Below, in pieces: positions 1 to 64,000 of a stretch of 64,000 nt of DNA. The notes beneath the pieces were generated by a model. It searched no databases. It was not told where the DNA came from and saw only the letters and a program-made list of their open reading frames with translations. Source of the DNA: Kiloniellaceae bacterium (lineage in GTDB: Bacteria; Pseudomonadota; Alphaproteobacteria; Kiloniellales; J153); contig JAJFGL010000036.1 in NCBI GenBank assembly GCA_021776135.1, positions 1 to 64,000 on the forward strand, written 5' to 3'. Every line of letters begins with the position of its first letter. The stretch's first letter is position 1. The translations under genes and the position numbers were made by a program.

Positions 1-235
1 TAGGATGCCGCCGAGGCGGGATCGGATTATCCCACCCGTTAGGAGCGGGCGGCGCCGTGTGGCAGGCCCCCCACAAGCCGTTCGCGACGCGGCGGGTGGG
101 ATAATACGACCCGTCCCAGAGGGATTGGGCCAGAATGACGCGAGGCCGCGTCGCTCGTCCTTGAATATACTCTGCATGTCCTGCGTCCTCGCTCCTAACC
201 TCGCGTCATTCTGGCCCAACCGCGACGGCATCCTA
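1..235. repeat. Nested palindromic intergenic repeat
   Basis: No gene is visible in the first 375 bases. Bases 1-10 (TAGGATGCCG) return inverted at 226-235. Bases 126-145 return as a perfect 20-base inverted copy at 199-218. ATTATCCCACCCG at 26-38 is answered inverted at 93-105. The whole stretch can therefore fold into a branched set of hairpins bounded by matching ends, like a non-autonomous repeat element. An 87-codon frame crosses it but has no protein-like character. Confidence 0.6.
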
Positions 236-375
236 AGTGTCCGCAGGCCCCAGGACGCCGTGGGCTAAATACGCTAGTCTAAGGCCATAGATAGCGCGCC
301 TGACGCGCCATACCAAGGGGGGCTAAGGCGGCGCTTGAGCCCCTGACTGTAAATGAGAACCTGAGGAGAAAATCC

Positions 376-750
376 ATGAAACTATCCGTTTCCCATTTGG
401 AGGGCGCGGTTTTCGAAGGCGGCGGCCTGCGCGGCTTTTTCGAATACCGGGATCTGGGCATCGAGGCGGCGACCGGCGGAAAGGTCGGCGCTCATGTCAT
501 ACGGGCCGCGGCCGGCAAGCACGCGAGCGGCGAAACCCATCTCCATCGTCTCGATTTCCAAATGGTCTATGTCCTGAAAGGTTGGGTCCGGTTTTGGTAC
601 GAGGGGCAAGGCGAAGTCTTGCTGAAAGCCGGGTCCTGCGTGCATCAGCCCCCCGGTATCCTTCACCGCGAGATAGAACATTCCGGCGATCTGGAACTGA
701 TCGAGATTACCCTGCCGGCCGGCTTCGCCACCGAAACCAAGGATGCTTGA
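376..750 (+). CDS. Cupin-domain protein
   Basis: Small single-domain cupin (124 residues), expected to be a cytoplasmic beta-barrel metalloprotein. Cupin motif 1 is visible as GETHLHRLDFQMVYVLKG (two His and a Gln in the metal-ligand positions, about residues 52-69) and motif 2 as GSCVHQPPGILHREI with the last His ligand. The start is supported by GAGGAGAAAA just upstream. The substrate cannot be read from the sequence; such proteins may be isomerases, dioxygenases or sensors. It stands alone between two repeat regions, so context gives no function. Confidence 0.8.
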   Translation: MKLSVSHLEGAVFEGGGLRGFFEYRDLGIEAATGGKVGAHVIRAAAGKHASGETHLHRLDFQMVYVLKGWVRFWYEGQGEVLLKAGSCVHQPPGILHREIEHSGDLELIEITLPAGFATETKDA

Positions 751-793
751 GCCTTCTTGTGCGGTAGGCCCCAGCAGACAGATCTTGCCCAGT

Positions 794-930
794 CTTCTCC
801 CGTCACCCCCGCGCTTCTCCCGTCACCCCCGCGAAAGCGGGGGTCCATGCTAGGGTCAAACGGGTGCACGATACCTGTGGCCGTGCCGGCGGGACCATGG
901 ATGCCCGCTTTCGCGGGCATGACGAGCGGT
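794..930. repeat. Hairpin repeats in the cupin-ilvD gap
   Basis: The 283-base gap before ilvD holds a 20-base direct duplication (794-813 and 814-833, CTTCTCCCGTCACCCCCGCG), a hairpin CCCCCGCGAAAGCGGGGG at about 826-843 and a second hairpin ATGCCCGCTTTCGCGGGCAT at 901-920. These are dispersed palindromic repeats of the GCGAAAGCGGG type common in proteobacterial intergenic DNA. They may act as a transcriptional barrier between the cupin gene and ilvD. No gene is seen. Confidence 0.65.
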
Positions 931-1033
931 GTTGCCGCGGGGGGCGCCTTGTGGAAAAAGCATTGGTCGCCCAATGGCTCCACCGCTATTCTCACGGTCA
1001 GGATCAAGCCGATAAAAACGGGATTGGATTGCC

Positions 1034-2767
1034 ATGCCCCTCGACCAGAAACCCACCTTCGACAAGTCCAAGCTGCCCAGCCGCCATGTCTCCGTCGGCC
1101 CGGCCTCGGCCCCGCACCGGTCGTACTACTATGCCATGGGCATGACCGGCGAGGAGATCGCCCAGCCCTTTGTCGGCGTGGCGACCTGCTGGAACGAGGC
1201 CGCGCCCTGCAACATCTCCCTGTCCCGCCAGGCCCAGGTGGTCAAGCGCGGGGTCAAGGCGGCCCAGGGCACGCCGCGCGAATTCACCACCATCACCGTG
1301 ACCGACGGCATCGCCATGGGCCATTCGGGCATGAAGTCGTCCCTGGCCAGCCGCGATCTGATCGCCGATTCGGTCGAATTGACCATGCGCGGCCATTGCT
1401 ACGACGCCCTGGTCGGCCTGGCCGGCTGCGATAAATCCCTGCCCGGCATGATGATGGCCATGGTGCGCATGAACGTGCCCTCGGTGTTCATGTACGGGGG
1501 GTCGATCCTGCCCGGACGCCTCCATGGCAAGGACATCACGGTCCAGGACGTGTTCGAGGCGGTCGGCGCCCATTCCGCCGGCAAGATAACCGACGAGGAG
1601 CTGCGCGCTATAGAGTGCGCGGCCTGTCCCTCGGCCGGGTCCTGCGGCGGCCAGTTCACCGCCAACACCATGGCCTGCGTGTCGGAAGCCATCGGCCTGG
1701 CGCTGCCCGGTTCCGCCGGGGCGCCGGCGCCCTACGAATCCCGCGACGCCTATGCCGAGGCTTCGGGCGAGGCGGTCATGGCCTGTCTGGCCCTGGGAAT
1801 CCGGCCGCGCGATATCGTGACCCGCAAGTCCCTGGAGAACGCCGCCCGGGTGGTCGCCGCCTCCGGCGGTTCGACCAATGCCGGCCTGCACCTGCCGGCC
1901 ATCGCCAACGAGGCGGGGATCGACTTCGACCTGAACGACGTGACCGAGATTTTCCGCTCGACCCCCTATATCGCCGATCTGAAGCCGGGCGGGCGCTACG
2001 TCGCCAAGGATCTTTTCGAAGTCGGCGGGGTCGGCATCATCGTCAAGGCATTGCTCGACGGCGGTTATATCCACGGCGATTGCATCACCGTGACCGGCAA
2101 GACCCTGGCCGAAAACCTGGCCGATGTGACCCTGCCAAGCGATCAGGACGTGGTGCGCCCCACCTCCAATCCCCTGACCCCGACCGGCGGCGTCGTGGGC
2201 CTGCGCGGCAATCTGTCGCCCGAGGGCGCCATCGTGAAGGTCGCCGGCCTACCGAACCAGCAGTTCGAGGGTCCGGCGCGGGTTTTCGAGTGCGAGGAAG
2301 ACGCCTTCCAAGCGGTGCGGGAGAGGACCTACAAGGAAGGCGAGGTCCTGGTCATCCGCTACGAGGGCCCCAAGGGCGGCCCCGGCATGCGCGAGATGCT
2401 GGCGACCACGGCGGCGCTCTACGGCCAAGGCATGGGCGATAAGGTGGCGCTCATCACCGACGGGCGTTTTTCCGGCGCCACGCGCGGGTTCTGCATCGGC
2501 CATGTCGGGCCTGAGGCGGCCGTGGGCGGGCCCATCGGCCTGCTCAAGGACGGCGATATCATCGCCATCGACGCCGTCGCCGGCACCCTGGAAGTCAAGC
2601 TGTCCGATGCCGAACTGGCGGCCCGCGCCAAGGATTGGAAACCGCGCGGCCACGATTTCAATTCCGGCGCCTTGTGGCGCTATGCCTCGAACGTCGGCCC
2701 GGCCTATCTCGGCGCCCTGACCCACCCCGGCGCCAAGGCCGAAACCCACGTCTATGCGGATATTTGA
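1034..2767 (+). CDS. ilvD: Dihydroxy-acid dehydratase
   Basis: Catalyses the dehydration of 2,3-dihydroxy-isovalerate or -methylvalerate to the 2-oxo acid, the third step of valine and isoleucine synthesis. It is an Fe-S enzyme of the IlvD/Edd family; 577 residues is normal for the family. The three cluster cysteines are seen in PCN (C59), GCDKS (C132) and AGSCGGQ (C204), followed by the long family-typical C-terminal half with GGPGMREML and [14 protein letters not shown]. It is monocistronic here, with repeats on both sides and no other branched-chain gene nearby. Confidence 0.97.
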
Positions 2768-2790
2768 GGTACGACGGTGTGGCGACGGCC

Positions 2791-3140
2791 CTCGTCCTTC
2801 GACAAGCTCAGGATGAGGAGGATCAGGGTGAGGACCAGCTTGATTCGGAAACCGGGGCGCCTTGGCGAGGCCGTCACCCCCACCCCAACCCTCCCCCGTC
2901 GAGGGGGAGGGAGTAAGAGGAAACGCGCTTCATTTACTCCCGCCCCCCTTGAGGGGGGGGGGAGTGAGAAGGAGATCGCCTTCCTTTTTCCCTCCCCCCT
3001 TGAGGGGGAGGGTTAGGGTGGGGGGACTTGCGGTGCCGGGAACAGCTACGGACTATGCCGCGATGCCCCTTCGACAAGCTCAGGGTGAGGACCGGCTTGA
3101 ATCGAAAAGCCCTCATCCTGAGCCTGTCGAAGGACGAGGG
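2791..3140. repeat. Cluster of REP-type palindromes
   Basis: The 400-base gap after ilvD contains no gene but at least six palindromic units of two families. One family is CTTCGACAAGCTCAGGATGAGG (2797-2818, again at about 3068-3090, and inverted at 3111-3135). The other is the CCCTCCCCC-TTGA-GGGGGAGGG hairpin (2889-2911, 2940-2964 with a longer G run, 2990-3012). The first family recurs as paired inverted arms at 31091-31194 and 55620-55704. Such repeats can stabilise upstream mRNA or end transcription. Confidence 0.75.
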
Positions 3141-3169
3141 CGCTGGCCGGGCCGCCCGCGTGCCAAGTC

Positions 3170-4072
3170 TTGACTAACGTTAAGGCCCAGGCTCTTCCCA
3201 CCCAAGGCTACCGCATCGGCCTGGCCTGCATGGCCGCGGGGACGTTCTTTACCAGCCTCGCCGGGGTTTTCCTGCGTTATGTGGAAAGCGCCGAGGGCTG
3301 GACCATCGTGTTCTACCGCTCGCTGTTTTTCATCGCCACCATGCTTGTCTTCATTGTCTGGCGCCATGGCCGCCAAACCCCGGCCGCCTTTCGCGCCATC
3401 GGCATGCCCGGCCTGGGGGTCGCGGTGTTTCTGGGCACGTCCTTCGCCCTTTATATCTTCGCCCTGCTGAACACCACGGTCGCCAACGCGGTCTTCACCA
3501 TCAGCCTGTCGCCGTTCTTCGCCGCGCTCTTCGCCTGGCTGGTGTTGCGCGAGGCGGTGCGGCCCGCGACCCTGGGGATCATGTGCGTGGCGCTGCTGGG
3601 CGTCGGCTTCATGTTCGGCGACGGCTTCGATACGGGCACCTGGCGGGGCACCCTGATCGCCCTGGGGGCCTGTATTTTTTATTCGGCCGGGGTGGTGTCC
3701 ATGCGCGGCGGAAAGTCGCGGGACATGTTGCCCGCCGTGTGCCTGGCCGGGGTGACCTCGGCGCTCTTCGCCGGTTTCGCCGCGGGAGACCTCTCCATCA
3801 ACCACCACGATCTGATGATCGCCGCCGCCCTGGGCGTGGTGCAGCTCGCCTTTCAGTACCTGCTGGTCACCCGGGCCAGCCGCGACGTGCCCGCCGCCGA
3901 GATCGCCCTGGTCGGGCGCCTGGCGCTGATCCTGGCGCCGCTCTGGGTCTGGCTCGCGGTCGATGAGGTGCCCGGCGACCTGACCGTGATCGGCGGCGCC
4001 ATAATCTTCGCCGCCGTCTTCGCCCATGGTTATATGGCGCTGAGACGGCAAACAGTCATGCAGGAAACCTAG
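3170..4072 (+). CDS. EamA/DMT-family permease
   Basis: Inner-membrane transporter of the drug/metabolite superfamily, 300 residues with about ten hydrophobic helices in two EamA repeats (roughly residues 15-145 and 160-290). The substrate is unknown; relatives export amino acids, purines or other metabolites. The only full-length start is TTG at 3170, directly behind a REP unit and without a good ribosome-binding site; an internal ATG at 3229 would remove the first helix. It ends two bases before the M81 peptidase gene, so the two are probably co-transcribed. Confidence 0.9.
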   Translation: MTNVKAQALPTQGYRIGLACMAAGTFFTSLAGVFLRYVESAEGWTIVFYRSLFFIATMLVFIVWRHGRQTPAAFRAIGMPGLGVAVFLGTSFALYIFALLNTTVANAVFTISLSPFFAALFAWLVLREAVRPATLGIMCVALLGVGFMFGDGFDTGTWRGTLIALGACIFYSAGVVSMRGGKSRDMLPAVCLAGVTSALFAGFAAGDLSINHHDLMIAAALGVVQLAFQYLLVTRASRDVPAAEIALVGRLALILAPLWVWLAVDEVPGDLTVIGGAIIFAAVFAHGYMALRRQTVMQET

Positions 4073-4074
4073 AT

Positions 4075-5577
4075 ATGCCCCGCATCGCTATCGGCGGCTT
4101 TCAGCACGAGACCAATACCTTCGCCCCCATAAAGGCGGACCTGCAGGCCTTCCTGGAGCCGGGGGGCTGGCCGGGGCTGACCCGGGGGCCGGCGGTCTTG
4201 GAGACCTTCGCCGGCATGAACCTGCCCATCGCCGGCTTTATCGAGGCGGCACGGGATCAGGGGCACGAACTCATCCCCCTGGCCTGGGCCCAGGCCACGC
4301 CCGCCGCCCATGTCACCGAAGAGGCCTTCGAGCATATCCTGGGCGCGATCCTCGACGACTTGCGCGCCGCCTTGCCGGTCGATGCGGTGTACCTCGACCT
4401 CCACGGCGCCATGGTCAGCGAATCCCACGAGGACGGGGAGGGTGAAATCCTGGCCCGGGTGCGCGCCCTCATCGGCCCCGGCGTGCCCCTGGTGGCGAGC
4501 CTGGACCTGCACGCCAACGTGACCGCGCGCATGGTGGCGCAAGGCGACTTGCTCGAATCCTACCGGACCTATCCCCACATCGACATGGCCGAAACCGGCG
4601 CCCGCGCCGCCCGCGCTCTGCACAAGATTTTGTCCGGCGGGGCTGTGCCGGGGAAGGGGTTTCGCCAGTTGCCCTTCCTGGTTCCCATCCTCGGCGGCTG
4701 CACCCTGGTTGAGCCGGCCAAGAGCCTCTATGGCCGCCTCGAAGCCATGGTTGAAACGGAAGATATAAGCCTGTCCTTCAACGCCGGTTTCGGCCCCGCC
4801 GATATTTGGGACTGCGGCCCCTCGGTCCTGGCCTATGCCGCGACGCAAGAAGCGGCGGCGCGCGCCGCCGATACCCTGGCCGGGGAAATTGTGGCGCGCG
4901 AGGCCGACTTCGATAAGCCCGTCCACGCCCCCGAAGACGCCGTCGCCCAGGCCATGGCCCGCGCGGCAGCGGGCGCCACCAAGCCTGCGATCCTGGCCGA
5001 CAGCCAGGATAATCCCGGCGGCGGCGGCACCGGCGATACGACCGGCCTGCTCGCCGCCCTGGTGGCGGCCGGGGCGCAAGACGCGGTCCTGGCCATGATG
5101 TTCGACCCGGCGGCGGCGGCGGCGGCCCAGGCGGCGGGGGAGGGCGCGGCAATCGAGATCGGCCTGGGCGCCAAATCCGGCATGGCCGGCCACAGGCCCT
5201 TCGAGGGAAGTTTCGACGTCGAGCGCCTGGGCGATGGCCGCTTTACCTGCACCGGCCCCTTCGCCAAGGGCCTGAAAATGGAACTGGGCCCCATGGCGTT
5301 ATTGCGCCTGGGCGGGGTGCGCATCGTCGTCGCCTCGCGTAACACCCAGGCCGCCGACCAGGAAATTTTCCGCCACCTGGGGATCGAGCCCAGCACGCAA
5401 AAAATCCTGGCGCTAAAATCCTCCGTCCATTTCCGCGCCGACTTCGCGCCAATCGCCGAGGACATCCTGGTGGTCAAGGCCCCCGGCGCCAACGCACTCG
5501 ACAACGCGGACCTAGACTACAAGAACCTGCGGCCGGGTGTGCGGGTGGTGCCCATGGGGGCGGGGCACGGGGGGTGA
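4075..5577 (+). CDS. M81-family metallopeptidase (MlrC-like)
   Basis: 500-residue protein of the MlrC/M81 family, named after the microcystin-degradation protein, although most members act on unknown substrates. Predicted zinc-binding residues are visible in GGFQHETNTF (about residues 7-16) and SLDLHANVT (about 142-150), and the MlrC C-terminal domain is complete. The start has AGGAAA upstream and lies two bases after the EamA gene. What is odd is its 3' end: parts of it recur at 7867-8110 and 9656-9975, next to the inverted repeats that bound foreign segments. This gene is the anchor of the accessory block. Confidence 0.92.
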   Translation: MPRIAIGGFQHETNTFAPIKADLQAFLEPGGWPGLTRGPAVLETFAGMNLPIAGFIEAARDQGHELIPLAWAQATPAAHVTEEAFEHILGAILDDLRAALPVDAVYLDLHGAMVSESHEDGEGEILARVRALIGPGVPLVASLDLHANVTARMVAQGDLLESYRTYPHIDMAETGARAARALHKILSGGAVPGKGFRQLPFLVPILGGCTLVEPAKSLYGRLEAMVETEDISLSFNAGFGPADIWDCGPSVLAYAATQEAAARAADTLAGEIVAREADFDKPVHAPEDAVAQAMARAAAGATKPAILADSQDNPGGGGTGDTTGLLAALVAAGAQDAVLAMMFDPAAAAAAQAAGEGAAIEIGLGAKSGMAGHRPFEGSFDVERLGDGRFTCTGPFAKGLKMELGPMALLRLGGVRIVVASRNTQAADQEIFRHLGIEPSTQKILALKSSVHFRADFAPIAEDILVVKAPGANALDNADLDYKNLRPGVRVVPMGAGHGG

Positions 5578-5639
5578 GGGGAGGTATTGCAGTTTATTAA
5601 TTTGTGCAGCGTCACCGTAATTATGTCACCGTAATTCCC

Positions 5640-6290
5640 ATGAGTAATCCCGACAAACCGCCCCCTGCGATCGATAACGCACAATTGCGCCGCATTTCGG
5701 ACGTGACCATCGGCCACTACGAGCGCGCGGCCGAAGATTTCCGCGACGGCACGCACGATCACGATGTCAGCCAGAACTATAGGGCGCTATTGGAAGCGAT
5801 CGAGGGCAATCCGCCGTTTACCATTCTCGATCTTGGTTGCGGGCCCGGCCGAGACCTCCGGCATTTTCGTTCTCTGGGACACGACGCCGTGGGCCTGGAC
5901 GGATCGACGGAATTCGTGGCCATGGCACGTTCCATTTCCGGGTGTGAGGTTCTCCACCAGGATTTTCTCGCGATGGACCTGCCGGAGAGCCGCTTTGATG
6001 GTGTGTTCGCGAATGCGTCGCTATTCCACGTGCCGAGTCAGGAATTGCCGAGGGTCCTGCTCGAACTCTCCAGAACCTTGAAGCCCAGGGGCGTCTTGTT
6101 CTGCTCGAACCCGAGGGGTAACAACGAGGAAGGTTTAAGCGGCGACCGCTATAGCTGCTTCTTCGATCTCGACACCTGGCGCAATTTCGTCACGGCGGCT
6201 GGGTTCCTGGAACTGCAGCATTACTTCCGCCCTGCGGGGCTGCCGCGCCACAAGCAGCCGTGGTTGGCGACCGTTTGGCGCAAAGGCTAA
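5640..6290 (+). CDS. Class I SAM-dependent methyltransferase
   Basis: 216-residue soluble methyltransferase with motif I DLGCGPGRD, the acidic SAM-ribose residue in AVGLDGS and a post-motif segment DLPESRFDGVFANASLFHVP. The substrate cannot be told; the SAM-binding fold resembles the small-molecule methyltransferases of the UbiE/Methyltransf_11 group. ATG at 5640 is preferred: the frame is open back to GTG at 5604, but that codon lies inside the inverted repeat. No clear ribosome-binding site precedes either start, because the repeat abuts the gene. Confidence 0.85.
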   Translation: MSNPDKPPPAIDNAQLRRISDVTIGHYERAAEDFRDGTHDHDVSQNYRALLEAIEGNPPFTILDLGCGPGRDLRHFRSLGHDAVGLDGSTEFVAMARSISGCEVLHQDFLAMDLPESRFDGVFANASLFHVPSQELPRVLLELSRTLKPRGVLFCSNPRGNNEEGLSGDRYSCFFDLDTWRNFVTAAGFLELQHYFRPAGLPRHKQPWLATVWRKG

Positions 6291-6334
6291 CCGCCGGTCT
6301 GGCGGCACCCGGCCCGATTGGCTAATATGCCGCC

Positions 6335-6532
6335 ATGTCTGTCCTCCTGCGCCAAATCGCCCGCTACGCGGCACAAAAACTAGCCTCCGATCCCCGGGCG
6401 AAGGAAATGGCGGCCAAGGCCGCGCGCGTCGTCGTCGACGAGGCCAGGCAGATCGCCCGCGGGGAAGACAGGGCCCGAGCCGCCGGGAGGGCCGTCCGTC
6501 GCGCCATGAATAAGCTTCAGGGCGATCGATAG
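6335..6532 (+). CDS. Small basic helical protein
   Basis: 65 residues, rich in Ala, Arg and Lys and predicted to be almost entirely helical, with a repeating RQIAR / AARVVVDEARQIARGEDRA pattern. No family is recognised. There is no strong ribosome-binding site, so translation rests on start context and amino-acid composition only. It lies between the methyltransferase and the NTF2-like gene on cassette 1. Confidence 0.45.
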   Translation: MSVLLRQIARYAAQKLASDPRAKEMAAKAARVVVDEARQIARGEDRARAAGRAVRRAMNKLQGDR

Positions 6533-6644
6533 AATTCCGACGAAGCCAATGCGCGGTGATCCCTTCACTTGAGCCATTAGACTCGTCTGCCAAGATTCCA
6601 TAAACTGCCATCAGCATCTGATTCGGGTTAGGAGAGAACGCGCG

Positions 6645-7019
6645 ATGGATCTGGGACTCAACGATATCAAGGCGACGCTGGCGGTCTATTTCGACGGCAT
6701 CTACGAGTCGAGCGAGGACAAACTGCGAAGCGCCTTTCACCCCGACGCCCACATCTACTCGGTGATCGACGGCACGCTCGCCGACTTCCCCCTCGGCACC
6801 TTCGTTGACCGCGTCACCAGCCGCGTGTCCTGCTCCTCGCAAGGCGCGCCGCGCACCGACAAGATCGTCTCTATCGATTTTTCGGGCCCAAATTCGGCCC
6901 TGGCCAAGGTCGAACTCAGCATTCCCGGCACCGATTTCGTCGACTTCCTGTCGTTGATGAAGATCGACGGCCGCTGGCGCATCATCGCCAAGACCTACCA
7001 CGCTGACCCGCAAGGCTGA
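6645..7019 (+). CDS. NTF2-like (lumazine-binding type) protein
   Basis: 124-residue alpha+beta cone-fold protein of the SnoaL/NTF2-like superfamily, closest in layout to the group annotated as putative lumazine-binding (an early YFDGIYESSEDKLRSAFHPDA helix pair and a terminal LMKIDGRWRIIAKTYH strand). Members bind or isomerise small hydrophobic molecules, or act as accessory subunits; the ligand is unknown here. GGAGAG lies 10 bases before the ATG. It sits between a methyltransferase and a glutathione transferase, which would fit small-molecule detoxification but does not prove it. Confidence 0.8.
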   Translation: MDLGLNDIKATLAVYFDGIYESSEDKLRSAFHPDAHIYSVIDGTLADFPLGTFVDRVTSRVSCSSQGAPRTDKIVSIDFSGPNSALAKVELSIPGTDFVDFLSLMKIDGRWRIIAKTYHADPQG

Positions 7020-7116
7020 GCTGAGGGAATACGGTGGTATTATTGGACGGGTTCACATCGTCGCTTGAAGCGACTAGCTTATGCCGAGTAAACAACTGAT
7101 CAAAATGGGGGCTAGC

Positions 7117-7752
7117 ATGACTGTTAAACCAATCCTCTACGGCTTTGACGGATCCACTTACGTTCGCACCGTGCGCATGGTTTTCATGGAAAAAGGTGTG
7201 GAATACGAGCAGGTTCCGGTGAACGTGCTTGCCGGTGAACCCAGACAACCGGAACACTTGGCCCGCCATCCTTTCGGAAAGGTGCCGGTTCTGGATATTG
7301 ACGGAATTCGGATTCGCGAAACAGATGCCATCTGCCGCTATCTCGACGAGACCCTGTCCGGGCCATCATTTGTTGCCGACACGCCAAAAGACCGGGCCCG
7401 AATGAACGAGGCAATTAGCCTATTCAACAGCTACGGATACGGTGCTCTTGTTGGTGTCGCTGGATACCACCTGTTTCCGGATTTCATCGGCGGTGCGAAT
7501 GACGACGCGCGTGCAGCGTGTCTCAAGGATAGCGAAAAGCTGCTCGGCCTCTTAATGGAGATCAAGGGCGATGATCCTTGGATCGCCGGAGCCAATCCTA
7601 GTCTTGCGGATTTCTTTCTGGGGCCGATCCTTTTCTACATCTCGCTTACGCCGGACGCTGAGCGCTTGATGGCAGTCCCAGGCGTGGCGGACTGGTGGGC
7701 AGCCATCAATGAGGTCGAAAGCTTCAAGGCGACCGAACCCGATCTCGGCTGA
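7117..7752 (+). CDS. Glutathione S-transferase
   Basis: 211-residue soluble GST. The N-terminal thioredoxin-fold domain (about 1-78) contains the cis-Pro/GSH-binding segment FGKVPVLDIDG and the RETDAICRYLDE motif; the C-terminal helical domain has the DPWIAGANPSLADFFLGP signature. It conjugates glutathione to electrophiles or reduces peroxides; the substrate is unknown. The start at 7117 follows ATGGGGGC and matches the usual GST N-terminus; an in-frame ATG at 7081 adds 12 unlikely residues. Codon use is less GC-rich than in flanking core genes, consistent with acquired cargo. Confidence 0.9.
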   Translation: MTVKPILYGFDGSTYVRTVRMVFMEKGVEYEQVPVNVLAGEPRQPEHLARHPFGKVPVLDIDGIRIRETDAICRYLDETLSGPSFVADTPKDRARMNEAISLFNSYGYGALVGVAGYHLFPDFIGGANDDARAACLKDSEKLLGLLMEIKGDDPWIAGANPSLADFFLGPILFYISLTPDAERLMAVPGVADWWAAINEVESFKATEPDLG

Positions 7753-7866
7753 TCAAACGAAATTGACCCAAGACGTTTTGGGCTTGGTAAACTTTGAGGA
7801 TAAGCGCCCGTTTTTGGTCCGAGTCGGGTCAAAAGCGTCGATTACGGTGACACTGCACTAATTACA

Positions 7867-8110
7867 CCTGGGCGGGGTGCGCATCGTCGTCGCCTCGCGA
7901 AACACCCAGGCCGCCGACCAGGAAATTTTCCGGCACTTGGGGCTGAACCCAGCACGCAAAAAATCCTGGCCCTAAAATCCTCAGTCCATTTCCGCGCCGA
8001 CTTCGCGCCAATCGCCGAGGACATCCTGGTGGTCAAGGCACCGGGCGCGAATGCACTCGATAACGCGGACCTAGACTACAAGAACCTGCGGCCGGGGGTG
8101 AGGGGGGGGG
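7867..8110 (+). pseudogene. Partial duplicate of the M81 gene 3' end, copy 2
   Basis: Corresponds to about 5307-5560 of the M81 gene (codons for the last ~85 residues). One base is missing where GGGGATCGAGCCC became GGGGCTGAACCC, so it is frameshifted and has no start. It is a mosaic. Its first half carries the variants of copy 3 (CTCGCGAAACAC, CTGGCCCTAAAATCCTCAG). Its second half carries those of copy 1 (CTTCGCGCCAATC, CGCGGACCTAGACTACAAG). The tail after it (GGTATTGCAGCTTATTAA) also matches copy 1. Confidence 0.9.
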
Positions 8111-8121
8111 TATTGCAGCTT

Positions 8122-8314
8122 ATTAATTTGTGCAGTGTCACCGTAGTACCCGGTCTCAGTTACTTAAAGGCACTAAAAAAGATATTCACCACAGAGACAC
8201 CGAGGCACAGAGACAGTCGACTCTTGAGGGTCCTCCCGTAACGATTCTCTTCCTCTGTGCCTCGGTGTCTCAGTGGTGGTTTTCTTATTTCGGTGACAGA
8301 CAGTGCACTAATTA
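8122..8314. mobile_element. Gene-less mini-element with the same inverted ends
   Basis: The left end 8122-8146 (ATTAATTTGTGCAGTGTCAC, then CGTA) and the degenerate right end 8291-8314 (CGGTGACAGACAGTGCACTA, then ATTA) enclose only about 145 bases. The inside is itself a large palindrome: CACCACAGAGACACCGAGGC at 8187-8206 and onwards to 8213 answers CTGTGCCTCGGTGTCTCAGT at 8255-8274. This is a MITE-like unit without coding capacity. Confidence 0.55.
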
Positions 8315-8356
8315 GTTTGGGCTGCGGTCAACGTGGACAATTTTTCACTCCTCAAC

Positions 8357-9573
8357 AATTAGTGCACTGTCACCGTAATCCCGTAATCGTCACCGTAATC
8401 CCACTGTAATCCGTAATCCGTCACCGTAATCCCAAAAATATTCCCCACCAAGGCATGATTCCGTCTACAATCTAAGGTGGTTTTTTGTTAATCGGAAAAT
8501 CACAGAAAGCACTGAAGGGATAACAGGCTGCTAGAGACTCAAGTAAAATTCGCAATGTGGAGGTGACAACCATGCGTGACGGATACAAACTCAATTTCTT
8601 GGGCGACAATTTTCGGATTGAACTTCCCAGACCGGGTTTAGCTCTGATCTCGGATATCCTTCAACCTCCCGGACTTCCTGACGGCGAGTTCGTCATTCCT
8701 TATATCAACTACTCGCTCTCGATGAGCCGTAGCACCAGACAGGCCTTGTATTCCGCAGCCAATGTCGATTTAAGAAAAATGCAGAAGGTACCAAGCAGGA
8801 AGGGCCGGAACTGGTTTATCGATACGAGGGTCGGCTCCGGGAATCAAATTCCAAATTACCCCTACCAAGGCACTCTTTGGGACCGCGGGCATTTGACGAG
8901 ACGAACCGCCGTCACATGGGGTAAAGACGCCGACTATGCGACCAGGGCAAGCAACGACAGTTGTGCCTACACAAATGCCTGCATGCAGCACAAAAATTTC
9001 AACGAGGACGATTGGCGGGCCGTTGAACTCCTTGTGTCGCATTTTAAGGATGCCGATAAATTAACGGTCATAACGGGGCCGGTTTTCACCAAGGCCGATC
9101 GTTACTACACTAGAGAGTTCGAGGATTATCCCGTTAGAATTCCGGCGGCCTTCTGGAAAATTTTGTCCTACGTCGGCGACGATCAGAAACTGAAAACACA
9201 GGCCTTTGTTTTTTTTCAAGACTTACCCAGCATAAGAAACGCAAAAGGCCGCGCTCGAATCCGGCTAAAAGATATGCAGGTAACCACCACGGAGGTTTCG
9301 CTTTGGACGGGCTTGGAATTTGATCAGGTGCTTTTTGACAGCAATCCTCTGAAATTTTATGACGGACCGGAAGCCATCACCATGAAGAGCCGCAATGAAC
9401 TGATCAAGAAGCACTCGAACCTGGTGGAGCTCGACGCTGGCATCGGCGGAGATGAATCAGTACGAGAGGCGAGGGAAATGTTTCCATTGGAGGATTTCTA
9501 CGAGCTAATCGCCGAGGTTAGCTGGGTATGACCGCCGATTGCGGTGCGATTGCGGTGACATAGCACTATATTA
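8357..9573. mobile_element. Inverted-repeat-bounded cassette 3 (endonuclease)
   Basis: The left end 8357-8380 (AATTAGTGCACTGTCACCGT, then AATC) is followed by several further GTCACCGTAATCC or CCGTAATCC units up to 8432, as if the repeat had been iterated. The right end at 9548-9573 (GATTGCGGTGACATAGCACT, then ATATTAA) is degenerate. The only cargo is one nuclease gene of clearly lower GC content. No transposase is present. Confidence 0.5.
8572..9531 (+). CDS. DNA/RNA non-specific endonuclease
   Basis: 319-residue nuclease of the Endonuclease_NS (beta-beta-alpha-metal) family. The catalytic motif WDRGHLTRR places the general-base His at residue 107, and the metal-binding Asn region reads TNACMQHKNFNEDDW, as in NucA/Serratia-type enzymes. 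It cleaves DNA and RNA with Mg2+. No signal peptide or transmembrane segment is visible, which is unusual because most relatives are exported; it may be a toxin domain or have an internal role. The ATG at 8572 has GGAGGTG just upstream; an in-frame GTG lies five codons earlier. No immunity-type gene is next to it. Confidence 0.9.
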   Translation: MRDGYKLNFLGDNFRIELPRPGLALISDILQPPGLPDGEFVIPYINYSLSMSRSTRQALYSAANVDLRKMQKVPSRKGRNWFIDTRVGSGNQIPNYPYQGTLWDRGHLTRRTAVTWGKDADYATRASNDSCAYTNACMQHKNFNEDDWRAVELLVSHFKDADKLTVITGPVFTKADRYYTREFEDYPVRIPAAFWKILSYVGDDQKLKTQAFVFFQDLPSIRNAKGRARIRLKDMQVTTTEVSLWTGLEFDQVLFDSNPLKFYDGPEAITMKSRNELIKKHSNLVELDAGIGGDESVREAREMFPLEDFYELIAEVSWV

Positions 9574-9655
9574 AGTCGTTCCGCGTTAAGGACATGGTGC
9601 CGGTCTTTTAGTCATGCACCTGATGCACTGGCGTGACGCGCTAAGGTATCACGCA

Positions 9656-9975
9656 ACTTCGCCAAGGGCCTGAAGATGGAGCTGGGCCCCATGGCCTTAT
9701 TACGCATGGGCGGGGTGCGCGTCGTCGTCGCCTCGCGAAACACACAGGCCGCCGACCAGGAAATTTTCCGCCACCTGGGCATCGAGCCCAGCACGCAAAA
9801 AATCCTGGCCCTAAAATCCTCAGTCCATTTCCGCGCCGACTTCCAACCCATCGCCGAGGACATCCTGGTGGTCAAGGCCCCCGGCGCCAACGCGCTGCAC
9901 AATTCCGATCTCGACTATCGCAACCTGCGTCCGGGGGTGCGGGTGGTGCCCAAGGGGGAGGGGCGCGGAGGGTAA
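9656..9975 (+). pseudogene. Partial duplicate of the M81 gene 3' end, copy 3
   Basis: Collinear with 5258-5577 of the M81 gene over 320 bases without indels, reading in frame to its own stop (…VRVVPKGEGRGG). It has diverged more than copy 2 (for example CTGCACAATTCCGATCTCG for CTCGACAACGCGGACCTAG). It lacks the first ~390 codons and cannot make a working enzyme. Divergence with the frame kept suggests it was acquired from a related locus that was under selection, rather than copied locally. Confidence 0.88.
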
Positions 9976-10097
9976 AATGGGTTAATTTTAGCAACTCCAC
10001 AATTAGTGCACTGTCACCGTAATTCGTAATTGCACCGTAATTGTCACCGTAATTCCACCGTAAATAGTGTCACCGTAATTCTGTCTCCGTAATTCCG

Positions 10098-10453
10098 GAG
10101 GCTGCGGTACGGACAACGGTCATGCGCATAGTCATTTCTCAGAGACCACGGGAAGCCCGAGTTCGACCCTTCTCGGCCGTTCAGGATCGCTGGCCCGAAT
10201 GTCGGAATTCGGATCCGAAAGCGGTCGTCCAACAGCGGCGATCGGTTAGGCAGCTATTAGCCAGAACCAGCCATCAATACATTGGGTGCGTCCATCGGAG
10301 TTTGTCGGGACGAAGTCCCCAATCAACCTAGACCTCTAGATCACCAAGCCATCCGGCGCCCTAATCAATGGTGGAAGACCGAAGGTAGCCGTTCCAATCT
10401 TTGAGGAATGCGACACGGCCTTAGCTTGATTTGCTGGCCCTTGGACCTCCAGC
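10098..10453. other. Stretch without a recognisable gene
   Basis: About 350 bases between the left repeat array of cassette 4 and the stop of the HExxH gene. Short frames exist on both strands, but none has start context, codon bias or a known domain. On the minus strand a 26-codon GTG-initiated frame (about 10412 to 10336, ending RAPDGLVI) follows the HExxH gene; it could be a small peptide, but nothing supports translation. Confidence 0.4.
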
Positions 10454-11488
10454 TCACGCTCTGAGAGCTTCTGAGATCCGATTCTGAGAGTTCTCGAGAT
10501 CCTTAATGATCGACCGGCCGAATTCGGTGAAGCTGCGCCTTGCATTGTTTCGGAAATCCGGCCTCGCCAACTTCAGTCCCTTCAGAATCTCCACGCCGCG
10601 TTCACGTGCTCTTTGTACATCTACTCTGCGGTAAATCTGTGGACCATGTAGGACTCGGGCAAAGTACAACGCAAGGATCGTGTAGATATAGTAGGCATGA
10701 AAGTACCCATACAGGTCGCGTGCATCGCCGCTCCAGGGCAGACTGAATTGACGAGTTCCGTCGTCGTCTACGATCGGATCGAGTTCCATAGCATCATAGA
10801 GAACCTGATGACCCCACTCGTGCACGAGTGTCTCTTCAAGATCCAACAAGGTTTCATCTGCGTTGGTCAGAAATACCAGGCCGCTATAGCGCGCGGCAGA
10901 GCAACTCCGGAACTCCCCATCCGGAACATGAACCAGCAAACGGATGTAGCTGTGCATTTGATTGCCGACGACCGGCCATGTACTTTCAATTCGTCTAATC
11001 GCTACATCTGCCACCTCTGTAAAGAAGTCCAAGGTGTAAGCGCTCGCTGGCGGAGCTTCGGGGAATTTGTACGTGGGCGGCGCTATCAATTTCAAAAGTG
11101 AGTCGGGATCGCCCCGAATAAGACCGATACCCTGGCGAATGGTTCGTGTTCGTCGGGGACATTCATCAAACAGCCGTCGAAATTCAGACGTTGCGTCAAA
11201 AGATTCATGAATGGCCTCGGATTTAGCGTCTCTGGCCAGTTTGAGGCTGGTGAAACGCATACAAATACGGACCAGCGGATCCAGCACCAACTCAAAACGT
11301 GCCGAGGGCGGCATCGCGGAGAAATGGCGGCACATATCCTCGACGCAGCTACGGGCCTGGGTATCAACCACAGCCGCCAACCGATGAAAAAGAGCGATCA
11401 AAACAGCTTGCCGCCTTTGAGGCGCGAGTCGCCGCCGGTTTGGTGAGATCAATGGAATCTCAATGTGCATCGTCGGTAGTCCTGCCAC
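10454..11488 (-). CDS. HExxH-type peptide-modifying protein, probable RiPP beta-hydroxylase
   Basis: 344-residue soluble protein. LVHEWGHQVLYDAMELDP places HExxH at residues 223-227, and DLYGYFHAYY (His264) offers a third ligand; this layout matches the HEXXH-motif domain family I know as TIGR04267. From memory, characterised RiPP-associated members are iron/2-oxoglutarate peptide beta-hydroxylases rather than proteases; which reaction occurs here is inference. It is the third gene of the minus-strand operon, 121 bases after the poly-Gln peptide. The start may be GTG at 11488 (AGGAA upstream) or ATG at 11470. GC content is lower than in the core genes. Confidence 0.75.
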   Translation of the reverse strand: MAGLPTMHIEIPLISPNRRRLAPQRRQAVLIALFHRLAAVVDTQARSCVEDMCRHFSAMPPSARFELVLDPLVRICMRFTSLKLARDAKSEAIHESFDATSEFRRLFDECPRRTRTIRQGIGLIRGDPDSLLKLIAPPTYKFPEAPPASAYTLDFFTEVADVAIRRIESTWPVVGNQMHSYIRLLVHVPDGEFRSCSAARYSGLVFLTNADETLLDLEETLVHEWGHQVLYDAMELDPIVDDDGTRQFSLPWSGDARDLYGYFHAYYIYTILALYFARVLHGPQIYRRVDVQRARERGVEILKGLKLARPDFRNNARRSFTEFGRSIIKDLENSQNRISEALRA

Positions 11489-11609
11489 ACAGTGCGATTC
11501 CTGATGCTAATGTGCCGCCCGTGTCTGGATTCGGCTATAGCACCCCTCTACCACGCTGTGGGTACAACTGTGGCGTTGAACGGGAACGGTTTCCGGCGTG
11601 TGTTAAGAT

Positions 11610-11864
11610 CTATTCAGCCGGTAAGATCTTGTTCATCTGTTTGATCTCGGTTTGAAGCTTTGTGACGACTTCTTCTTCTGGCAACCCGGTGTCCAGATTT
11701 ATGAATCTGCGCCGCTTCTGGTTTTGTTGCTGTTGTTGCTGTTGTTGTTGCTGCTGTTGCGCCTTAGTGCTGATGCCGCCTAGTCCAAGCGACCCGATCT
11801 CAACCAGTGAAGGTGCTTCAAATCTTTCTGCGCCAACCGAGGATATTTTGCGTTCATCTACCAT
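11610..11864 (-). CDS. Putative RiPP precursor peptide with poly-Gln core
   Basis: 84-residue peptide in three parts. The leader-like N-terminus holds FEAPSLVEIG at 15-24, matching the F/Y-x-x-P-x-L-x-x-x-G pattern that RiPP recognition domains bind in lasso-peptide leaders. Next is a run of twelve Gln (36-47) followed by N48-Q49. The charged C-terminus starts KRRRFINLDTGLPEEE. The glutamines use mixed CAA and CAG codons, so the tract is kept at the protein level and is not a simple slippage repeat. There is no signal peptide and no Cys. It follows the PqqD-like gene by 14 bases and has an exceptionally strong ribosome-binding site. The substrate role is inferred from context. Confidence 0.7.
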   Translation of the reverse strand: MVDERKISSVGAERFEAPSLVEIGSLGLGGISTKAQQQQQQQQQQQQNQKRRRFINLDTGLPEEEVVTKLQTEIKQMNKILPAE

Positions 11865-11870
11865 AACTGT

Positions 11871-11879
11871 CCCTCCTTT
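11871..11879 (-). promoter_or_regulatory. Strong Shine-Dalgarno of the precursor peptide
   Basis: Read on the minus strand the sequence is AAAGGAGGG, six bases before the ATG at 11864, and it overlaps the stop codon of the PqqD-like gene. It is the best ribosome-binding site of the operon, as expected when a substrate peptide must outnumber its enzymes. Confidence 0.7.
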
Positions 11880-12367
11880 TAGATCGTGTTTCCGTCATCT
11901 GGCCGACAAATGAGACTAACATGCAGCAGTTCGGCTGCATAATTTCGAACCACATCTAGAGCTTCGTCCATCTCCAGACCCCAGCGATCGCACAACCCTC
12001 TCGCAACGCTGCGAACCGGCTTGCGGGCCCCCAAGTCACGCCAAACGGTCACTCCCACTTCATTGAGAGTAAAGCTTCGGTTGCTCAACATATCCGTTAC
12101 GATTAAACTATCGTCGAGTGCGGTCTCCGTTAGACCGAGCGAGCGCCGAAACACCGAATCGCCGTCAATTCGCGCTACGTCGTCATCGGACCTTTCACCC
12201 TCATCAAGATTTTCGGCAGGCCCGCCGGATGATGGCTTTTCCTTAGCCCGCCCCCTTTTTCTCGCACTTTCTGGTGAGGCAGGTGTGTCTGGTGTGGCAG
12301 GCGTGTCATGTGAGGATGGCGTCCGCGCCACCTTTTTCCTACCCATGGCCATTCCATCCATATCCAA
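11879..12367 (-). CDS. PqqD-like RiPP recognition element protein
   Basis: 162 residues. Residues 1-70 are low-complexity and charged (HDTPATPDTPASPES and more), probably disordered. Residues ~72-155 form a PqqD-type winged-helix domain: LGLTETALDDSLIVTDML, SFTLNEVGVTVWRDLG, then VRSVARGLCDRWGLEMDEAL and a final AAELLHVSLI helix. PqqD domains bind leader peptides and present them to modifying enzymes. It is the first gene of the operon, and its stop overlaps the ribosome-binding site of the peptide gene. The start is ambiguous among clustered Met codons (1, 3, 6, 8). Confidence 0.8.
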   Translation of the reverse strand: MDMDGMAMGRKKVARTPSSHDTPATPDTPASPESARKRGRAKEKPSSGGPAENLDEGERSDDDVARIDGDSVFRRSLGLTETALDDSLIVTDMLSNRSFTLNEVGVTVWRDLGARKPVRSVARGLCDRWGLEMDEALDVVRNYAAELLHVSLICRPDDGNTI

Positions 12368-12415
12368 GCAGATCTTCCACCCATACCTCTAGTTGCATCA
12401 TAGTGAGGCGTACAA

Positions 12416-12604
12416 CTATAATAAGGTACATTTTCCGCGGAGTCCATAGAAAATGCATGGCGCTTCGTGAGTCTGCTGTGCAGAAGATGTGTCATCGATC
12501 AAACCAGCGACGGTGATGCGTCGCCGATACTCAGCGGGGGAGAGCCTTGCCAATTTGTGGAACACCTTGCGGAACGTGCTCGGATCCTCGGCCGAAGCGC
12601 CAAT
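12416..12604 (-). pseudogene. Remnant of an AraC-family regulator (C-terminal HTH)
   Basis: A 62-codon minus-strand frame reads EDPSTFRKVFHKLARLSP followed by AEYRRRI, the classic second helix-turn-helix and end of AraC/XylS regulators. The frame is closed upstream by TAG, and no sensor domain or first HTH is found in register, so only the tail survives. It ends about 50 bases before the PqqD-like gene in the same orientation. It may be debris of a regulator once linked to the operon or of an older insertion. Confidence 0.6.
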
Positions 12605-12892
12605 CTATCTGATCGTGGACGTCCGGCGTTACGCTTGCAGATCGTTTCATAGAAAGCTATGGCAGTTCTTTGGGAATCATACACCCGCAAGCACGCCGAT
12701 ACCTTTACTGCGCTTGGCGAGCGATTGGATGTTAATTGAAGTCAACGCTGCCGCGCTCGCTGCGCCGTCGAACTGAGAACTTCGGCCTTGGGGTCAAAAG
12801 CGTCGGTAAACGGCGAGGGGGGCGAACGGCTGCTTAGCGATCCGTAAGCGGACTCCGCACATGATAGCCTCGAAGGGCAGAGATTACGGTGG
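12605..12892. other. Non-coding right flank of cassette 4
   Basis: About 290 bases with no convincing gene. It contains GGGTCAAAAGCGTCG at 12791-12805, identical to 7826-7840 at the right edge of cassette 1, and an extra ATTACGGTGG just inside the terminal repeat. The shared 15-mer suggests that the right ends of cassettes 1 and 4 have a common origin. Confidence 0.5.
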
Positions 12893-12966
12893 AATTACGG
12901 TGACAGTGCACTAATTAACCGCACAATTACCGTAACCGCGAATGACAGTCTTGGCGTGGAGAAAGC

Positions 12967-13380
12967 CTACCCGCCCGACGATGTTATTTCATATGCCGGC
13001 AAGTCCTCGTCCAGGTGCAGCCAGGGCAGGCGGCTCGCGGTGTGGACGTGGTGGTCGGCGGGGTGGTCTTGGGGATTGTCGAGGCTGCCGAGGGTGATGT
13101 CGATCTCGGCCGGCCGCTTGCTGGACCAGAAGGCGATCTGCGAGGCGCAGTCGGGGCAGGACCGCCGTTCGCCGTGGCTGGAGGAGCGGTAGGTTTTCAG
13201 GCTTCCCTCGGCGATCTCGAAACGGTCCAGGGGCACCGTGAACCAGGTCACCGCCACGGCGCCGCTCCAACGGCGGCACATGGCGCAATGGCAATGGGTC
13301 ACGGAATCGATCGGTCCGCTCACCCGGTAACGCAGTGCGCCGCAGAGGCAGCCGCCCTCGGGGGTTTCGTTTTTGCTCAT
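12967..13380 (-). CDS. GFA-family zinc protein
   Basis: 137 residues of the GFA family (Gfa/CENP-V fold), named after glutathione-dependent formaldehyde activation; for most members the activity is unproven. The zinc cysteines are visible: GGCLCGALRY near the N-terminus, HCHCAMCRR, and CPDCASQIAFW. The ATG at 13380 overlaps the xthA stop as ATGA, so the two are translationally coupled; an upstream in-frame start would extend into xthA and is rejected. It is the last gene of the minus-strand run and borders cassette 4. Confidence 0.88.
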   Translation of the reverse strand: MSKNETPEGGCLCGALRYRVSGPIDSVTHCHCAMCRRWSGAVAVTWFTVPLDRFEIAEGSLKTYRSSSHGERRSCPDCASQIAFWSSKRPAEIDITLGSLDNPQDHPADHHVHTASRLPWLHLDEDLPAYEITSSGG

Positions 13381-14156
13381 GCCGCCGCCTCCAGCTCGCA
13401 CCAGATGGGGGTGTGGTCGGAGGCTTTTTCCTTGCCGCGCGGCTTGCGGTCGATCTCGCACCCGGTGAGGCGGTCGGCGGCTTGGGGGGAGAGCAGCAGG
13501 TGGTCGATGCGCAGGCCCCGGTCGGCGCTCCAGGCGATGCCCTGGTAATCCCAGTAGGTATAGGCGTGCTGGCCCGGATGCAGGGCCCGGAAGGCTTCGG
13601 TGTAGCCGAGGTTCAGGATCGTGCGGAAGGCCTGGCGGGTTTCGATCTTGTAGAGCGCGTCCTTAGTCCAGCGGGCCGGCTCGTACACATCCTCGGGCGC
13701 CGGGATCACGTTGTAGTCGCCGCCCAGGACCACCGGCTGCTCACTGTCCAGCAGCCCCCGCGCATGATCGCGCAGCCGGGCCATCCAGGCGAGTTTGTAA
13801 GGGTACTTCCCGCTCTCTACCGGGTTGCCGTTGGGCAGGTAGATGGAGGCGGCCCGGAGCCCAAAGGTGGTCGCCTCGGCATAGCGGGCCTGGGGGTCGC
13901 CCTCATCGCCGGGCAGGCGGGTGAGGGGATCGAGGATGGGCGCGCGCGAGAGAATGGCGACCCCGTTGTAGGATTTCTGGCCGACAACCAGAAGCTCGTA
14001 CCCCAGCGCCTTGATCTCCATGGCGGGGAAGGTCTCTTCGACGGTCTTGATCTCTTGCAGCAGCAGGACGTCGGGCTTGGCCGTCTCCAGCCAGTCCAAG
14101 ACGTTACCCAGGCGCGCGCGGACCGAATTGACGTTCCAGGTGGCGATCTTGACCAT
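13377..14156 (-). CDS. xthA: Exodeoxyribonuclease III
   Basis: 259-residue AP endonuclease / 3'-5' exonuclease of base-excision repair. Motifs of the exonuclease-endonuclease-phosphatase fold are all present: ATWNVNSVRAR at the start, the metal-binding Glu in LLLQEIKT, GGDYNV, and the terminal ASDHTPIW with the catalytic His. Length is normal. It lies 48 bases behind phoB and is coupled to the gfa gene. Confidence 0.95.
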   Translation of the reverse strand: MVKIATWNVNSVRARLGNVLDWLETAKPDVLLLQEIKTVEETFPAMEIKALGYELLVVGQKSYNGVAILSRAPILDPLTRLPGDEGDPQARYAEATTFGLRAASIYLPNGNPVESGKYPYKLAWMARLRDHARGLLDSEQPVVLGGDYNVIPAPEDVYEPARWTKDALYKIETRQAFRTILNLGYTEAFRALHPGQHAYTYWDYQGIAWSADRGLRIDHLLLSPQAADRLTGCEIDRKPRGKEKASDHTPIWCELEAAA

Positions 14157-14204
14157 GAGGCCACCATGCCCATGTCGCGGCGAAGGGACAAGCGATCCTT
14201 GATC

Positions 14205-14900
14205 TTATCCGTCGCGTTGTTCGTCTATGGCATAGCCGGAGCCGCGCACGGTGCGGATGAGATCGCCTTGGCCGCCGGTATTGAGGGCCTTGCGCAGACG
14301 CCGGATATGAACGTCCACGGTTCGGTCCTCCACATGCACATCGTGGCCCCAGACCTGATCGAGAAGCTGGTCGCGGGAATAAACCCGTCCGGGGCGTTCC
14401 ATCAGCATCGAAAGCAGATGAAAATCCGTCGGTCCCAGGTGAATAGGGCGGCCTTCGCGTGTGACCTTTTTCTGCTCCAAATTCATGTGGATGCCGGCGT
14501 ATTCCAGGCTCTCCCCGGCCAAGGCCGGGCGGGAGCGGCGCAGCAGGGCGCGGACCCGCGCCACCATCTCAGCCGGCGAGAAAGGTTTCACGACATAGTC
14601 GTCGGCGCCGGTTTCCAGCCCCCGGACCCGGTCCGCCTCCTCCCCGCGCGCGGTGAGCATAATGATCGGGACATGCTTGGTTTCGGGCCTAGCCTTGATA
14701 TGCCGGCACACCTCGATGCCGGAGACTTTGGGCAACATCCAGTCGAGGACGATCAGGTCGGGTGCATTCTCTTTAACCATCGACAAGGCCTGCTCGCCAT
14801 CGCTGGCGACAAGGGTCCGGAACGCCGCCTTGTCAAGGTTGTAACGAAGCATCTCGGCTTGCGGCGCTTCGTCTTCGACAATGAGGATCAGGGGCAGCAT
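14205..14900 (-). CDS. phoB: Phosphate regulon response regulator PhoB
   Basis: 231-residue OmpR/PhoB-type regulator. The receiver domain (1-120) has the acidic pair VEDE, phospho-acceptor Asp in LIVLDWMLP, and Lys in YVVKPFSP. The winged-helix effector domain (~130-227) ends with the typical VHIRRLRKAL and RGSGYAID. Phosphorylated PhoB would bind the Pho box upstream of pstS. It begins four bases after the pstB stop; in most genomes phoU sits between these two, and here it does not. Confidence 0.95.
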   Translation of the reverse strand: MLPLILIVEDEAPQAEMLRYNLDKAAFRTLVASDGEQALSMVKENAPDLIVLDWMLPKVSGIEVCRHIKARPETKHVPIIMLTARGEEADRVRGLETGADDYVVKPFSPAEMVARVRALLRRSRPALAGESLEYAGIHMNLEQKKVTREGRPIHLGPTDFHLLSMLMERPGRVYSRDQLLDQVWGHDVHVEDRTVDVHIRRLRKALNTGGQGDLIRTVRGSGYAIDEQRDG

Positions 14901-14904
14901 GGGG

Positions 14905-15777
<873 letters not shown>

Positions 15778-15788
15778 GGCCGCCTCCC

Positions 15789-17066
15789 TTACCATTTGAG
15801 TTCATATTTTTTACGCAAGAGGGCGGCGGTGAGATTCATAAGGCAGGTAAAAACCAACAGAACCAGAATCGCCGCCGCCGTGCGTTCTTGAAACGCGCGT
15901 TCCGGGCTATCGGCCCAGAGGAAGACCTGCACCGGAAGCGCCGTCGCCGGGTCCAGAATATTCGTTGGCAGATCGACGACGAAGGCAACCATGCCGATCA
16001 TCAACAAGGGCGCGGTTTCGCCGAGCGCTTGGGCGGTGCCGATAATGGTCCCCGTCAAGACGCCCGGCATGGCAAGCGGCAGAATGTGATGAAAGACCGC
16101 CTGTACCGGACTCGCCCCCAAGGCAAAGGCCGCCTCGCGGACCGAGGGCGGTACCGACTTGATGGCGGCCCGGCTCGCGATAATAATGGTCGGCAAGGTC
16201 ATCAAGGCCAACACCATGCCGCCGACCAAGGGCGCGGAGCGGGGCAGGCCGAAGATATTGAGGAACATCGCCAAGCCGAGAAGACCAAAGACGATCGAGG
16301 GCACGGCCGCCAGATTGCTTATGTTGACCTCAATGAACCCGGTCCAGCGGTTCTTGGGCGCGAATTCTTCCAGGTACACTGCCGTCATCACGCCGAGAGG
16401 AAATGCCAGGGCCAGGCAAACCAAAACGCTGAACAGCGAACCGAGCGCGGCGCCGGCGATGCCCGCCAATTCCGGTTCGCGCGAATCCCCGGCGCTAAAG
16501 AAGGTCCAGTTGAATTGGCTTCGCAGCCTTCCCGTGTCTTCCAAGGCTTCCAAGACAGACATCTGGCGGTCGTCAAGGCGCCTGTGAGCCACCGGCGCAT
16601 CTCTCGGAACCGCGCCCTTGAAGACCATGTCGGCATCGTCGGAAGCCAGAACCCAAATTCTAAAATCCGTGCCGATGAGGCCAGGGTCGCCACGCAGCTT
16701 TTTGCGTAGTTGAAAAGCCGCGCCGGAACTGACCATCCGGTACAGCGACCGTTTCTCGCGCCGGGACCGCAACTCGGGGAAGGCCTGCCGAAGCGCGCGC
16801 TTTATCATGGCTTGGTAGTCGGCGCGCTCCAGCCAATCGCCCTCTACAGCCTGTCCGGCGTTGAAGTCCGCTGGCGACAGGTGCATGTCGAGAGCGATCC
16901 TGGTCTGTTTGAAGGCCCCGGCGCCGGTCTGAATAATGATCGCGAACAAGGCGCCAAGGAAGATCAAGCTGGTAAAAATGGCCAGGCCGCCAAATAGGCG
17001 AAAACGCCGTTCCGCGCGGTGGCGGTTTTTCAAACGCGCTTCCATGCGCCGCCCTGTTTCGGTCAT
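15789..17066 (-). CDS. pstA: Phosphate ABC transporter permease PstA
   Basis: 425 residues, longer than the enterobacterial PstA. After the first membrane helix (~25-47) comes a periplasmic insert of about 160 residues (DUF3333-type, common in alphaproteobacteria), followed by the five-helix permease core with the coupling EAA loop ([24 protein letters not shown] region). With PstC it forms the phosphate channel. It ends one base-pair overlap away from the PstB coding region and starts just after pstC. Confidence 0.93.
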
Positions 17067-17067
17067 G

Positions 17068-18054
17068 TCATTGATATTGTTCGCGGTAAGTCTTGACGAT
17101 CTTGAGCGCCGCGACGTTAAGCGTCAGGGTTACGGTGAAAAGCAGGAGTCCCAAGGCGAAAGCGGACAGCGTCTTGGCGCTGTCGAATTCCTGATCGCCG
17201 GTTAGCAGCGTCACGATCTGCACGGTTACCGTGGTCACCGCCTCGAGTGGGTTGATGGTAAGATTGGCCGTCAAGCCGGCGGCCATGACCACGATCATGG
17301 TTTCGCCGATAACCCGCGACGCCGTTAGCAGTAGTCCGCCGGCGATTCCCGGAAGCGCCGCCCGCAAGATAACCCGGACAATAGTTTCGGACCGGGTCGA
17401 ACCCAGACCCAAGGCCGCTTCGCGAAGCGAGTCCGGCACTGCGGTAATGGCATCGTCGGACAGGGACGACACGAAGGGAATGGTCATCGCGCCCATGACG
17501 AGCCCGGCGGCAAGGGCGCTTTCGGACGACACCTCCAAGCCAATACTTTCACCGCCCTGGCGCAGAAGGGGCGCGATCACGATGGCGGCGAAAAAACCGT
17601 AAACGACCGTGGGAATCCCGGCCAGTATCTCCAACATTGGCTTGACCAGGGAGCGAAACCGGGGCGAGGCGTATTCCGCGAGATAGATCGCGGCTAGTAG
17701 ACCGACCGGCCCTGAAACCGATAGGGCGATAGCGCTAATCAGGAGGGTTCCGGCCAGAAGCGGGATCGCGCCGAAGGCGCCGCTGGCGCCGACCTGGTCA
17801 GCGCGGATCGCCGTTTGCGGCGACCAATGCAACCCAAACAGAAAATCGCTTACCGGGACCATACGGAAAAACTGAAACGATTCGACGATCAAGGAGAGAA
17901 CGATTCCCACGGTCGTTAATATGGAAATCGTGGAGGCAGCGATCAGGCATGCCATGATCGCCCGCTCCACGACGGCCCGCCGGGCCGCGGAGGGAAGGTG
18001 TTTTTCACCGACCCCCGCACCGGCGGACCGGGGGCTACATGGTGAGGTTAACAA
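17068..18054 (-). CDS. pstC: Phosphate ABC transporter permease PstC
   Basis: Up to 328 residues with six membrane helices, the first at about residues 35-58, and the EAA loop LREAALGLGSTRSETIVRVI. The N-terminal start is unsure. The longest frame begins with TTG and overlaps the end of pstS by 20 bases; the GTG codon at residue 29 (about 17970) is another possibility. The permease core is unaffected. A GC-rich hairpin lies in the overlap region just after the pstS stop. Confidence 0.92.
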   Translation of the reverse strand: MLTSPCSPRSAGAGVGEKHLPSAARRAVVERAIMACLIAASTISILTTVGIVLSLIVESFQFFRMVPVSDFLFGLHWSPQTAIRADQVGASGAFGAIPLLAGTLLISAIALSVSGPVGLLAAIYLAEYASPRFRSLVKPMLEILAGIPTVVYGFFAAIVIAPLLRQGGESIGLEVSSESALAAGLVMGAMTIPFVSSLSDDAITAVPDSLREAALGLGSTRSETIVRVILRAALPGIAGGLLLTASRVIGETMIVVMAAGLTANLTINPLEAVTTVTVQIVTLLTGDQEFDSAKTLSAFALGLLLFTVTLTLNVAALKIVKTYREQYQ

Positions 18055-19066
18055 GTGCGCTCACCTTCGCGTTCCAATCGGCCCGCTCCGCGTCGGACAT
18101 GGGGATAAGACCCTTGTCGGCGAGGTAACCGTCGCGGCCCCAGGCTTTCTCGCTGGCGAATTCGGCCATGTATTCCCGGATCCCCGGGATGGTATCGATG
18201 TGCGCTTTTTTCACGTAGAAGAACAACGGGCGCGACACCGGATACCTGCCGTCGGCGATGTTCTCGAACGTCGGCGCTTCGCCGCCGATGGTGCTGCCTT
18301 GGACCTTGTCGGTGTTCTGATCCAGGAAACTGTAGCCGAAGATACCCAAGGCACGCGGATTGGCGTCCAGTTTTTGCACGATCAGGTTATCGTTCTCGCC
18401 GGCCTCGATATAGGCGCCGTCTTCGCGGATGGCATGGCAAAGCGCCTTGTAGGATCCCTTGTCCGCCTTTTTCAGGGCCTTGATCCAGGGAAACGATTTG
18501 CAGCCGCCTTCCATGGCAAGCTCGACGAAGGCGTCGCGGGTGCCCGAGGTCGGTGGCGGGCCGAGAACCTCGATTCTGGTCGCGGGTAACGCCGCGTTCA
18601 CTTGCTTCCAGGTCGTGTAGGGATTGGGCTGGAGCTTTCCTTCCCCGGCGGGAACGTCCTTGGCCAAGGCCAGGAAAATATCCTTCAAGGTAAGCTTAAA
18701 TCTCTCGGCTTTCCTGGAATTAGCGATCACGATGCCGTCGTAACCGACCTTGACCTCGACGATATCGTCGATGCCGTTCTTGGCGCAACGCGCGACTTCC
18801 GATGCCTTGATGCGGCGCGATGCGTTGGAAATGTCGGGATGCCGGTCGCCGATGCCGGCGCAAAACAACTTTAATCCACCGCCGGAGCCGGTGCTCTCGA
18901 CGATAGGGGTCTTGAACGGCGTGGTCTTGCCGAACTGCTCGGCGACCGTGGTCGAGAAGGGGTAAACAGTCGACGAGCCGACAATACGGATTTGGTCCCG
19001 GGCTTGGGCCGCGCCGGACACGATAACCATGGCGGCGGCGGCAATGACGAGGGTCTTTTTAGACAT
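18035..19066 (-). CDS. pstS: Phosphate-binding periplasmic protein PstS
   Basis: 343 residues: a signal peptide (about 1-22, cut after AQA) and a PstS-type substrate-binding domain starting RDQIRIVGSSTVYPFS. The phosphate-contact segments GSSTVYPF, ESTGSGGG and PPTSGTRDAF are visible. It delivers phosphate to PstCA. The ATG at 19066 has AGGAGA upstream and starts exactly at the signal peptide; a longer frame upstream has no support. It is the first gene after the Pho box and so heads the inducible operon. Confidence 0.94.
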   Translation of the reverse strand: MSKKTLVIAAAAMVIVSGAAQARDQIRIVGSSTVYPFSTTVAEQFGKTTPFKTPIVESTGSGGGLKLFCAGIGDRHPDISNASRRIKASEVARCAKNGIDDIVEVKVGYDGIVIANSRKAERFKLTLKDIFLALAKDVPAGEGKLQPNPYTTWKQVNAALPATRIEVLGPPPTSGTRDAFVELAMEGGCKSFPWIKALKKADKGSYKALCHAIREDGAYIEAGENDNLIVQKLDANPRALGIFGYSFLDQNTDKVQGSTIGGEAPTFENIADGRYPVSRPLFFYVKKAHIDTIPGIREYMAEFASEKAWGRDGYLADKGLIPMSDAERADWNAKVSALVNLTM

Positions 19067-19150
19067 ATGGGCTATTTTCTCCTGCCTGCATTCGTTTCGG
19101 ACATGAGCGTCCTTTGACGGACGCACCCTAGGCAGGGGCGGTTATGCTTT

Positions 19151-19179
19151 TGTGACGGTTACGTGAAGCTTTTATGAAG
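19151..19179 (-). promoter_or_regulatory. Pho box upstream of pstS
   Basis: Read on the minus strand there are three seven-base repeats at exact 11-base spacing: CTTCATA, CTTCACG and CGTCACA, separated by AAAG and TAAC and followed by AAAG. This matches the PhoB-binding direct-repeat pattern (CTGTCAT-like). It lies about 85 bases before the pstS start codon, in the short phoR-pstS gap, so pstSCAB-phoB should be induced by phosphate starvation. Confidence 0.75.
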
Positions 19180-19194
19180 CTCGGCGGGCGGGAA

Positions 19195-20256
19195 TTACGT
19201 CTTGGCGCGGGGCAGGCTGACGGCAAACGAGGTCTCGCCCCCAGGGGGGCTTGCGATCGCGAGACGCCCCCTATGGCGGGCGACGATATGCTTGACGATG
19301 GCCAGGCCCAAGCCGGTCCCGCCCATGCTCCGGGAGCGGCCCTTGTCGGTCCGGTAGAAGCGTTCCGTAAGCCGGGGAATTTCCTCGGCCGGGATGCTTT
19401 CGCCCTGGTTGATGACCGCGACCGTCACATCGGGCTCGCCAAGCGCCGCCGTCACCCGAATCGGCGTCTCCGCGCGGCCGTAACCGATGGCGTTGGAGAT
19501 TAGGTTCTGAAACAACTGGATCAGTTCGTCCGCATCGCCCTGGACCTGGGGCAGGGGGCCGGGAAGGTCGAAAACGATATCCATGCCGCGTTCCCTGGCG
19601 CGCCCGGTGAGGATGCCGGCGACGTGGTTAAGGATGGGGCCCAGGGCGACCGATTCCTCGGGATGGATATGCTCTTCCGTCTCGACCTTGGACAGCGCCA
19701 GAAGGTCGTTGATCAGCCGCGTCATGCGCTTGGCTTCGACCTCCATGATCTTGAGAAACCGCTCGGTCGCTTCCCGGTCATCGCGCGCGGGGCCGCGCAG
19801 GGTTTCGATAAAGCCGAGCAGGGAAGATAAGGGCGAACGCAGCTCGTGACTCACATTGGCGACGAAATCGGCCCGCATCCGGTCTGCCTTCACCGCCGCC
19901 GTGATGTCGCGGAGAACCACCATGGCCCAAACCGGGTCGCTCGATATCAGGTCGGGCAGACGCCAGACGTTTAGCTCGTAATGGCGCGCGACCGGAAACG
20001 GCAGGAACACCTCGCTCCGGGTTCCCGGCGTACCGCCGAGGGTGGCATCGATGGCGCCCGCGATGTGCGCGTTATCGAGCCGCTCTTCCAGCCCGGCTCC
20101 CAAGGCGTCCGGGCCGAGAAGCCGCTTGGCGGCGCGGTTCAGATCGACGATGACGCGCCTCCGGTCGACCAGGAACACGGCATCGGGAAGCCCGTCCAAC
20201 ATGCGGGCATCGAGGGGAGGCTTGGCGCTAGCGGGAAGAATTCGGGGCCCTGTCAT
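19195..20256 (-). CDS. phoR: PhoR-like sensor histidine kinase
   Basis: 353-residue kinase: a PAS-like domain (~15-115), HisKA with the phospho-acceptor in FVANVSHELRSPLSSLLGFIETL, and HATPase with N box, G1 (NQGESIP in place of the usual D-x-G) and the G2 box GGTGLGLAIVKH. It should phosphorylate PhoB. No membrane helices are predicted at the N-terminus, unlike E. coli PhoR, so it would need PstB or another partner to reach the membrane. It lies directly before the Pho box but outside the pstS promoter's reach. Confidence 0.88.
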   Translation of the reverse strand: MTGPRILPASAKPPLDARMLDGLPDAVFLVDRRRVIVDLNRAAKRLLGPDALGAGLEERLDNAHIAGAIDATLGGTPGTRSEVFLPFPVARHYELNVWRLPDLISSDPVWAMVVLRDITAAVKADRMRADFVANVSHELRSPLSSLLGFIETLRGPARDDREATERFLKIMEVEAKRMTRLINDLLALSKVETEEHIHPEESVALGPILNHVAGILTGRARERGMDIVFDLPGPLPQVQGDADELIQLFQNLISNAIGYGRAETPIRVTAALGEPDVTVAVINQGESIPAEEIPRLTERFYRTDKGRSRSMGGTGLGLAIVKHIVARHRGRLAIASPPGGETSFAVSLPRAKT

Positions 20257-20304
20257 GGTTCAAGCCGTACCGCGCCCCGGCGGCATCCTTATTGTCAACA
20301 GGCC

Positions 20305-20646
20305 CTAGATCGAAAAGGAGGAGCCGCAGCCGCAGGACGAGGTGGCGTTGGGGTTCTTGATCTGGAAAGAGGAGCCGACCAGCTCTTCCACGAAATCGAC
20401 CTCGGAACCGTTCAGGAGTTCCAGGGACATGGCGTCGATCACCGCCGTGACGCCGCCGCGCTCGAAGGTGCGGTCGTCGGCCTTGACCGCGTCGTCGAAG
20501 GCGAAGCCGTATTGGAAGCCCGAGCAGCCGCCGCCGCTGACGGAAATCCGCAGCATCAATCCCGATTGATCTTCATTCAGGAGCATGGCGGCGACCTGGG
20601 CGGCGGCCCGCTCGCTGAGGGTGATCGACATCTCGGGGACGGTCAT
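20305..20646 (-). CDS. erpA: Iron-sulfur cluster insertion protein ErpA
   Basis: 113-residue A-type Fe-S carrier. The three cluster cysteines are in GGGCSGFQYGF and near the end in SSCGCGSSFSI. It hands Fe-S clusters to apo-enzymes. It lies back-to-back with dgt, a frequent arrangement in alphaproteobacteria, and 48 bases ahead of phoR. AAGGA lies 12 bases before the ATG; Met6 is a possible alternative start. Confidence 0.93.
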   Translation of the reverse strand: MTVPEMSITLSERAAAQVAAMLLNEDQSGLMLRISVSGGGCSGFQYGFAFDDAVKADDRTFERGGVTAVIDAMSLELLNGSEVDFVEELVGSSFQIKNPNATSSCGCGSSFSI

Positions 20647-20739
20647 GGCGGTGGCGATTCCTTATCCTGGGTGCGATCATATAGATCTAGGAGATTGTAG
20701 CGCGGAGTCACATACGCAAGAAGCAAAATATGACGTGGG

Positions 20740-20779
20740 AATTATACGTTTCACATACATAATTATACGTTTCACATAC
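20740..20779. repeat. Two 21-base tandem units upstream of dgt
   Basis: AATTATACGTTTCACATAC occurs at 20740-20758 and 20761-20779, with a third partial CACATACG at 20709-20716. The tract is AT-rich inside a GC-rich chromosome and lies in the divergent erpA/dgt promoter region, so it may carry promoter or operator sites. No known regulator motif is recognised. Confidence 0.5.
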
Positions 20780-20820
20780 GTTTATAGCGGATTCGCCCGG
20801 TCGCGTTCTTGTTCCGGGGA

Positions 20821-22044
20821 ATGTCTACATCTAGTATGGCCGCCATGGCTGAGCACCCTCATCTTGCGATTTACGCCAGTAATCCGGCGAAGACACGCGG
20901 GCGCGCCGAAACCGAGCCCGAAAGCGCGACCCGGACCCCGTTTCAGCGCGACCGGGACCGCATCGTCCACTCGGCGGCCTTCCGGCGCCTGCAATACAAG
21001 ACACAGGTTTTCGTCACCCACGTAGGCGATCACTACCGCACCCGCCTGACCCATTCCCTCGAGGTCGCCCAGATCGCCCGCAGCCTGGCCCGCGCCCTGG
21101 ATTTGGACGAGGATTTGGCGGAAGCCATTGCTCTTGCTCACGATTTAGGGCATCCACCCTTCGGCCACGCGGGGGAGGAGGCCCTGAATCTCGCCATGGC
21201 GCCTTACGGCGGCTTCGATCACAACGAGCAGACCTTCCGGGTTCTGACCCTGCTGGAACACCGCTACGCCGGTTTCGACGGCCTGAACCTGACCTGGGAA
21301 ACCCTGGAGGGGGTGGTGAAGCATAATGGCCCGCTCGCGGGCTCGGGCGCGAAAAACGGCGGAATTCCGCCAAGTATCGCGGATTTCGACAAGACTTTCC
21401 CGCTCGATCTCGCTGGTTTCGCCGGGCCGGAAGCGCAGGTCGCGGCCCTGGCCGACGATATCGCTTATAACAATCACGATATCGACGACGCCCTCCACGC
21501 CGGTCTCTTCGCGGTCGAGGATCTGCACGGCGTGCCCCTGGCCGGGCCGATTTTCCAAGAGGTGGCAAGGCTTTATCCAGGCTTGGAGCAGCCGCGCCTG
21601 ATCAACGAATCGATCCGCCGCCTGATGACCCATATGGTCGACGACCTGCTGGCGGAAACCCGGCGGCGCCTGGACGAAGCCGCGCCCGGCTCGGCGGCCG
21701 AGGTGCGCGCTCTCGACCATGCCGCCGTTGCCTTTTCGGCGCCGATGGGCGAGAACGGCCGGGCGGTGAAAGCCTTTCTTTTCAAGCGTATGTACCGGCA
21801 CGAACGGGTCACCCGCATGACCGCCAAGGCGCGGCGCGTGGTGGCGGATCTCTTCGGGGTCTATCAGGAACGAACCGATCGCATGCCCGAAGAATGGCGG
21901 GCCGCGGCCCAGGCAGCGCCTTCGGAAAACCGGCCGCGCTTGATCGGCGACTATATCGCCGGTATGACCGACCGCTTCGCCATCGACGAACACAGGGCCA
22001 TTTTCGGCGCCAGCGATTTAACGAGTATCGATCGCAATCAATGA
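20821..22044 (+). CDS. dgt: Deoxyguanosinetriphosphate triphosphohydrolase-like protein
   Basis: About 407 residues, HD-domain dNTP triphosphohydrolase (type 2). Metal-binding residues are visible: [12 protein letters not shown] (first His), then [18 protein letters not shown] (the HD pair) and a later Asp in [15 protein letters not shown]. It lowers dNTP pools by releasing triphosphate. The start is uncertain between ATG 20821, 20836 and 20845; the conserved part begins after 20845. It overlaps argS by ATGA. Confidence 0.93.
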
Positions 22045-23795
22045 ATCCTTACAACGATTTCAAAGTCATCGTTAAGGCCGAGCTTGAGAAAATGAGCCAA
22101 GCGGGAGCCTTGCCCCCCGGCCTGGATTTGAGCCGGGTCGCGGTCGAGCCGCCGCGCGATGCCGCCCATGGCGACCTGGCCACCAATGCCGCCCTGGTTC
22201 TGGCCAAGGCGGCCGGGATAAAACCGCGCGGCCTGGCGGAGGCCCTGGCCGCACGCCTGCGTGGCCATGACGATATCCGCGAGGTAACGGTCGCGGGGCC
22301 TGGCTTCATCAACCTGCGCCTCAACGACAGCTATTGGCACGGCTGCCTGGCCGCGATTCTGCGCGCCGGGGCCAGCTACGGCGAGTCCGATCTGGGCCGG
22401 GGCCGGGCGGTGAATGTCGAATACGTCTCCGCCAATCCGACCGGGCCCCTGACCGTGGGCCACGCCCGGGGCGCCGTGGTCGGCGACGCCATGGCCGGCA
22501 TCCTGGAAAAGGCCGGTTTCGCGGTCACGCGGGAGTTCTACATCAACGACGCCGGTGTGCAGGTGGATACCCTCGCGCGTTCGGCCTATCTGCGCTACCG
22601 GGAGGCCCTAGGCGAGACGATAGCTGAAATTCCCTCCGGCTATTACCCCGGCGACTACCTGAAGCATGTCGGCAAGGCCCTGGCGGCGCGGGATGGCGAT
22701 AAGTGGCTCGAACAAGGGGAGGCGGACTGGCTGCCGGAGGTCCGCCGCTTCGCCATCGACGCCTTGATGGCGGTGGTCCGCGAGGATTTGGCCGCCCTTG
22801 GCATCGAGCAAGAGGTCTTTACCTCGGAACGCGCCTTGGTCGAGGCCGGCGGCGTCGAGGCGGTGCTCGAGACCCTGGAGGCGCGGAATCTGGTTTATAC
22901 CGGCACCCTGCCGGCGCCCAAGGGCAAGGCCGCCGAGGACTGGGAACCGCGCCCGCAAACCCTGTTCAGAGCCACTGATTTTGGCGACGACGTGGACCGG
23001 GCGCTCAAAAAATCGGACGGAACCTGGACCTATTTCGCCTCCGACATGGCTAACCACCTGGATAAATCCCGGCGCGGCGCCAAGCTTTTGATCGATGTTT
23101 GGGGCGCCGACCACGGCGGCTATGTCAAGCGCATGAAGGCGGCGGTCAAGGCGCTGACCGAAGGCCAAACCCGTTTGGAGGTCATGATCTGCCAGCTCGT
23201 GAAGCTGACACGGCAAGGCGTTCCGGTTAAAATGTCTAAGAGGTCCGGCGTGTTCGTCACTTTACGTGAAGTGATAGATGAGGTTGGAAAAGACATCGTC
23301 CGCTTTATCATGCTAACCCGCAAGAACGATGCGCCGCTCGATTTCGATCTCGTCAAGGTCATGGAGCAAAGCCGCGACAACCCGGTTTTCTATGTCCAAT
23401 ACGCCCATGCCCGGGTGCGCTCGGTCATGCGCCACGCGCAAACGGCGTTCCCGGACATCGATCAGGCCCCATCATCCTTGGCCGGCGGGCCCTTGGATTT
23501 ATTAACCGACTCGAGCGAACTGGCTATTATAAGATTGCTGGCGCAATGGCCGCGTATGGTGGAAAGTGCCGCCGAGACATTCGAGCCTCATCGTATCGCG
23601 TTCTATTTATACGATGTGGCGGCGGCGTTTCACGGTCTTTGGACCAAGGGCAAGGACCATACGCAACTGCGGTTCCTGATTGACGGGGATCCGAAATTGA
23701 CCGCCGCGCGCTTGGCCTTGATATGCGCCACGGCGCAAGTCGTGGCATCCGGACTGAGCGTGATCGGGGTTCAGCCGGTCGAGGAGATGAGATAA
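22041..23795 (+). CDS. argS: Arginyl-tRNA synthetase
   Basis: 584-residue class I synthetase. The N-terminal tRNA-binding domain (1-~110) leads to the HIGH-type motif [14 protein letters not shown], the KMSKS-type motif VKMSKRSG follows at about residue 395, and the C-terminal anticodon-binding DALR domain closes the protein. The start is the ATG overlapping the dgt stop; an open frame extends further upstream but only inside dgt. The stop overlaps the next ATG (TAATG), so dgt, argS and the SPOR gene form one operon. Confidence 0.97.
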
Positions 23796-24742
23796 TGGCC
23801 GCCGACCCACAAGCCGACCCGCAAGGGGAGCGTATCCGGCTGGTGATAGAACCGGGAAGCGAAGAGCCCAAGATCGCCGGCGGCGCGCACCAGCAGGCGG
23901 CGCATACGCCGCCGGAGGACATGATCGATCTATCCCGGCTTGAAGACGAGACCGACTATGAGTTCGAAGACGAGGGGCCCGCGCGCCCGCGCCGGCGGAT
24001 ATTACCGCTTGGCCTCGCCGGCTTGGCCTTGGCGGGCTTCGGCGCGATCGCCTGGTATGCCTACCAGGGCGGGATGGGAATTATCGACGACGAAACGATC
24101 CCGCTGATTCAGGCCGACGCGACGCCGATAAAATCGCGCCCCCTGACGCCGGGCGGGCTTGAAGTTCCCTATCGGGATAAGCTGGTTCTCAACGACCTTA
24201 AACCCGACCCCGCTAAACCGGTGGTGGAACGCTTGCTACCCCCGCCGGAGGTTCCCAAACCGCCCATAGCCAGCAAACAGCAAACGGCGGCGGCGCCTAA
24301 GCTTGAAGCGCCGCGCCAAGATAACCTGCCGGAACCGGCACCGGCCCTGACCGTCCAGCCGGCGGCGGGAAAAGACGTTACCAAGACCGCGCCTGAGCCC
24401 AAGACTGAGCCCAAGACTGAAACAGCGCCAAAGCTTGCCGCCGCACCCGCGCCGAAAACGCCGGCGACCGCGCCGCAAACCGCGGCCATTCCAGGTGGAT
24501 ATTTGGTTCAACTCGCCTCGCTGAAAGATAAGAACCTCGCGGATGCGGAATGGGTTCGGCTGCGTAAAGCCTACCCAAAGCTGCTCGCGGATAAAAAACT
24601 GGTGCTTCAAAAGGCCGACCTGGGCAGCCGGGGGGTGTTTCACCGGATCCGCGCCGGGTATTTCCCCGACCGGGAAAGCGCGGCCGCGATTTGCCGGTCC
24701 CTGAAAGCGAAAAATCAAGCCTGCATCGTGGCTAAACGCTGA
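23795..24742 (+). CDS. SPOR-domain membrane protein
   Basis: 315 residues: an acidic cytoplasmic N-terminus (1-~65), one membrane helix (LPLGLAGLALAGFGAIAWYA, ~70-90), a long Pro/Ala/Lys-rich linker, and a SPOR domain from GGYLVQLASL to the end (~238-315). SPOR domains bind peptidoglycan stripped of stem peptides, usually at division sites. This layout is typical of the FtsN-like SPOR protein between argS and nagZ in alphaproteobacteria. No FtsN-specific sequence can be proved here. Confidence 0.88.
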   Translation: MAADPQADPQGERIRLVIEPGSEEPKIAGGAHQQAAHTPPEDMIDLSRLEDETDYEFEDEGPARPRRRILPLGLAGLALAGFGAIAWYAYQGGMGIIDDETIPLIQADATPIKSRPLTPGGLEVPYRDKLVLNDLKPDPAKPVVERLLPPPEVPKPPIASKQQTAAAPKLEAPRQDNLPEPAPALTVQPAAGKDVTKTAPEPKTEPKTETAPKLAAAPAPKTPATAPQTAAIPGGYLVQLASLKDKNLADAEWVRLRKAYPKLLADKKLVLQKADLGSRGVFHRIRAGYFPDRESAAAICRSLKAKNQACIVAKR

Positions 24743-24758
24743 AGTCTGAATAGCGAAT

Positions 24759-25772
24759 ATGACGCCCAAGGCGGTTATTTTCGGCTGTGATGGCCTGTCC
24801 CTAACTTCATGGGAACGGGCGTTTTTCGCGCGCCACGATCCTTTCGGATTCATCCTTTTTGGGCGCAACTGCGACTCACCGGATCAAGTCCGGGCCCTTG
24901 TCGGCGAGTTGCGCGCCAGCATCGGCCGGCCGGACGCGCCGGTCTTGATCGATCAGGAAGGCGGCCGCGTGGCCCGGCTGAAACCGCCCCATTGGCGCAC
25001 CGCGCCGCCGGCAGCGCGATTCGGCGTCCTGGCGGCCCGGGATCTGGAAGCCGCCATCGAAGCCGCGCGCCTCAATGCCCGCATGATCGCGGCGGAGTTG
25101 AGCGACCTCGGCATCGATGTCGATTGCGTGCCCTTGCTCGATATCGCCGTGCCGGGCGCCCACGACGTCATCGGGGACCGCGCCTTTGGACGCGATCCCA
25201 GCGTCATAGCCACGCTCGGCCGGGCGGTATGCGAAGGCATGTTGGCCGGCGGCGTCATGCCGGTGGTGAAACACATACCGGGCCATGGCCGGGCGGCGGC
25301 CGATAGCCATCACACCTTGCCGGTGGTCGAAACCGGCCGCGCCGAGTTGGAGGCCAGCGACTTCCTGCCATTTCAGTCCCTGGCCGACGCGCCCTGGGCC
25401 ATGACCGGACACGTCATCTACACCGCTATCGACCCGGACCGGCCGGCGACGACCTCGGCCTTGGCGATCGAGGAGATCGTCCGCACCTGGATCGGTTTCA
25501 AGGGCGTCTTGGTGTCCGACGATCTATCCATGCAGGCCTTGTCGGGCACCCTGGGCGATAGGGCCAGCGCCGCCTTGGCGGCCGGCTGCGACATTGCCCT
25601 GCATTGCAACGGAAAGGCCGGGGAAATGGAAATGGTTGCCGAGGCCTGCGGCGCCCTGACCGATGAGAGCCTGGCCCGTATCGCCGCCGCCAAGACCCGC
25701 CTTTCGGCGCCCTCCCCCATAGATATGGCCGCCGCGTCCTCCCGGCTGGACTCTCTTTTGGGGTTACGCTGA
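24759..25772 (+). CDS. nagZ: Beta-N-acetylhexosaminidase NagZ
   Basis: 337-residue cytoplasmic GH3 enzyme of peptidoglycan recycling that removes GlcNAc from GlcNAc-anhydroMurNAc peptides. VLIDQEGGRVARL, the substrate and acid/base loop KHIPGHGRAAADSHHTLP and the nucleophile Asp in VLVSDDLSMQAL are all visible. It stands 16 bases after the SPOR gene, and its stop is two bases before the site-2 protease ATG. Confidence 0.95.
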   Translation: MTPKAVIFGCDGLSLTSWERAFFARHDPFGFILFGRNCDSPDQVRALVGELRASIGRPDAPVLIDQEGGRVARLKPPHWRTAPPAARFGVLAARDLEAAIEAARLNARMIAAELSDLGIDVDCVPLLDIAVPGAHDVIGDRAFGRDPSVIATLGRAVCEGMLAGGVMPVVKHIPGHGRAAADSHHTLPVVETGRAELEASDFLPFQSLADAPWAMTGHVIYTAIDPDRPATTSALAIEEIVRTWIGFKGVLVSDDLSMQALSGTLGDRASAALAAGCDIALHCNGKAGEMEMVAEACGALTDESLARIAAAKTRLSAPSPIDMAAASSRLDSLLGLR

Positions 25773-25774
25773 GT

Positions 25775-26479
25775 ATGGATAGCCTGTTCGGCGCCGACGC
25801 CGCCGGCATGGCCTACACGGCCTCGACCTGGCTGCTCCCGGTCTTGATCGCCATCACCTTTCATGAGGCCGCCCACGGCTTCGCCGCCTGGCGCCTGGGG
25901 GACGATACCGCCTATGTCCGTGGCCGGGTGACCTTCAACCCGCTACGCCATATCGATCCCATCGGGACGATCGTTTTACCGATCATACTTTTCATATCGC
26001 CGGCGCCTTTCATTTTCGGCTGGGCCAAGCCGGTGCCGGTCGCCTTTCATCGTCTGCGCGTGCCGCGCCGCGACATGATCCTGGTCGCGGCCGCCGGACC
26101 GGCCATTAATTTCGCCCTGGCGATAGCGGCGGCCCTGTTGATGAATATCGCGCCGCTGATGCCGTCGCCCTTCTCGGACTGGCTCATGCTCAATCTGGGC
26201 CATGGGATTTTGATCAACCTTTTGCTGGCGATATTCAATATGATGCCTTTGCCGCCCTTGGACGGCGGCCGTGTGGCGGTGGGACTTTTGCCGCGCCAGC
26301 TCGCGATACCCCTGGCGCGACTCGAGCGTTTTGGGCTCATAATCGTCATTGGCGCCATCGTGGTGCTGCCCATGCTGGGCGATCGCCTTGGAATCGATTT
26401 GAATGTCTTCGAATGGCTGATTTTACGGCCGCTGGAGTGGATGTTGCCCTTTTTCTGGACGTTGAGCGGTCATGGCTAG
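25775..26479 (+). CDS. Site-2-type membrane metalloprotease (M50)
   Basis: 234-residue multi-span protein with the intramembrane zinc motif FHEAAHGFAAWRLGD near residue 30 and the second motif NMMPLPPLDGGRV near 165, where the Asp completes the zinc site. There is no PDZ domain, so it belongs to the short YwhC/Rip-like group and not to RseP. Its target is unknown. It overlaps scpA by 8 bases and belongs to the nagZ-scpAB operon, a common alphaproteobacterial order. Confidence 0.92.
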   Translation: MDSLFGADAAGMAYTASTWLLPVLIAITFHEAAHGFAAWRLGDDTAYVRGRVTFNPLRHIDPIGTIVLPIILFISPAPFIFGWAKPVPVAFHRLRVPRRDMILVAAAGPAINFALAIAAALLMNIAPLMPSPFSDWLMLNLGHGILINLLLAIFNMMPLPPLDGGRVAVGLLPRQLAIPLARLERFGLIIVIGAIVVLPMLGDRLGIDLNVFEWLILRPLEWMLPFFWTLSGHG

Positions 26480-27278
26480 TCTCGATCAGGACCCCTTCGA
26501 GGATGTAAAACCCGATTCCCAAGGGGGCGGCGTTCAACTCGTGCTCGATCTCGAAGGCTACGAAGGGCCGATCGACGCGCTTCTGCAATTGGCGCGCGAT
26601 CAAAAAGTCGACCTGGCCAAGATATCCATCCTCGCCCTGGCAGATCAGTACCTGGAATTCGTGGTTCGGGCACGCAAGCTGCGTTTGGAACTGGCCGCCG
26701 ACTACCTAGTCATGGCGGCGTGGCTGGCCTACCTCAAATCGAGGTTGCTGCTTCCGGAAGCCGAGGGGGAAGAGGAGCCGAGCGGCGCCGAATTGGCGGC
26801 GGCCTTGAAATTTCAGTTGCAACGCCTGCAGGCCATGCAAGATGCCGGCGTGCGCCTTTTGTCCCTGCCGCGCCTGGGCCGCGATGTATTTCCGCGCGGC
26901 GAGCCCGTGCCTCTGCGCGTCGTATCTACCGCGACTTACGATCTGAGCCTTTACGATTTACTCAAGGCCTATGGCGGTATTCACCGTCAGCGCAGCGACG
27001 CCAGCCTCAGGATCGATCCGGGCGAGTTGTTTTCGGTCGATGACGCGATTCACCGCCTGTCGCTGTTGTTGGGCGGTGCGGTGCCGGCGTGGCAGACGCT
27101 GACGAGCTTTTTGCCGGAAGAACTGCGCGGTGGCTTGATATGGCGCTCGGCGGTCGCCTCGACCCTTGCCGCGAGCCTGGAGATGAGCAAGCAAGGAAAA
27201 TTGGACCTGCGCCAGGATGGGCCGTTCCGGCCGATCTATCTGCGTAGTGGCCGCGCGAACCTGAGGGAGCAAACATGA
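26472..27278 (+). CDS. scpA: Segregation and condensation protein ScpA
   Basis: 268-residue kleisin subunit of the SMC-ScpAB condensin. The N-terminal SMC-binding region contains FEGP-like LDLEGYEGPIDALLQLARDQ, followed by the YLVMAAWLAYLKSRLLLP helix; the C-terminal winged helix is present. It overlaps the next gene by ATGA, consistent with stoichiometric ScpA/ScpB production. Confidence 0.94.
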   Translation: MASLDQDPFEDVKPDSQGGGVQLVLDLEGYEGPIDALLQLARDQKVDLAKISILALADQYLEFVVRARKLRLELAADYLVMAAWLAYLKSRLLLPEAEGEEEPSGAELAAALKFQLQRLQAMQDAGVRLLSLPRLGRDVFPRGEPVPLRVVSTATYDLSLYDLLKAYGGIHRQRSDASLRIDPGELFSVDDAIHRLSLLLGGAVPAWQTLTSFLPEELRGGLIWRSAVASTLAASLEMSKQGKLDLRQDGPFRPIYLRSGRANLREQT

Positions 27279-28120
27279 CCGACCGCTTTGCCCATTTACG
27301 CCTGATCGAAGCTCTCCTGTTCTCCTCCGCGGCGCCCCTGGGCCGCGCGCAGTTGATGCGCCACCTGCCCGAGGATACCAATCTGGACGAACTCATGGAG
27401 GAACTCTCGAACCTCTACGCGAACCGGGGCGTCAATTTGGTTCGCCTCGGCGACCTTTGGGCGTTCCGAAGCGCGCCGGACGTGGCGCCGCTTATGCAGG
27501 TCGAGACCAAGTCCGTGCGCAAACCGACCAGGGCCGCCATCGAAACCTTGGCGATCATCGCCTATCACCAGCCCATGACCCGGGGCGAGATCGAGGAAGT
27601 GCGCGGGGTCGCCCTATCCCGTGGAACCTTGGATACCCTGCTCGAGGCCGGCTGGATCAAACCCAAAGGCCGGCGGCGGACGCCCGGAAAACCCGTGACC
27701 TGGGGAACCACCGACGGCTTCCTGGATCATTTCGGCCTGGAAAGCCTGGACAGCCTGCCCGGCGTGGCCGAATTGAAGGCGGCCGGCCTTATCGATACCC
27801 GTCCGGCGGTGACCGCAATCGGCGGCCGCGGCCATCTCCTGGCCCCCGGCGAGCTTGGCGAGGATGTGGAAAGCGAAGAACAGGACGAAGACGGGGAGGC
27901 GGATGAAATAGAGATCGCGGAGGCTCTCGCCGTCGATTTCGGCGCCGATCCCGCCGCCGAAACAGAGGCGGATGCGGATACGGATGCTGAGGAGGAGGCC
28001 GAGGACGACGCCCCCGGATCGCTAGCCGCGGGACGGCGCGATACCTCCCCGGAAGACGATAATCCGGCGGAAGAGGGCGAAACGGCGCTTCGGCACTATG
28101 CCGGACAGGCGGAGCGCTAG
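27275..28120 (+). CDS. scpB: Segregation and condensation protein ScpB
   Basis: 281 residues. The two winged-helix domains typical of ScpB occupy about 1-190, with IEALLFSSAAPL near the start and ETLAIIAYHQPMTRGEIEEVRGV in the second domain. The last ~85 residues are an acidic, probably disordered tail (many Asp and Glu) that is longer than in most bacteria but common in this group. Confidence 0.94.
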   Translation: MTDRFAHLRLIEALLFSSAAPLGRAQLMRHLPEDTNLDELMEELSNLYANRGVNLVRLGDLWAFRSAPDVAPLMQVETKSVRKPTRAAIETLAIIAYHQPMTRGEIEEVRGVALSRGTLDTLLEAGWIKPKGRRRTPGKPVTWGTTDGFLDHFGLESLDSLPGVAELKAAGLIDTRPAVTAIGGRGHLLAPGELGEDVESEEQDEDGEADEIEIAEALAVDFGADPAAETEADADTDAEEEAEDDAPGSLAAGRRDTSPEDDNPAEEGETALRHYAGQAER

Positions 28121-28180
28121 GATGCTTCGCGCCTAAGGATCGTCTTGCCATAAACCGCTTCCCGAAATAGTTTTCGGCCC

Positions 28181-29332
28181 ATGAGCGATCCCAAGGAGGC
28201 CACAAAAGGGCCGCAAGAGCCGGCCCTGGTCCTGGATCGGGTAAGCCATGCCTTCGGCGGCCTCCTGGCGGTCGACGATCTTTCTCTCACGGTCGAGGCG
28301 GGCGAATTAGTCTGCCTCTTGGGCCCATCGGGTTGCGGCAAGACCACCGCTTTGCGGATCGCCGCCGGGCTCGAACACCTGCAACAGGGGCGGGTGGTCC
28401 TGGCCGGGCGGGTGGTGGCGGGGGAGCGGCGCGATATCCCGCCCGAGGACCGCAATATCGGCCTGATGTTCCAGGATAATGCTCTGTTTCCGCACCTTAG
28501 CGTACGCGCCAATGTCGCCTTTGGACTCAACAAGCTGCCCGCCGGAGAACGCCGCTCCAGGACCGATGCGATGCTGGCCCAGGTCGGCATGGACGCCTAC
28601 GCCGAGTCCTATCCGCATCAGTTATCGGGCGGTCAGCAGCAGCGGGTCGCCTTAGCCAGGGCCCTGGCGCCGGGGCCGCCGGTCATGCTTCTGGATGAGC
28701 CTTTTTCGGGCCTCGACCAGGCCCTGCGCCATCAAATCCGCGATCAAACCCTGCATGTCCTGAAGCAAAGCGGCGCCGCCACGCTGATGGTCACCCACGA
28801 CCCGGAAGAGGCTATGTTCATGGCCGACAGGATCGCCCTGATGCGCGACGGCAAGATGGTCCAATCCGGCCAGCCGTCGGAGCTCTACCTGAACCCGCGC
28901 GACGCCTTCGCCGCCGCCTTCTTCGGCGAGGTCAACCGCTTGCCCGGCGTTGTGCATGAGGGCCGGGTGCAGACCCCCTTCGGCTGGGTCCGGGCCGATG
29001 ACCACGCCGAGGGCGCTCAAGTCGAGGTCCTGATTCGGCCGGAAGCGCTGGTTTTACGCCCGATCGGGCCCGGATGCCGGGCCGGGGAGCGGCCGGCGCA
29101 TGTGCTCGCGTCAAGGATGCTGGGGCGCAGCAGCATGATTCACCTGAGCGTCCATGGCCCCCATGGCGACGATCTTCACCTTCATGCCCGGATTCCAGGG
29201 CGCCAGCTTCCGGCCGAGGACGAGGTCATGGCGGTCGAGCTGGATCGAGGCCAAGCCTTTGTTTTTCCAACACATCGCGCGGATAATACGGGCCCTATGC
29301 CCCCTGCGGCGCCGGGGCGGACTAAGGCTTAA
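28181..29332 (+). CDS. ABC transporter ATP-binding protein (PotA/FbpC type)
   Basis: 383 residues: a complete ABC ATPase (Walker [11 protein letters not shown]-loop FQDNALFP, signature [15 protein letters not shown], Walker B VMLLDEPFSGLD, H-loop THD) and a C-terminal regulatory TOBE-like domain from about 270. This layout belongs to ATPases of spermidine, iron(III), sulfate or molybdate importers. No permease or binding-protein gene is adjacent, so the substrate is open and it must work with components encoded elsewhere. Confidence 0.9.
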   Translation: MSDPKEATKGPQEPALVLDRVSHAFGGLLAVDDLSLTVEAGELVCLLGPSGCGKTTALRIAAGLEHLQQGRVVLAGRVVAGERRDIPPEDRNIGLMFQDNALFPHLSVRANVAFGLNKLPAGERRSRTDAMLAQVGMDAYAESYPHQLSGGQQQRVALARALAPGPPVMLLDEPFSGLDQALRHQIRDQTLHVLKQSGAATLMVTHDPEEAMFMADRIALMRDGKMVQSGQPSELYLNPRDAFAAAFFGEVNRLPGVVHEGRVQTPFGWVRADDHAEGAQVEVLIRPEALVLRPIGPGCRAGERPAHVLASRMLGRSSMIHLSVHGPHGDDLHLHARIPGRQLPAEDEVMAVELDRGQAFVFPTHRADNTGPMPPAAPGRTKA

Positions 29333-29357
29333 TATAGCCAAGCCAAATAGGCCCTCC

Positions 29358-29392
29358 AGACCCCGCAGACGTTGCGGTCACCGGGTCTTTTT
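29358..29392 (+). terminator. Probable rho-independent terminator
   Basis: AGACCC (29358-29363) pairs with GGGTCT (29383-29388) around an inner CGCA/TGCG stem, and five T follow from 29388. It lies 26 bases after the ABC-ATPase stop and before tatA, where the transcription unit is expected to end. Confidence 0.6.
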
Positions 29393-29445
29393 GCCATAGT
29401 CCGTCCTCAAGAGGCCTGTTTTTATTACTTTAAGGAGAGCCCAGG

Positions 29446-29682
29446 ATGGGTACGTTCAGTATCTGGCATTGGCTCATTGTCCTGGCCGTCGTGCTGGTTC
29501 TTTTCGGCGGCGGCGGCAAGATCCCCAAGTTGATGCGCGACATGGGTCAAGGCATCAACGCCTTCAAGAAAGGCTTGAAGGAAGAGGATAAAAAGAAGGA
29601 CAAGGTAGCCGCGGACGCAGACCCGGACACGGCTGCGGCCGCGTCCCGGATTGAAGAAAACGATAAGGCGGCCAGCGGCTAA
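29446..29682 (+). CDS. tatA: Sec-independent translocase subunit TatA
   Basis: 78 residues: one N-terminal membrane helix, the [25 protein letters not shown] amphipathic hinge in which Phe-Gly is the TatA signature, and a short charged tail. It forms the pore-like component of the twin-arginine pathway. AAGGAGAG lies 8 bases before the ATG. It is the first gene of tatABC. Confidence 0.95.
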
Positions 29683-29731
29683 GGCCGCCCCGGGCCAGCC
29701 GGTTCGGCCCGCAAAGAAGTGATGCGCCGTC

Positions 29732-30223
29732 ATGCTTGACATCGGATGGTCGGAAATGGCGTTGGTCGCGCTGGTCGCGCTCATTGTCATCGGTCCCAAG
29801 GAATTGCCCCAGGCCATGCGCTCCGCCTCCAAGTGGATCCGCAAGGGCCGGTCGCTGGCGCGCGAGTTCCAGTCCGGCGTCGACGACATGGTGCGCGAAG
29901 CCGACCTGGAAGACGCCCGCAAGGCGGTCCAGAACGCGAAAAACTTCGACGCCGAAAAAGCCCTGGAGCAAACCATCGACCCGACCGGCGGGCTCCGGGA
30001 TGAGGCCAAGGATCTGGCACAAACGGCGCGGGACGAAGACGCCGATCCGCCGGCGGAAGCGGAAGAGCCGGAGCCTAAGATCGAGTCCGCCGAGGATCAC
30101 ATGGCGGCCCGCGCCCAGGAGAAAACCGGGCAGGCGGGCACGATCGAGCCCCCAGTCACGGCCGCGCCCGCCGAGGATAACGCCGAAGCCATGGCCGAGG
30201 CCGACGCCTCCAAGAGTGCATGA
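29732..30223 (+). CDS. tatB: Sec-independent translocase subunit TatB
   Basis: 163 residues with the TatB N-terminus MLDIGWSEMALVALVALIVIGPKELP, where Glu8 and the GPKELP hinge are diagnostic, then a helix and a long acidic, Ala-rich tail. With TatC it forms the twin-arginine signal receptor. The stop overlaps the tatC start as ATGA. Confidence 0.95.
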   Translation: MLDIGWSEMALVALVALIVIGPKELPQAMRSASKWIRKGRSLAREFQSGVDDMVREADLEDARKAVQNAKNFDAEKALEQTIDPTGGLRDEAKDLAQTARDEDADPPAEAEEPEPKIESAEDHMAARAQEKTGQAGTIEPPVTAAPAEDNAEAMAEADASKSA

Positions 30224-31062
30224 CAGGCGTGTCCGAGGCCGCCGACAGTCATAAGATGCCCTTGCTCGATCACTTGATCGAGCTGCGTCAGCGCCTGTTG
30301 TATTCCGCCATCGCGCTGCTGGTCGCTTTCCTGATTTCCTTTTACTTCGCGCAGTATCTGTTCGATTTCCTGGTCGCGCCCCTGGCCGACATCCTGGAGG
30401 ATCGCCAGGGGGTAAACGGGGCCCGGCGGCTTATCTTCACCGACCTGACAGAGGTGTTTTTCACCTACGTAAAGGTCGCCTTCTTCTTCGGCGCCTTCGT
30501 CGTCAGCCCGATATTTTTGACCCAGCTTTGGCTGTTTATCGCACCGGGGCTGTACCGCAACGAAAAGGGCGCCTTGGCGCCCTTCCTGATCGCCAGCCCG
30601 GTTCTGTTCCTGACCGGCGCCTCCCTGGTTTATTTCGTCATTTTTCCCCTGGCCTGGGAGTTCTTTCTGAGCTTCGAAACACCCGGCGGGCCGGGCACCC
30701 TGCCGATCGAGTTGGAAGCCAAGGTCAACGAATACCTGTCCCTGGTCATGAAGCTGATCTTCGCTTTCGGGCTGTGTTTTCAGCTTCCTGTCATCATGAC
30801 GCTTCTGGCCCGGGTTGGCCTGGCGACCTCCAAGGGCATGGCGGCCAAGCGAAAATTCGCCATAGTGGGCGTGTTCGTGGTTGCGGCGGTGTTCACGCCC
30901 CCGGACCCCCTGAGCCAGCTTAGCTTGGCGATTCCGATCATCCTGCTTTACGAGATCTCGATTCTCATGGCCAAGATGGTCGAGAAAAAGCGGGCGAAAG
31001 ACGAGTACGACGACGACGACGATGACGACGATTCCTCGGGGCCGCCTCTGGCCGAAAGCTGA
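30220..31062 (+). CDS. tatC: Sec-independent translocase subunit TatC
   Basis: 280-residue protein with six membrane helices. The cytoplasmic N-terminus MPLLDHLIELRQRLL holds the conserved L-E-L-R recognition motif, and the periplasmic FTPPDPLSQ loop after helix 4 is typical. The extreme C-terminus has a run of nine or more Asp followed by SSGPPLAES, a lineage-specific tail. Confidence 0.96.
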   Translation: MTGVSEAADSHKMPLLDHLIELRQRLLYSAIALLVAFLISFYFAQYLFDFLVAPLADILEDRQGVNGARRLIFTDLTEVFFTYVKVAFFFGAFVVSPIFLTQLWLFIAPGLYRNEKGALAPFLIASPVLFLTGASLVYFVIFPLAWEFFLSFETPGGPGTLPIELEAKVNEYLSLVMKLIFAFGLCFQLPVIMTLLARVGLATSKGMAAKRKFAIVGVFVVAAVFTPPDPLSQLSLAIPIILLYEISILMAKMVEKKRAKDEYDDDDDDDDSSGPPLAES

Positions 31063-31090
31063 GACGAAAGGGAAGGCTTGGATTGGCGCT

Positions 31091-31194
31091 GTGCGTGCTT
31101 CGACAGGCTCAGCATGAGGACAATTCTTTAGGCCACCCACGATTCTTCATGCCGCCCACGATCTTCCTCATCCTGAGCCTGTCGAAGGACGCAC
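31091..31194. repeat. Paired inverted REP arms (BIME-like)
   Basis: GTGCGTGCTTCGACAGGCTC continuing to 31120 is matched inverted at 31165-31194, with about 44 bases between the arms. The unit closely resembles 55620-55704, including the flanking TGGCGCT, and shares its arm with the cluster at 2791-3140. It fills the tatC-serS gap of 240 bases, where no gene is seen. Confidence 0.8.
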
Positions 31195-31301
31195 CGGCGC
31201 GTATGCAACGCCATTGGCGATAGACCTTGGCGAGCCCAAGGCTTATAAGGCGCGCGAGTGGTTCTAGTCATACCGATTCGCAGTAGAATACCGGCGGGGT
31301 C

Positions 31302-32588
31302 ATGCTCGACTTAAAGTGGATTCGCGAACATCCGGACGACCTGGACGCTGGCTTGGCGCGCCGGGGCCACGATGCCGTGTCCAAGGCGGTGCTGGATCTC
31401 GACGCCCGGCGGCGCGAGGCGGTCACGGGCCTGCAAACCCTGGAGGGGCATCGTAACGCTGCCTCCAAGGCAATCGGCGAAGCCAAGCGCAAGGGCGAGG
31501 ATGCCAAGGAACGCATGGCGCAGGTCGCCGGCATCAAGGAAAAGATAGCTGATTTCGAGGAACGCGAGCGGGCTCTGGGAGCCGAGCTCGAAGCCTTGCT
31601 CGCGGGTCTGCCTAATCTCCCCGCGGCCGGCGTGCCGGACGGAGCCGACGAAAGCGCCAACGTCCTTGTGCGCAGCCACGGCGAACCCCGCAAGCCCAAC
31701 TTCAAGGCCAAGCAGCATTTCGAGTTGGGCGAAGACCTGGGCATGATGGATTTCGAGCGGGCGGGCAAGATGTCGGGCGCGCGATTCGTGGTTGTCCGCG
31801 GCCCCGCGGCGCGCCTGCACCGGGCGCTTTCCCAGTTCATGCTCGACTTGCATACCAACGAACATGGCTACACCGAAGTCATGCCGCCCTATCTGGTGCG
31901 CGACCATGCGCTCTACGGCACCGGACAGTTGCCCAAGTTCGGCGCGGACCTGTTCCGCACCGAGGAAGGTTTTTGGCTGATCCCCACCGCCGAGGTGCCG
32001 CTGACCAATCTGGTTGCCGGCGATATCCTGGACGGGGCCGCGCTGCCCATGCGGGTGACCGCCTTGACCCCCTGTTTCCGGTCCGAGGCCGGGGCGGCGG
32101 GCAAGGACACGCGCGGCATGTTGCGCCAGCATCAATTCGATAAGGTCGAAATGGTTTCCATCGCCCATCCTGACTCTTCGGACGATGAGCTTGAGCGCAT
32201 GACGGCCTGCGCCGAGGCGGTGCTCAAGCGCTTGGGCCTGGCCTACCGGGTGGTGGTGCTTTCGACCGGCGACATGGGTTTCGGCGCCCGCAAAACCCAT
32301 GACATCGAGGTCTGGATGCCGGGGCAGGGCGCCTTTCGCGAGATTTCCTCTTGCTCCAACTGCGGCGATTTTCAGGCTCGGCGCATGAAAGCCCGCTTCC
32401 GCACGCCGGGGGAAAAGGGGACCAACTTCGTCCACACCCTCAATGGGTCCGGTGTGGCCGTGGGGCGTTGCCTGATCGCGGTCATGGAGACCTATCAGCG
32501 CGCCGACGGCTCGATCGAAATCCCCGAGGCCCTGCGTCCCTACATGGGCGGGGTGAGCGAGATCGCCGCGCCGGGGTCCCATGACTAA
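31302..32588 (+). CDS. serS: Seryl-tRNA synthetase
   Basis: 428-residue class II synthetase. The N-terminal long coiled-coil arm (~1-105) that binds tRNA-Ser is followed by motif 2 ([17 protein letters not shown]) and motif 3 ([18 protein letters not shown]). Its stop overlaps the surE start by eight bases, so it heads a serS-surE-pcm-nlpD-like unit, an order seen across alphaproteobacteria. Confidence 0.97.
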
Positions 32589-33363
32589 GGAGCAAACCTC
32601 ACTGGACAATCCCCGCATCCTGGTGACCAACGACGATGGAATCCACGCCCCTGGGCTGAGCGTCTTGACCCGCATCGCCCGGTCCCTGTCGGATGACGTC
32701 TGGGTGGTGGCCCCGGAAACCGAGCAGAGCGCGACCAGCCACTCCCTGACCCTGCGCCGGCCCTTGCGGACCCGGAAACACGACCCGAAACGATTTTCGG
32801 TCGATGGCACGCCGACGGACTGCGTGCTGGTCGCTTTCCGGGAGATACTGGCCAAGCAGCCGCCCGACCTGGTGCTCTCCGGCATCAATCACGGCGCCAA
32901 CCTGGGCGAGGACGTGACCTATTCCGGCACTGTCGCGGCGGCCATGGAGGCGGCGATCCTGGGCCTGCGGGCCATCGCCTTCAGCCAAGTCCGCCAGGAA
33001 AGCGGCAAGATATCCTGGGGCACGGCGGAACATTTCGGCCCCGATATCGTGCGCCGGGCCATGGCCCTGGACTGGCCGGACGATTTGTTGCTGAACGTGA
33101 ATTTTCCCGCCGCCTCCCTGGACGCGGTCACGGGCACGCGGGTTTGCCGTCAGGGCCGCCGGGACGCGGGCACCACCATAACCAAGGGCGCCGATCCCTC
33201 CGGCCGCCCGTACCTGTGGATCGGCAATTTCCTGAGCGATGCCAGCTCCGAACCGGGCACCGATTTGGCCGCCGTCCTGGACAACGCCATCGCGATCACG
33301 CCGCTGCACCTGGATCTGACCCACAAGGACAGCCTGCCCAAGCTCGAGGAGCTTTTCAGGTGA
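32581..33363 (+). CDS. surE: 5'/3'-nucleotidase SurE
   Basis: 260-residue metal-dependent phosphatase. The metal-binding NDDGIHAPG (Asp-Asp pair), the Ser in SATSHSLT and Asn in [10 protein letters not shown] match the SurE active site. It dephosphorylates nucleoside monophosphates and possibly polyphosphate. It is fused into the stationary-phase cluster with pcm (GTGA overlap). Confidence 0.95.
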
Positions 33364-34037
33364 CCGTCGCGGCCCGTAAAATCCGCCTGGTCATGGAGCT
33401 GCGCCGCGCGGGCATCAACGACACCCATGTACTCTCGGCGATCGAGCGCATACCACGCGAAGCCTTCGTGCCCGAGGCTTTTCAGGACCAGGCTTACGAG
33501 AACCGGGCCCTGCCCATCGGCTTCGGGCAGACCTTGAGCCAGCCGGGTGTGGTCGCGGCCATGACCCAGGCCTTGAAAACCGACCGCCGCCTCAAGGTCT
33601 TGGAAATCGGAACCGGGTCCGGCTATCAGGGCGCGATACTGTCGCGCCTGTGCCGTCGGTTATATACCATTGAGCGTTACCGGGATCTGGGGCGCGCGGC
33701 CGAGGCGCGGTTTCGTGAACTGCGGCTGCACAACATCACCACCCGCATCGGCGACGGCTACAAGGGCTGGCCGGAACAGGCGCCCTTTAGCCGCATAATC
33801 GTGACCGCGGCGGCGCGCGAAGTCCCGGCAAGTCTGGTTGACCAGCTTGGCCATGGCGGGATTCTCATCGTCCCGGTCGGTCAAATTGGACGCGATCAGG
33901 CGTTGTTACGCCTCGTCCGCGACGATCGTGGCCAAATTCACGAGGAATGCCTGAGCGATGTGCGCTTCGTTCCCATGATCGCCGGACTTCCCAGCGCGGC
34001 CGAGGCCGGACGAGACGCACGCAGGGCCAGCGGCTAG
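33360..34037 (+). CDS. pcm: Protein-L-isoaspartate O-methyltransferase
   Basis: 225 residues starting with GTG at the surE stop. It methylates isoaspartyl residues to start protein repair. The family signatures PIGFGQTLSQPGVVAAMTQ and VLEIGTGSGYQGAILSRL (SAM motif I) are present, together with the C-terminal LIVPVG strand. The Thr-Leu-Ser-Gln segment is the peptide-binding loop. A longer frame upstream lies inside surE and is rejected. Confidence 0.95.
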   Translation: MTVAARKIRLVMELRRAGINDTHVLSAIERIPREAFVPEAFQDQAYENRALPIGFGQTLSQPGVVAAMTQALKTDRRLKVLEIGTGSGYQGAILSRLCRRLYTIERYRDLGRAAEARFRELRLHNITTRIGDGYKGWPEQAPFSRIIVTAAAREVPASLVDQLGHGGILIVPVGQIGRDQALLRLVRDDRGQIHEECLSDVRFVPMIAGLPSAAEAGRDARRASG

Positions 34038-34062
34038 GCGTTATCCCGCTTTCGGAAGAACC

Positions 34063-35157
34063 ATGGAAAGCAAACCGAGAGTTTCTAAGTGGAGAAAGGC
34101 CGTTTGGGCCTGGCCCCTTGCCGCGTCGGTCTTGCTTGCCTGCGGCGGCGGGTCTTCGCGCCTGTCTTATTTACCGCCGCCCGACCCACCGCCTATCCCA
34201 GAGCGCAAGCCGCCTGTGCCACCCGCCATGGCGGCGCGTTTGAGCCAAACCCCGCCGCCAGTCGTGACCAGCCCGCGGCCAAGGCCGGCACTTGCCGCCA
34301 AGACGCCTTTCGCCCTTGCCGCCAAGGCGCCATTTACCTACGTGGTGCGGCCCGGCGACACGGTTTATGGGGTGTCGCGAAAGCTGGGCGTGCCCTTACG
34401 CGCGGTGATCGACGCGAATGACCTGAAACCGCCTTATAGTTTGCGTGTCTCGCAATCCCTGCGGATATCCAATCCCCGCCGGCATGTCATACAGCGGGGC
34501 GAAACCATGTACGGTATTTCGCGCGGTTACGGGGTCGAACTAACCGAATTGGTGCGCCTCAACCGGATCGCGGCGCCCTATACCCTGACGCCCGGTGCGT
34601 CGCTGGTTTTGCCGGCGGCGCCCCTTGCGGACCCCGCGCGGGTTGCGAAACTGCCCGGCAAGCTGGATTCCCCGGCCAAGGCCAGTCCCGGCAAGATGCA
34701 AAAAGCGGCTGTCCGGGTTGCGGCCAAGCCGGCGCGTCTGGCGGTCATCCCGAAACCGCCGCCGCGCGCGGGCAGCAAGTTCCAGTGGCCGGCCCAGGGC
34801 AAGCTCTTGACCAGCTTCGGGCCGAAGAAGGGCGGCTTGCACAACGACGGTATCAATATCGCCGCGGCGCGCGGCGCCCCCGTGCGCGCGGCCGAAAACG
34901 GCGTCGTGATCTACAGCGGTAACGAACTGCGCGGTTTCGGCAACCTGATCCTGATTAGGCACGCCGGCGGCTGGGTCACGGCCTATGCCCATACCGAGGG
35001 TATAAACGTCGCCCGGGGGCAAAAGGTTAAGCGGGGTCAGGCCATCGCCAAGATCGGCAGTTCCGGCAATGTCTCGCGCCCGCAACTGCATTTCGAAATC
35101 CGCAAGGGCTCACGCGCCGTCGATCCGCGCCGTTTCCTTGGCAAGAAAGCCGCTTAA
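34063..35157 (+). CDS. LysM/M23 lipoprotein, NlpD-like
   Basis: 364 residues. The N-terminal signal ends in a lipobox LLAC (Cys27), so it is a lipoprotein. Two LysM repeats follow (~95-140 TYVVRPGDTVYGVSRKLG and ~145-190 VIQRGETMYGISRGYG), then an M23/LytM domain (~250-360). The M23 zinc motif is degenerate (HNDGINIAA has Asn where active enzymes have Asp), as in NlpD/EnvC-type amidase activators. Its place behind surE-pcm supports an NlpD role in septal peptidoglycan splitting. Confidence 0.88.
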   Translation: MESKPRVSKWRKAVWAWPLAASVLLACGGGSSRLSYLPPPDPPPIPERKPPVPPAMAARLSQTPPPVVTSPRPRPALAAKTPFALAAKAPFTYVVRPGDTVYGVSRKLGVPLRAVIDANDLKPPYSLRVSQSLRISNPRRHVIQRGETMYGISRGYGVELTELVRLNRIAAPYTLTPGASLVLPAAPLADPARVAKLPGKLDSPAKASPGKMQKAAVRVAAKPARLAVIPKPPPRAGSKFQWPAQGKLLTSFGPKKGGLHNDGINIAAARGAPVRAAENGVVIYSGNELRGFGNLILIRHAGGWVTAYAHTEGINVARGQKVKRGQAIAKIGSSGNVSRPQLHFEIRKGSRAVDPRRFLGKKAA

Positions 35158-35163
35158 TACACG

Positions 35164-36042
35164 CTATCCGTCCAGCGCCTTGCCCTGCCGGCCCGCTAAA
35201 TCTTGGATATATTGCCAGGCAACCCGGCCCGAGCGGCCGCCGCGGGTGATCGACCATTCTTTAGCCTCGGCGTGCAACCGCGCGGCCGGTAAATCCAGGC
35301 CGTAATAACGGGCATAGCCCTCGATCATGGCCAGGTAGGTGTCCTGATCGCAATTGTGGAAACCCAGCCAAAGCCCGAAGCGGTCGGATAGGCTGACTTT
35401 TTCCTCGACCGCCTCCGACGCGTGGATCGCCGTCGAGCGCTCGTTCTCGATCATGTCCCGGGGCATGAGGTGGCGGCGGTTGGAGGTCGCGTAAAAAATC
35501 ACGTTGCCGGGGCGGCCCTCGATCCCACCCTCCAAAACCGCCTTGAGCGACTTATAGCTGGTGTCGGCGTCGTCGAAGCTGAGATCGTCGCAGAACAAGA
35601 CGCAAGGCCGTTCGGCGCCGCGCAGGATAGTGAGCAGTTGGGGCAGGGAGGGAATGTCCTCCCGGTGTATCTCGACCAGGGCCAGCGGCGGGTGGCCGTT
35701 CTTTGCCGCTTCTTCGTTGATCCGGGCATGGACCGCCTTGATCAGGGAGCTCTTACCCATACCCCTGGCGCCCCAAAGCAGGGCATTGTTGGCGGGCAGG
35801 CCGCTGGCGAATCGCCGGGTGTTTTCCAACAGAATATCGCTTTGCCTGGAAATCCCTTTAAGCAAGCCAAAATCGACCCGGTTGACCTTCGGCACCGCGG
35901 ACAGGACGCCGCCCTCGGCGTGCCAGACGAAGGCCGCGGCGCTGTCCAGCGGGTCAGAGGCGGGACGGGACGGGGCCAGGCGCTCCAAAGCTTCCGCGAT
36001 GCGCGTTAAAACCGGCTCAAGAGCCCGAAAATTGTCAGCCAT
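35164..36042 (-). CDS. DUF815-family AAA ATPase
   Basis: 292-residue cytoplasmic ATPase of the DUF815 family. Walker A GARGMGKSS near residue 92, a Walker B-like VLFCDDLSFDD, a sensor ATSNRRHLMPRD and the C-terminal RSGRVAWQYIQDLAG segment are typical. The function is unknown; it is widespread in proteobacteria. It is convergent with the nlpD-like gene, with six bases between their stops, and divergent from yajC. Confidence 0.9.
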   Translation of the reverse strand: MADNFRALEPVLTRIAEALERLAPSRPASDPLDSAAAFVWHAEGGVLSAVPKVNRVDFGLLKGISRQSDILLENTRRFASGLPANNALLWGARGMGKSSLIKAVHARINEEAAKNGHPPLALVEIHREDIPSLPQLLTILRGAERPCVLFCDDLSFDDADTSYKSLKAVLEGGIEGRPGNVIFYATSNRRHLMPRDMIENERSTAIHASEAVEEKVSLSDRFGLWLGFHNCDQDTYLAMIEGYARYYGLDLPAARLHAEAKEWSITRGGRSGRVAWQYIQDLAGRQGKALDG

Positions 36043-36183
36043 GGCTTCTTCCGGCAGTAAATAAGGCTGCGGAGACTAGCCGCCGGGCCGGTCAAATACC
36101 AGGGGTCCGGCGTTGCATTTCCTTGGCGGGCCAGTATAGTCCGCGCGGCGCTGAGCGCCGCCAATTATCAAGGGAAACGATCT

Positions 36184-36624
36184 ATGTGGATTTCGCCGGC
36201 TTATGCCCAGGCCGCCGGGGGCGGGGACGGGAGCGGCCTCTTATCGCTGCTGCCGCTGGTCCTGATATTCGTGGTCTTTTACTTCCTGCTGATCCGGCCG
36301 CAGCAAAAGAAGATGAAGGCGCACAAGGCCTTGATCGAAGCGGTGCGGCGGGGCGACCGGGTCGTGACCGCGGGCGGGATCATGGGCCAGGTGACCAAGA
36401 TCATCAGCGATGGCGAGGTCCAGGTGGAAATCGCCGACGGGGTCCGGGTGCGTATCGTACGCGCCACGATTACCGACGTTTTGACCAAGCCGGAACCGGC
36501 CGAGAAAACGAAAAGCGGGGAAGGCACGGCCAAGCCCGCCAACGACGACGCCGAGGAAAAGCCGAAAGGGCCGCTGGGCGGTCTGACTTCCATGCTGGGT
36601 GGCGGGAAAAAACCCAAAAAATAG
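36184..36624 (+). CDS. yajC: Preprotein translocase auxiliary subunit YajC
   Basis: 146 residues: one membrane helix (LLSLLPLVLIFVVFYFLLIR), the YajC signature RPQQKKMKAHKALIEAVRRGDRVVTAGGI and a Lys-rich tail that is longer than in E. coli YajC. It is part of the SecDF-YajC complex. AGGGAAA lies upstream of the ATG. Confidence 0.95.
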   Translation: MWISPAYAQAAGGGDGSGLLSLLPLVLIFVVFYFLLIRPQQKKMKAHKALIEAVRRGDRVVTAGGIMGQVTKIISDGEVQVEIADGVRVRIVRATITDVLTKPEPAEKTKSGEGTAKPANDDAEEKPKGPLGGLTSMLGGGKKPKK

Positions 36625-36683
36625 CCATATTCCCGATCCACTTCAGACAAATGACACTCCCAATATCTGGCTGACGGCGCAGC

Positions 36684-38249
36684 ATGGTTCAATTTCCCCA
36701 GTGGCAGAAAATTCTGGTTCTCGCCGTGCTTGTTCTCGGCTTGATCTTCGTGGCGCCCAATTTCTTGGATCGGGACACCGCCGAGGGCCTGCCGGGATGG
36801 GTGCCCTCGCAGCAAATCAACCTGGGTTTGGACTTGCAGGGCGGGTCGTATCTGCTGCTTGAGATCGACCTGGACGAAGTCGAGCGAGAGCATCTCGACA
36901 ACCTGGTCGAGAGCCTGCGTATCGACCTGCGCCGCGCGAAGATCGGCTACACGAATTTGGGCGTCGAGGGACAGTCGGTGGTCTTTCAGGTCCGCGATAT
37001 AGAGAAGCTGCCGCAAGCGCGCGACATCCTGCGCAACGCCGCTGTTCAGCTCTTGATCGAAAGCACCGGGAACGGGGGCCTTACGGCCAGCTTTACCCCC
37101 CAGGCCATGCGCGACCGCCAGGCGGGGGTCGTGCAACAGTCGATTGAAATCGTACGCCGGCGCATCGACGAAACCGGCACCCGGGAACCCAGCATCCAAC
37201 AGCAGGGGGAGCGGCGGATTCTGGTGCAGCTTCCCGGCGTACGCGATCCCGAACGCATAAAGTCCTTGCTAGGTAAGACCGCCAAGCTAACTTTCCGCTT
37301 TGTCGACGAGACGGCGCCCCTGGACGGCTCACGGCTTCCGGCCGGGTCGGAATTGCTCTCCTCCGAAGACCTGGATGGTCTCGGCAATCCGCGCCGCTAC
37401 GCCATCAAGAAACGCATCATGGTCGGCGGCGATTCCCTGACCGACGCGGCGGCGACCATTCAGGACGGACAGCCAGTAGTCAGCTTCACCTTCGACAGCG
37501 TCGGGGCCAAGCGTTTCGCCGACGCGACCCGGCAAAACGTGGGCCGGGCCTTCGCCATCGTGCTGGATAACAAGGTCATCAGCGCCCCGGTGATCCGCGA
37601 GCCCATTCTCGGCGGGCGCGGCATCATCAGCGGCAGCTTCACTACTCAGCAGGTGCAGGACCTGGCCCTGCTGCTGCGCGCGGGCGCCCTGCCGGCGCCC
37701 CTGACCATCCTCGAGGAACGCACGGTCGGCCCTGGCCTTGGCGCCGATTCCATCGCCGCCGGCAAGCTGGCCAGTATCCTGGGCATGATCTTCGTTATTG
37801 TCTTCATGGGCGTGGTTTACGGCCTCTTCGGGGTCATGGCCAACGTGGCGCTGATTACCAACCTGGTCCTTATCATGGCCGTGCTGTCGGTCCTGCAAGC
37901 GACCCTGACCCTGCCCGGCATCGCCGGTATCGTCCTGACCATCGGCATGGCGGTCGACGCCAATGTCTTGGTTTTCGAACGCATCCGCGAAGAACTCCGT
38001 GGCGGCCGGGGGCCGGTCACCGCGATCGACGCCGGATATAGGCGGGCCATGACCACCATTATCGATTCGAACCTGACCACCCTGATCGCGGCCCTGCTGC
38101 TGTTTCAATTCGGCACCGGGCCGGTCAAGGGCTTCGCCGTGACCCTGGCCATCGGGCTGATTACTTCCATGTTCACCGCGATCATGCTGACCCGGCTGCT
38201 GATCGTGATTTGGCTGCGCAAGCGCCGCCCTCAGACCTTGGCGATCTGA
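36684..38249 (+). CDS. secD: Protein-export membrane protein SecD
   Basis: 521 residues: a first membrane helix, the large periplasmic P1 domain with INLGLDLQGGSYLLLEIDL, and five C-terminal helices of the RND type containing GMAVDANVLVFERIREELR. It uses the proton gradient to pull exported proteins. The start is three bases ahead of a frame break with secF (gap of 3), so the two are co-translated. Confidence 0.96.
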   Translation: MVQFPQWQKILVLAVLVLGLIFVAPNFLDRDTAEGLPGWVPSQQINLGLDLQGGSYLLLEIDLDEVEREHLDNLVESLRIDLRRAKIGYTNLGVEGQSVVFQVRDIEKLPQARDILRNAAVQLLIESTGNGGLTASFTPQAMRDRQAGVVQQSIEIVRRRIDETGTREPSIQQQGERRILVQLPGVRDPERIKSLLGKTAKLTFRFVDETAPLDGSRLPAGSELLSSEDLDGLGNPRRYAIKKRIMVGGDSLTDAAATIQDGQPVVSFTFDSVGAKRFADATRQNVGRAFAIVLDNKVISAPVIREPILGGRGIISGSFTTQQVQDLALLLRAGALPAPLTILEERTVGPGLGADSIAAGKLASILGMIFVIVFMGVVYGLFGVMANVALITNLVLIMAVLSVLQATLTLPGIAGIVLTIGMAVDANVLVFERIREELRGGRGPVTAIDAGYRRAMTTIIDSNLTTLIAALLLFQFGTGPVKGFAVTLAIGLITSMFTAIMLTRLLIVIWLRKRRPQTLAI

Positions 38250-38252
38250 CCC

Positions 38253-39188
38253 ATGGCGCTGATCCAACGTGTCCCGATCGCCCCGAACTTTAATTTCATG
38301 CGCCGGCGCAAGCTGTTCATGGCGTTATCGGCGGTGCTTGTCATGGCGTCGGTGGCGATTTTCGCGATTCGCGGCCTGAACCTGGGGGTCGATTTCCGGG
38401 GTGGGATCATGATCGAGATCGAGACCAAGGAGGCAGCCAACCTGGGCGATCTCCGCGCCCGCCTGGGCAACCTGGGCCTGGGCGAGGTCACGCTACAGGA
38501 ATTCGGCAACCCCAACGACGTCCTCATCAACGTGCAACGCCAGGACGGCGCCGAGAAAGAGCAAATCGCGGCGATCAACCTAATCAAGCAGGAGCTCGGC
38601 GACGAGGTCGCGGAGTATCGCCGAACCGAGTTCGTCGGCCCCAAGGTCGGCGGGGAACTCAAGAAGGCCGGTTTCCTGGCGACCATCTTCTCGATGTTGG
38701 GTATCGCGGTTTATATCTGGTTCCGCTTCGAATGGCAGTTCGCCATGGCGGCCGTGATCGCGCTTCTGCACGACGTTATCGCCACCATCGGCCTCATGGC
38801 CTTGATCCAGTTGGAATTCAATCTATCGACCCTGGCCGCGATCCTGACCGTCGCCGGCTACTCGATCAACGATACCGTGGTCATTTTCGACCGGGTGCGC
38901 GAGACCTTGCGCAAGTACAAGAAAATGCCCCTGCTCGAACTCTTGAGCTTGTCCATCAACGGCACCCTGATCCGCACCACCTTGACCAGCGTGACCACCC
39001 TGATCGCCCTGCTGTCCCTGGCGGTTTTCGGCGGCGAGGTTATTCGCGGCTTCTCCATCGCCCTTATATTTGGCGTGGCGGTCGGCACTTTCTCGTCCTG
39101 GGGCTTGGCGGTCCCGATCCTCAGCCACACCAACCTGCGGGTGGGCTTGATGAGCGGCGAGGATGGCGAAGTCGAGAAGAAGAGTTAA
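38253..39188 (+). CDS. secF: Protein-export membrane protein SecF
   Basis: 311 residues with six helices; GLNLGVDFRGGIMIEI after helix 1 and AGYSINDTVVIFDRVRETLRKYK in helix 4/5 are SecF signatures. It is the last gene of yajC-secD-secF and is closed by a clear terminator. Confidence 0.96.
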   Translation: MALIQRVPIAPNFNFMRRRKLFMALSAVLVMASVAIFAIRGLNLGVDFRGGIMIEIETKEAANLGDLRARLGNLGLGEVTLQEFGNPNDVLINVQRQDGAEKEQIAAINLIKQELGDEVAEYRRTEFVGPKVGGELKKAGFLATIFSMLGIAVYIWFRFEWQFAMAAVIALLHDVIATIGLMALIQLEFNLSTLAAILTVAGYSINDTVVIFDRVRETLRKYKKMPLLELLSLSINGTLIRTTLTSVTTLIALLSLAVFGGEVIRGFSIALIFGVAVGTFSSWGLAVPILSHTNLRVGLMSGEDGEVEKKS

Positions 39189-39207
39189 ATCCAGGTACCG
39201 CGACGCG

Positions 39208-39233
39208 AAACGGGGCCCTTGCGGGCCCCGTTT
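39208..39233. terminator. Bidirectional rho-independent terminator
   Basis: A perfect 11-base stem AAACGGGGCCC / GGGCCCCGTTT around a TTGC loop, with an A tract on the left and a T tract on the right. It lies 20 bases after secF and 27 bases before the convergent PuuD-like stop, so it can serve both genes. Confidence 0.85.
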
Positions 39234-39259
39234 GCTTGTCGGACGTAAACTCTAAGCCG

Positions 39260-39856
39260 TCAGTAGATATTCTGTGCCGAAACCATGGCGAAGAGCATGG
39301 GGAACGACAGCAGGGTATTGGTGCGCGAGAACAGCATGGCGGTGCGGGCCGAGGCCGCTTTTTCCTCGGGACTGCATTCCACCATGCCCAAGGCCCGCTT
39401 CTGGTTCGGCCAGATCACGAACCAGACGTTAAACCACATGATGATACCCATCCACATGCCGATGCCGATGGCGGTCGCCTTGGCCGAGCCGGCGCCGATA
39501 CCCAGGATCAAGGCTTCGTTCAGGTAGCCGTTCATCATGGCCACGATCAGGCCGGTGACGATGGTCGCCATGGCGGCCCAGCGGAACCACCATAGGGCCG
39601 CCGGCGCGATGACCTTGCCGATGGCGGGTTTTTGTTCGTCCGGTATCTTTCCCATGTTGGGGATTTGGACGAAGTTGAAGTACCACAACAAGCCGATCCA
39701 CATCACGCCGCTGAGCACATGCAGCCAGCGAAAAAAGAACCGGCCGAAATCGCCGCCGCTATAGCCTTGGGTCGTGTAGTAGATAATGAAGAGACCCACC
39801 ACGAGAACCATTCCCGCGATGACGGTCTTTTTAAGATCGGTTAAGATGGCAGTCAT
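39260..39856 (-). CDS. PuuD-type urate hydroxylase membrane domain protein
   Basis: 198 residues with about six membrane helices. The sequence FFRWLHVLSGVMWIGLLWYFNFVQIPNM and the later GMWMGIIMWFNVWFVIWPNQKRALG match the Urate_ox_N/PuuD family. Canonical PuuD adds a C-terminal cytochrome c domain that is absent here. Urate oxidation is therefore uncertain; many alphaproteobacteria carry this short form. An excellent ribosome-binding site (GGAAGGAAA) precedes the ATG. Confidence 0.8.
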   Translation of the reverse strand: MTAILTDLKKTVIAGMVLVVGLFIIYYTTQGYSGGDFGRFFFRWLHVLSGVMWIGLLWYFNFVQIPNMGKIPDEQKPAIGKVIAPAALWWFRWAAMATIVTGLIVAMMNGYLNEALILGIGAGSAKATAIGIGMWMGIIMWFNVWFVIWPNQKRALGMVECSPEEKAASARTAMLFSRTNTLLSFPMLFAMVSAQNIY

Positions 39857-40052
39857 TCTTGATTTCCTTCCCCCGGATGCTTCGCGCCGTCACACTATCG
39901 CAACTTATCCGCGGAGCAACGGTCATTAAGCCCATGTTTTTACTAGGGACTCTCAACACGGCGGCCGAACGTATCCTGGCCGCGCCGCGCCGATTCCCTG
40001 GGCCGGAATCTAGTGCCTGCCCGGGGTTTTGCCAAGCCGTTGGTGCCCAGCC

Positions 40053-40910
40053 GTGACCGGGAAGGATTTGGCCGGAGCAAGGCGCCAGTGCGCGGAACAG
40101 CTTCGCCGTTTAGACCGCGACCGGTACTTGATCGCCCAAACGGCGCCGCCCGCGCGGCGCGGCGATCTGTTCGCGCTCTACGCCTTCAACCAGGAAATCG
40201 CCAAGACCGCCGAGGTGGTCAGCGAGCCCATGATCGGGCGCATACGCCTGCAATGGTGGCGCGAGGCCATTGCTGAAGCCCGCGTGGGAAAATCGCGGGA
40301 TCACGCGGTGCTTATCGCCCTTGCGGCGGCGATCCGCGATAGGGGTCTGACGCTGGAGCATTTCGAACGCCTGATCGATGCCCGTGAGCGAGACCTAGAG
40401 CCCTGGCAGCCCGAAACCCTGGCTGAACTGGAGGCCTATGGACGGGAAACCTCGGCGCCCTTGATATCCTTGGCGCTGGAAGTCCTGGAGCAGACCGCCG
40501 GGCCTGCGCGGGCGCTCGCGGAGCCGCTCGGCACGGCCTGGGCCTTGACCGGACTGCTGCGCGCGGTCCCCTTTCATGCCCGCCGGAAACGGCTGCTATT
40601 ACCCAGCAACATGATAAGTACTCATAGCGCCGATGCCCGCGCCATGTTCGAGTTGCACCCCACGGCCAAGCTCAAGGAAACCGTTGAGATCGTCGCCACC
40701 CGCGCCGAAGCGCTGCTGACCGCCGCCCGCCAAGAACGCCCCAAGCCGCCCAAGGCGGCGCATCCGGCCCTGCTCTTGGCGGTCTTGGCGCAAGGGTATC
40801 TGGAGACTCTGCGCCGGGCCGGGTACGATCCCTTCGACGCCCGCGTGCAGCGCCGGGACGCGGGCGCCGCCTGGCGCCTGACCTGGGCCAGATTGCGCGG
40901 TACATTTTGA
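40053..40910 (+). CDS. Squalene/phytoene synthase-fold protein, NDUFAF6-like
   Basis: About 285 residues with an isoprenoid-synthase all-helical fold: DLFALYAFNQEIAKTAEVV, GRIRLQWWREAI and WALTGLLRAVPFHARRKRLLLP. The Asp-rich metal motifs of true squalene or phytoene synthases are replaced (AKTAEVV where D-x-x-x-D is expected), which fits the non-catalytic group related to the complex I assembly factor NDUFAF6. Location near secDF is common. GTG at 40053 is preferred; TTG at 40029 is possible. Confidence 0.8.
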   Translation: MTGKDLAGARRQCAEQLRRLDRDRYLIAQTAPPARRGDLFALYAFNQEIAKTAEVVSEPMIGRIRLQWWREAIAEARVGKSRDHAVLIALAAAIRDRGLTLEHFERLIDARERDLEPWQPETLAELEAYGRETSAPLISLALEVLEQTAGPARALAEPLGTAWALTGLLRAVPFHARRKRLLLPSNMISTHSADARAMFELHPTAKLKETVEIVATRAEALLTAARQERPKPPKAAHPALLLAVLAQGYLETLRRAGYDPFDARVQRRDAGAAWRLTWARLRGTF

Positions 40911-40938
40911 CGAAGGAATGAAAGTGGGAGCAAGAGGC

Positions 40939-41310
40939 ATGGCCGAAGAAAACTTTTTCAATCTGACCGATCTAAGCAAGGGGATTCAACGCGGCCTGGC
41001 TGAAGGCATCACGGCGCGGGTTTTTCCTGGCGATCAGGCCATGGTCTCCCTGGTCACACTGTCGCCCCATGCCGTGGGCAAAATTCACCACCACCCGGAA
41101 GAACAATGGGGGTTGATGTTGGAAGGCAATGGGGTGCGGATACAAGACGGGCGTGAAGTCCCTGTTAAGCAAGGCGATTTCTGGTGTACGCCCGGCGGCG
41201 TGCCGCACGGGATTCAGGCCGGCGCCGAGGGCGCGAGCATCCTCGATTTCTTTGCCCCGGCGCGCGCCGAATACCGCAAGGCCGGGCACGGTTTCGGTCA
41301 AGAATCATAG
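40939..41310 (+). CDS. Cupin-domain protein
   Basis: 123-residue cupin. Motif 1 KIHHHPEEQWGLMLEGNG supplies the His-His-Glu metal set and motif 2 GDFWCTPGGVPHGIQA supplies the last His. It is not closely similar to the cupin at 376. GGGAGCAAGAGG precedes the ATG; an upstream in-frame ATG at 40918 is less likely. It lies 12 bases before the RraA-like gene, so the pair may act in one catabolic step. Confidence 0.8.
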   Translation: MAEENFFNLTDLSKGIQRGLAEGITARVFPGDQAMVSLVTLSPHAVGKIHHHPEEQWGLMLEGNGVRIQDGREVPVKQGDFWCTPGGVPHGIQAGAEGASILDFFAPARAEYRKAGHGFGQES

Positions 41311-41322
41311 GAGACACGCATT

Positions 41323-41988
41323 ATGGCGATACAACGTCACGAGATCGAATTCGAGCAGCTATCGGCCGCCGACTTGGCGGCCTGGCGCAAAATTCCACCG
41401 GCCATCGCCAGCGATTGCATGAACCGGGGCCAATTCATGGCCGCCGCCATCAAGCCGGTCGCGCCGGGCACGGTCATGGCCGGACAAGCGCGCACGGTAA
41501 CCACCATGGTCGGGGATAACGGAATCAGCCATGTCGCCACCGCCCTGTTGCGGCCGGGGGAGGTCTTGGTGATCGATGCCCAAGGCTACAGCGGCATCGC
41601 CGTCTGGGGCGGGGTCACGACCCGCGTCGCCATGGCCAAGCAAGCGGCGGGCGCGGTGATCGACGGCGCCGTGCGCGATGTGGCCGAGATTCGCGAACTC
41701 GGCTTCGCGCTCTACACCCGCGCCGTGGTGCCCGGCGGGCCTCACAAGGGCTTCGGCGGCACCATCGACGGACCCATCGCCTGCGCCGGCTGCTCGGTCG
41801 CGCCCGGCGACATCGTCCTGGGCGACGACGACGGCATCGCGGTCGTGCCCCTGGCCCGCTGGCGAAGCGTTTACGCCGCCTGCCTGGAGAAATTGAAAGT
41901 GGAAGAGGAATGGCTGCGCCAAATCGCGGCGGGCAAACCCATGACCGAGATCTTGGACATAAAGGAGGCGGAGATTATCCGCGAGTAG
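41323..41988 (+). CDS. RraA-like aldolase-family protein
   Basis: 221 residues of the RraA/HMG-aldolase family. The active-site region WGGVTTRVAMAKQAAGAVIDGAVRDVAEI contains the Gly-x-x-T and R-D residues that bind metal and pyruvate in aldolase members, and VAPGDIVLGDDDGIAVVP is the second signature. Members are either 4-hydroxy-4-methyl-2-oxoglutarate aldolases or RNase E inhibitors; pairing with a cupin and the intact R-D motif favour a catabolic aldolase. AGGAGA precedes the ATG. Confidence 0.85.
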   Translation: MAIQRHEIEFEQLSAADLAAWRKIPPAIASDCMNRGQFMAAAIKPVAPGTVMAGQARTVTTMVGDNGISHVATALLRPGEVLVIDAQGYSGIAVWGGVTTRVAMAKQAAGAVIDGAVRDVAEIRELGFALYTRAVVPGGPHKGFGGTIDGPIACAGCSVAPGDIVLGDDDGIAVVPLARWRSVYAACLEKLKVEEEWLRQIAAGKPMTEILDIKEAEIIRE

Positions 41989-41991
41989 CGA

Positions 41992-43356
41992 TTATTCGGC
42001 CGCTTGGCGGTTCTGAGCGGACAGCCAGGTATCCAAATCGGTCAAGGCCCTTGCGCTCATGGCGGCCTTGCGATCGCGGCCCTTGATTTTCTTTTTACCC
42101 GGCGGCGGGTCGATAAGCGGGAAGAGACCGAAATTCACATTCATGGGCTGGAAGGTCTTGGCGTCCGCGCCCCCGGTGATGTGGCTGAGCAAGGCCCCGT
42201 GGGCGGTCGTGGCGGGGGGCTGGGAAGGGATATCGCCGTGACGTTCCGCCGCCGCGAAACGGCCCGCGAGCCCGCCGATGGCGGCGGATTCCACATAGCC
42301 TTCCACCCCCGTGACCTGCCCGGCGAAACGCAAGCGCGGCTGAAGCTTCAGGCGTAAGTTTGCATCCAGCAGAAGTGGCGAGTTCAGGAAGGTATTGCGG
42401 TGCAGTCCGCCCAGGCGGGCGAACTCGGCGTTTTCCAGGCCCGGTATCATGCGGAAAACCCGGACCTGCTCGGCATATTTCATCTTGGTTTGAAAGCCGA
42501 CCAGGTTGTAGAGCGTGCCCAGGGCATTGTCCTGGCGCAGCTGCACCACCGCGTGGGGCCGCCGCCCGGTTTGGGGATCGGTCAGGCCGACCGGTTTCAT
42601 GGACCCGAAACGCGGCGTGTCGCGGCCGCGCGCGGCCATGACCTCGATCGGCAGGCAGCCCTCGAAGTAAGGCGTGCCTTCCCACTCTTTGAACTCGGTT
42701 TTCCCGGCGCCCAGGATCGCATCGATAAAGGCGTCGTACTGGGTCTGGTCCAGGGGGCAGTTGATGTAGTCGGCGCCGTCGCCCTTATCGTAGCGCGATT
42801 GGAACCAGGCCCGCTCCAGATTGACGCTCTCCTTGTGGACGATGGGCGCGATGGCGTCGAAGAAGGCCAGGTCATCGGTCCCGGTCAGCGCCCGCACGGC
42901 ACCGGCCAGGGCCGGAGAGGTGAGGGGGCCGGTGGCGAGAATGACCGAGTCCCATTCTTCCGGCGGCAGGCCATCGACTTCCTCGCGCCGGATGTCGATC
43001 AGGGGTTCGGCCTCGAGGCGCGCCGTGACTTCCGCCGAAAAACCCTCCCGGTCAACGGCGAGCGCACCGCCGGCGGGCAACTTGTGAGCCTCCGCCGCCG
43101 CCATGATGAGCGAGCCGAGGCGGCGCATTTCCTCGTGCAACAGGCCCACGGCATTAAATTCGGCATCGTCGGAGCGGAAGGAATTGGAGCACACCAACTC
43201 AGCCAAGCCCTCGCCCTGGTGCGCCTCGGTACCGCGTAAAGGGCGCATCTCGTGCAGGACAGTGGGCACCCCGGCGCGGGCAAGCTGCCAAGCGGCCTCG
43301 CTGCCCGCCAGGCCGCCGCCCACGACATGGACCGGAATGTGAGATTGCTGGGTCAT
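41992..43356 (-). CDS. trmFO: tRNA (uracil-54-C5)-methyltransferase, folate-dependent
   Basis: 454 residues. FAD-binding [18 protein letters not shown] at the N-terminus, [11 protein letters not shown], and the C-terminal [25 protein letters not shown] are characteristic of TrmFO, which makes ribothymidine-54 in tRNA using methylene-tetrahydrofolate and FADH2. The start at 43356 places the FAD motif at residue ~10; the longer frame from 43440 adds 28 residues without similarity. Confidence 0.95.
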
Positions 43357-43512
43357 GGTCAAAGCAGGGATACCCTTGTGCGGCCGGTCAGGCAAGGCAG
43401 GCCAGCGATCCGCCAATTTGATCTCCATCATATGATTCAACTAGAGTAGCAGCTAAATTTTACGTGGCTCTTCAACAAATTCGTGGGTTGTTGGGCACAT
43501 GAAAGGACGTTC

Positions 43513-43890
43513 ATGGCACGGTATTTCTTGAGTATCATCGGTATCGCGGCCGCGCTGGCCTTCACGGCGGAGCTAGCGCGTGCCCAGGACATAACCCTGC
43601 CAGATTTGTCCACGGCGGCACGCAAGGGCGGCGTGCTCTTTATGGGCAAGTGCGCCCAGTGTCATGGCTATTACGCTCAGGGGGCGAAAAAGGGACCGCC
43701 CTTGTTGCACCCGTACTATCGCCCCGGTCACCATGCGGACCAGGCGTTCTGGAACGCGATACGCAACGGCTCACGACAGCACCATTGGTCATTTGGCGAC
43801 ATGAAACGGGTCGAGGGCGTGTCCGATGAGCAAGTCCCCCAGATCATCCAGTATGTACGTGAACTTCAACAAGCCAACGGCATCTTTTGA
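43513..43890 (+). CDS. Exported class I c-type cytochrome
   Basis: 125 residues: a signal peptide (MARYFLSIIGIAAALAFTAELARA, cut near residue 24) and a single cytochrome c domain with haem site CAQCH and a likely axial Met in FGDMKRVEG. It is a periplasmic electron carrier. AAAGGA lies upstream of ATG 43513; an earlier in-frame start is rejected because it breaks the signal peptide. It is paired with the next cytochrome gene, 20 bases apart. Confidence 0.88.
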   Translation: MARYFLSIIGIAAALAFTAELARAQDITLPDLSTAARKGGVLFMGKCAQCHGYYAQGAKKGPPLLHPYYRPGHHADQAFWNAIRNGSRQHHWSFGDMKRVEGVSDEQVPQIIQYVRELQQANGIF

Positions 43891-43910
43891 TTTTGGCTCA
43901 GGAGGCAATC

Positions 43911-44486
43911 ATGAACAAATATCGCGCCATTCTATATATCGCCGCCTTCGGCCTCGGCTTCATCGGAAACGCTCCTCGGGCCTGGGCCGACGCCGGCCAT
44001 GCGCATGGCCCAGCGAACCAGCGCGAGATGCTGGAGCAAATGCGCAACATGCACGGCGGCCACGAGCACGGACATGATTTCGAGGCCATGGGCGAAGTGT
44101 CCGCCGAAGATATGAGCCGCGTCATGAATCTGATGATGGACATCGGTCTGGCCTTGCCGCCCATGGACGGCCACCGCGGACGAGAGGTGTTTTTGAACAA
44201 GGGTTGCGTCGTCTGCCATGCGGTCAACGGCGTCGGCGGTGCCGTGGGGCCGTCGCTCAACGCCGCCGACATGCCCCAACCCATGAACGCTTTCGAATTC
44301 GCCGCCAGGATGTGGCGCGGCGCCCCGGCAATGGCCCAAATGCAAGAAGATGTGCTTGGCGAGGTTATCGATCTCAGCGGGCAAGACCTGGCTGACTTAG
44401 TTGCATTTTCGCATGATCGGGAAGAGCAACGGGAATTGACCCGCCAGGATATTCCGGCGCGGTTTCGAGACCTCATCGCGGAGTAG
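43911..44486 (+). CDS. Exported His/Met-rich c-type cytochrome
   Basis: 191 residues: a signal peptide to about residue 27 (AWA), a His/Met-rich spacer (MRNMHGGHEHGHDFEAMG) that could bind metal, and a cytochrome c domain with CVVCH and a distal Met (AARMWRGAPAMAQM). AGGAGG precedes the ATG. The His/Met-rich spacer is unusual and suggests copper binding or metal-related electron transfer; the partner is unknown. Confidence 0.85.
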   Translation: MNKYRAILYIAAFGLGFIGNAPRAWADAGHAHGPANQREMLEQMRNMHGGHEHGHDFEAMGEVSAEDMSRVMNLMMDIGLALPPMDGHRGREVFLNKGCVVCHAVNGVGGAVGPSLNAADMPQPMNAFEFAARMWRGAPAMAQMQEDVLGEVIDLSGQDLADLVAFSHDREEQRELTRQDIPARFRDLIAE

Positions 44487-44605
44487 GCACCGGCGGGACT
44501 GCCACGCTGAATGCGATTGCCCTGGGTGCATGTTGCGGCCGGGTTTTCCTAGACGCCGGTGGCAGTTAGAATCGTCCTCTCGGAAACACTTATAGGAACG
44601 CGAAT

Positions 44606-45064
44606 ATGAAAGCGGATCGGTGGCAGGTTTATTTGTCAGGAGAAATTCATAGCGATTGGCGCCATCAGATTAGCGCCGGGGTCGAGACCGCCGGCTTGCC
44701 GGTCGATCTGCTCTCGCCGGTGACCGAGCACGATACCAGCGACCGCTGCGGCGTCGCCATTCTGGGTGAGGAGCAAACCGCCTTTTGGCAGGATCACAAG
44801 GGCGCCAAGGTCAACGCCATCCGCAACCGCGCCCTGATGCAAAGCGCGGATGTGGTGGTGGTGCGCTTTGGCGATAAATATAAACAGTGGAACGCGGCCT
44901 TCGATGCCGGTTATGCCGCCGCCTTGGGCAAATCCATCGTCACCTTGCACGACCCCGGATTGACCCACGCCCTCAAGGAAGTTGACGGCGCCGCCATGGC
45001 GGTCGCGGAAACACCGCAACAGGTGGTGAAGTTGTTGACCTACGCGATCCAGGGCAGCTTGTAA
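44606..45064 (+). CDS. ytoQ: YtoQ-family protein
   Basis: 152 residues of the YtoQ family (nucleoside 2-deoxyribosyltransferase-like fold): WQVYLSGEIHSDWRHQI, ILGEEQTAFWQDHKGAKVNAIRNR and VRFGDKYKQWNAAFDAGYAAALGK. The function is unproven; the fold suggests a nucleotide or nucleoside ligand. AGGAA precedes the ATG. It is monocistronic and convergent with the cyclase gene. Confidence 0.88.
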   Translation: MKADRWQVYLSGEIHSDWRHQISAGVETAGLPVDLLSPVTEHDTSDRCGVAILGEEQTAFWQDHKGAKVNAIRNRALMQSADVVVVRFGDKYKQWNAAFDAGYAAALGKSIVTLHDPGLTHALKEVDGAAMAVAETPQQVVKLLTYAIQGSL

Positions 45065-45076
45065 GCGATCCTGGAT

Positions 45077-46288
45077 TTATCGCGGCTGCTTGGGAGCGAA
45101 GACTTCACGCGGCGCGTCCATGCCTTTGAAATTGTAAGACCCAAGGGAGGTAAAGCGCGGCGGGGCCAAGTCCGCGATCTCGCTGGAAACCAGGATCGGG
45201 GAATCCAAGCCGGCGCATAGGGTCTCCATCTGGCAAACCAGATTGACCGCCGGTCCGATAACCGTGAAGTCCAAGCGGTCGGCGGCGCCGATATTACCGT
45301 ACATGACCTCGCCCACATGAATGGCGATGCCGCATTCCATGGGTGCTTGGCCGAGGGTGCGGCGCACATCGTTCAGGGCGGATATCCCCGCGCGGGCGTC
45401 TTCCGCCGCGCCGAGCGCCGCATCCAGCACCCCGCAGTCGCCCGCTTCCCCCGCATCGCAAGAGAAGATCGCCAACATGGCGTCGCCGACGAATTTCAAG
45501 ACCTCGCCGCCGCGGTCGGTAACCGGGCCGGCCATGCAGTCGAAATAGGTGTTGAGATGCTCGATCACCTTATCCAAAGGCTCGGTTTGCGATAAATAGG
45601 TGAAGTTCCGCAGGTCGCAGTACCAAAGTATAGCGTGAATGACCTCGCCGTCGCCGCGCTGAACTGTGCCGCTGAAAATACGCTCGCCGGTATTGGGGCC
45701 GACATAGGTGGTGAGCAGGTCGCGCGCGGTGCGCCGGGTTTGCTGCAATTCAACAAGCGTGGAAAAGGCGGGCAGAACCATATCGAGCAAGGCCAGGTCG
45801 TCTTCCGTGAAGCCGCCTTGGCGCTGGGTCGCTAGACTGAAGGCATTGCTCACGCCGTTCGCGAAGGCCAGGGGCATGATCTTGTAGTCCGTGAATCCGC
45901 GCCCCTTCAGATCGTCCAGAATGGGATAGTCCATGGCGCCGTCCCGGTCATCCAAGCGGCGCCGAATCGCGGCTTCGCCCTCGTATATGGGCTTAATGGG
46001 TGAGGTGATATAGGCCACTTCATCCCTCGAACTATGGCGATATCCCATCTCGCTCGCGCCACCGGCCTCGGGTTCCCAGGTAAAGCTGCGCGAGGCCAGT
46101 TGCGGGTGAAGCTGGCGTATATGCAGACTAACCCGGTCGAGAGGCAGGCCTGATTTCTTCAGACGCCGCGCGAATCGGTCGAGCAAGAAGATCATGCGCC
46201 CGGCCCGCAGGCGCTCCTCGCCAAGCAGCCAGACGACGATGGCGTTCGCGCGGTCTTCAAGGGTTATTCTTGTAGCCGTTCCCTTCAA
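45077..46288 (-). CDS. Class III adenylate/guanylate cyclase
   Basis: 403 residues. The N-terminal ~200 residues resemble a GAF-like sensor region (from IVVWLLGEERLRAGRMIFLLDRF). The catalytic domain (~215-395) has metal Asp residues in LWYCDLRNFTYLS and FVGDAMLAIF, and RLDFTVIGPAVNLVCQ near the end. It probably makes cAMP; substrate choice cannot be settled by eye. There is no membrane helix. The start is TTG at 46288, because the conserved N-terminal segment leaves no later ATG. Confidence 0.88.
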   Translation of the reverse strand: MKGTATRITLEDRANAIVVWLLGEERLRAGRMIFLLDRFARRLKKSGLPLDRVSLHIRQLHPQLASRSFTWEPEAGGASEMGYRHSSRDEVAYITSPIKPIYEGEAAIRRRLDDRDGAMDYPILDDLKGRGFTDYKIMPLAFANGVSNAFSLATQRQGGFTEDDLALLDMVLPAFSTLVELQQTRRTARDLLTTYVGPNTGERIFSGTVQRGDGEVIHAILWYCDLRNFTYLSQTEPLDKVIEHLNTYFDCMAGPVTDRGGEVLKFVGDAMLAIFSCDAGEAGDCGVLDAALGAAEDARAGISALNDVRRTLGQAPMECGIAIHVGEVMYGNIGAADRLDFTVIGPAVNLVCQMETLCAGLDSPILVSSEIADLAPPRFTSLGSYNFKGMDAPREVFAPKQPR

Positions 46289-46348
46289 TTTTTTTCCGAT
46301 TCTGATAACGCCGCGGTCAAAACCATGTGGGGACCGCCGTCCCCGGCC

Positions 46349-49204
<2,856 letters not shown>

Positions 49205-49341
49205 GAAGGCTTGGATACCTTAAATCGGAGCGGCCCCCTTCCAGGCGCCGGGATTACGGGCAAGATACTCTGCGTGCGCCCGGAGTCCATGGCGCGCCAG
49301 AGGCATTCATCCACAGCGTCTATTGCCAGCACATAATAAAA

Positions 49342-49356
49342 GAACGTAACATGAAC
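49342..49356. promoter_or_regulatory. SOS (LexA) box between uvrA and ssb
   Basis: GAACGTAACATGAAC fits the alphaproteobacterial LexA operator GAAC-N7-GAAC (GTTC-N7-GTTC on the other strand). It lies 138 bases before the uvrA start and 133 bases before the ssb start, so one operator could control both genes. LexA itself is not in the window. Confidence 0.75.
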
Positions 49357-49488
49357 CAACCATGCCCGATTCGCATGGCTAGGGCGAGCGCGGAAAGCCT
49401 TTGTGCGTAGATTCTCTTTGGCCTCCGGCTGCCTTCGTTCTAAGGTGCGCGCCGCTTCAAACGCTAAATAAAGATACGGGGTACGGTC

Positions 49489-49998
49489 ATGGCAGGCAGC
49501 GTGAACAAGGTCATTCTAATCGGCAACCTGGGGCGCGATCCGGAAGTTCGCACGACCCAGGACGGCCTGAAAATCGTCAATCTCTCGCTCGCCACCTCGG
49601 AAAACTGGAAAGACCGCAACAGCGGCGAACGGCGCGAGCGCACCGAATGGCACCGGGTCGTGATCTTCAACGAGCGCCTTGCCGATGTCGCCGAAAAATA
49701 CTTGCGAAAAGGCTCAAAGATCTACGTCGAAGGGGCTCTGCAAACGCGCAAGTGGACGGATCAGAGCGGTCAGGACCGTTATTCGACCGAGGTGGTCATG
49801 CAGCGTTTCCGGGGCGAACTGACCATGCTCGATTCCCGCGCCGGCGGCGAGGGGGGCGGCGACTATGGCGGCCAGAGCGGCTCTCAAGGCGGTGGTCAGG
49901 GAGGCGGCCAAGGCGGCGGGTCATTTGGCGGCGGCGGTTCAGGTGGCGGCGGCGGTGCCGGGCAGGGCGGCGATCTCGACGACGAAATTCCGTTTTAA
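49489..49998 (+). CDS. ssb: Single-stranded DNA-binding protein
   Basis: 169 residues. The OB fold (1-~112) contains [49 protein letters not shown] Gly-rich linker (about 115-160) follows, and the acidic tip DDEIPF recruits partner repair proteins. It is monocistronic, in the SOS-regulated divergent pair with uvrA. Confidence 0.96.
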
Positions 49999-50015
49999 GA
50001 CACGGCCAAGCCCGT

Positions 50016-50840
50016 TTATTTGGCCACCCGCGCCGGGCCGGCTTTGCCGGCCGGCGCGCCCAGATTCCCCTGACTTCGCCGCGTGCCGCTTTCGGCTTCC
50101 TTCTCCACCGGAGGGTCGGCGGCCAGGTAGCGTTCGAAGACGCGCAGCAGGGTCCAGCCGGATTCGTTGATATGCCCCAGGTAATCGCGGTATCGCGTAT
50201 CCGCGATGGGGCCGAAGATCTCGCCTTTCGCGGCCTCGGAAAACCCGACGATGGCGTTTAGCAGGGTGCGGATTTCATGCCCCATGTCCATGGGATCCCG
50301 GACCCGGACGTCTAGGGCCTCGGGCCGGGCCAAGTTATCGTTTCGCTCAAGACTGGTTTCGGCGACCTGGCGGCGGGCGCTTTCCCGCGCCAAGCGTGAC
50401 CGCAATCCCGCCTCGCGCCGCTTCGATTCCGCCAAGACGGCGGCCAGAGCCCAGATGGCGAGCAGGACGATCAGGCGGTTCGCGAGGCCCGGGCCCGTTA
50501 CCAGAGTCTGTAACGCCGCCACCACTGTGGCCGCGCTGGAAGTCAGAACCGCGCCCAGTACGGTCAGGCCGCTGGCGATCGCGGCCAAGACGTAAACGTC
50601 TTGCGGCCGCGCGAGCCACACACCCAGAAAGACGAGGGAGAGATGCAAGGCCGCGGCCCAGACCCCGGCGGGCAGGTAAACCTCCGCCATGATATTGGTT
50701 ACCGACAAAACCGCGATGCCGGCCAGCACCCGCGCGTTGCGGAGCGGCAGCCCGCTCCGGGCTTTAACTTGAGCCTGGTTTCGCGCCTGTCTTTCGTCTC
50801 TGGCGAACGCCGCCGCGCGATCTACTCCTGTTTTCGCCAT
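50016..50840 (-). CDS. Membrane protein with lone HisKA-type domain
   Basis: About 274 residues: four or so membrane helices (~25-135), a coiled-coil linker, then a dimerisation/phospho-acceptor helix pair reading MGHEIRTLLNAIVGFSEAA followed by YRDYLGHINESGWTLLRVFERYL, as in HisKA kinases of the Rhodospirillales. No HATPase domain follows; the protein ends about 45 residues later in a low-complexity tail. It may be a truncated kinase or a phosphotransfer partner. The start could instead be GTG at 50909. Confidence 0.7.
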   Translation of the reverse strand: MAKTGVDRAAAFARDERQARNQAQVKARSGLPLRNARVLAGIAVLSVTNIMAEVYLPAGVWAAALHLSLVFLGVWLARPQDVYVLAAIASGLTVLGAVLTSSAATVVAALQTLVTGPGLANRLIVLLAIWALAAVLAESKRREAGLRSRLARESARRQVAETSLERNDNLARPEALDVRVRDPMDMGHEIRTLLNAIVGFSEAAKGEIFGPIADTRYRDYLGHINESGWTLLRVFERYLAADPPVEKEAESGTRRSQGNLGAPAGKAGPARVAK

Positions 50841-51093
50841 GGCGAAAGCCCCCAAAAAGCACCCCTTGTTCCTCGAGACTCCCCACAGACTCCCACGGAA
50901 CACTTCCACTTGCGGTGATTCGCGTCCAGATGTCCATATCTAGACAAAAAAATTATCGCCGCGCGCCGCGTATGTATTTATTCCTTCTATTTGGCTGCAA
51001 TTTGACAATTCTTCCGGGGAGTGGGGCTACGTTAATCATGGCAAGCCATAAATATATTTCCGTGAAGTCTTAAATTTCAGAGGGATACCCAAG

Positions 51094-51957
51094 GTGTTCA
51101 TCAAACGGAACAAAGTCCGAACCCTAGTCTTCGCCGCGATGTTCGTCCCTAGCTTGGCCGCCGCCGATGACGATGGCTGGCGTGTTTCCTGGGATCCCGA
51201 TTCCGCCGTCCTGGAGGTGACCGCCGGCGGCATGGAAAGCCTTGAAGTGGAGATAACCGCCGATACGGCACAGGCCGGAGTCAAACTGCGGGTTTCAGCG
51301 TCGCTGCGGCCATTTCTGACCGTCACTCCACAGGATTTTGGCGCCTTGACCGCCGGTGAGCGCCGCACCGCGATCCTCACCTTCGCGGCGCCAGGCGAGG
51401 CGGCCGCGGGCGCCATTACCGGCCAAGTGCGCGCGCGGGCGCGCGGCGATGACGACGATGATTATGAAAACCTTCCGCTTCCGTTACCCATCGCCTTGAC
51501 CGTATTGCCCCTGCCGCCCGACCCAGGCGAGGCTGGGAAGGCGACCCTGGAAGGCATCGATTCCGACGGCGACGGCCTGCGCGACGACGTGCAGCGCTAT
51601 ATCGCCGCTACCTTCCCAGACTCGGCGCGCGCCCGCGCCGCCGCCGCCCAATATGCCAAAAAAGTGCAAGAGACGCTCTTCGTCGGTAACGACCGGGTCA
51701 AAGCTGTAAACTTATCGCCGGAGCTACAAAGACCCAGACAATGTTTCTATTTCGTATTTGGCGGGGAAACCACCGATGAATTGTTAGGGGCCATTAGAGC
51801 TACCGATAGGCTTCGCGCGCAAATCCTCGATACTCCTGATCGTTCTCGCGCCTATTTGGCATACAACGCCCTTTTAGCCGGAGGTGTGTTCCGTGTCTTA
51901 CCAAGATCTCAATGGAAAAAAGGTTGCGCGTTCGATCCCGATGCGCTGCCGAACTGA
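51094..51957 (+). CDS. Secreted protein with calcium-type repeat, unknown function
   Basis: 287 residues starting with GTG: a signal peptide to about residue 23 (SLAAADD), a beta-rich domain to ~145 with a Ser/Thr-Ala pattern reminiscent of Ig-like folds, an acidic RARGDDDDDYEN loop, and then IDSDGDGLRDDVQRYI, a thrombospondin type 3-like or EF-hand-like calcium motif. The last ~100 residues match nothing I recognise. It is followed by a broken small exported protein gene. Confidence 0.65.
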   Translation: MFIKRNKVRTLVFAAMFVPSLAAADDDGWRVSWDPDSAVLEVTAGGMESLEVEITADTAQAGVKLRVSASLRPFLTVTPQDFGALTAGERRTAILTFAAPGEAAAGAITGQVRARARGDDDDDYENLPLPLPIALTVLPLPPDPGEAGKATLEGIDSDGDGLRDDVQRYIAATFPDSARARAAAAQYAKKVQETLFVGNDRVKAVNLSPELQRPRQCFYFVFGGETTDELLGAIRATDRLRAQILDTPDRSRAYLAYNALLAGGVFRVLPRSQWKKGCAFDPDALPN

Positions 51958-51973
51958 GGGCAGGAGAGACGAT

Positions 51974-52153
51974 ATGAGAATTATTTTACTCACCGGATTA
52001 GCGTTCGCCGGGTAGCTTTCACTTGCCTATGGTGCGATGGCTCAACAGCCACCGGATCCACAGATCTTTCCAAACGAGCCCGAATCCGGGCCGGCTGAAC
52101 AGGATCCGCGCCCGCTTGTTCGCACCTGCGGAATTTGGTACTTTCCGGTCTGA
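51974..52153 (+). pseudogene. Small exported protein interrupted by an in-frame amber codon
   Basis: AGGAGAG precedes ATG 51974. The frame reads MRIILLTGLAFAG, then TAG (52013-52015), then continues in phase LSLAYGAMAQ...QDPRPLVRTCGIWYFPV to TGA at 52151-52153. Without the amber codon this is a ~59-residue protein with an ideal signal peptide (cut near AMA-QQ) and one Cys. Either a single-base nonsense mutation or suppression would explain it; too short for homology by eye. Confidence 0.6.
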
Positions 52154-52258
52154 TTTTTCGCCGACTCCGGGGGGCTTCGCGCTGTCCGGCGGCGGGTCTG
52201 GGATATCTTGTGTTTCAAGCCGCCTTTTCTTTATTTTTCAATGAATTAGGAACGTCTC

Positions 52259-54994
<2,736 letters not shown>

Positions 54995-55039
54995 TACCTA
55001 AACCGAAGGCACCGGCCCGGCGATAGAAGGAAAAACGTC

Positions 55040-55546
55040 ATGTCCACACCGTGCATCGGGGTCTATCCCGGCACCTTCGACCCCATCACCATGGGCCACA
55101 TGGATATCATCGCCCGGGCCACGCGGATACTCGACAAGCTGGTCATCGGGGTCGCGGTAAATCCAGCCAAGACACCCCTGTTCGACGCCGCCGAGCGGGT
55201 CGCCATGATCGAGGCCGAACTGGGCGACCTGCGCGCCGCCGGGCACGATGTCACGGTTTGCGCCTTCGATAACCTCTTGATCCATTTTACCCAGGGCCTG
55301 GGCGCCAGCATCATCGTGCGCGGCCTGCGCGCGGTGTCGGATTTCGAGTACGAATTCCAGATGGCCTCCATGAATTCGCGGCTCGATCCCGATATCGAAA
55401 CCCTGTTTCTGACCGCCTCGGAACGCCAGCAGTTCATCGCCTCCGGCCTGGTCAAGGAGATCGCGCGCCTGGGCGGCGACGTGACCGGCTTTGTCTGCGC
55501 CCCGGTCGCGGCCAAGCTGACGGCGCGCTATTCAAAGAAGGATTGA
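55040..55546 (+). CDS. coaD: Phosphopantetheine adenylyltransferase
   Basis: 168-residue enzyme of coenzyme A synthesis. The T/H-x-G-H nucleotidyl transfer motif is in GTFDPITMGHMDII, and RGLRAVSDFEYEFQMASMN is the PPAT signature. GAAGGA lies before the ATG. It follows gyrA by 45 bases, an order found in many alphaproteobacteria. Confidence 0.96.
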   Translation: MSTPCIGVYPGTFDPITMGHMDIIARATRILDKLVIGVAVNPAKTPLFDAAERVAMIEAELGDLRAAGHDVTVCAFDNLLIHFTQGLGASIIVRGLRAVSDFEYEFQMASMNSRLDPDIETLFLTASERQQFIASGLVKEIARLGGDVTGFVCAPVAAKLTARYSKKD

Positions 55547-55619
55547 TCCGGGGGCAGGGGGCAAATTCGGACTATAGATCAGGAAATACTTTACCTGCGC
55601 CATAGCTGGGACTGGCGCT

Positions 55620-55704
55620 GTGCGTCCTTCGACAAGCTCAGAATGAGGACTTTTCTTAATGCCATTCACAATTATCCTCATCCTGAGCTTGTCGAAGGAC
55701 GCAC
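55620..55704. repeat. Paired inverted REP arms (BIME-like)
   Basis: GTGCGTCCTTCGACAAGCTC continuing to 55649 is repeated inverted at 55675-55704 around a 25-base loop. It is the same element type as 31091-31194. It lies in the coaD / tRNA-Lys gap of 278 bases, where no gene is seen. Confidence 0.85.
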
Positions 55705-55824
55705 AGGCGGGACTGGCGTTCCAAATGCGATTACCCTGGCAAGATAAGCGGCTTCGGCTTGACCCCCGCGCGGCGCCCGGCCTATGGTCGCGCCGCCCGC
55801 GCTGGCATAAGCGATTCTTGGCAA

Positions 55825-55900
55825 GGGCCCGTAGCTCAGATGGTAGAGCAGCTGACTTTTAATCAGCGGGTCACAGGTTCGAATCCTGTCGGGCTCACCA
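55825..55900 (+). tRNA. tRNA-Lys (anticodon TTT)
   Basis: 76 bases from GGGCCCG to an encoded CCA. The D-arm starts TAGCTCAG, the anticodon loop CTTTTAA (TTT at its centre) sits on a GCTGA/TCAGC stem, and the T-arm carries GGTTCGAATCC. The acceptor stem GGGCCCG pairs with CGGGCTC except one wobble pair. Genomic debris begins directly after the CCA, the usual position for integrated islands. Confidence 0.96.
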
Positions 55901-55928
55901 AGGATATCAAGGGGTTAGGCAAAACCGC

Positions 55929-56450
55929 CTAGCTCTTTTGCGTTTTTGAGGCAACGCCCAAGGCAACAGAATTTCCATTGAATGGGAATGAACGGCCTTG
56001 ATCGGCGGTAGCCGTATAGTGGCCCATACCGCGCCGCTGGAGTCCGAGGGCATCACACCTGCCGGCCAAGGTCGAGATATCCCTCCGCGACTGTTCGAGG
56101 GCCGTACATTGCGGCATTTCGGGTCGGGGCAACTCCACCGGCATGGACGGGTAGGTTCTCTAATGCCTACTTTCGTTGCAGAGATTACGGTGAGAGCCAA
56201 GGTTGCGGAACTGGCTGAAGTGGCCAGAATAAGGCGAGCGATCTTCGGGCGGCCAAGTGGAACTTCCGACCGGCCATACAGCCTTGACCGCGTTGAGCGG
56301 GTAGCGATTGACAAGCAAGCGCGGCCGAGGGCCTTGGCGGAGCAGCGAAAGAGCATCAGAGGTTGCATTGTGAAGCTGCCGCAGTTGGGGATATTCGCGG
56401 GCGATCCGAGTCGGATAGCCAGAAAACGAGCCCAATGAGGGGACACGCAA
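55929..56450 (-). other. Unrecognised frame with one internal amber codon
   Basis: The 550 bases after tRNA-Lys hold no recognised gene. One minus-strand frame is open from 56450 to 55929 except for a TAG at 56160-56162; its product is Arg/Ser-rich and matches no family known to me. Overlapping frames on the other strand are equally uncertain. No integrase-type motifs are visible. Treat as decayed island DNA. Confidence 0.3.
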
Positions 56451-56451
56451 A

Positions 56452-56955
56452 ATGAGTCAAGAGCGTCACGGCCGCGATCTTTTCATCGTCGATAACAGCG
56501 TCTCCGGGTGGACCGGACTCCGTTATCTTGAGGAGTGGACTGAGATCGCGAGGGCGTTCGACATCGCGACCGGGTATTTCGAGATCGGCGCGCTTTTGGC
56601 TCTTGAGGGGAAGTGGCAAAAACTTGACAAGATCCGAATTTTGATGGGGGCCGACACGACGCATCGGACGCGCAAGGCCCTACTAGAGGCTGTACGCAAG
56701 CGCGCTGTTGAGGTGTTAGACGACAGCATAGAGGCTGAAAAGGATGCCAACCCGTTTCTTAACGGGGTCCCGGCAGTCCTCGAAGCTCTTCGCGACGATC
56801 AAATCGAGTGCCGCGCCTACGACCGAGACAAGTTCCATGCCAAGGCATATATCACCCACGCCAAACTGGAAGTGGTTGGCGCTCAGGCGCTGGTCGGTTC
56901 CAGCAACTTCACGGCGCCGGCACCGAGCGGGCCTAGCGCCTTTTGGGCAAGTTAA
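56452..56955 (+). pseudogene. Truncated PLD-domain protein (helicase-associated type)
   Basis: The N-terminal part reads like the phospholipase D-like domain found at the start of certain SNF2-type helicases of defence islands: DIATGYFEIGALLALEGKWQKLDKIRILMG, then KFHAKAYITH (HxK) and ALVGSSNFTAP. Normal relatives continue for hundreds of residues after SNFT; here the frame turns into unrelated sequence and stops 12 codons later. GAGGGG precedes the ATG. It is a 3'-truncated gene, joined tail-to-tail to a primase fragment. Confidence 0.7.
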
Positions 56956-57409
56956 CGCCGGCTTTGCCGTGGCCACCGGTGCGAAGGTAGGTGCGATGAA
57001 TCGCTGTGATCCTGCGATCAATGCCCTGCACGGCCGCGATCATGGCGGGCAGGATTATTCCGCTGCGCTCGTATAGGGTCGAACCGCAATACTTCAACGA
57101 AGAGGGCACCGATATTATGATGCCACGGCCGCGCATGTATCCCTCAAGCGGTGTACCAGCCCCGGAGACGGTCTTGCGCCAAATCTTCAGCGCCTGAACT
57201 GTGCGTGTTTCGCGGTCGTCGTCGCGGCGCTCAGGGGGTGCCCAGGGAATCGAGGAATCTCCACGACTGGCCCAAAGCCCGCGCGCCTTTAGGGCGTCAA
57301 GGACGACCTCTTGCTCGCACCCGGCGAAGCAATAGACCAGCGCACATTTCTCGCCGTCCGATACCTTGAGGCTCGGCACGCGGTCATCGTGCGCTGGACA
57401 AGAGGCCAT
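56933..57409 (-). pseudogene. Toprim/DUF7146-type primase fragment
   Basis: The frame begins MASCPAHDDRVPSLKVSDG and CFAGCEQEVVLDALKARGLW, the zinc-ribbon start of phage/island primases, and ends IHRTYLRTGGHGKAGVNLPK before a frameshift; the next frame continues with KALGPLGAGAVKLLE, as expected for the family, into 56905. Upstream of the ATG the same frame encodes KTLIKSLGGRWSGSYG, also expected, but is closed by a stop 10 codons earlier with no start codon. The gene is thus damaged at both ends and lacks its catalytic part. Confidence 0.65.
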
Positions 57410-57466
57410 GCCGTAGGAACCGGACCAGCGCCCGCCTAGGGACTTGATGAGGGTTTTGGGCGTCCT

Positions 57467-57688
57467 TCATGCCTTGCCCCCGTCCAGCAGGATCACGCCC
57501 TCTTGAGCGGCTATCAGTTGGTCGAGTCTACTCAGGCTCCACCATATTTGGCGGCCGGCGGTTGCTTCGGAATCTTGAGGCGTCGACGGGTTGTCACTAA
57601 AGTTGTTGTGGCCTAGAAAGCCATAGCGATACCCAAAACAATCCGACGCCTCGGAGCCTGCCGCTCCGGGGCGTTGCTCCTTTTTCAT
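57467..57688 (-). CDS. Small hypothetical protein of the island
   Basis: 73 residues, in the same frame as the downstream primase fragment and separated from it by one stop codon and ten sense codons. No domain is recognised; the second half has a possible helix (RLDQLIAAQEGVILLDGGKA). It lies between the AlpA-like gene and the primase fragment, where islands often carry small accessory genes. Confidence 0.4.
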   Translation of the reverse strand: MKKEQRPGAAGSEASDCFGYRYGFLGHNNFSDNPSTPQDSEATAGRQIWWSLSRLDQLIAAQEGVILLDGGKA

Positions 57689-57694
57689 AGTTGG

Positions 57695-57928
57695 TCACGC
57701 TGCCTCCCCGTCGGGAATGCGCTGGCGGGACTCGATCCAGGCGTCGATTTCGTCGGCCCTGAAATACAACCGCTTGTTAATGCGAACCGGTGTCGGGAAA
57801 CCTAAATTTGGATCGCGCAGGAAGCGCCAAAGCGTGACCTCGGAAACGCCGCCGAGTTGTTCCCGGACGCGCTTGGCCGTTCGCAATTCGATACCTGAAG
57901 CAGGAGGCCTGGGGAGTGTCTGAGACAT
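57695..57928 (-). CDS. AlpA/excisionase-type helix-turn-helix protein
   Basis: 77 residues with a MerR/Xis-like winged helix: LGGVSEVTLWRFLRDPNLGFP and TPVRINKRLYFRADEIDAWIESR. Proteins of this type regulate excision or early genes of integrated elements. It precedes the primase fragment in the same direction, the standard order in tRNA-associated islands. The DNA upstream is AT-rich and gene-free. Confidence 0.75.
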   Translation of the reverse strand: MSQTLPRPPASGIELRTAKRVREQLGGVSEVTLWRFLRDPNLGFPTPVRINKRLYFRADEIDAWIESRQRIPDGEAA

Positions 57929-58186
57929 TTCTAATACCTTCGTTTATTTGAAAGTAGGTTAGTGATGGGAGTAGACAGAATCGCAAATACCTTTGACCAT
58001 CGGCTAATCAGCCTTGAATCTTTTTTTTTGTGAAAAAACTGACATACCTTTGATTTTCATAGTTTTTTGATGAAATAAGATGAAGGAATTTGCAAGGGCT
58101 CGGGGATTTGGTTGTCGGTTTCTTACAATTTTGGATTCATCCGGTCGTTTTGTGAATCCTTGAAATCCTTGGATTCGGGGGTTCGG
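57929..58186. other. AT-rich upstream region of the AlpA-like gene
   Basis: About 260 bases with no gene. It contains A/T-rich runs (TTTTTTTTTTTG near 58022, GTTTTTTGATG near 58062) that stand out from the GC-rich chromosome and could hold the promoter of the AlpA-like gene or an element end. Confidence 0.4.
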
Positions 58187-58298
58187 ATGCGACCGTATCA
58201 ACCACCAAGAGCGCGGCATGACGATCTGTTCCACGCCCAACTCGGTCAGATCACCACCCTAAAACACCAGCTTGTCGCCCTGGCGGACAAGATCGATT
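58187..58298 (+). pseudogene. N-terminal remnant of an IS5-type transposase
   Basis: ATG 58187 starts MRPYQPPRARHDDLFHAQLG and continues QITTLKHQLVALADKIDW, which resembles the amino-terminus of IS5/IS1182-type transposases (D-L-F-x-x-x-L-x-Q-I ... L-V-x-L-A-x-x-I-D-W). It is cut at 58298 by the terminal repeat of the IS6-type element, and no continuation is found on the other side. Confidence 0.6.
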
Positions 58299-58348
58299 GG
58301 CATTGACACGTTAACTGCCGCGGTCGCCAGATTCGATCGTGATCCGCA

Positions 58349-58659
58349 TCAGGCGGCAAGCCAACCTTGATTCCAGACAGACAAGGTCTCGGCTCGAAAC
58401 GCCTTGAATATACGTCGGGATAGAAGATGGCGTTGGACGTAGAAGGCGTTGTAGACGGCGGCGTGAATCGACAGGAACCGTTGGGCTGATCCTGGCAACT
58501 TGAACCGCTGCTGTTTTCGTTCTCGGCGACGGACCGGCTGGTGTGAATTCTCGGTTCGATTGTTCGCTCGAAATCCCTGATCGTGAACAGTGGTAAGTCG
58601 CTCTTTGCGGATGGCGACAGCGTAGGATCTGAGTTTGTCCGTGGTGATGCGCTTTGGCG
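58349..58659 (-). pseudogene. IS6-type transposase C-terminal fragment (left)
   Basis: The minus strand reads SPKRITTDKLRSYAVAIR, then HDQGFRANNRTENSHQPVRR, RERKQQRFKLPGSAQRF and ends VWNQGWLAA before TGA (58349-58351). This is the last ~100 residues of an IS6-family DDE transposase, with the second Asp and the Glu region. It lacks the N-terminus and start codon. Confidence 0.75.
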
Positions 58660-59115
58660 AAAATCCCTATCCGTGATCGTAATCACTGGCTGCGGCGGGC
58701 GGTAGACAACGAAGGCGAGGTGCTCGACTTCCTGGTCCAGCCACTACGATGCGCTAAGTCGGCGAGGCGATTACTGCGAAAGCTGCTGAAGAAGCAGGGC
58801 TTCGCGCCGAAGCGCATTACCACGGACAAGCTCAAATCATACGCCGTCGCCATTCGAATAGAGCGACTGAATGCGGCCCATGATCAGGGACTGAGAGCCA
58901 ACAATCGGGCGGAAAACTCCCACCAGCCAGTTCGGCGGCGAGAGCGGAAACAACAACGGTTTAAGCCGCCTGGGTCAACCCAACGTTTCCTGTCGATCCA
59001 CGCCGCCGTCTACAACGCCTTCTACGTCCAACGCCACCTTCTGCCACGCCACATCTTCAAGAATTTTCGTGCCGAGACGTTTGCTGTCTGGAAGCAGAGT
59101 TGCCTCGCAGCGTGA
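58654..59115 (+). pseudogene. IS6-type transposase C-terminal fragment (right)
   Basis: From DRNHWLRRAVDNEGEVLDF through FAPKRITTDKLKSYAVAIR, RANNRAENSHQPVRRRERKQ to the end WKQSCLAA, this is the last ~145 residues of an IS6-family transposase. The first catalytic Asp and HTH are missing. TTG at 58654 opens the frame only because of the junction with the left half. Confidence 0.75.
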
Positions 59116-59225
59116 CCGAGGTCACGGCGAATTGCGGCCGACCGCGCCGGTTAACGTGTCAATGCCGTTTGACATGCCAACGGTCCTTTGTACCCGGTAT
59201 GTTGGACCGTCCGGGGCCAAAAATG

Positions 59226-61877
59226 CTAGTTTGAGCCGCGCCGCAATGCGGAGACGGCCTGCTGAAGTCCATTTGCCATGCGGTCCGCCCGGTCTTCTTC
59301 TTCGCCCATGGCGTCCAGCCGATCCACGGTCATCGGATCGCCAAACCGGATTAAGATCCGCCGGAATCGAGGCAGACGTCGCCCACGCGGCATGGCTTCA
59401 TATGTGCCCTGAATGAGTGTGGGAACGGCAACAGCCTTGGACCGCTGCATCAAGATGCCGATCCCTGGAAGGAACGGCCTGATTTCTCCGGTGGGTGACC
59501 TGCGGCCCTCGGGAAACCAAACCAGCATTTGTCCGCGATCGAGGACGGCCTTACCGAGGGCAAGGCTACTTGCCGGCCCACGATCCGGGTCGACAGGGAA
59601 AACCCTCGTGATCCGGCTGAGGAGGCGGCTGCCTGGTCCGGCGAACATCTTGCCGGTCCATCCAGCCCAATAGGTATGCTGGAGAGAGCGAAAAGGCACT
59701 GCCGCGGCGATAGCCAAGGGGTCGAGTAAGCTTACGTGGTTCGGGACCACGATATATGGACCGTCGCGCGGAAGCCTCTCCACGCCTTCCACCCGGAGCC
59801 GAAAAAGACCGCGCATGACCAGCCAATTCAGAGCCAACACCAGCGTGCCTAAGAGGGACAGAAGCGGCCCTATAGGTTGCAACCATCGGAGTTCATCCGG
59901 CGTTACAGACTGAGCGTCCGTGACGTCCCGGCGGTCGCGCTTCTCACCCGCGGCTGTCGTCACTTCCAGCAAAAGGTCTCGTATCGTGACGATCCGCGCG
60001 ATCGCGTCGCCCGTCAAGCCGATGCCAAAGCGCTCCTGGATTTCTAGGCTCAGGGTCACCCATTCGAGCGAGTCTATCTGTAGATCGAGCTGTGGACTGG
60101 TGTCGAGAGTGAGGATTTTCTCGGAAAATCGCTGTACGAGCCACTCCCAGACTCCATTTGCCGGCTCCGACGCCAACAGGCGGCGGTCCTCTTCGGACAG
60201 CTCCGGCGCGACAAGGGGTGCGGCGGCGCGCTCTGCCCTGTCGTAGATGCCGGATAGTAGATGACGCCGCAACTTGCCAAGATGTGTGCGAGGCAAGGCC
60301 TCGCGGGTCAAGATGTAACCGGATATGCGCTGGTAAGGCGGCAATCGAAGAGAGATATCCTCGATCTCCTCTCGCAGAAGGTCTCGGGCTCGTGCCGATC
60401 CTCTTGTGCGTATGGCTTCGTCGTCGGGAACAAAGAGACCGGCCAGGGCGCCGTTACGCTCGAGGATCGCGACCTCCCGAATCAGCGGGTTGGAAGCGTA
60501 GGCGTCTTCGACATCCTCGGGCAGCACGTTTTTCCCGCCGGGCAGGACGATGACCTCTTTCTCGCGTCCAACGAGGTGAAGATAACCGTCCCGGTCTACA
60601 AATCCGAGGTCGCCGGTACGAAACCATCCATCCGGTGCAAAGGCGAGATTTGTCGCTTCCGGGTTGTTTCGATAGCCCGCAAACACATTGGGTCCGCGCA
60701 CGAGGATATCTCCGGACGGCTGTCCGGCTTTCGCCTCTATGCGGAGCTCGACACCGGGCAGCGGCAGTCCGGCCGAGTCGATCCGTGCACGGCCACGCCG
60801 GTTGAAGGTGACGATAGGGGAGGTTTCTGTGAGGCCGTAACCGGTCAGGACCTCCCAGCCAAAAGCCTCGAGTTTCCAAGCGGCCTCAGGATCGAGCCGT
60901 GCGCCCCCGCACCCCAGAACCCGGAGATCGGGACCCAACTCGCGGTGCAGCCTTCGAAAGACAAGCCCGCCGACCCGAACTCCAAACTTTCTACGAATAA
61001 ACATCGATGCCTTTAGCAGGAACCGGAAAACAGACCGTGCCGCTAAACCGAGCCTCCCGGCCTTGCCCTCGATCGCGGACAGCAACGCGGAATAAAGGCG
61101 CGGCACGCCGACGAGGATTGTCGCTCTCGATACTTTAAGCGCTTCGGTGATCTGTGGCCCACTGATACCGGCCGGCAGGATAACCGCACCGCCACTTGCA
61201 AGCGTACCGAGAAGACCGACAGTGAACGGGTAGGCATGGTGGAGCGGCAATGGGAGCAGCGTGCGATCTTCGGGCCCGGCCATCTTGCCCGCTAATATCG
61301 CCGCTACATTCGCCAAGATATTCCGGTGGGTTAGAGGTACCGCTTTCGGTGTTCCCGTGGTGCCGGAGGTATACAACAGGGAAGCGACCTCGTCGGGCTT
61401 AATCTCGGGGAGACTGACCTGACGTTCCGTAAGCAGGTCTCGCCAAGACTTTACGTTCTTCCCGTCGTTGCTGCCATCGAGCAAGACGATGTCCATTTTA
61501 GCCGCTATATCTAGCGCCTTAAGGGCCGGCACGTGATTTCGCGACGTGAACACGCGCCGGGCGCCGCTATCGGCAACGACGCGGGCCAATTCTCGATCGC
61601 TGGAAAGGTCGTCTAGTGGAATCGCGAGCGCGCCCGAACGGACAATGGCAAAATAGGCAACGATCCACTCCGGTGAGTTCGGCGCGCAAAGCAGCACGGG
61701 CTCACCACGGCCCACTCCACCCTCGACCAGCCCCCTGGCAAGCTTCGCGATAGTGTTCGCCAGATCGGCGTAGGTCCATGTTTCCAAGCCATGATCGCGG
61801 AGCGCGATAACGGCGGCTGCCGCACGCCGGCTGGACAGGCCTTCCGCCATTTCGGCGAGGGTCTGAAAACTGTTCAC
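59226..61877 (-). CDS. AMP-ligase / ACP / acyltransferase fusion protein
   Basis: 883 residues in three modules. Residues ~1-520 are an adenylate-forming acyl ligase (SLLYTSGTTGTPKAVPLTHRN, TGYGLTETSPIV, GWFRTGDLGFVDRDGYLH). Residues ~570-640 are an acyl-carrier domain with the phosphopantetheine Ser in QIDSLEWVTL. Residues ~680-880 are a PlsC-type acyltransferase (VVPNHVSLLDPLA with H-x4-D, WFPEGRRSPTGE). One protein could thus activate a fatty acid, load it and esterify it, as Aas does with a separate ACP. The start is GTG with GGAG upstream. Its operon partners are an MFS carrier and an M28 peptidase. Confidence 0.88.
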   Translation of the reverse strand: MNSFQTLAEMAEGLSSRRAAAAVIALRDHGLETWTYADLANTIAKLARGLVEGGVGRGEPVLLCAPNSPEWIVAYFAIVRSGALAIPLDDLSSDRELARVVADSGARRVFTSRNHVPALKALDIAAKMDIVLLDGSNDGKNVKSWRDLLTERQVSLPEIKPDEVASLLYTSGTTGTPKAVPLTHRNILANVAAILAGKMAGPEDRTLLPLPLHHAYPFTVGLLGTLASGGAVILPAGISGPQITEALKVSRATILVGVPRLYSALLSAIEGKAGRLGLAARSVFRFLLKASMFIRRKFGVRVGGLVFRRLHRELGPDLRVLGCGGARLDPEAAWKLEAFGWEVLTGYGLTETSPIVTFNRRGRARIDSAGLPLPGVELRIEAKAGQPSGDILVRGPNVFAGYRNNPEATNLAFAPDGWFRTGDLGFVDRDGYLHLVGREKEVIVLPGGKNVLPEDVEDAYASNPLIREVAILERNGALAGLFVPDDEAIRTRGSARARDLLREEIEDISLRLPPYQRISGYILTREALPRTHLGKLRRHLLSGIYDRAERAAAPLVAPELSEEDRRLLASEPANGVWEWLVQRFSEKILTLDTSPQLDLQIDSLEWVTLSLEIQERFGIGLTGDAIARIVTIRDLLLEVTTAAGEKRDRRDVTDAQSVTPDELRWLQPIGPLLSLLGTLVLALNWLVMRGLFRLRVEGVERLPRDGPYIVVPNHVSLLDPLAIAAAVPFRSLQHTYWAGWTGKMFAGPGSRLLSRITRVFPVDPDRGPASSLALGKAVLDRGQMLVWFPEGRRSPTGEIRPFLPGIGILMQRSKAVAVPTLIQGTYEAMPRGRRLPRFRRILIRFGDPMTVDRLDAMGEEEDRADRMANGLQQAVSALRRGSN

Positions 61878-62042
61878 CCTGGCACTTCTCCGAGCAAAAT
61901 AAAACCGTTGCGACCTTGGCGATCCGCCTAAATATCATGAAAGTTGTGAGGGCTCGTTGATCAGGATCAGTACCAGGCGGCAAGCCGACCCGCGTATGCC
62001 AGGATACTCTTCTTTGGCTCCGCGCAGTCAGCCCTGAGAACG

Positions 62043-63380
62043 TCACGGCCCGGTGCGAAGCTTCGCGGTTGGGTAAGAAACAAATAAGAGAACCACGAGG
62101 CCCGCCAAAAACAGGCACAGAATTGTCGCCATACCCAGGCGCTGGCTTCCAGACCGTAAGGTGACCGTACTCACCAAAAAGGGGCCGAGAAACGCCGTCG
62201 CCTTCCCCGAAAAGGCAAAAAGACCGAACATCTCGGTTTCCATATCCTTCGGAGCCAAGCGTGCCATGAAAGAACGGCTCGCCGCTTGTATGGGGCCGAC
62301 GAAGATACCGATCGCGAGCCCCAGCAGCCAAAACAGTTCTTTCGATTCGACGAGCAGAAGGGCCCCACCGAAGACAATCAGGCTTACAAGGGAAATCAGG
62401 ATTGTTTTCTTGGGCCCGATCCAGTCATCGATCCAAGCGAACGCCGCCGCACCGAGACCGGCTGATACATTCAGCGCAATGCCGAAGCGGATGATTTCGG
62501 CAACGGTCATGCCGAAAGTGCCCGCGGCATAAATACCGGCGAATGAAAAGAGCGTGTTGAGGCCGTCGATGTAGAGCATCCGCGCCACCAAGAACTTCAC
62601 GATGTTCCGGTGCCGGTGGACATTGCGCAAGGTGCTAAGCAGCTCCCGGATACCGTAACGGATCGCCATTCCTATCGGGTAGCGGGCTCTTATAAAGTCG
62701 GGCGTGTAGAGGAAAATAGGTACCGAAAAGATAGCGAACCAAACTGCGACCAATAGCGTCGTGGCGCGCACATGCTCGGCTCTATCTGCATCCAATCCAA
62801 ACCATGGCGCTTCGGTCTGAACAAGCCCGAAAAGAGCGGCCACGAGGCAGGTCAAGCCGCCCGCATAGCCTGCGGCCCAACCCCAGCCGGATAACCGCCC
62901 GACCTTGCCGGGCGGCGCCAATGCCGGCAAGAGGGCATTGTAAAAGACGGCGGAAAAATCGAACGCAATGACGCCTAAACCGACGAGAAACAGGGCGGGA
63001 AGCGCGTAACTCGGGGAGGGCTCAACGAACCACAGCATGGAGGTGGCAAGAACCGAGACAGCGGTAAAGCCACCGAGCCAAGGTTTGCGCGATCCTGTCT
63101 TGTCGGCTATCGCGCCAAGTACAGGGCTGGAGAACGCGACGATCAGGGCCGCCAAGCTTAGCGTGTGCCCCCACAGAGCCGTCCCAACGATAGGATTCTC
63201 CGCCACGCTTTGTGTGAAATAGGCGGCGAATACAAACGTTATGACGACGGTGGAAAAAGCCGAGTTGGCCCAGTCATAGAGGCACCAAGAAATTAGCGCG
63301 CGCCGGGACACCTGGGCTGGCTTTGAGTCCCGGCGTTTTTCTTGGACTGTCGATCCGGTCTCAAAGTCTTCTCCCCTCAT
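62043..63380 (-). CDS. MFS transporter (UMF1/Atg22-like)
   Basis: 445 residues, about twelve membrane helices in two halves. LISWCLYDWANSAFSTVVITFVFAAYF at the N-terminus is the signature of the UMF1/Atg22-like major-facilitator group. SRSFMARLAPKDMETEMFGLFAFSGK is the conserved loop of the second half. The substrate is unknown; fungal Atg22 exports amino acids. The ATG overlaps the M28 stop as ATGA, so the two are coupled. Confidence 0.88.
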   Translation of the reverse strand: MRGEDFETGSTVQEKRRDSKPAQVSRRALISWCLYDWANSAFSTVVITFVFAAYFTQSVAENPIVGTALWGHTLSLAALIVAFSSPVLGAIADKTGSRKPWLGGFTAVSVLATSMLWFVEPSPSYALPALFLVGLGVIAFDFSAVFYNALLPALAPPGKVGRLSGWGWAAGYAGGLTCLVAALFGLVQTEAPWFGLDADRAEHVRATTLLVAVWFAIFSVPIFLYTPDFIRARYPIGMAIRYGIRELLSTLRNVHRHRNIVKFLVARMLYIDGLNTLFSFAGIYAAGTFGMTVAEIIRFGIALNVSAGLGAAAFAWIDDWIGPKKTILISLVSLIVFGGALLLVESKELFWLLGLAIGIFVGPIQAASRSFMARLAPKDMETEMFGLFAFSGKATAFLGPFLVSTVTLRSGSQRLGMATILCLFLAGLVVLLFVSYPTAKLRTGP

Positions 63381-64000
63381 ACACAGCGCTCCTGCCGCGC
63401 CAAGCGCTCGAAGGTCCGGTACAGCCCGTCCGTCACACGCGCAAACTCCCGGTAAGATAGCCGGTCGGATGTATCGCTAGGCCTATGATAATGGGCATAT
63501 CTGTAGAATGCGGTGTCCGTGATCATGAAGGCGCGAAAGCCTTCTCGCCAGAACGAGCGATGATCGCTCCAAGACACGCCGGGAACTAAACTGAACGTCG
63601 CCAAGTGTTCGAGCGGAAAGTCCGATTCTTCCCGAAAGATAGTCGTGGCTTGGCGCATGATGCTACGCGAGCGGAGATTGGAGACGAAAGCCAGGAAGTT
63701 GCCACGATTCGGATAGAACAGCCGGAACAGCGGCGGATAGTGCTGGCTGCCCTGTTCGGCCGAGTAGTACCCGATGGTCTCGAGCGACACCATCAGCCGG
63801 ATATCGTCGCCGCGGGCCCGAGCGGCCCTTGCATAGACTCGGCTGCCTTGTTTTCCGATCATAAAGAAGGGCCGCTCCTCGTTGACGAAGGCGACAAATC
63901 GCACCGTCACGGCGGGCGCGGCCAGGGCAAACAGTCTGGACAACTCCAGGAGAGCGGCGACCCCGCCGCCATTGTCGTTGGCGCCCGGACATCCCCTGAA
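63377..64000 (-). CDS. M28-family metallopeptidase, 5' end beyond the window
   Basis: At least 207 residues of the C-terminal part of an M28 (aminopeptidase-like) enzyme. The first visible residues GCPGANDNGGGVAALLELSRLF contain the zinc-bridging Asp. VAFVNEERPFF holds the catalytic Glu pair, MVSLETIGYYS the next ligand, and HYHRPSDTSDRL the last His. The start codon is past base 64000. It is the first gene seen of the M28-MFS-acyl-ligase operon. Confidence 0.85.
   Translation of the reverse strand, partial: FRGCPGANDNGGGVAALLELSRLFALAAPAVTVRFVAFVNEERPFFMIGKQGSRVYARAARARGDDIRLMVSLETIGYYSAEQGSQHYPPLFRLFYPNRGNFLAFVSNLRSRSIMRQATTIFREESDFPLEHLATFSLVPGVSWSDHRSFWREGFRAFMITDTAFYRYAHYHRPSDTSDRLSYREFARVTDGLYRTFERLARQERCV

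Follow-up and report, generated by a model that had tools for sequence, protein, structure and literature searches.

The window, a stretch of 64,000 nucleotides, is the start of contig C30 (224 kb) of the genome designated here as G000. Positions 58299–59166 hold an imperfect palindrome of 868 bp, a dead remnant of the IS6 family, hereafter the hybrid. It is flanked on the left by a fragment of an IS5-type transposase gene and an AlpA-like gene and on the right by a synthetase-like gene (the last two labels are our own), downstream of a tRNA-Lys gene in window coordinates. The features of the locus are listed in Table 1.

Table 1 Features of the hybrid and its surroundings in window coordinates. 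Positions on other contigs are given as contig:coordinates.
Feature	Position	Strand	Remarks
tRNA-Lys gene	55825–55900		3' part repeated at C30:98116–98183 (93%) and C30:112204–112258 (96%)
AlpA-like gene	57695–57928	-	Sub-threshold HTH_17 match only
IS5-type transposase N-terminus, 37 codons	58187–58298	+	Cut off at the IS6 terminus
Terminal inverted repeat GGCATTGACACGTTAA	58299–58314	+	Outermost part of the left half; identical to both ends of C34:163309–164111
Left half: final 370 nt, at the right end, of an IS6-family element; transposase gene running leftwards	58299–58668	-	92% to the C34 copy, 433–803
153-aa ORF across the joint: IS6/IS240 DDE domain without a start, normal 3' stop	58654–59115	+	PF13610, NF033587
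Head-to-head junction	58668–58669	.	G002:C30 exact over 58641–58668, then diverging; alignment of the right half starts at 58669
Right half: final 498 nt, at the right end, of another, diverged IS6-family element; transposase gene running rightwards	58669–59166	+	81% to the C34 copy, 306–803
Terminal inverted repeat	59151–59166	-	Outer edge of the right half
Synthetase-like gene	59226–61877	-	AMP-binding, PP-binding and acyltransferase domains

The palindrome consists of inverted arms of 331 nt (58338–58668 and 58796–59126; 78% complementary) and edge arms of 28 nt (58299–58326 and 59139–59166; 93% complementary). The inverted alignment of the left and right halves scored 209, whereas 500 shuffles of the left half that preserved dinucleotides scored 28 at best, and the foldback of the strand is strong (z -19 versus 20 shuffles). 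The edge repeats are perfect over 16 bp, as the short terminal inverted repeats of an intact IS6/IS26 element would be, and are identical to those of C34:163309–164111, a complete two-ended copy of 803 bp in the same genome, with stops in its gene. When C30:1–164000 was scanned for the terminal repeat with up to three mismatches, these two sites were the only ones detected, and the IS240 profile run across G000 matched contig C30 at the hybrid only. Both edges of the hybrid align to the right (transposase 3') end of the complete copy, so that the right end is present twice instead of one left and one right end, with the left half on the minus strand and the right half on the plus strand. In agreement with the first-pass annotation, the locus thus carries two right ends with terminal repeats at both edges, and diverged transposase 3' halves that meet head-to-head. 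The meeting point proposed there (~58657) was shifted to 58668/58669, because the exact match to G002:C30 of a genus relative ends at 58668 and the right half starts at 58669.

The left half corresponds to the right-hand 371 nt of the C34 copy in reverse. Its C-terminal transposase part is a single open frame through to the stop and scored 36.4 bits to PF13610 (profile 58–135) in the whole-genome profile scan; a 49-aa ORF from this half had no Pfam or NCBIfam match. The 153-aa ORF across the joint scored 80.1 bits to PF13610 (cut-off 27; profile 13–135 of 139), which identifies it as homologous to the IS6 DDE enzymes, and 99 bits to the IS6 transposase model NF033587, below the cut-off of 125 (profile 77–200 of 202). 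As the latter match begins at position 77, the ORF is not a complete transposase with the DDE triad and the N-terminal DNA-binding domain. The DDE triad of the IS6 family is described in PMC6807381. The LDE motif of the C34 copy sits just beyond the sequence kept by either half; we read its Asp as the first catalytic Asp, which would hence be missing from both. Each half lacks the left end and the N-terminal part of the transposase. The halves share 78–79% identity, and their nearest relatives differ; two parents are therefore needed.

The first-pass annotation had advised looking for the parental copies elsewhere in the genome. No near-identical parent of either half was found in G000: among 40 of 45 candidates scored, none exceeded 92%, the best being 92% for the left half and 81–86% for the right half. 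The longest exact stretch that the hybrid has in common with any other compared locus is 59 nt. In a search of 38 genomes (up to 13 candidates scored per genome), 11 gave some match; the full 868 bp was present in the window's own genome and was not found in the 37 others. The complete copy was matched in seven of nine genomes of the bacterial family (up to 40 candidates scored). Partial matches to the hybrid occurred in 158 records of a plasmid collection, none covering 80% of it.

Six other two-ended close copies were read, including the full-length C34:163309; this count excludes two full-length, more distant copies, also two-ended, of ~805 bp (G005:C116:22538–23342 and G001:C67:188488–189293). 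Five of the six have lost internal sequence while keeping normal polarity (C34:113898, two on G002:C4, G005:C116:10721, and G008:C368), and decay of these copies is usually by internal deletion. The first of them (G000:C34:113898–114105) is a MITE-like derivative of ~210 bp in which the left 148 nt adjoin 61 nt from the right end; its right edge is degraded. At G002:C14:15185–15622, two left ends lie in direct order, ~120 nt of one copy being followed immediately by the left end of another. Contigs C7, C19, C47, C51, and C62 of G000 end inside IS6 copies, and the family copy number in this genome is therefore probably underestimated.

Comparison of the similarity profiles indicates mosaic structure within the right half. 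Its nearest relatives switch ~156 nt from the joint, from C62/C34-like before to G008:C177-like after. In permutation tests, which treat sites as independent and used pairs picked after viewing the profiles, this break was equalled in 0 of 5000 permutations versus C62, 0 of 5000 versus C34, and 2 of 5000 versus G003:C71. A test of C34 against G001:C12 for the right half gave 161 of 5000, and we do not claim a mosaic from it. Nor is one claimed for the left half, where one pair gave 39 of 5000 and two others gave 459 and 4273.

Self-comparison of 229 loci for inverted repeats ≥120 nt long, with arms within 3 kb of each other, returned 16 rows, of which 11 were the hybrid itself and the remaining five were in L118, L128, L134, L135, and L195. 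Transposase matches on both strands were present in seven of 80 named loci; these loci are a part of at least 536 confirmed stretches, and the numbers are counts rather than frequencies. Two pairs, both in other alphaproteobacteria, have the same head-to-head polarity as the hybrid, with one partner truncated at its 5' side. In L134 (Mesorhizobium), a full-length plus-strand copy (residues 4–231) begins beside a minus-strand copy truncated at residue 98, which ends beside the left terminus of the plus copy as read by eye (the automatic terminal-repeat alignment was weak, with a score of 8). L128 (Siccirubricoccus) has a minus-strand copy (residues 11–195) facing a plus-strand copy that is truncated at residue 87. 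The identical pair in L135 (Rhizobium johnstonii pRL7) is tail-to-tail, and the matches in L063, L112, L118, and L141 are in other arrangements. A second pair with both 5' parts gone was not found among the loci compared. The L134 and L128 pairs look like earlier steps toward the hybrid.

The left edge of the hybrid abuts the IS5 stub, which corresponds to residues 1–37 of an annotated IS5 transposase of 448 residues (54%, E 2e-8 by direct comparison). A tblastn search with the stub matched 29 plasmid records; the ten matches listed were 51–59% over residues 1–37, six of them annotated as IS5 family transposase. Neither Pfam nor NCBIfam gave a match for the stub. The 300 bases to the right of the hybrid (59167–59466), compared with one IS5 transposase and two IS5-bearing loci, gave nothing better than E 0.1. 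The older IS5-type remnant that had been proposed as interrupted was thus found on the left side only, and the stub is cut off at the IS6 terminus and not visibly interrupted. The stub is found beside the AlpA-like gene also in a genus relative (G001:C42:24677–24842), where the similarity stops 16 bases earlier, at 58282; the IS5 stub is therefore probably older than the hybrid. There is no 8-bp target duplication at the hybrid (4 of 8 positions match), and the flanks of five other two-ended copies match at 0–3 of 8 positions, the sixth (C34:113898) being left out for its misplaced and degraded edge. Elements of the IS6 family commonly lack a target duplication, so its absence is not diagnostic (PMC7986276).

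The hybrid lies in what appears to be an island at the tRNA-Lys gene. Direct repeats of the tRNA-Lys 3' end (window 55842–55909 and the two C30 positions in Table 1) bound apparent islands of ~42 and ~14 kb. The backbone of G001 and G003 passes from gyrA and coaD across tRNA-Lys and within ~2.5 kb reaches sequence matching C30:112267 onward. This short junction suggests that the two islands are in tandem here; tandem islands were not seen at the tRNA-Lys site of G001 and G003. On G001:C42, ~220 bp separate the AlpA-like gene and its neighboring IS5 stub from the integrase stretch that is located in G000 at C30:96740–98160. The ~38 kb between the stub and the integrase stretch in G000 is absent from G001:C42, and the hybrid stands at its left edge. 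The right flank from 59237 aligns to the synthetase-like gene in relatives, and in G001 and G003 this gene and the gyrA stretch are on separate contigs; G002 gave no match to the gyrA stretch. Import of the ~38-kb DNA by IS6 elements is possible. Searches of C30:1–164000 by terminal repeat, complete-copy similarity, and IS240 profile gave no IS6 partner at its right edge. The idea that the segment was a circular unit, based on the arrangement in G002, was rejected: the gene blocks are rearranged in one way in G002 and in another in G003, with no clean circular permutation. A short sequence at window ~55582–55739 has many matches across G000 and genus relatives among those listed, often in both orientations at one place, and looks like a dispersed intergenic repeat.

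The hybrid is probably the wreckage of two diverged IS6 copies that were brought head-to-head and then lost their center. Two copies of one IS6-type element would have come to lie in opposite orientation with their left-end (5') halves facing, probably by insertion of one copy into the other or by a deletion that extended up to it; the layout of L134 would be the expected product of either event. Intramolecular IS6 transposition leaves an inverted second copy (PMC7986276), as described also in PMC5142620. Illegitimate end-joining or replication slippage could then have deleted the facing left ends, both transposase 5' parts, and anything between, and the two 3' halves with their right termini would remain as the present palindrome. 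DNA that is strongly prone to foldback is liable to central deletion. The first-pass annotation had suggested recombination between two copies in inverted orientation. Two inverted copies are indeed needed, but recombination alone is insufficient: we reason that ordinary recombination of inverted copies would leave normal left-right elements, and a central deletion by illegitimate joining is required as well. Against this origin stand the lack of a near-identical parent in the assembly, a final step seen at no other locus compared, and the lack of a target-site duplication that would tell how either copy arrived. Slippage usually uses some microhomology; none was found at 58668/58669 versus the closest relatives compared, which are not the true parents, and this counts weakly against the deletion.

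An artificial joint, in which two separate IS6 remnants were fused at 58668/58669 by metagenome assembly or a chimeric read, is the likeliest of the alternatives. The family breaks the assembly, as seen from the five contigs ending inside its copies, the source genome was probably assembled from a metagenome, and the left and right flanks of the hybrid are on different contigs in G001. The joint nevertheless lies within the long contig C30, and the longest exact match near it among the loci compared (28 nt, ending at 58668) is to another genome, while matches within the own genome extend only to 58659. Between the halves, inverted identity is longest over 38 nt from 58428, away from the joint. 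That no exact match crosses the joint, and that it falls in no repeat shared among the loci compared, lowers the concern. As neither half had a match better than 92% among the 40 of 45 candidates scored in the genome, the assembly would have to lack the unjoined parents, which copies collapsed at contig ends could still allow. Judged from these comparisons, an assembly chimera is unlikely.

Two functional explanations appear less probable still. The perfect repeats at both edges, a length near that of the full element, and six stop-free IS240-domain frames of 232–235 aa in G000 would accord with a non-autonomous mobile unit whose two right ends both function and which the IS6 transposases of the genome move in trans. 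However, the full hybrid was seen once in the 38 genomes at the search depth given above and has no target duplication, and around the six intact frames the similarity to the gene of the complete copy is 66–68% or limited to short pieces, leaving no evident matching enzyme; such a unit is very unlikely. It is slightly harder still to credit that a palindromic IS6 unit with two right ends is movable by a matching transposase today, which would make end polarity dispensable for mobility. The strong foldback might instead suggest a long hairpin kept for a function in setting the synthetase-like gene apart from the next gene on its strand, the AlpA-like gene, and the position between two minus-strand genes would fit, although it is weak by itself. 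With 22% of positions differing between the halves, and no copy of the hybrid detected among genus relatives at the search depth used, a retained hairpin is the least credible of these explanations.

The hybrid also differs from the known systems that it resembles. It resembles the IS6/IS26 family (IS240-type DDE transposase) in its terminal repeats, its length of ~0.8 kb, and the C-terminal domain of the transposase, and differs in lacking the left end, a complete transposase, and a target duplication, with the right end present twice. The natural hybrid IS1006/1008 (PMC7885326) is likewise an IS6-family element from two parents, but is described with normal left-right polarity and a working transposase, whereas the present hybrid is inverted and dead; the closer parallel to IS1006/1008 is the mosaic right half. 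The IS6-family MITEs of 227 and 336 bp reported in PMC7986276 have IS ends at both edges and no working gene, as here, but carry both IS ends, and the hybrid with its two right ends is not a MITE in this sense. IS15, an IS inserted into an IS, is a comparable nesting of relatives of one family, and the account of it in PMC7986276 that we consulted does not mention a central deletion or a two-right-end product. A literature search for hybrid or two-right-end IS elements found none described in titles or abstract openings, which does not prove absence from print. If a unit with two right ends were mobile, it would bear on the choice of ends by IS6 transposases. As wreckage, the hybrid is of specialist interest only: a clear fossil, bordering extra DNA within a tRNA-Lys island, indicating that diverged IS6-family copies can fuse 5' face to 5' face with the loss of both left ends.
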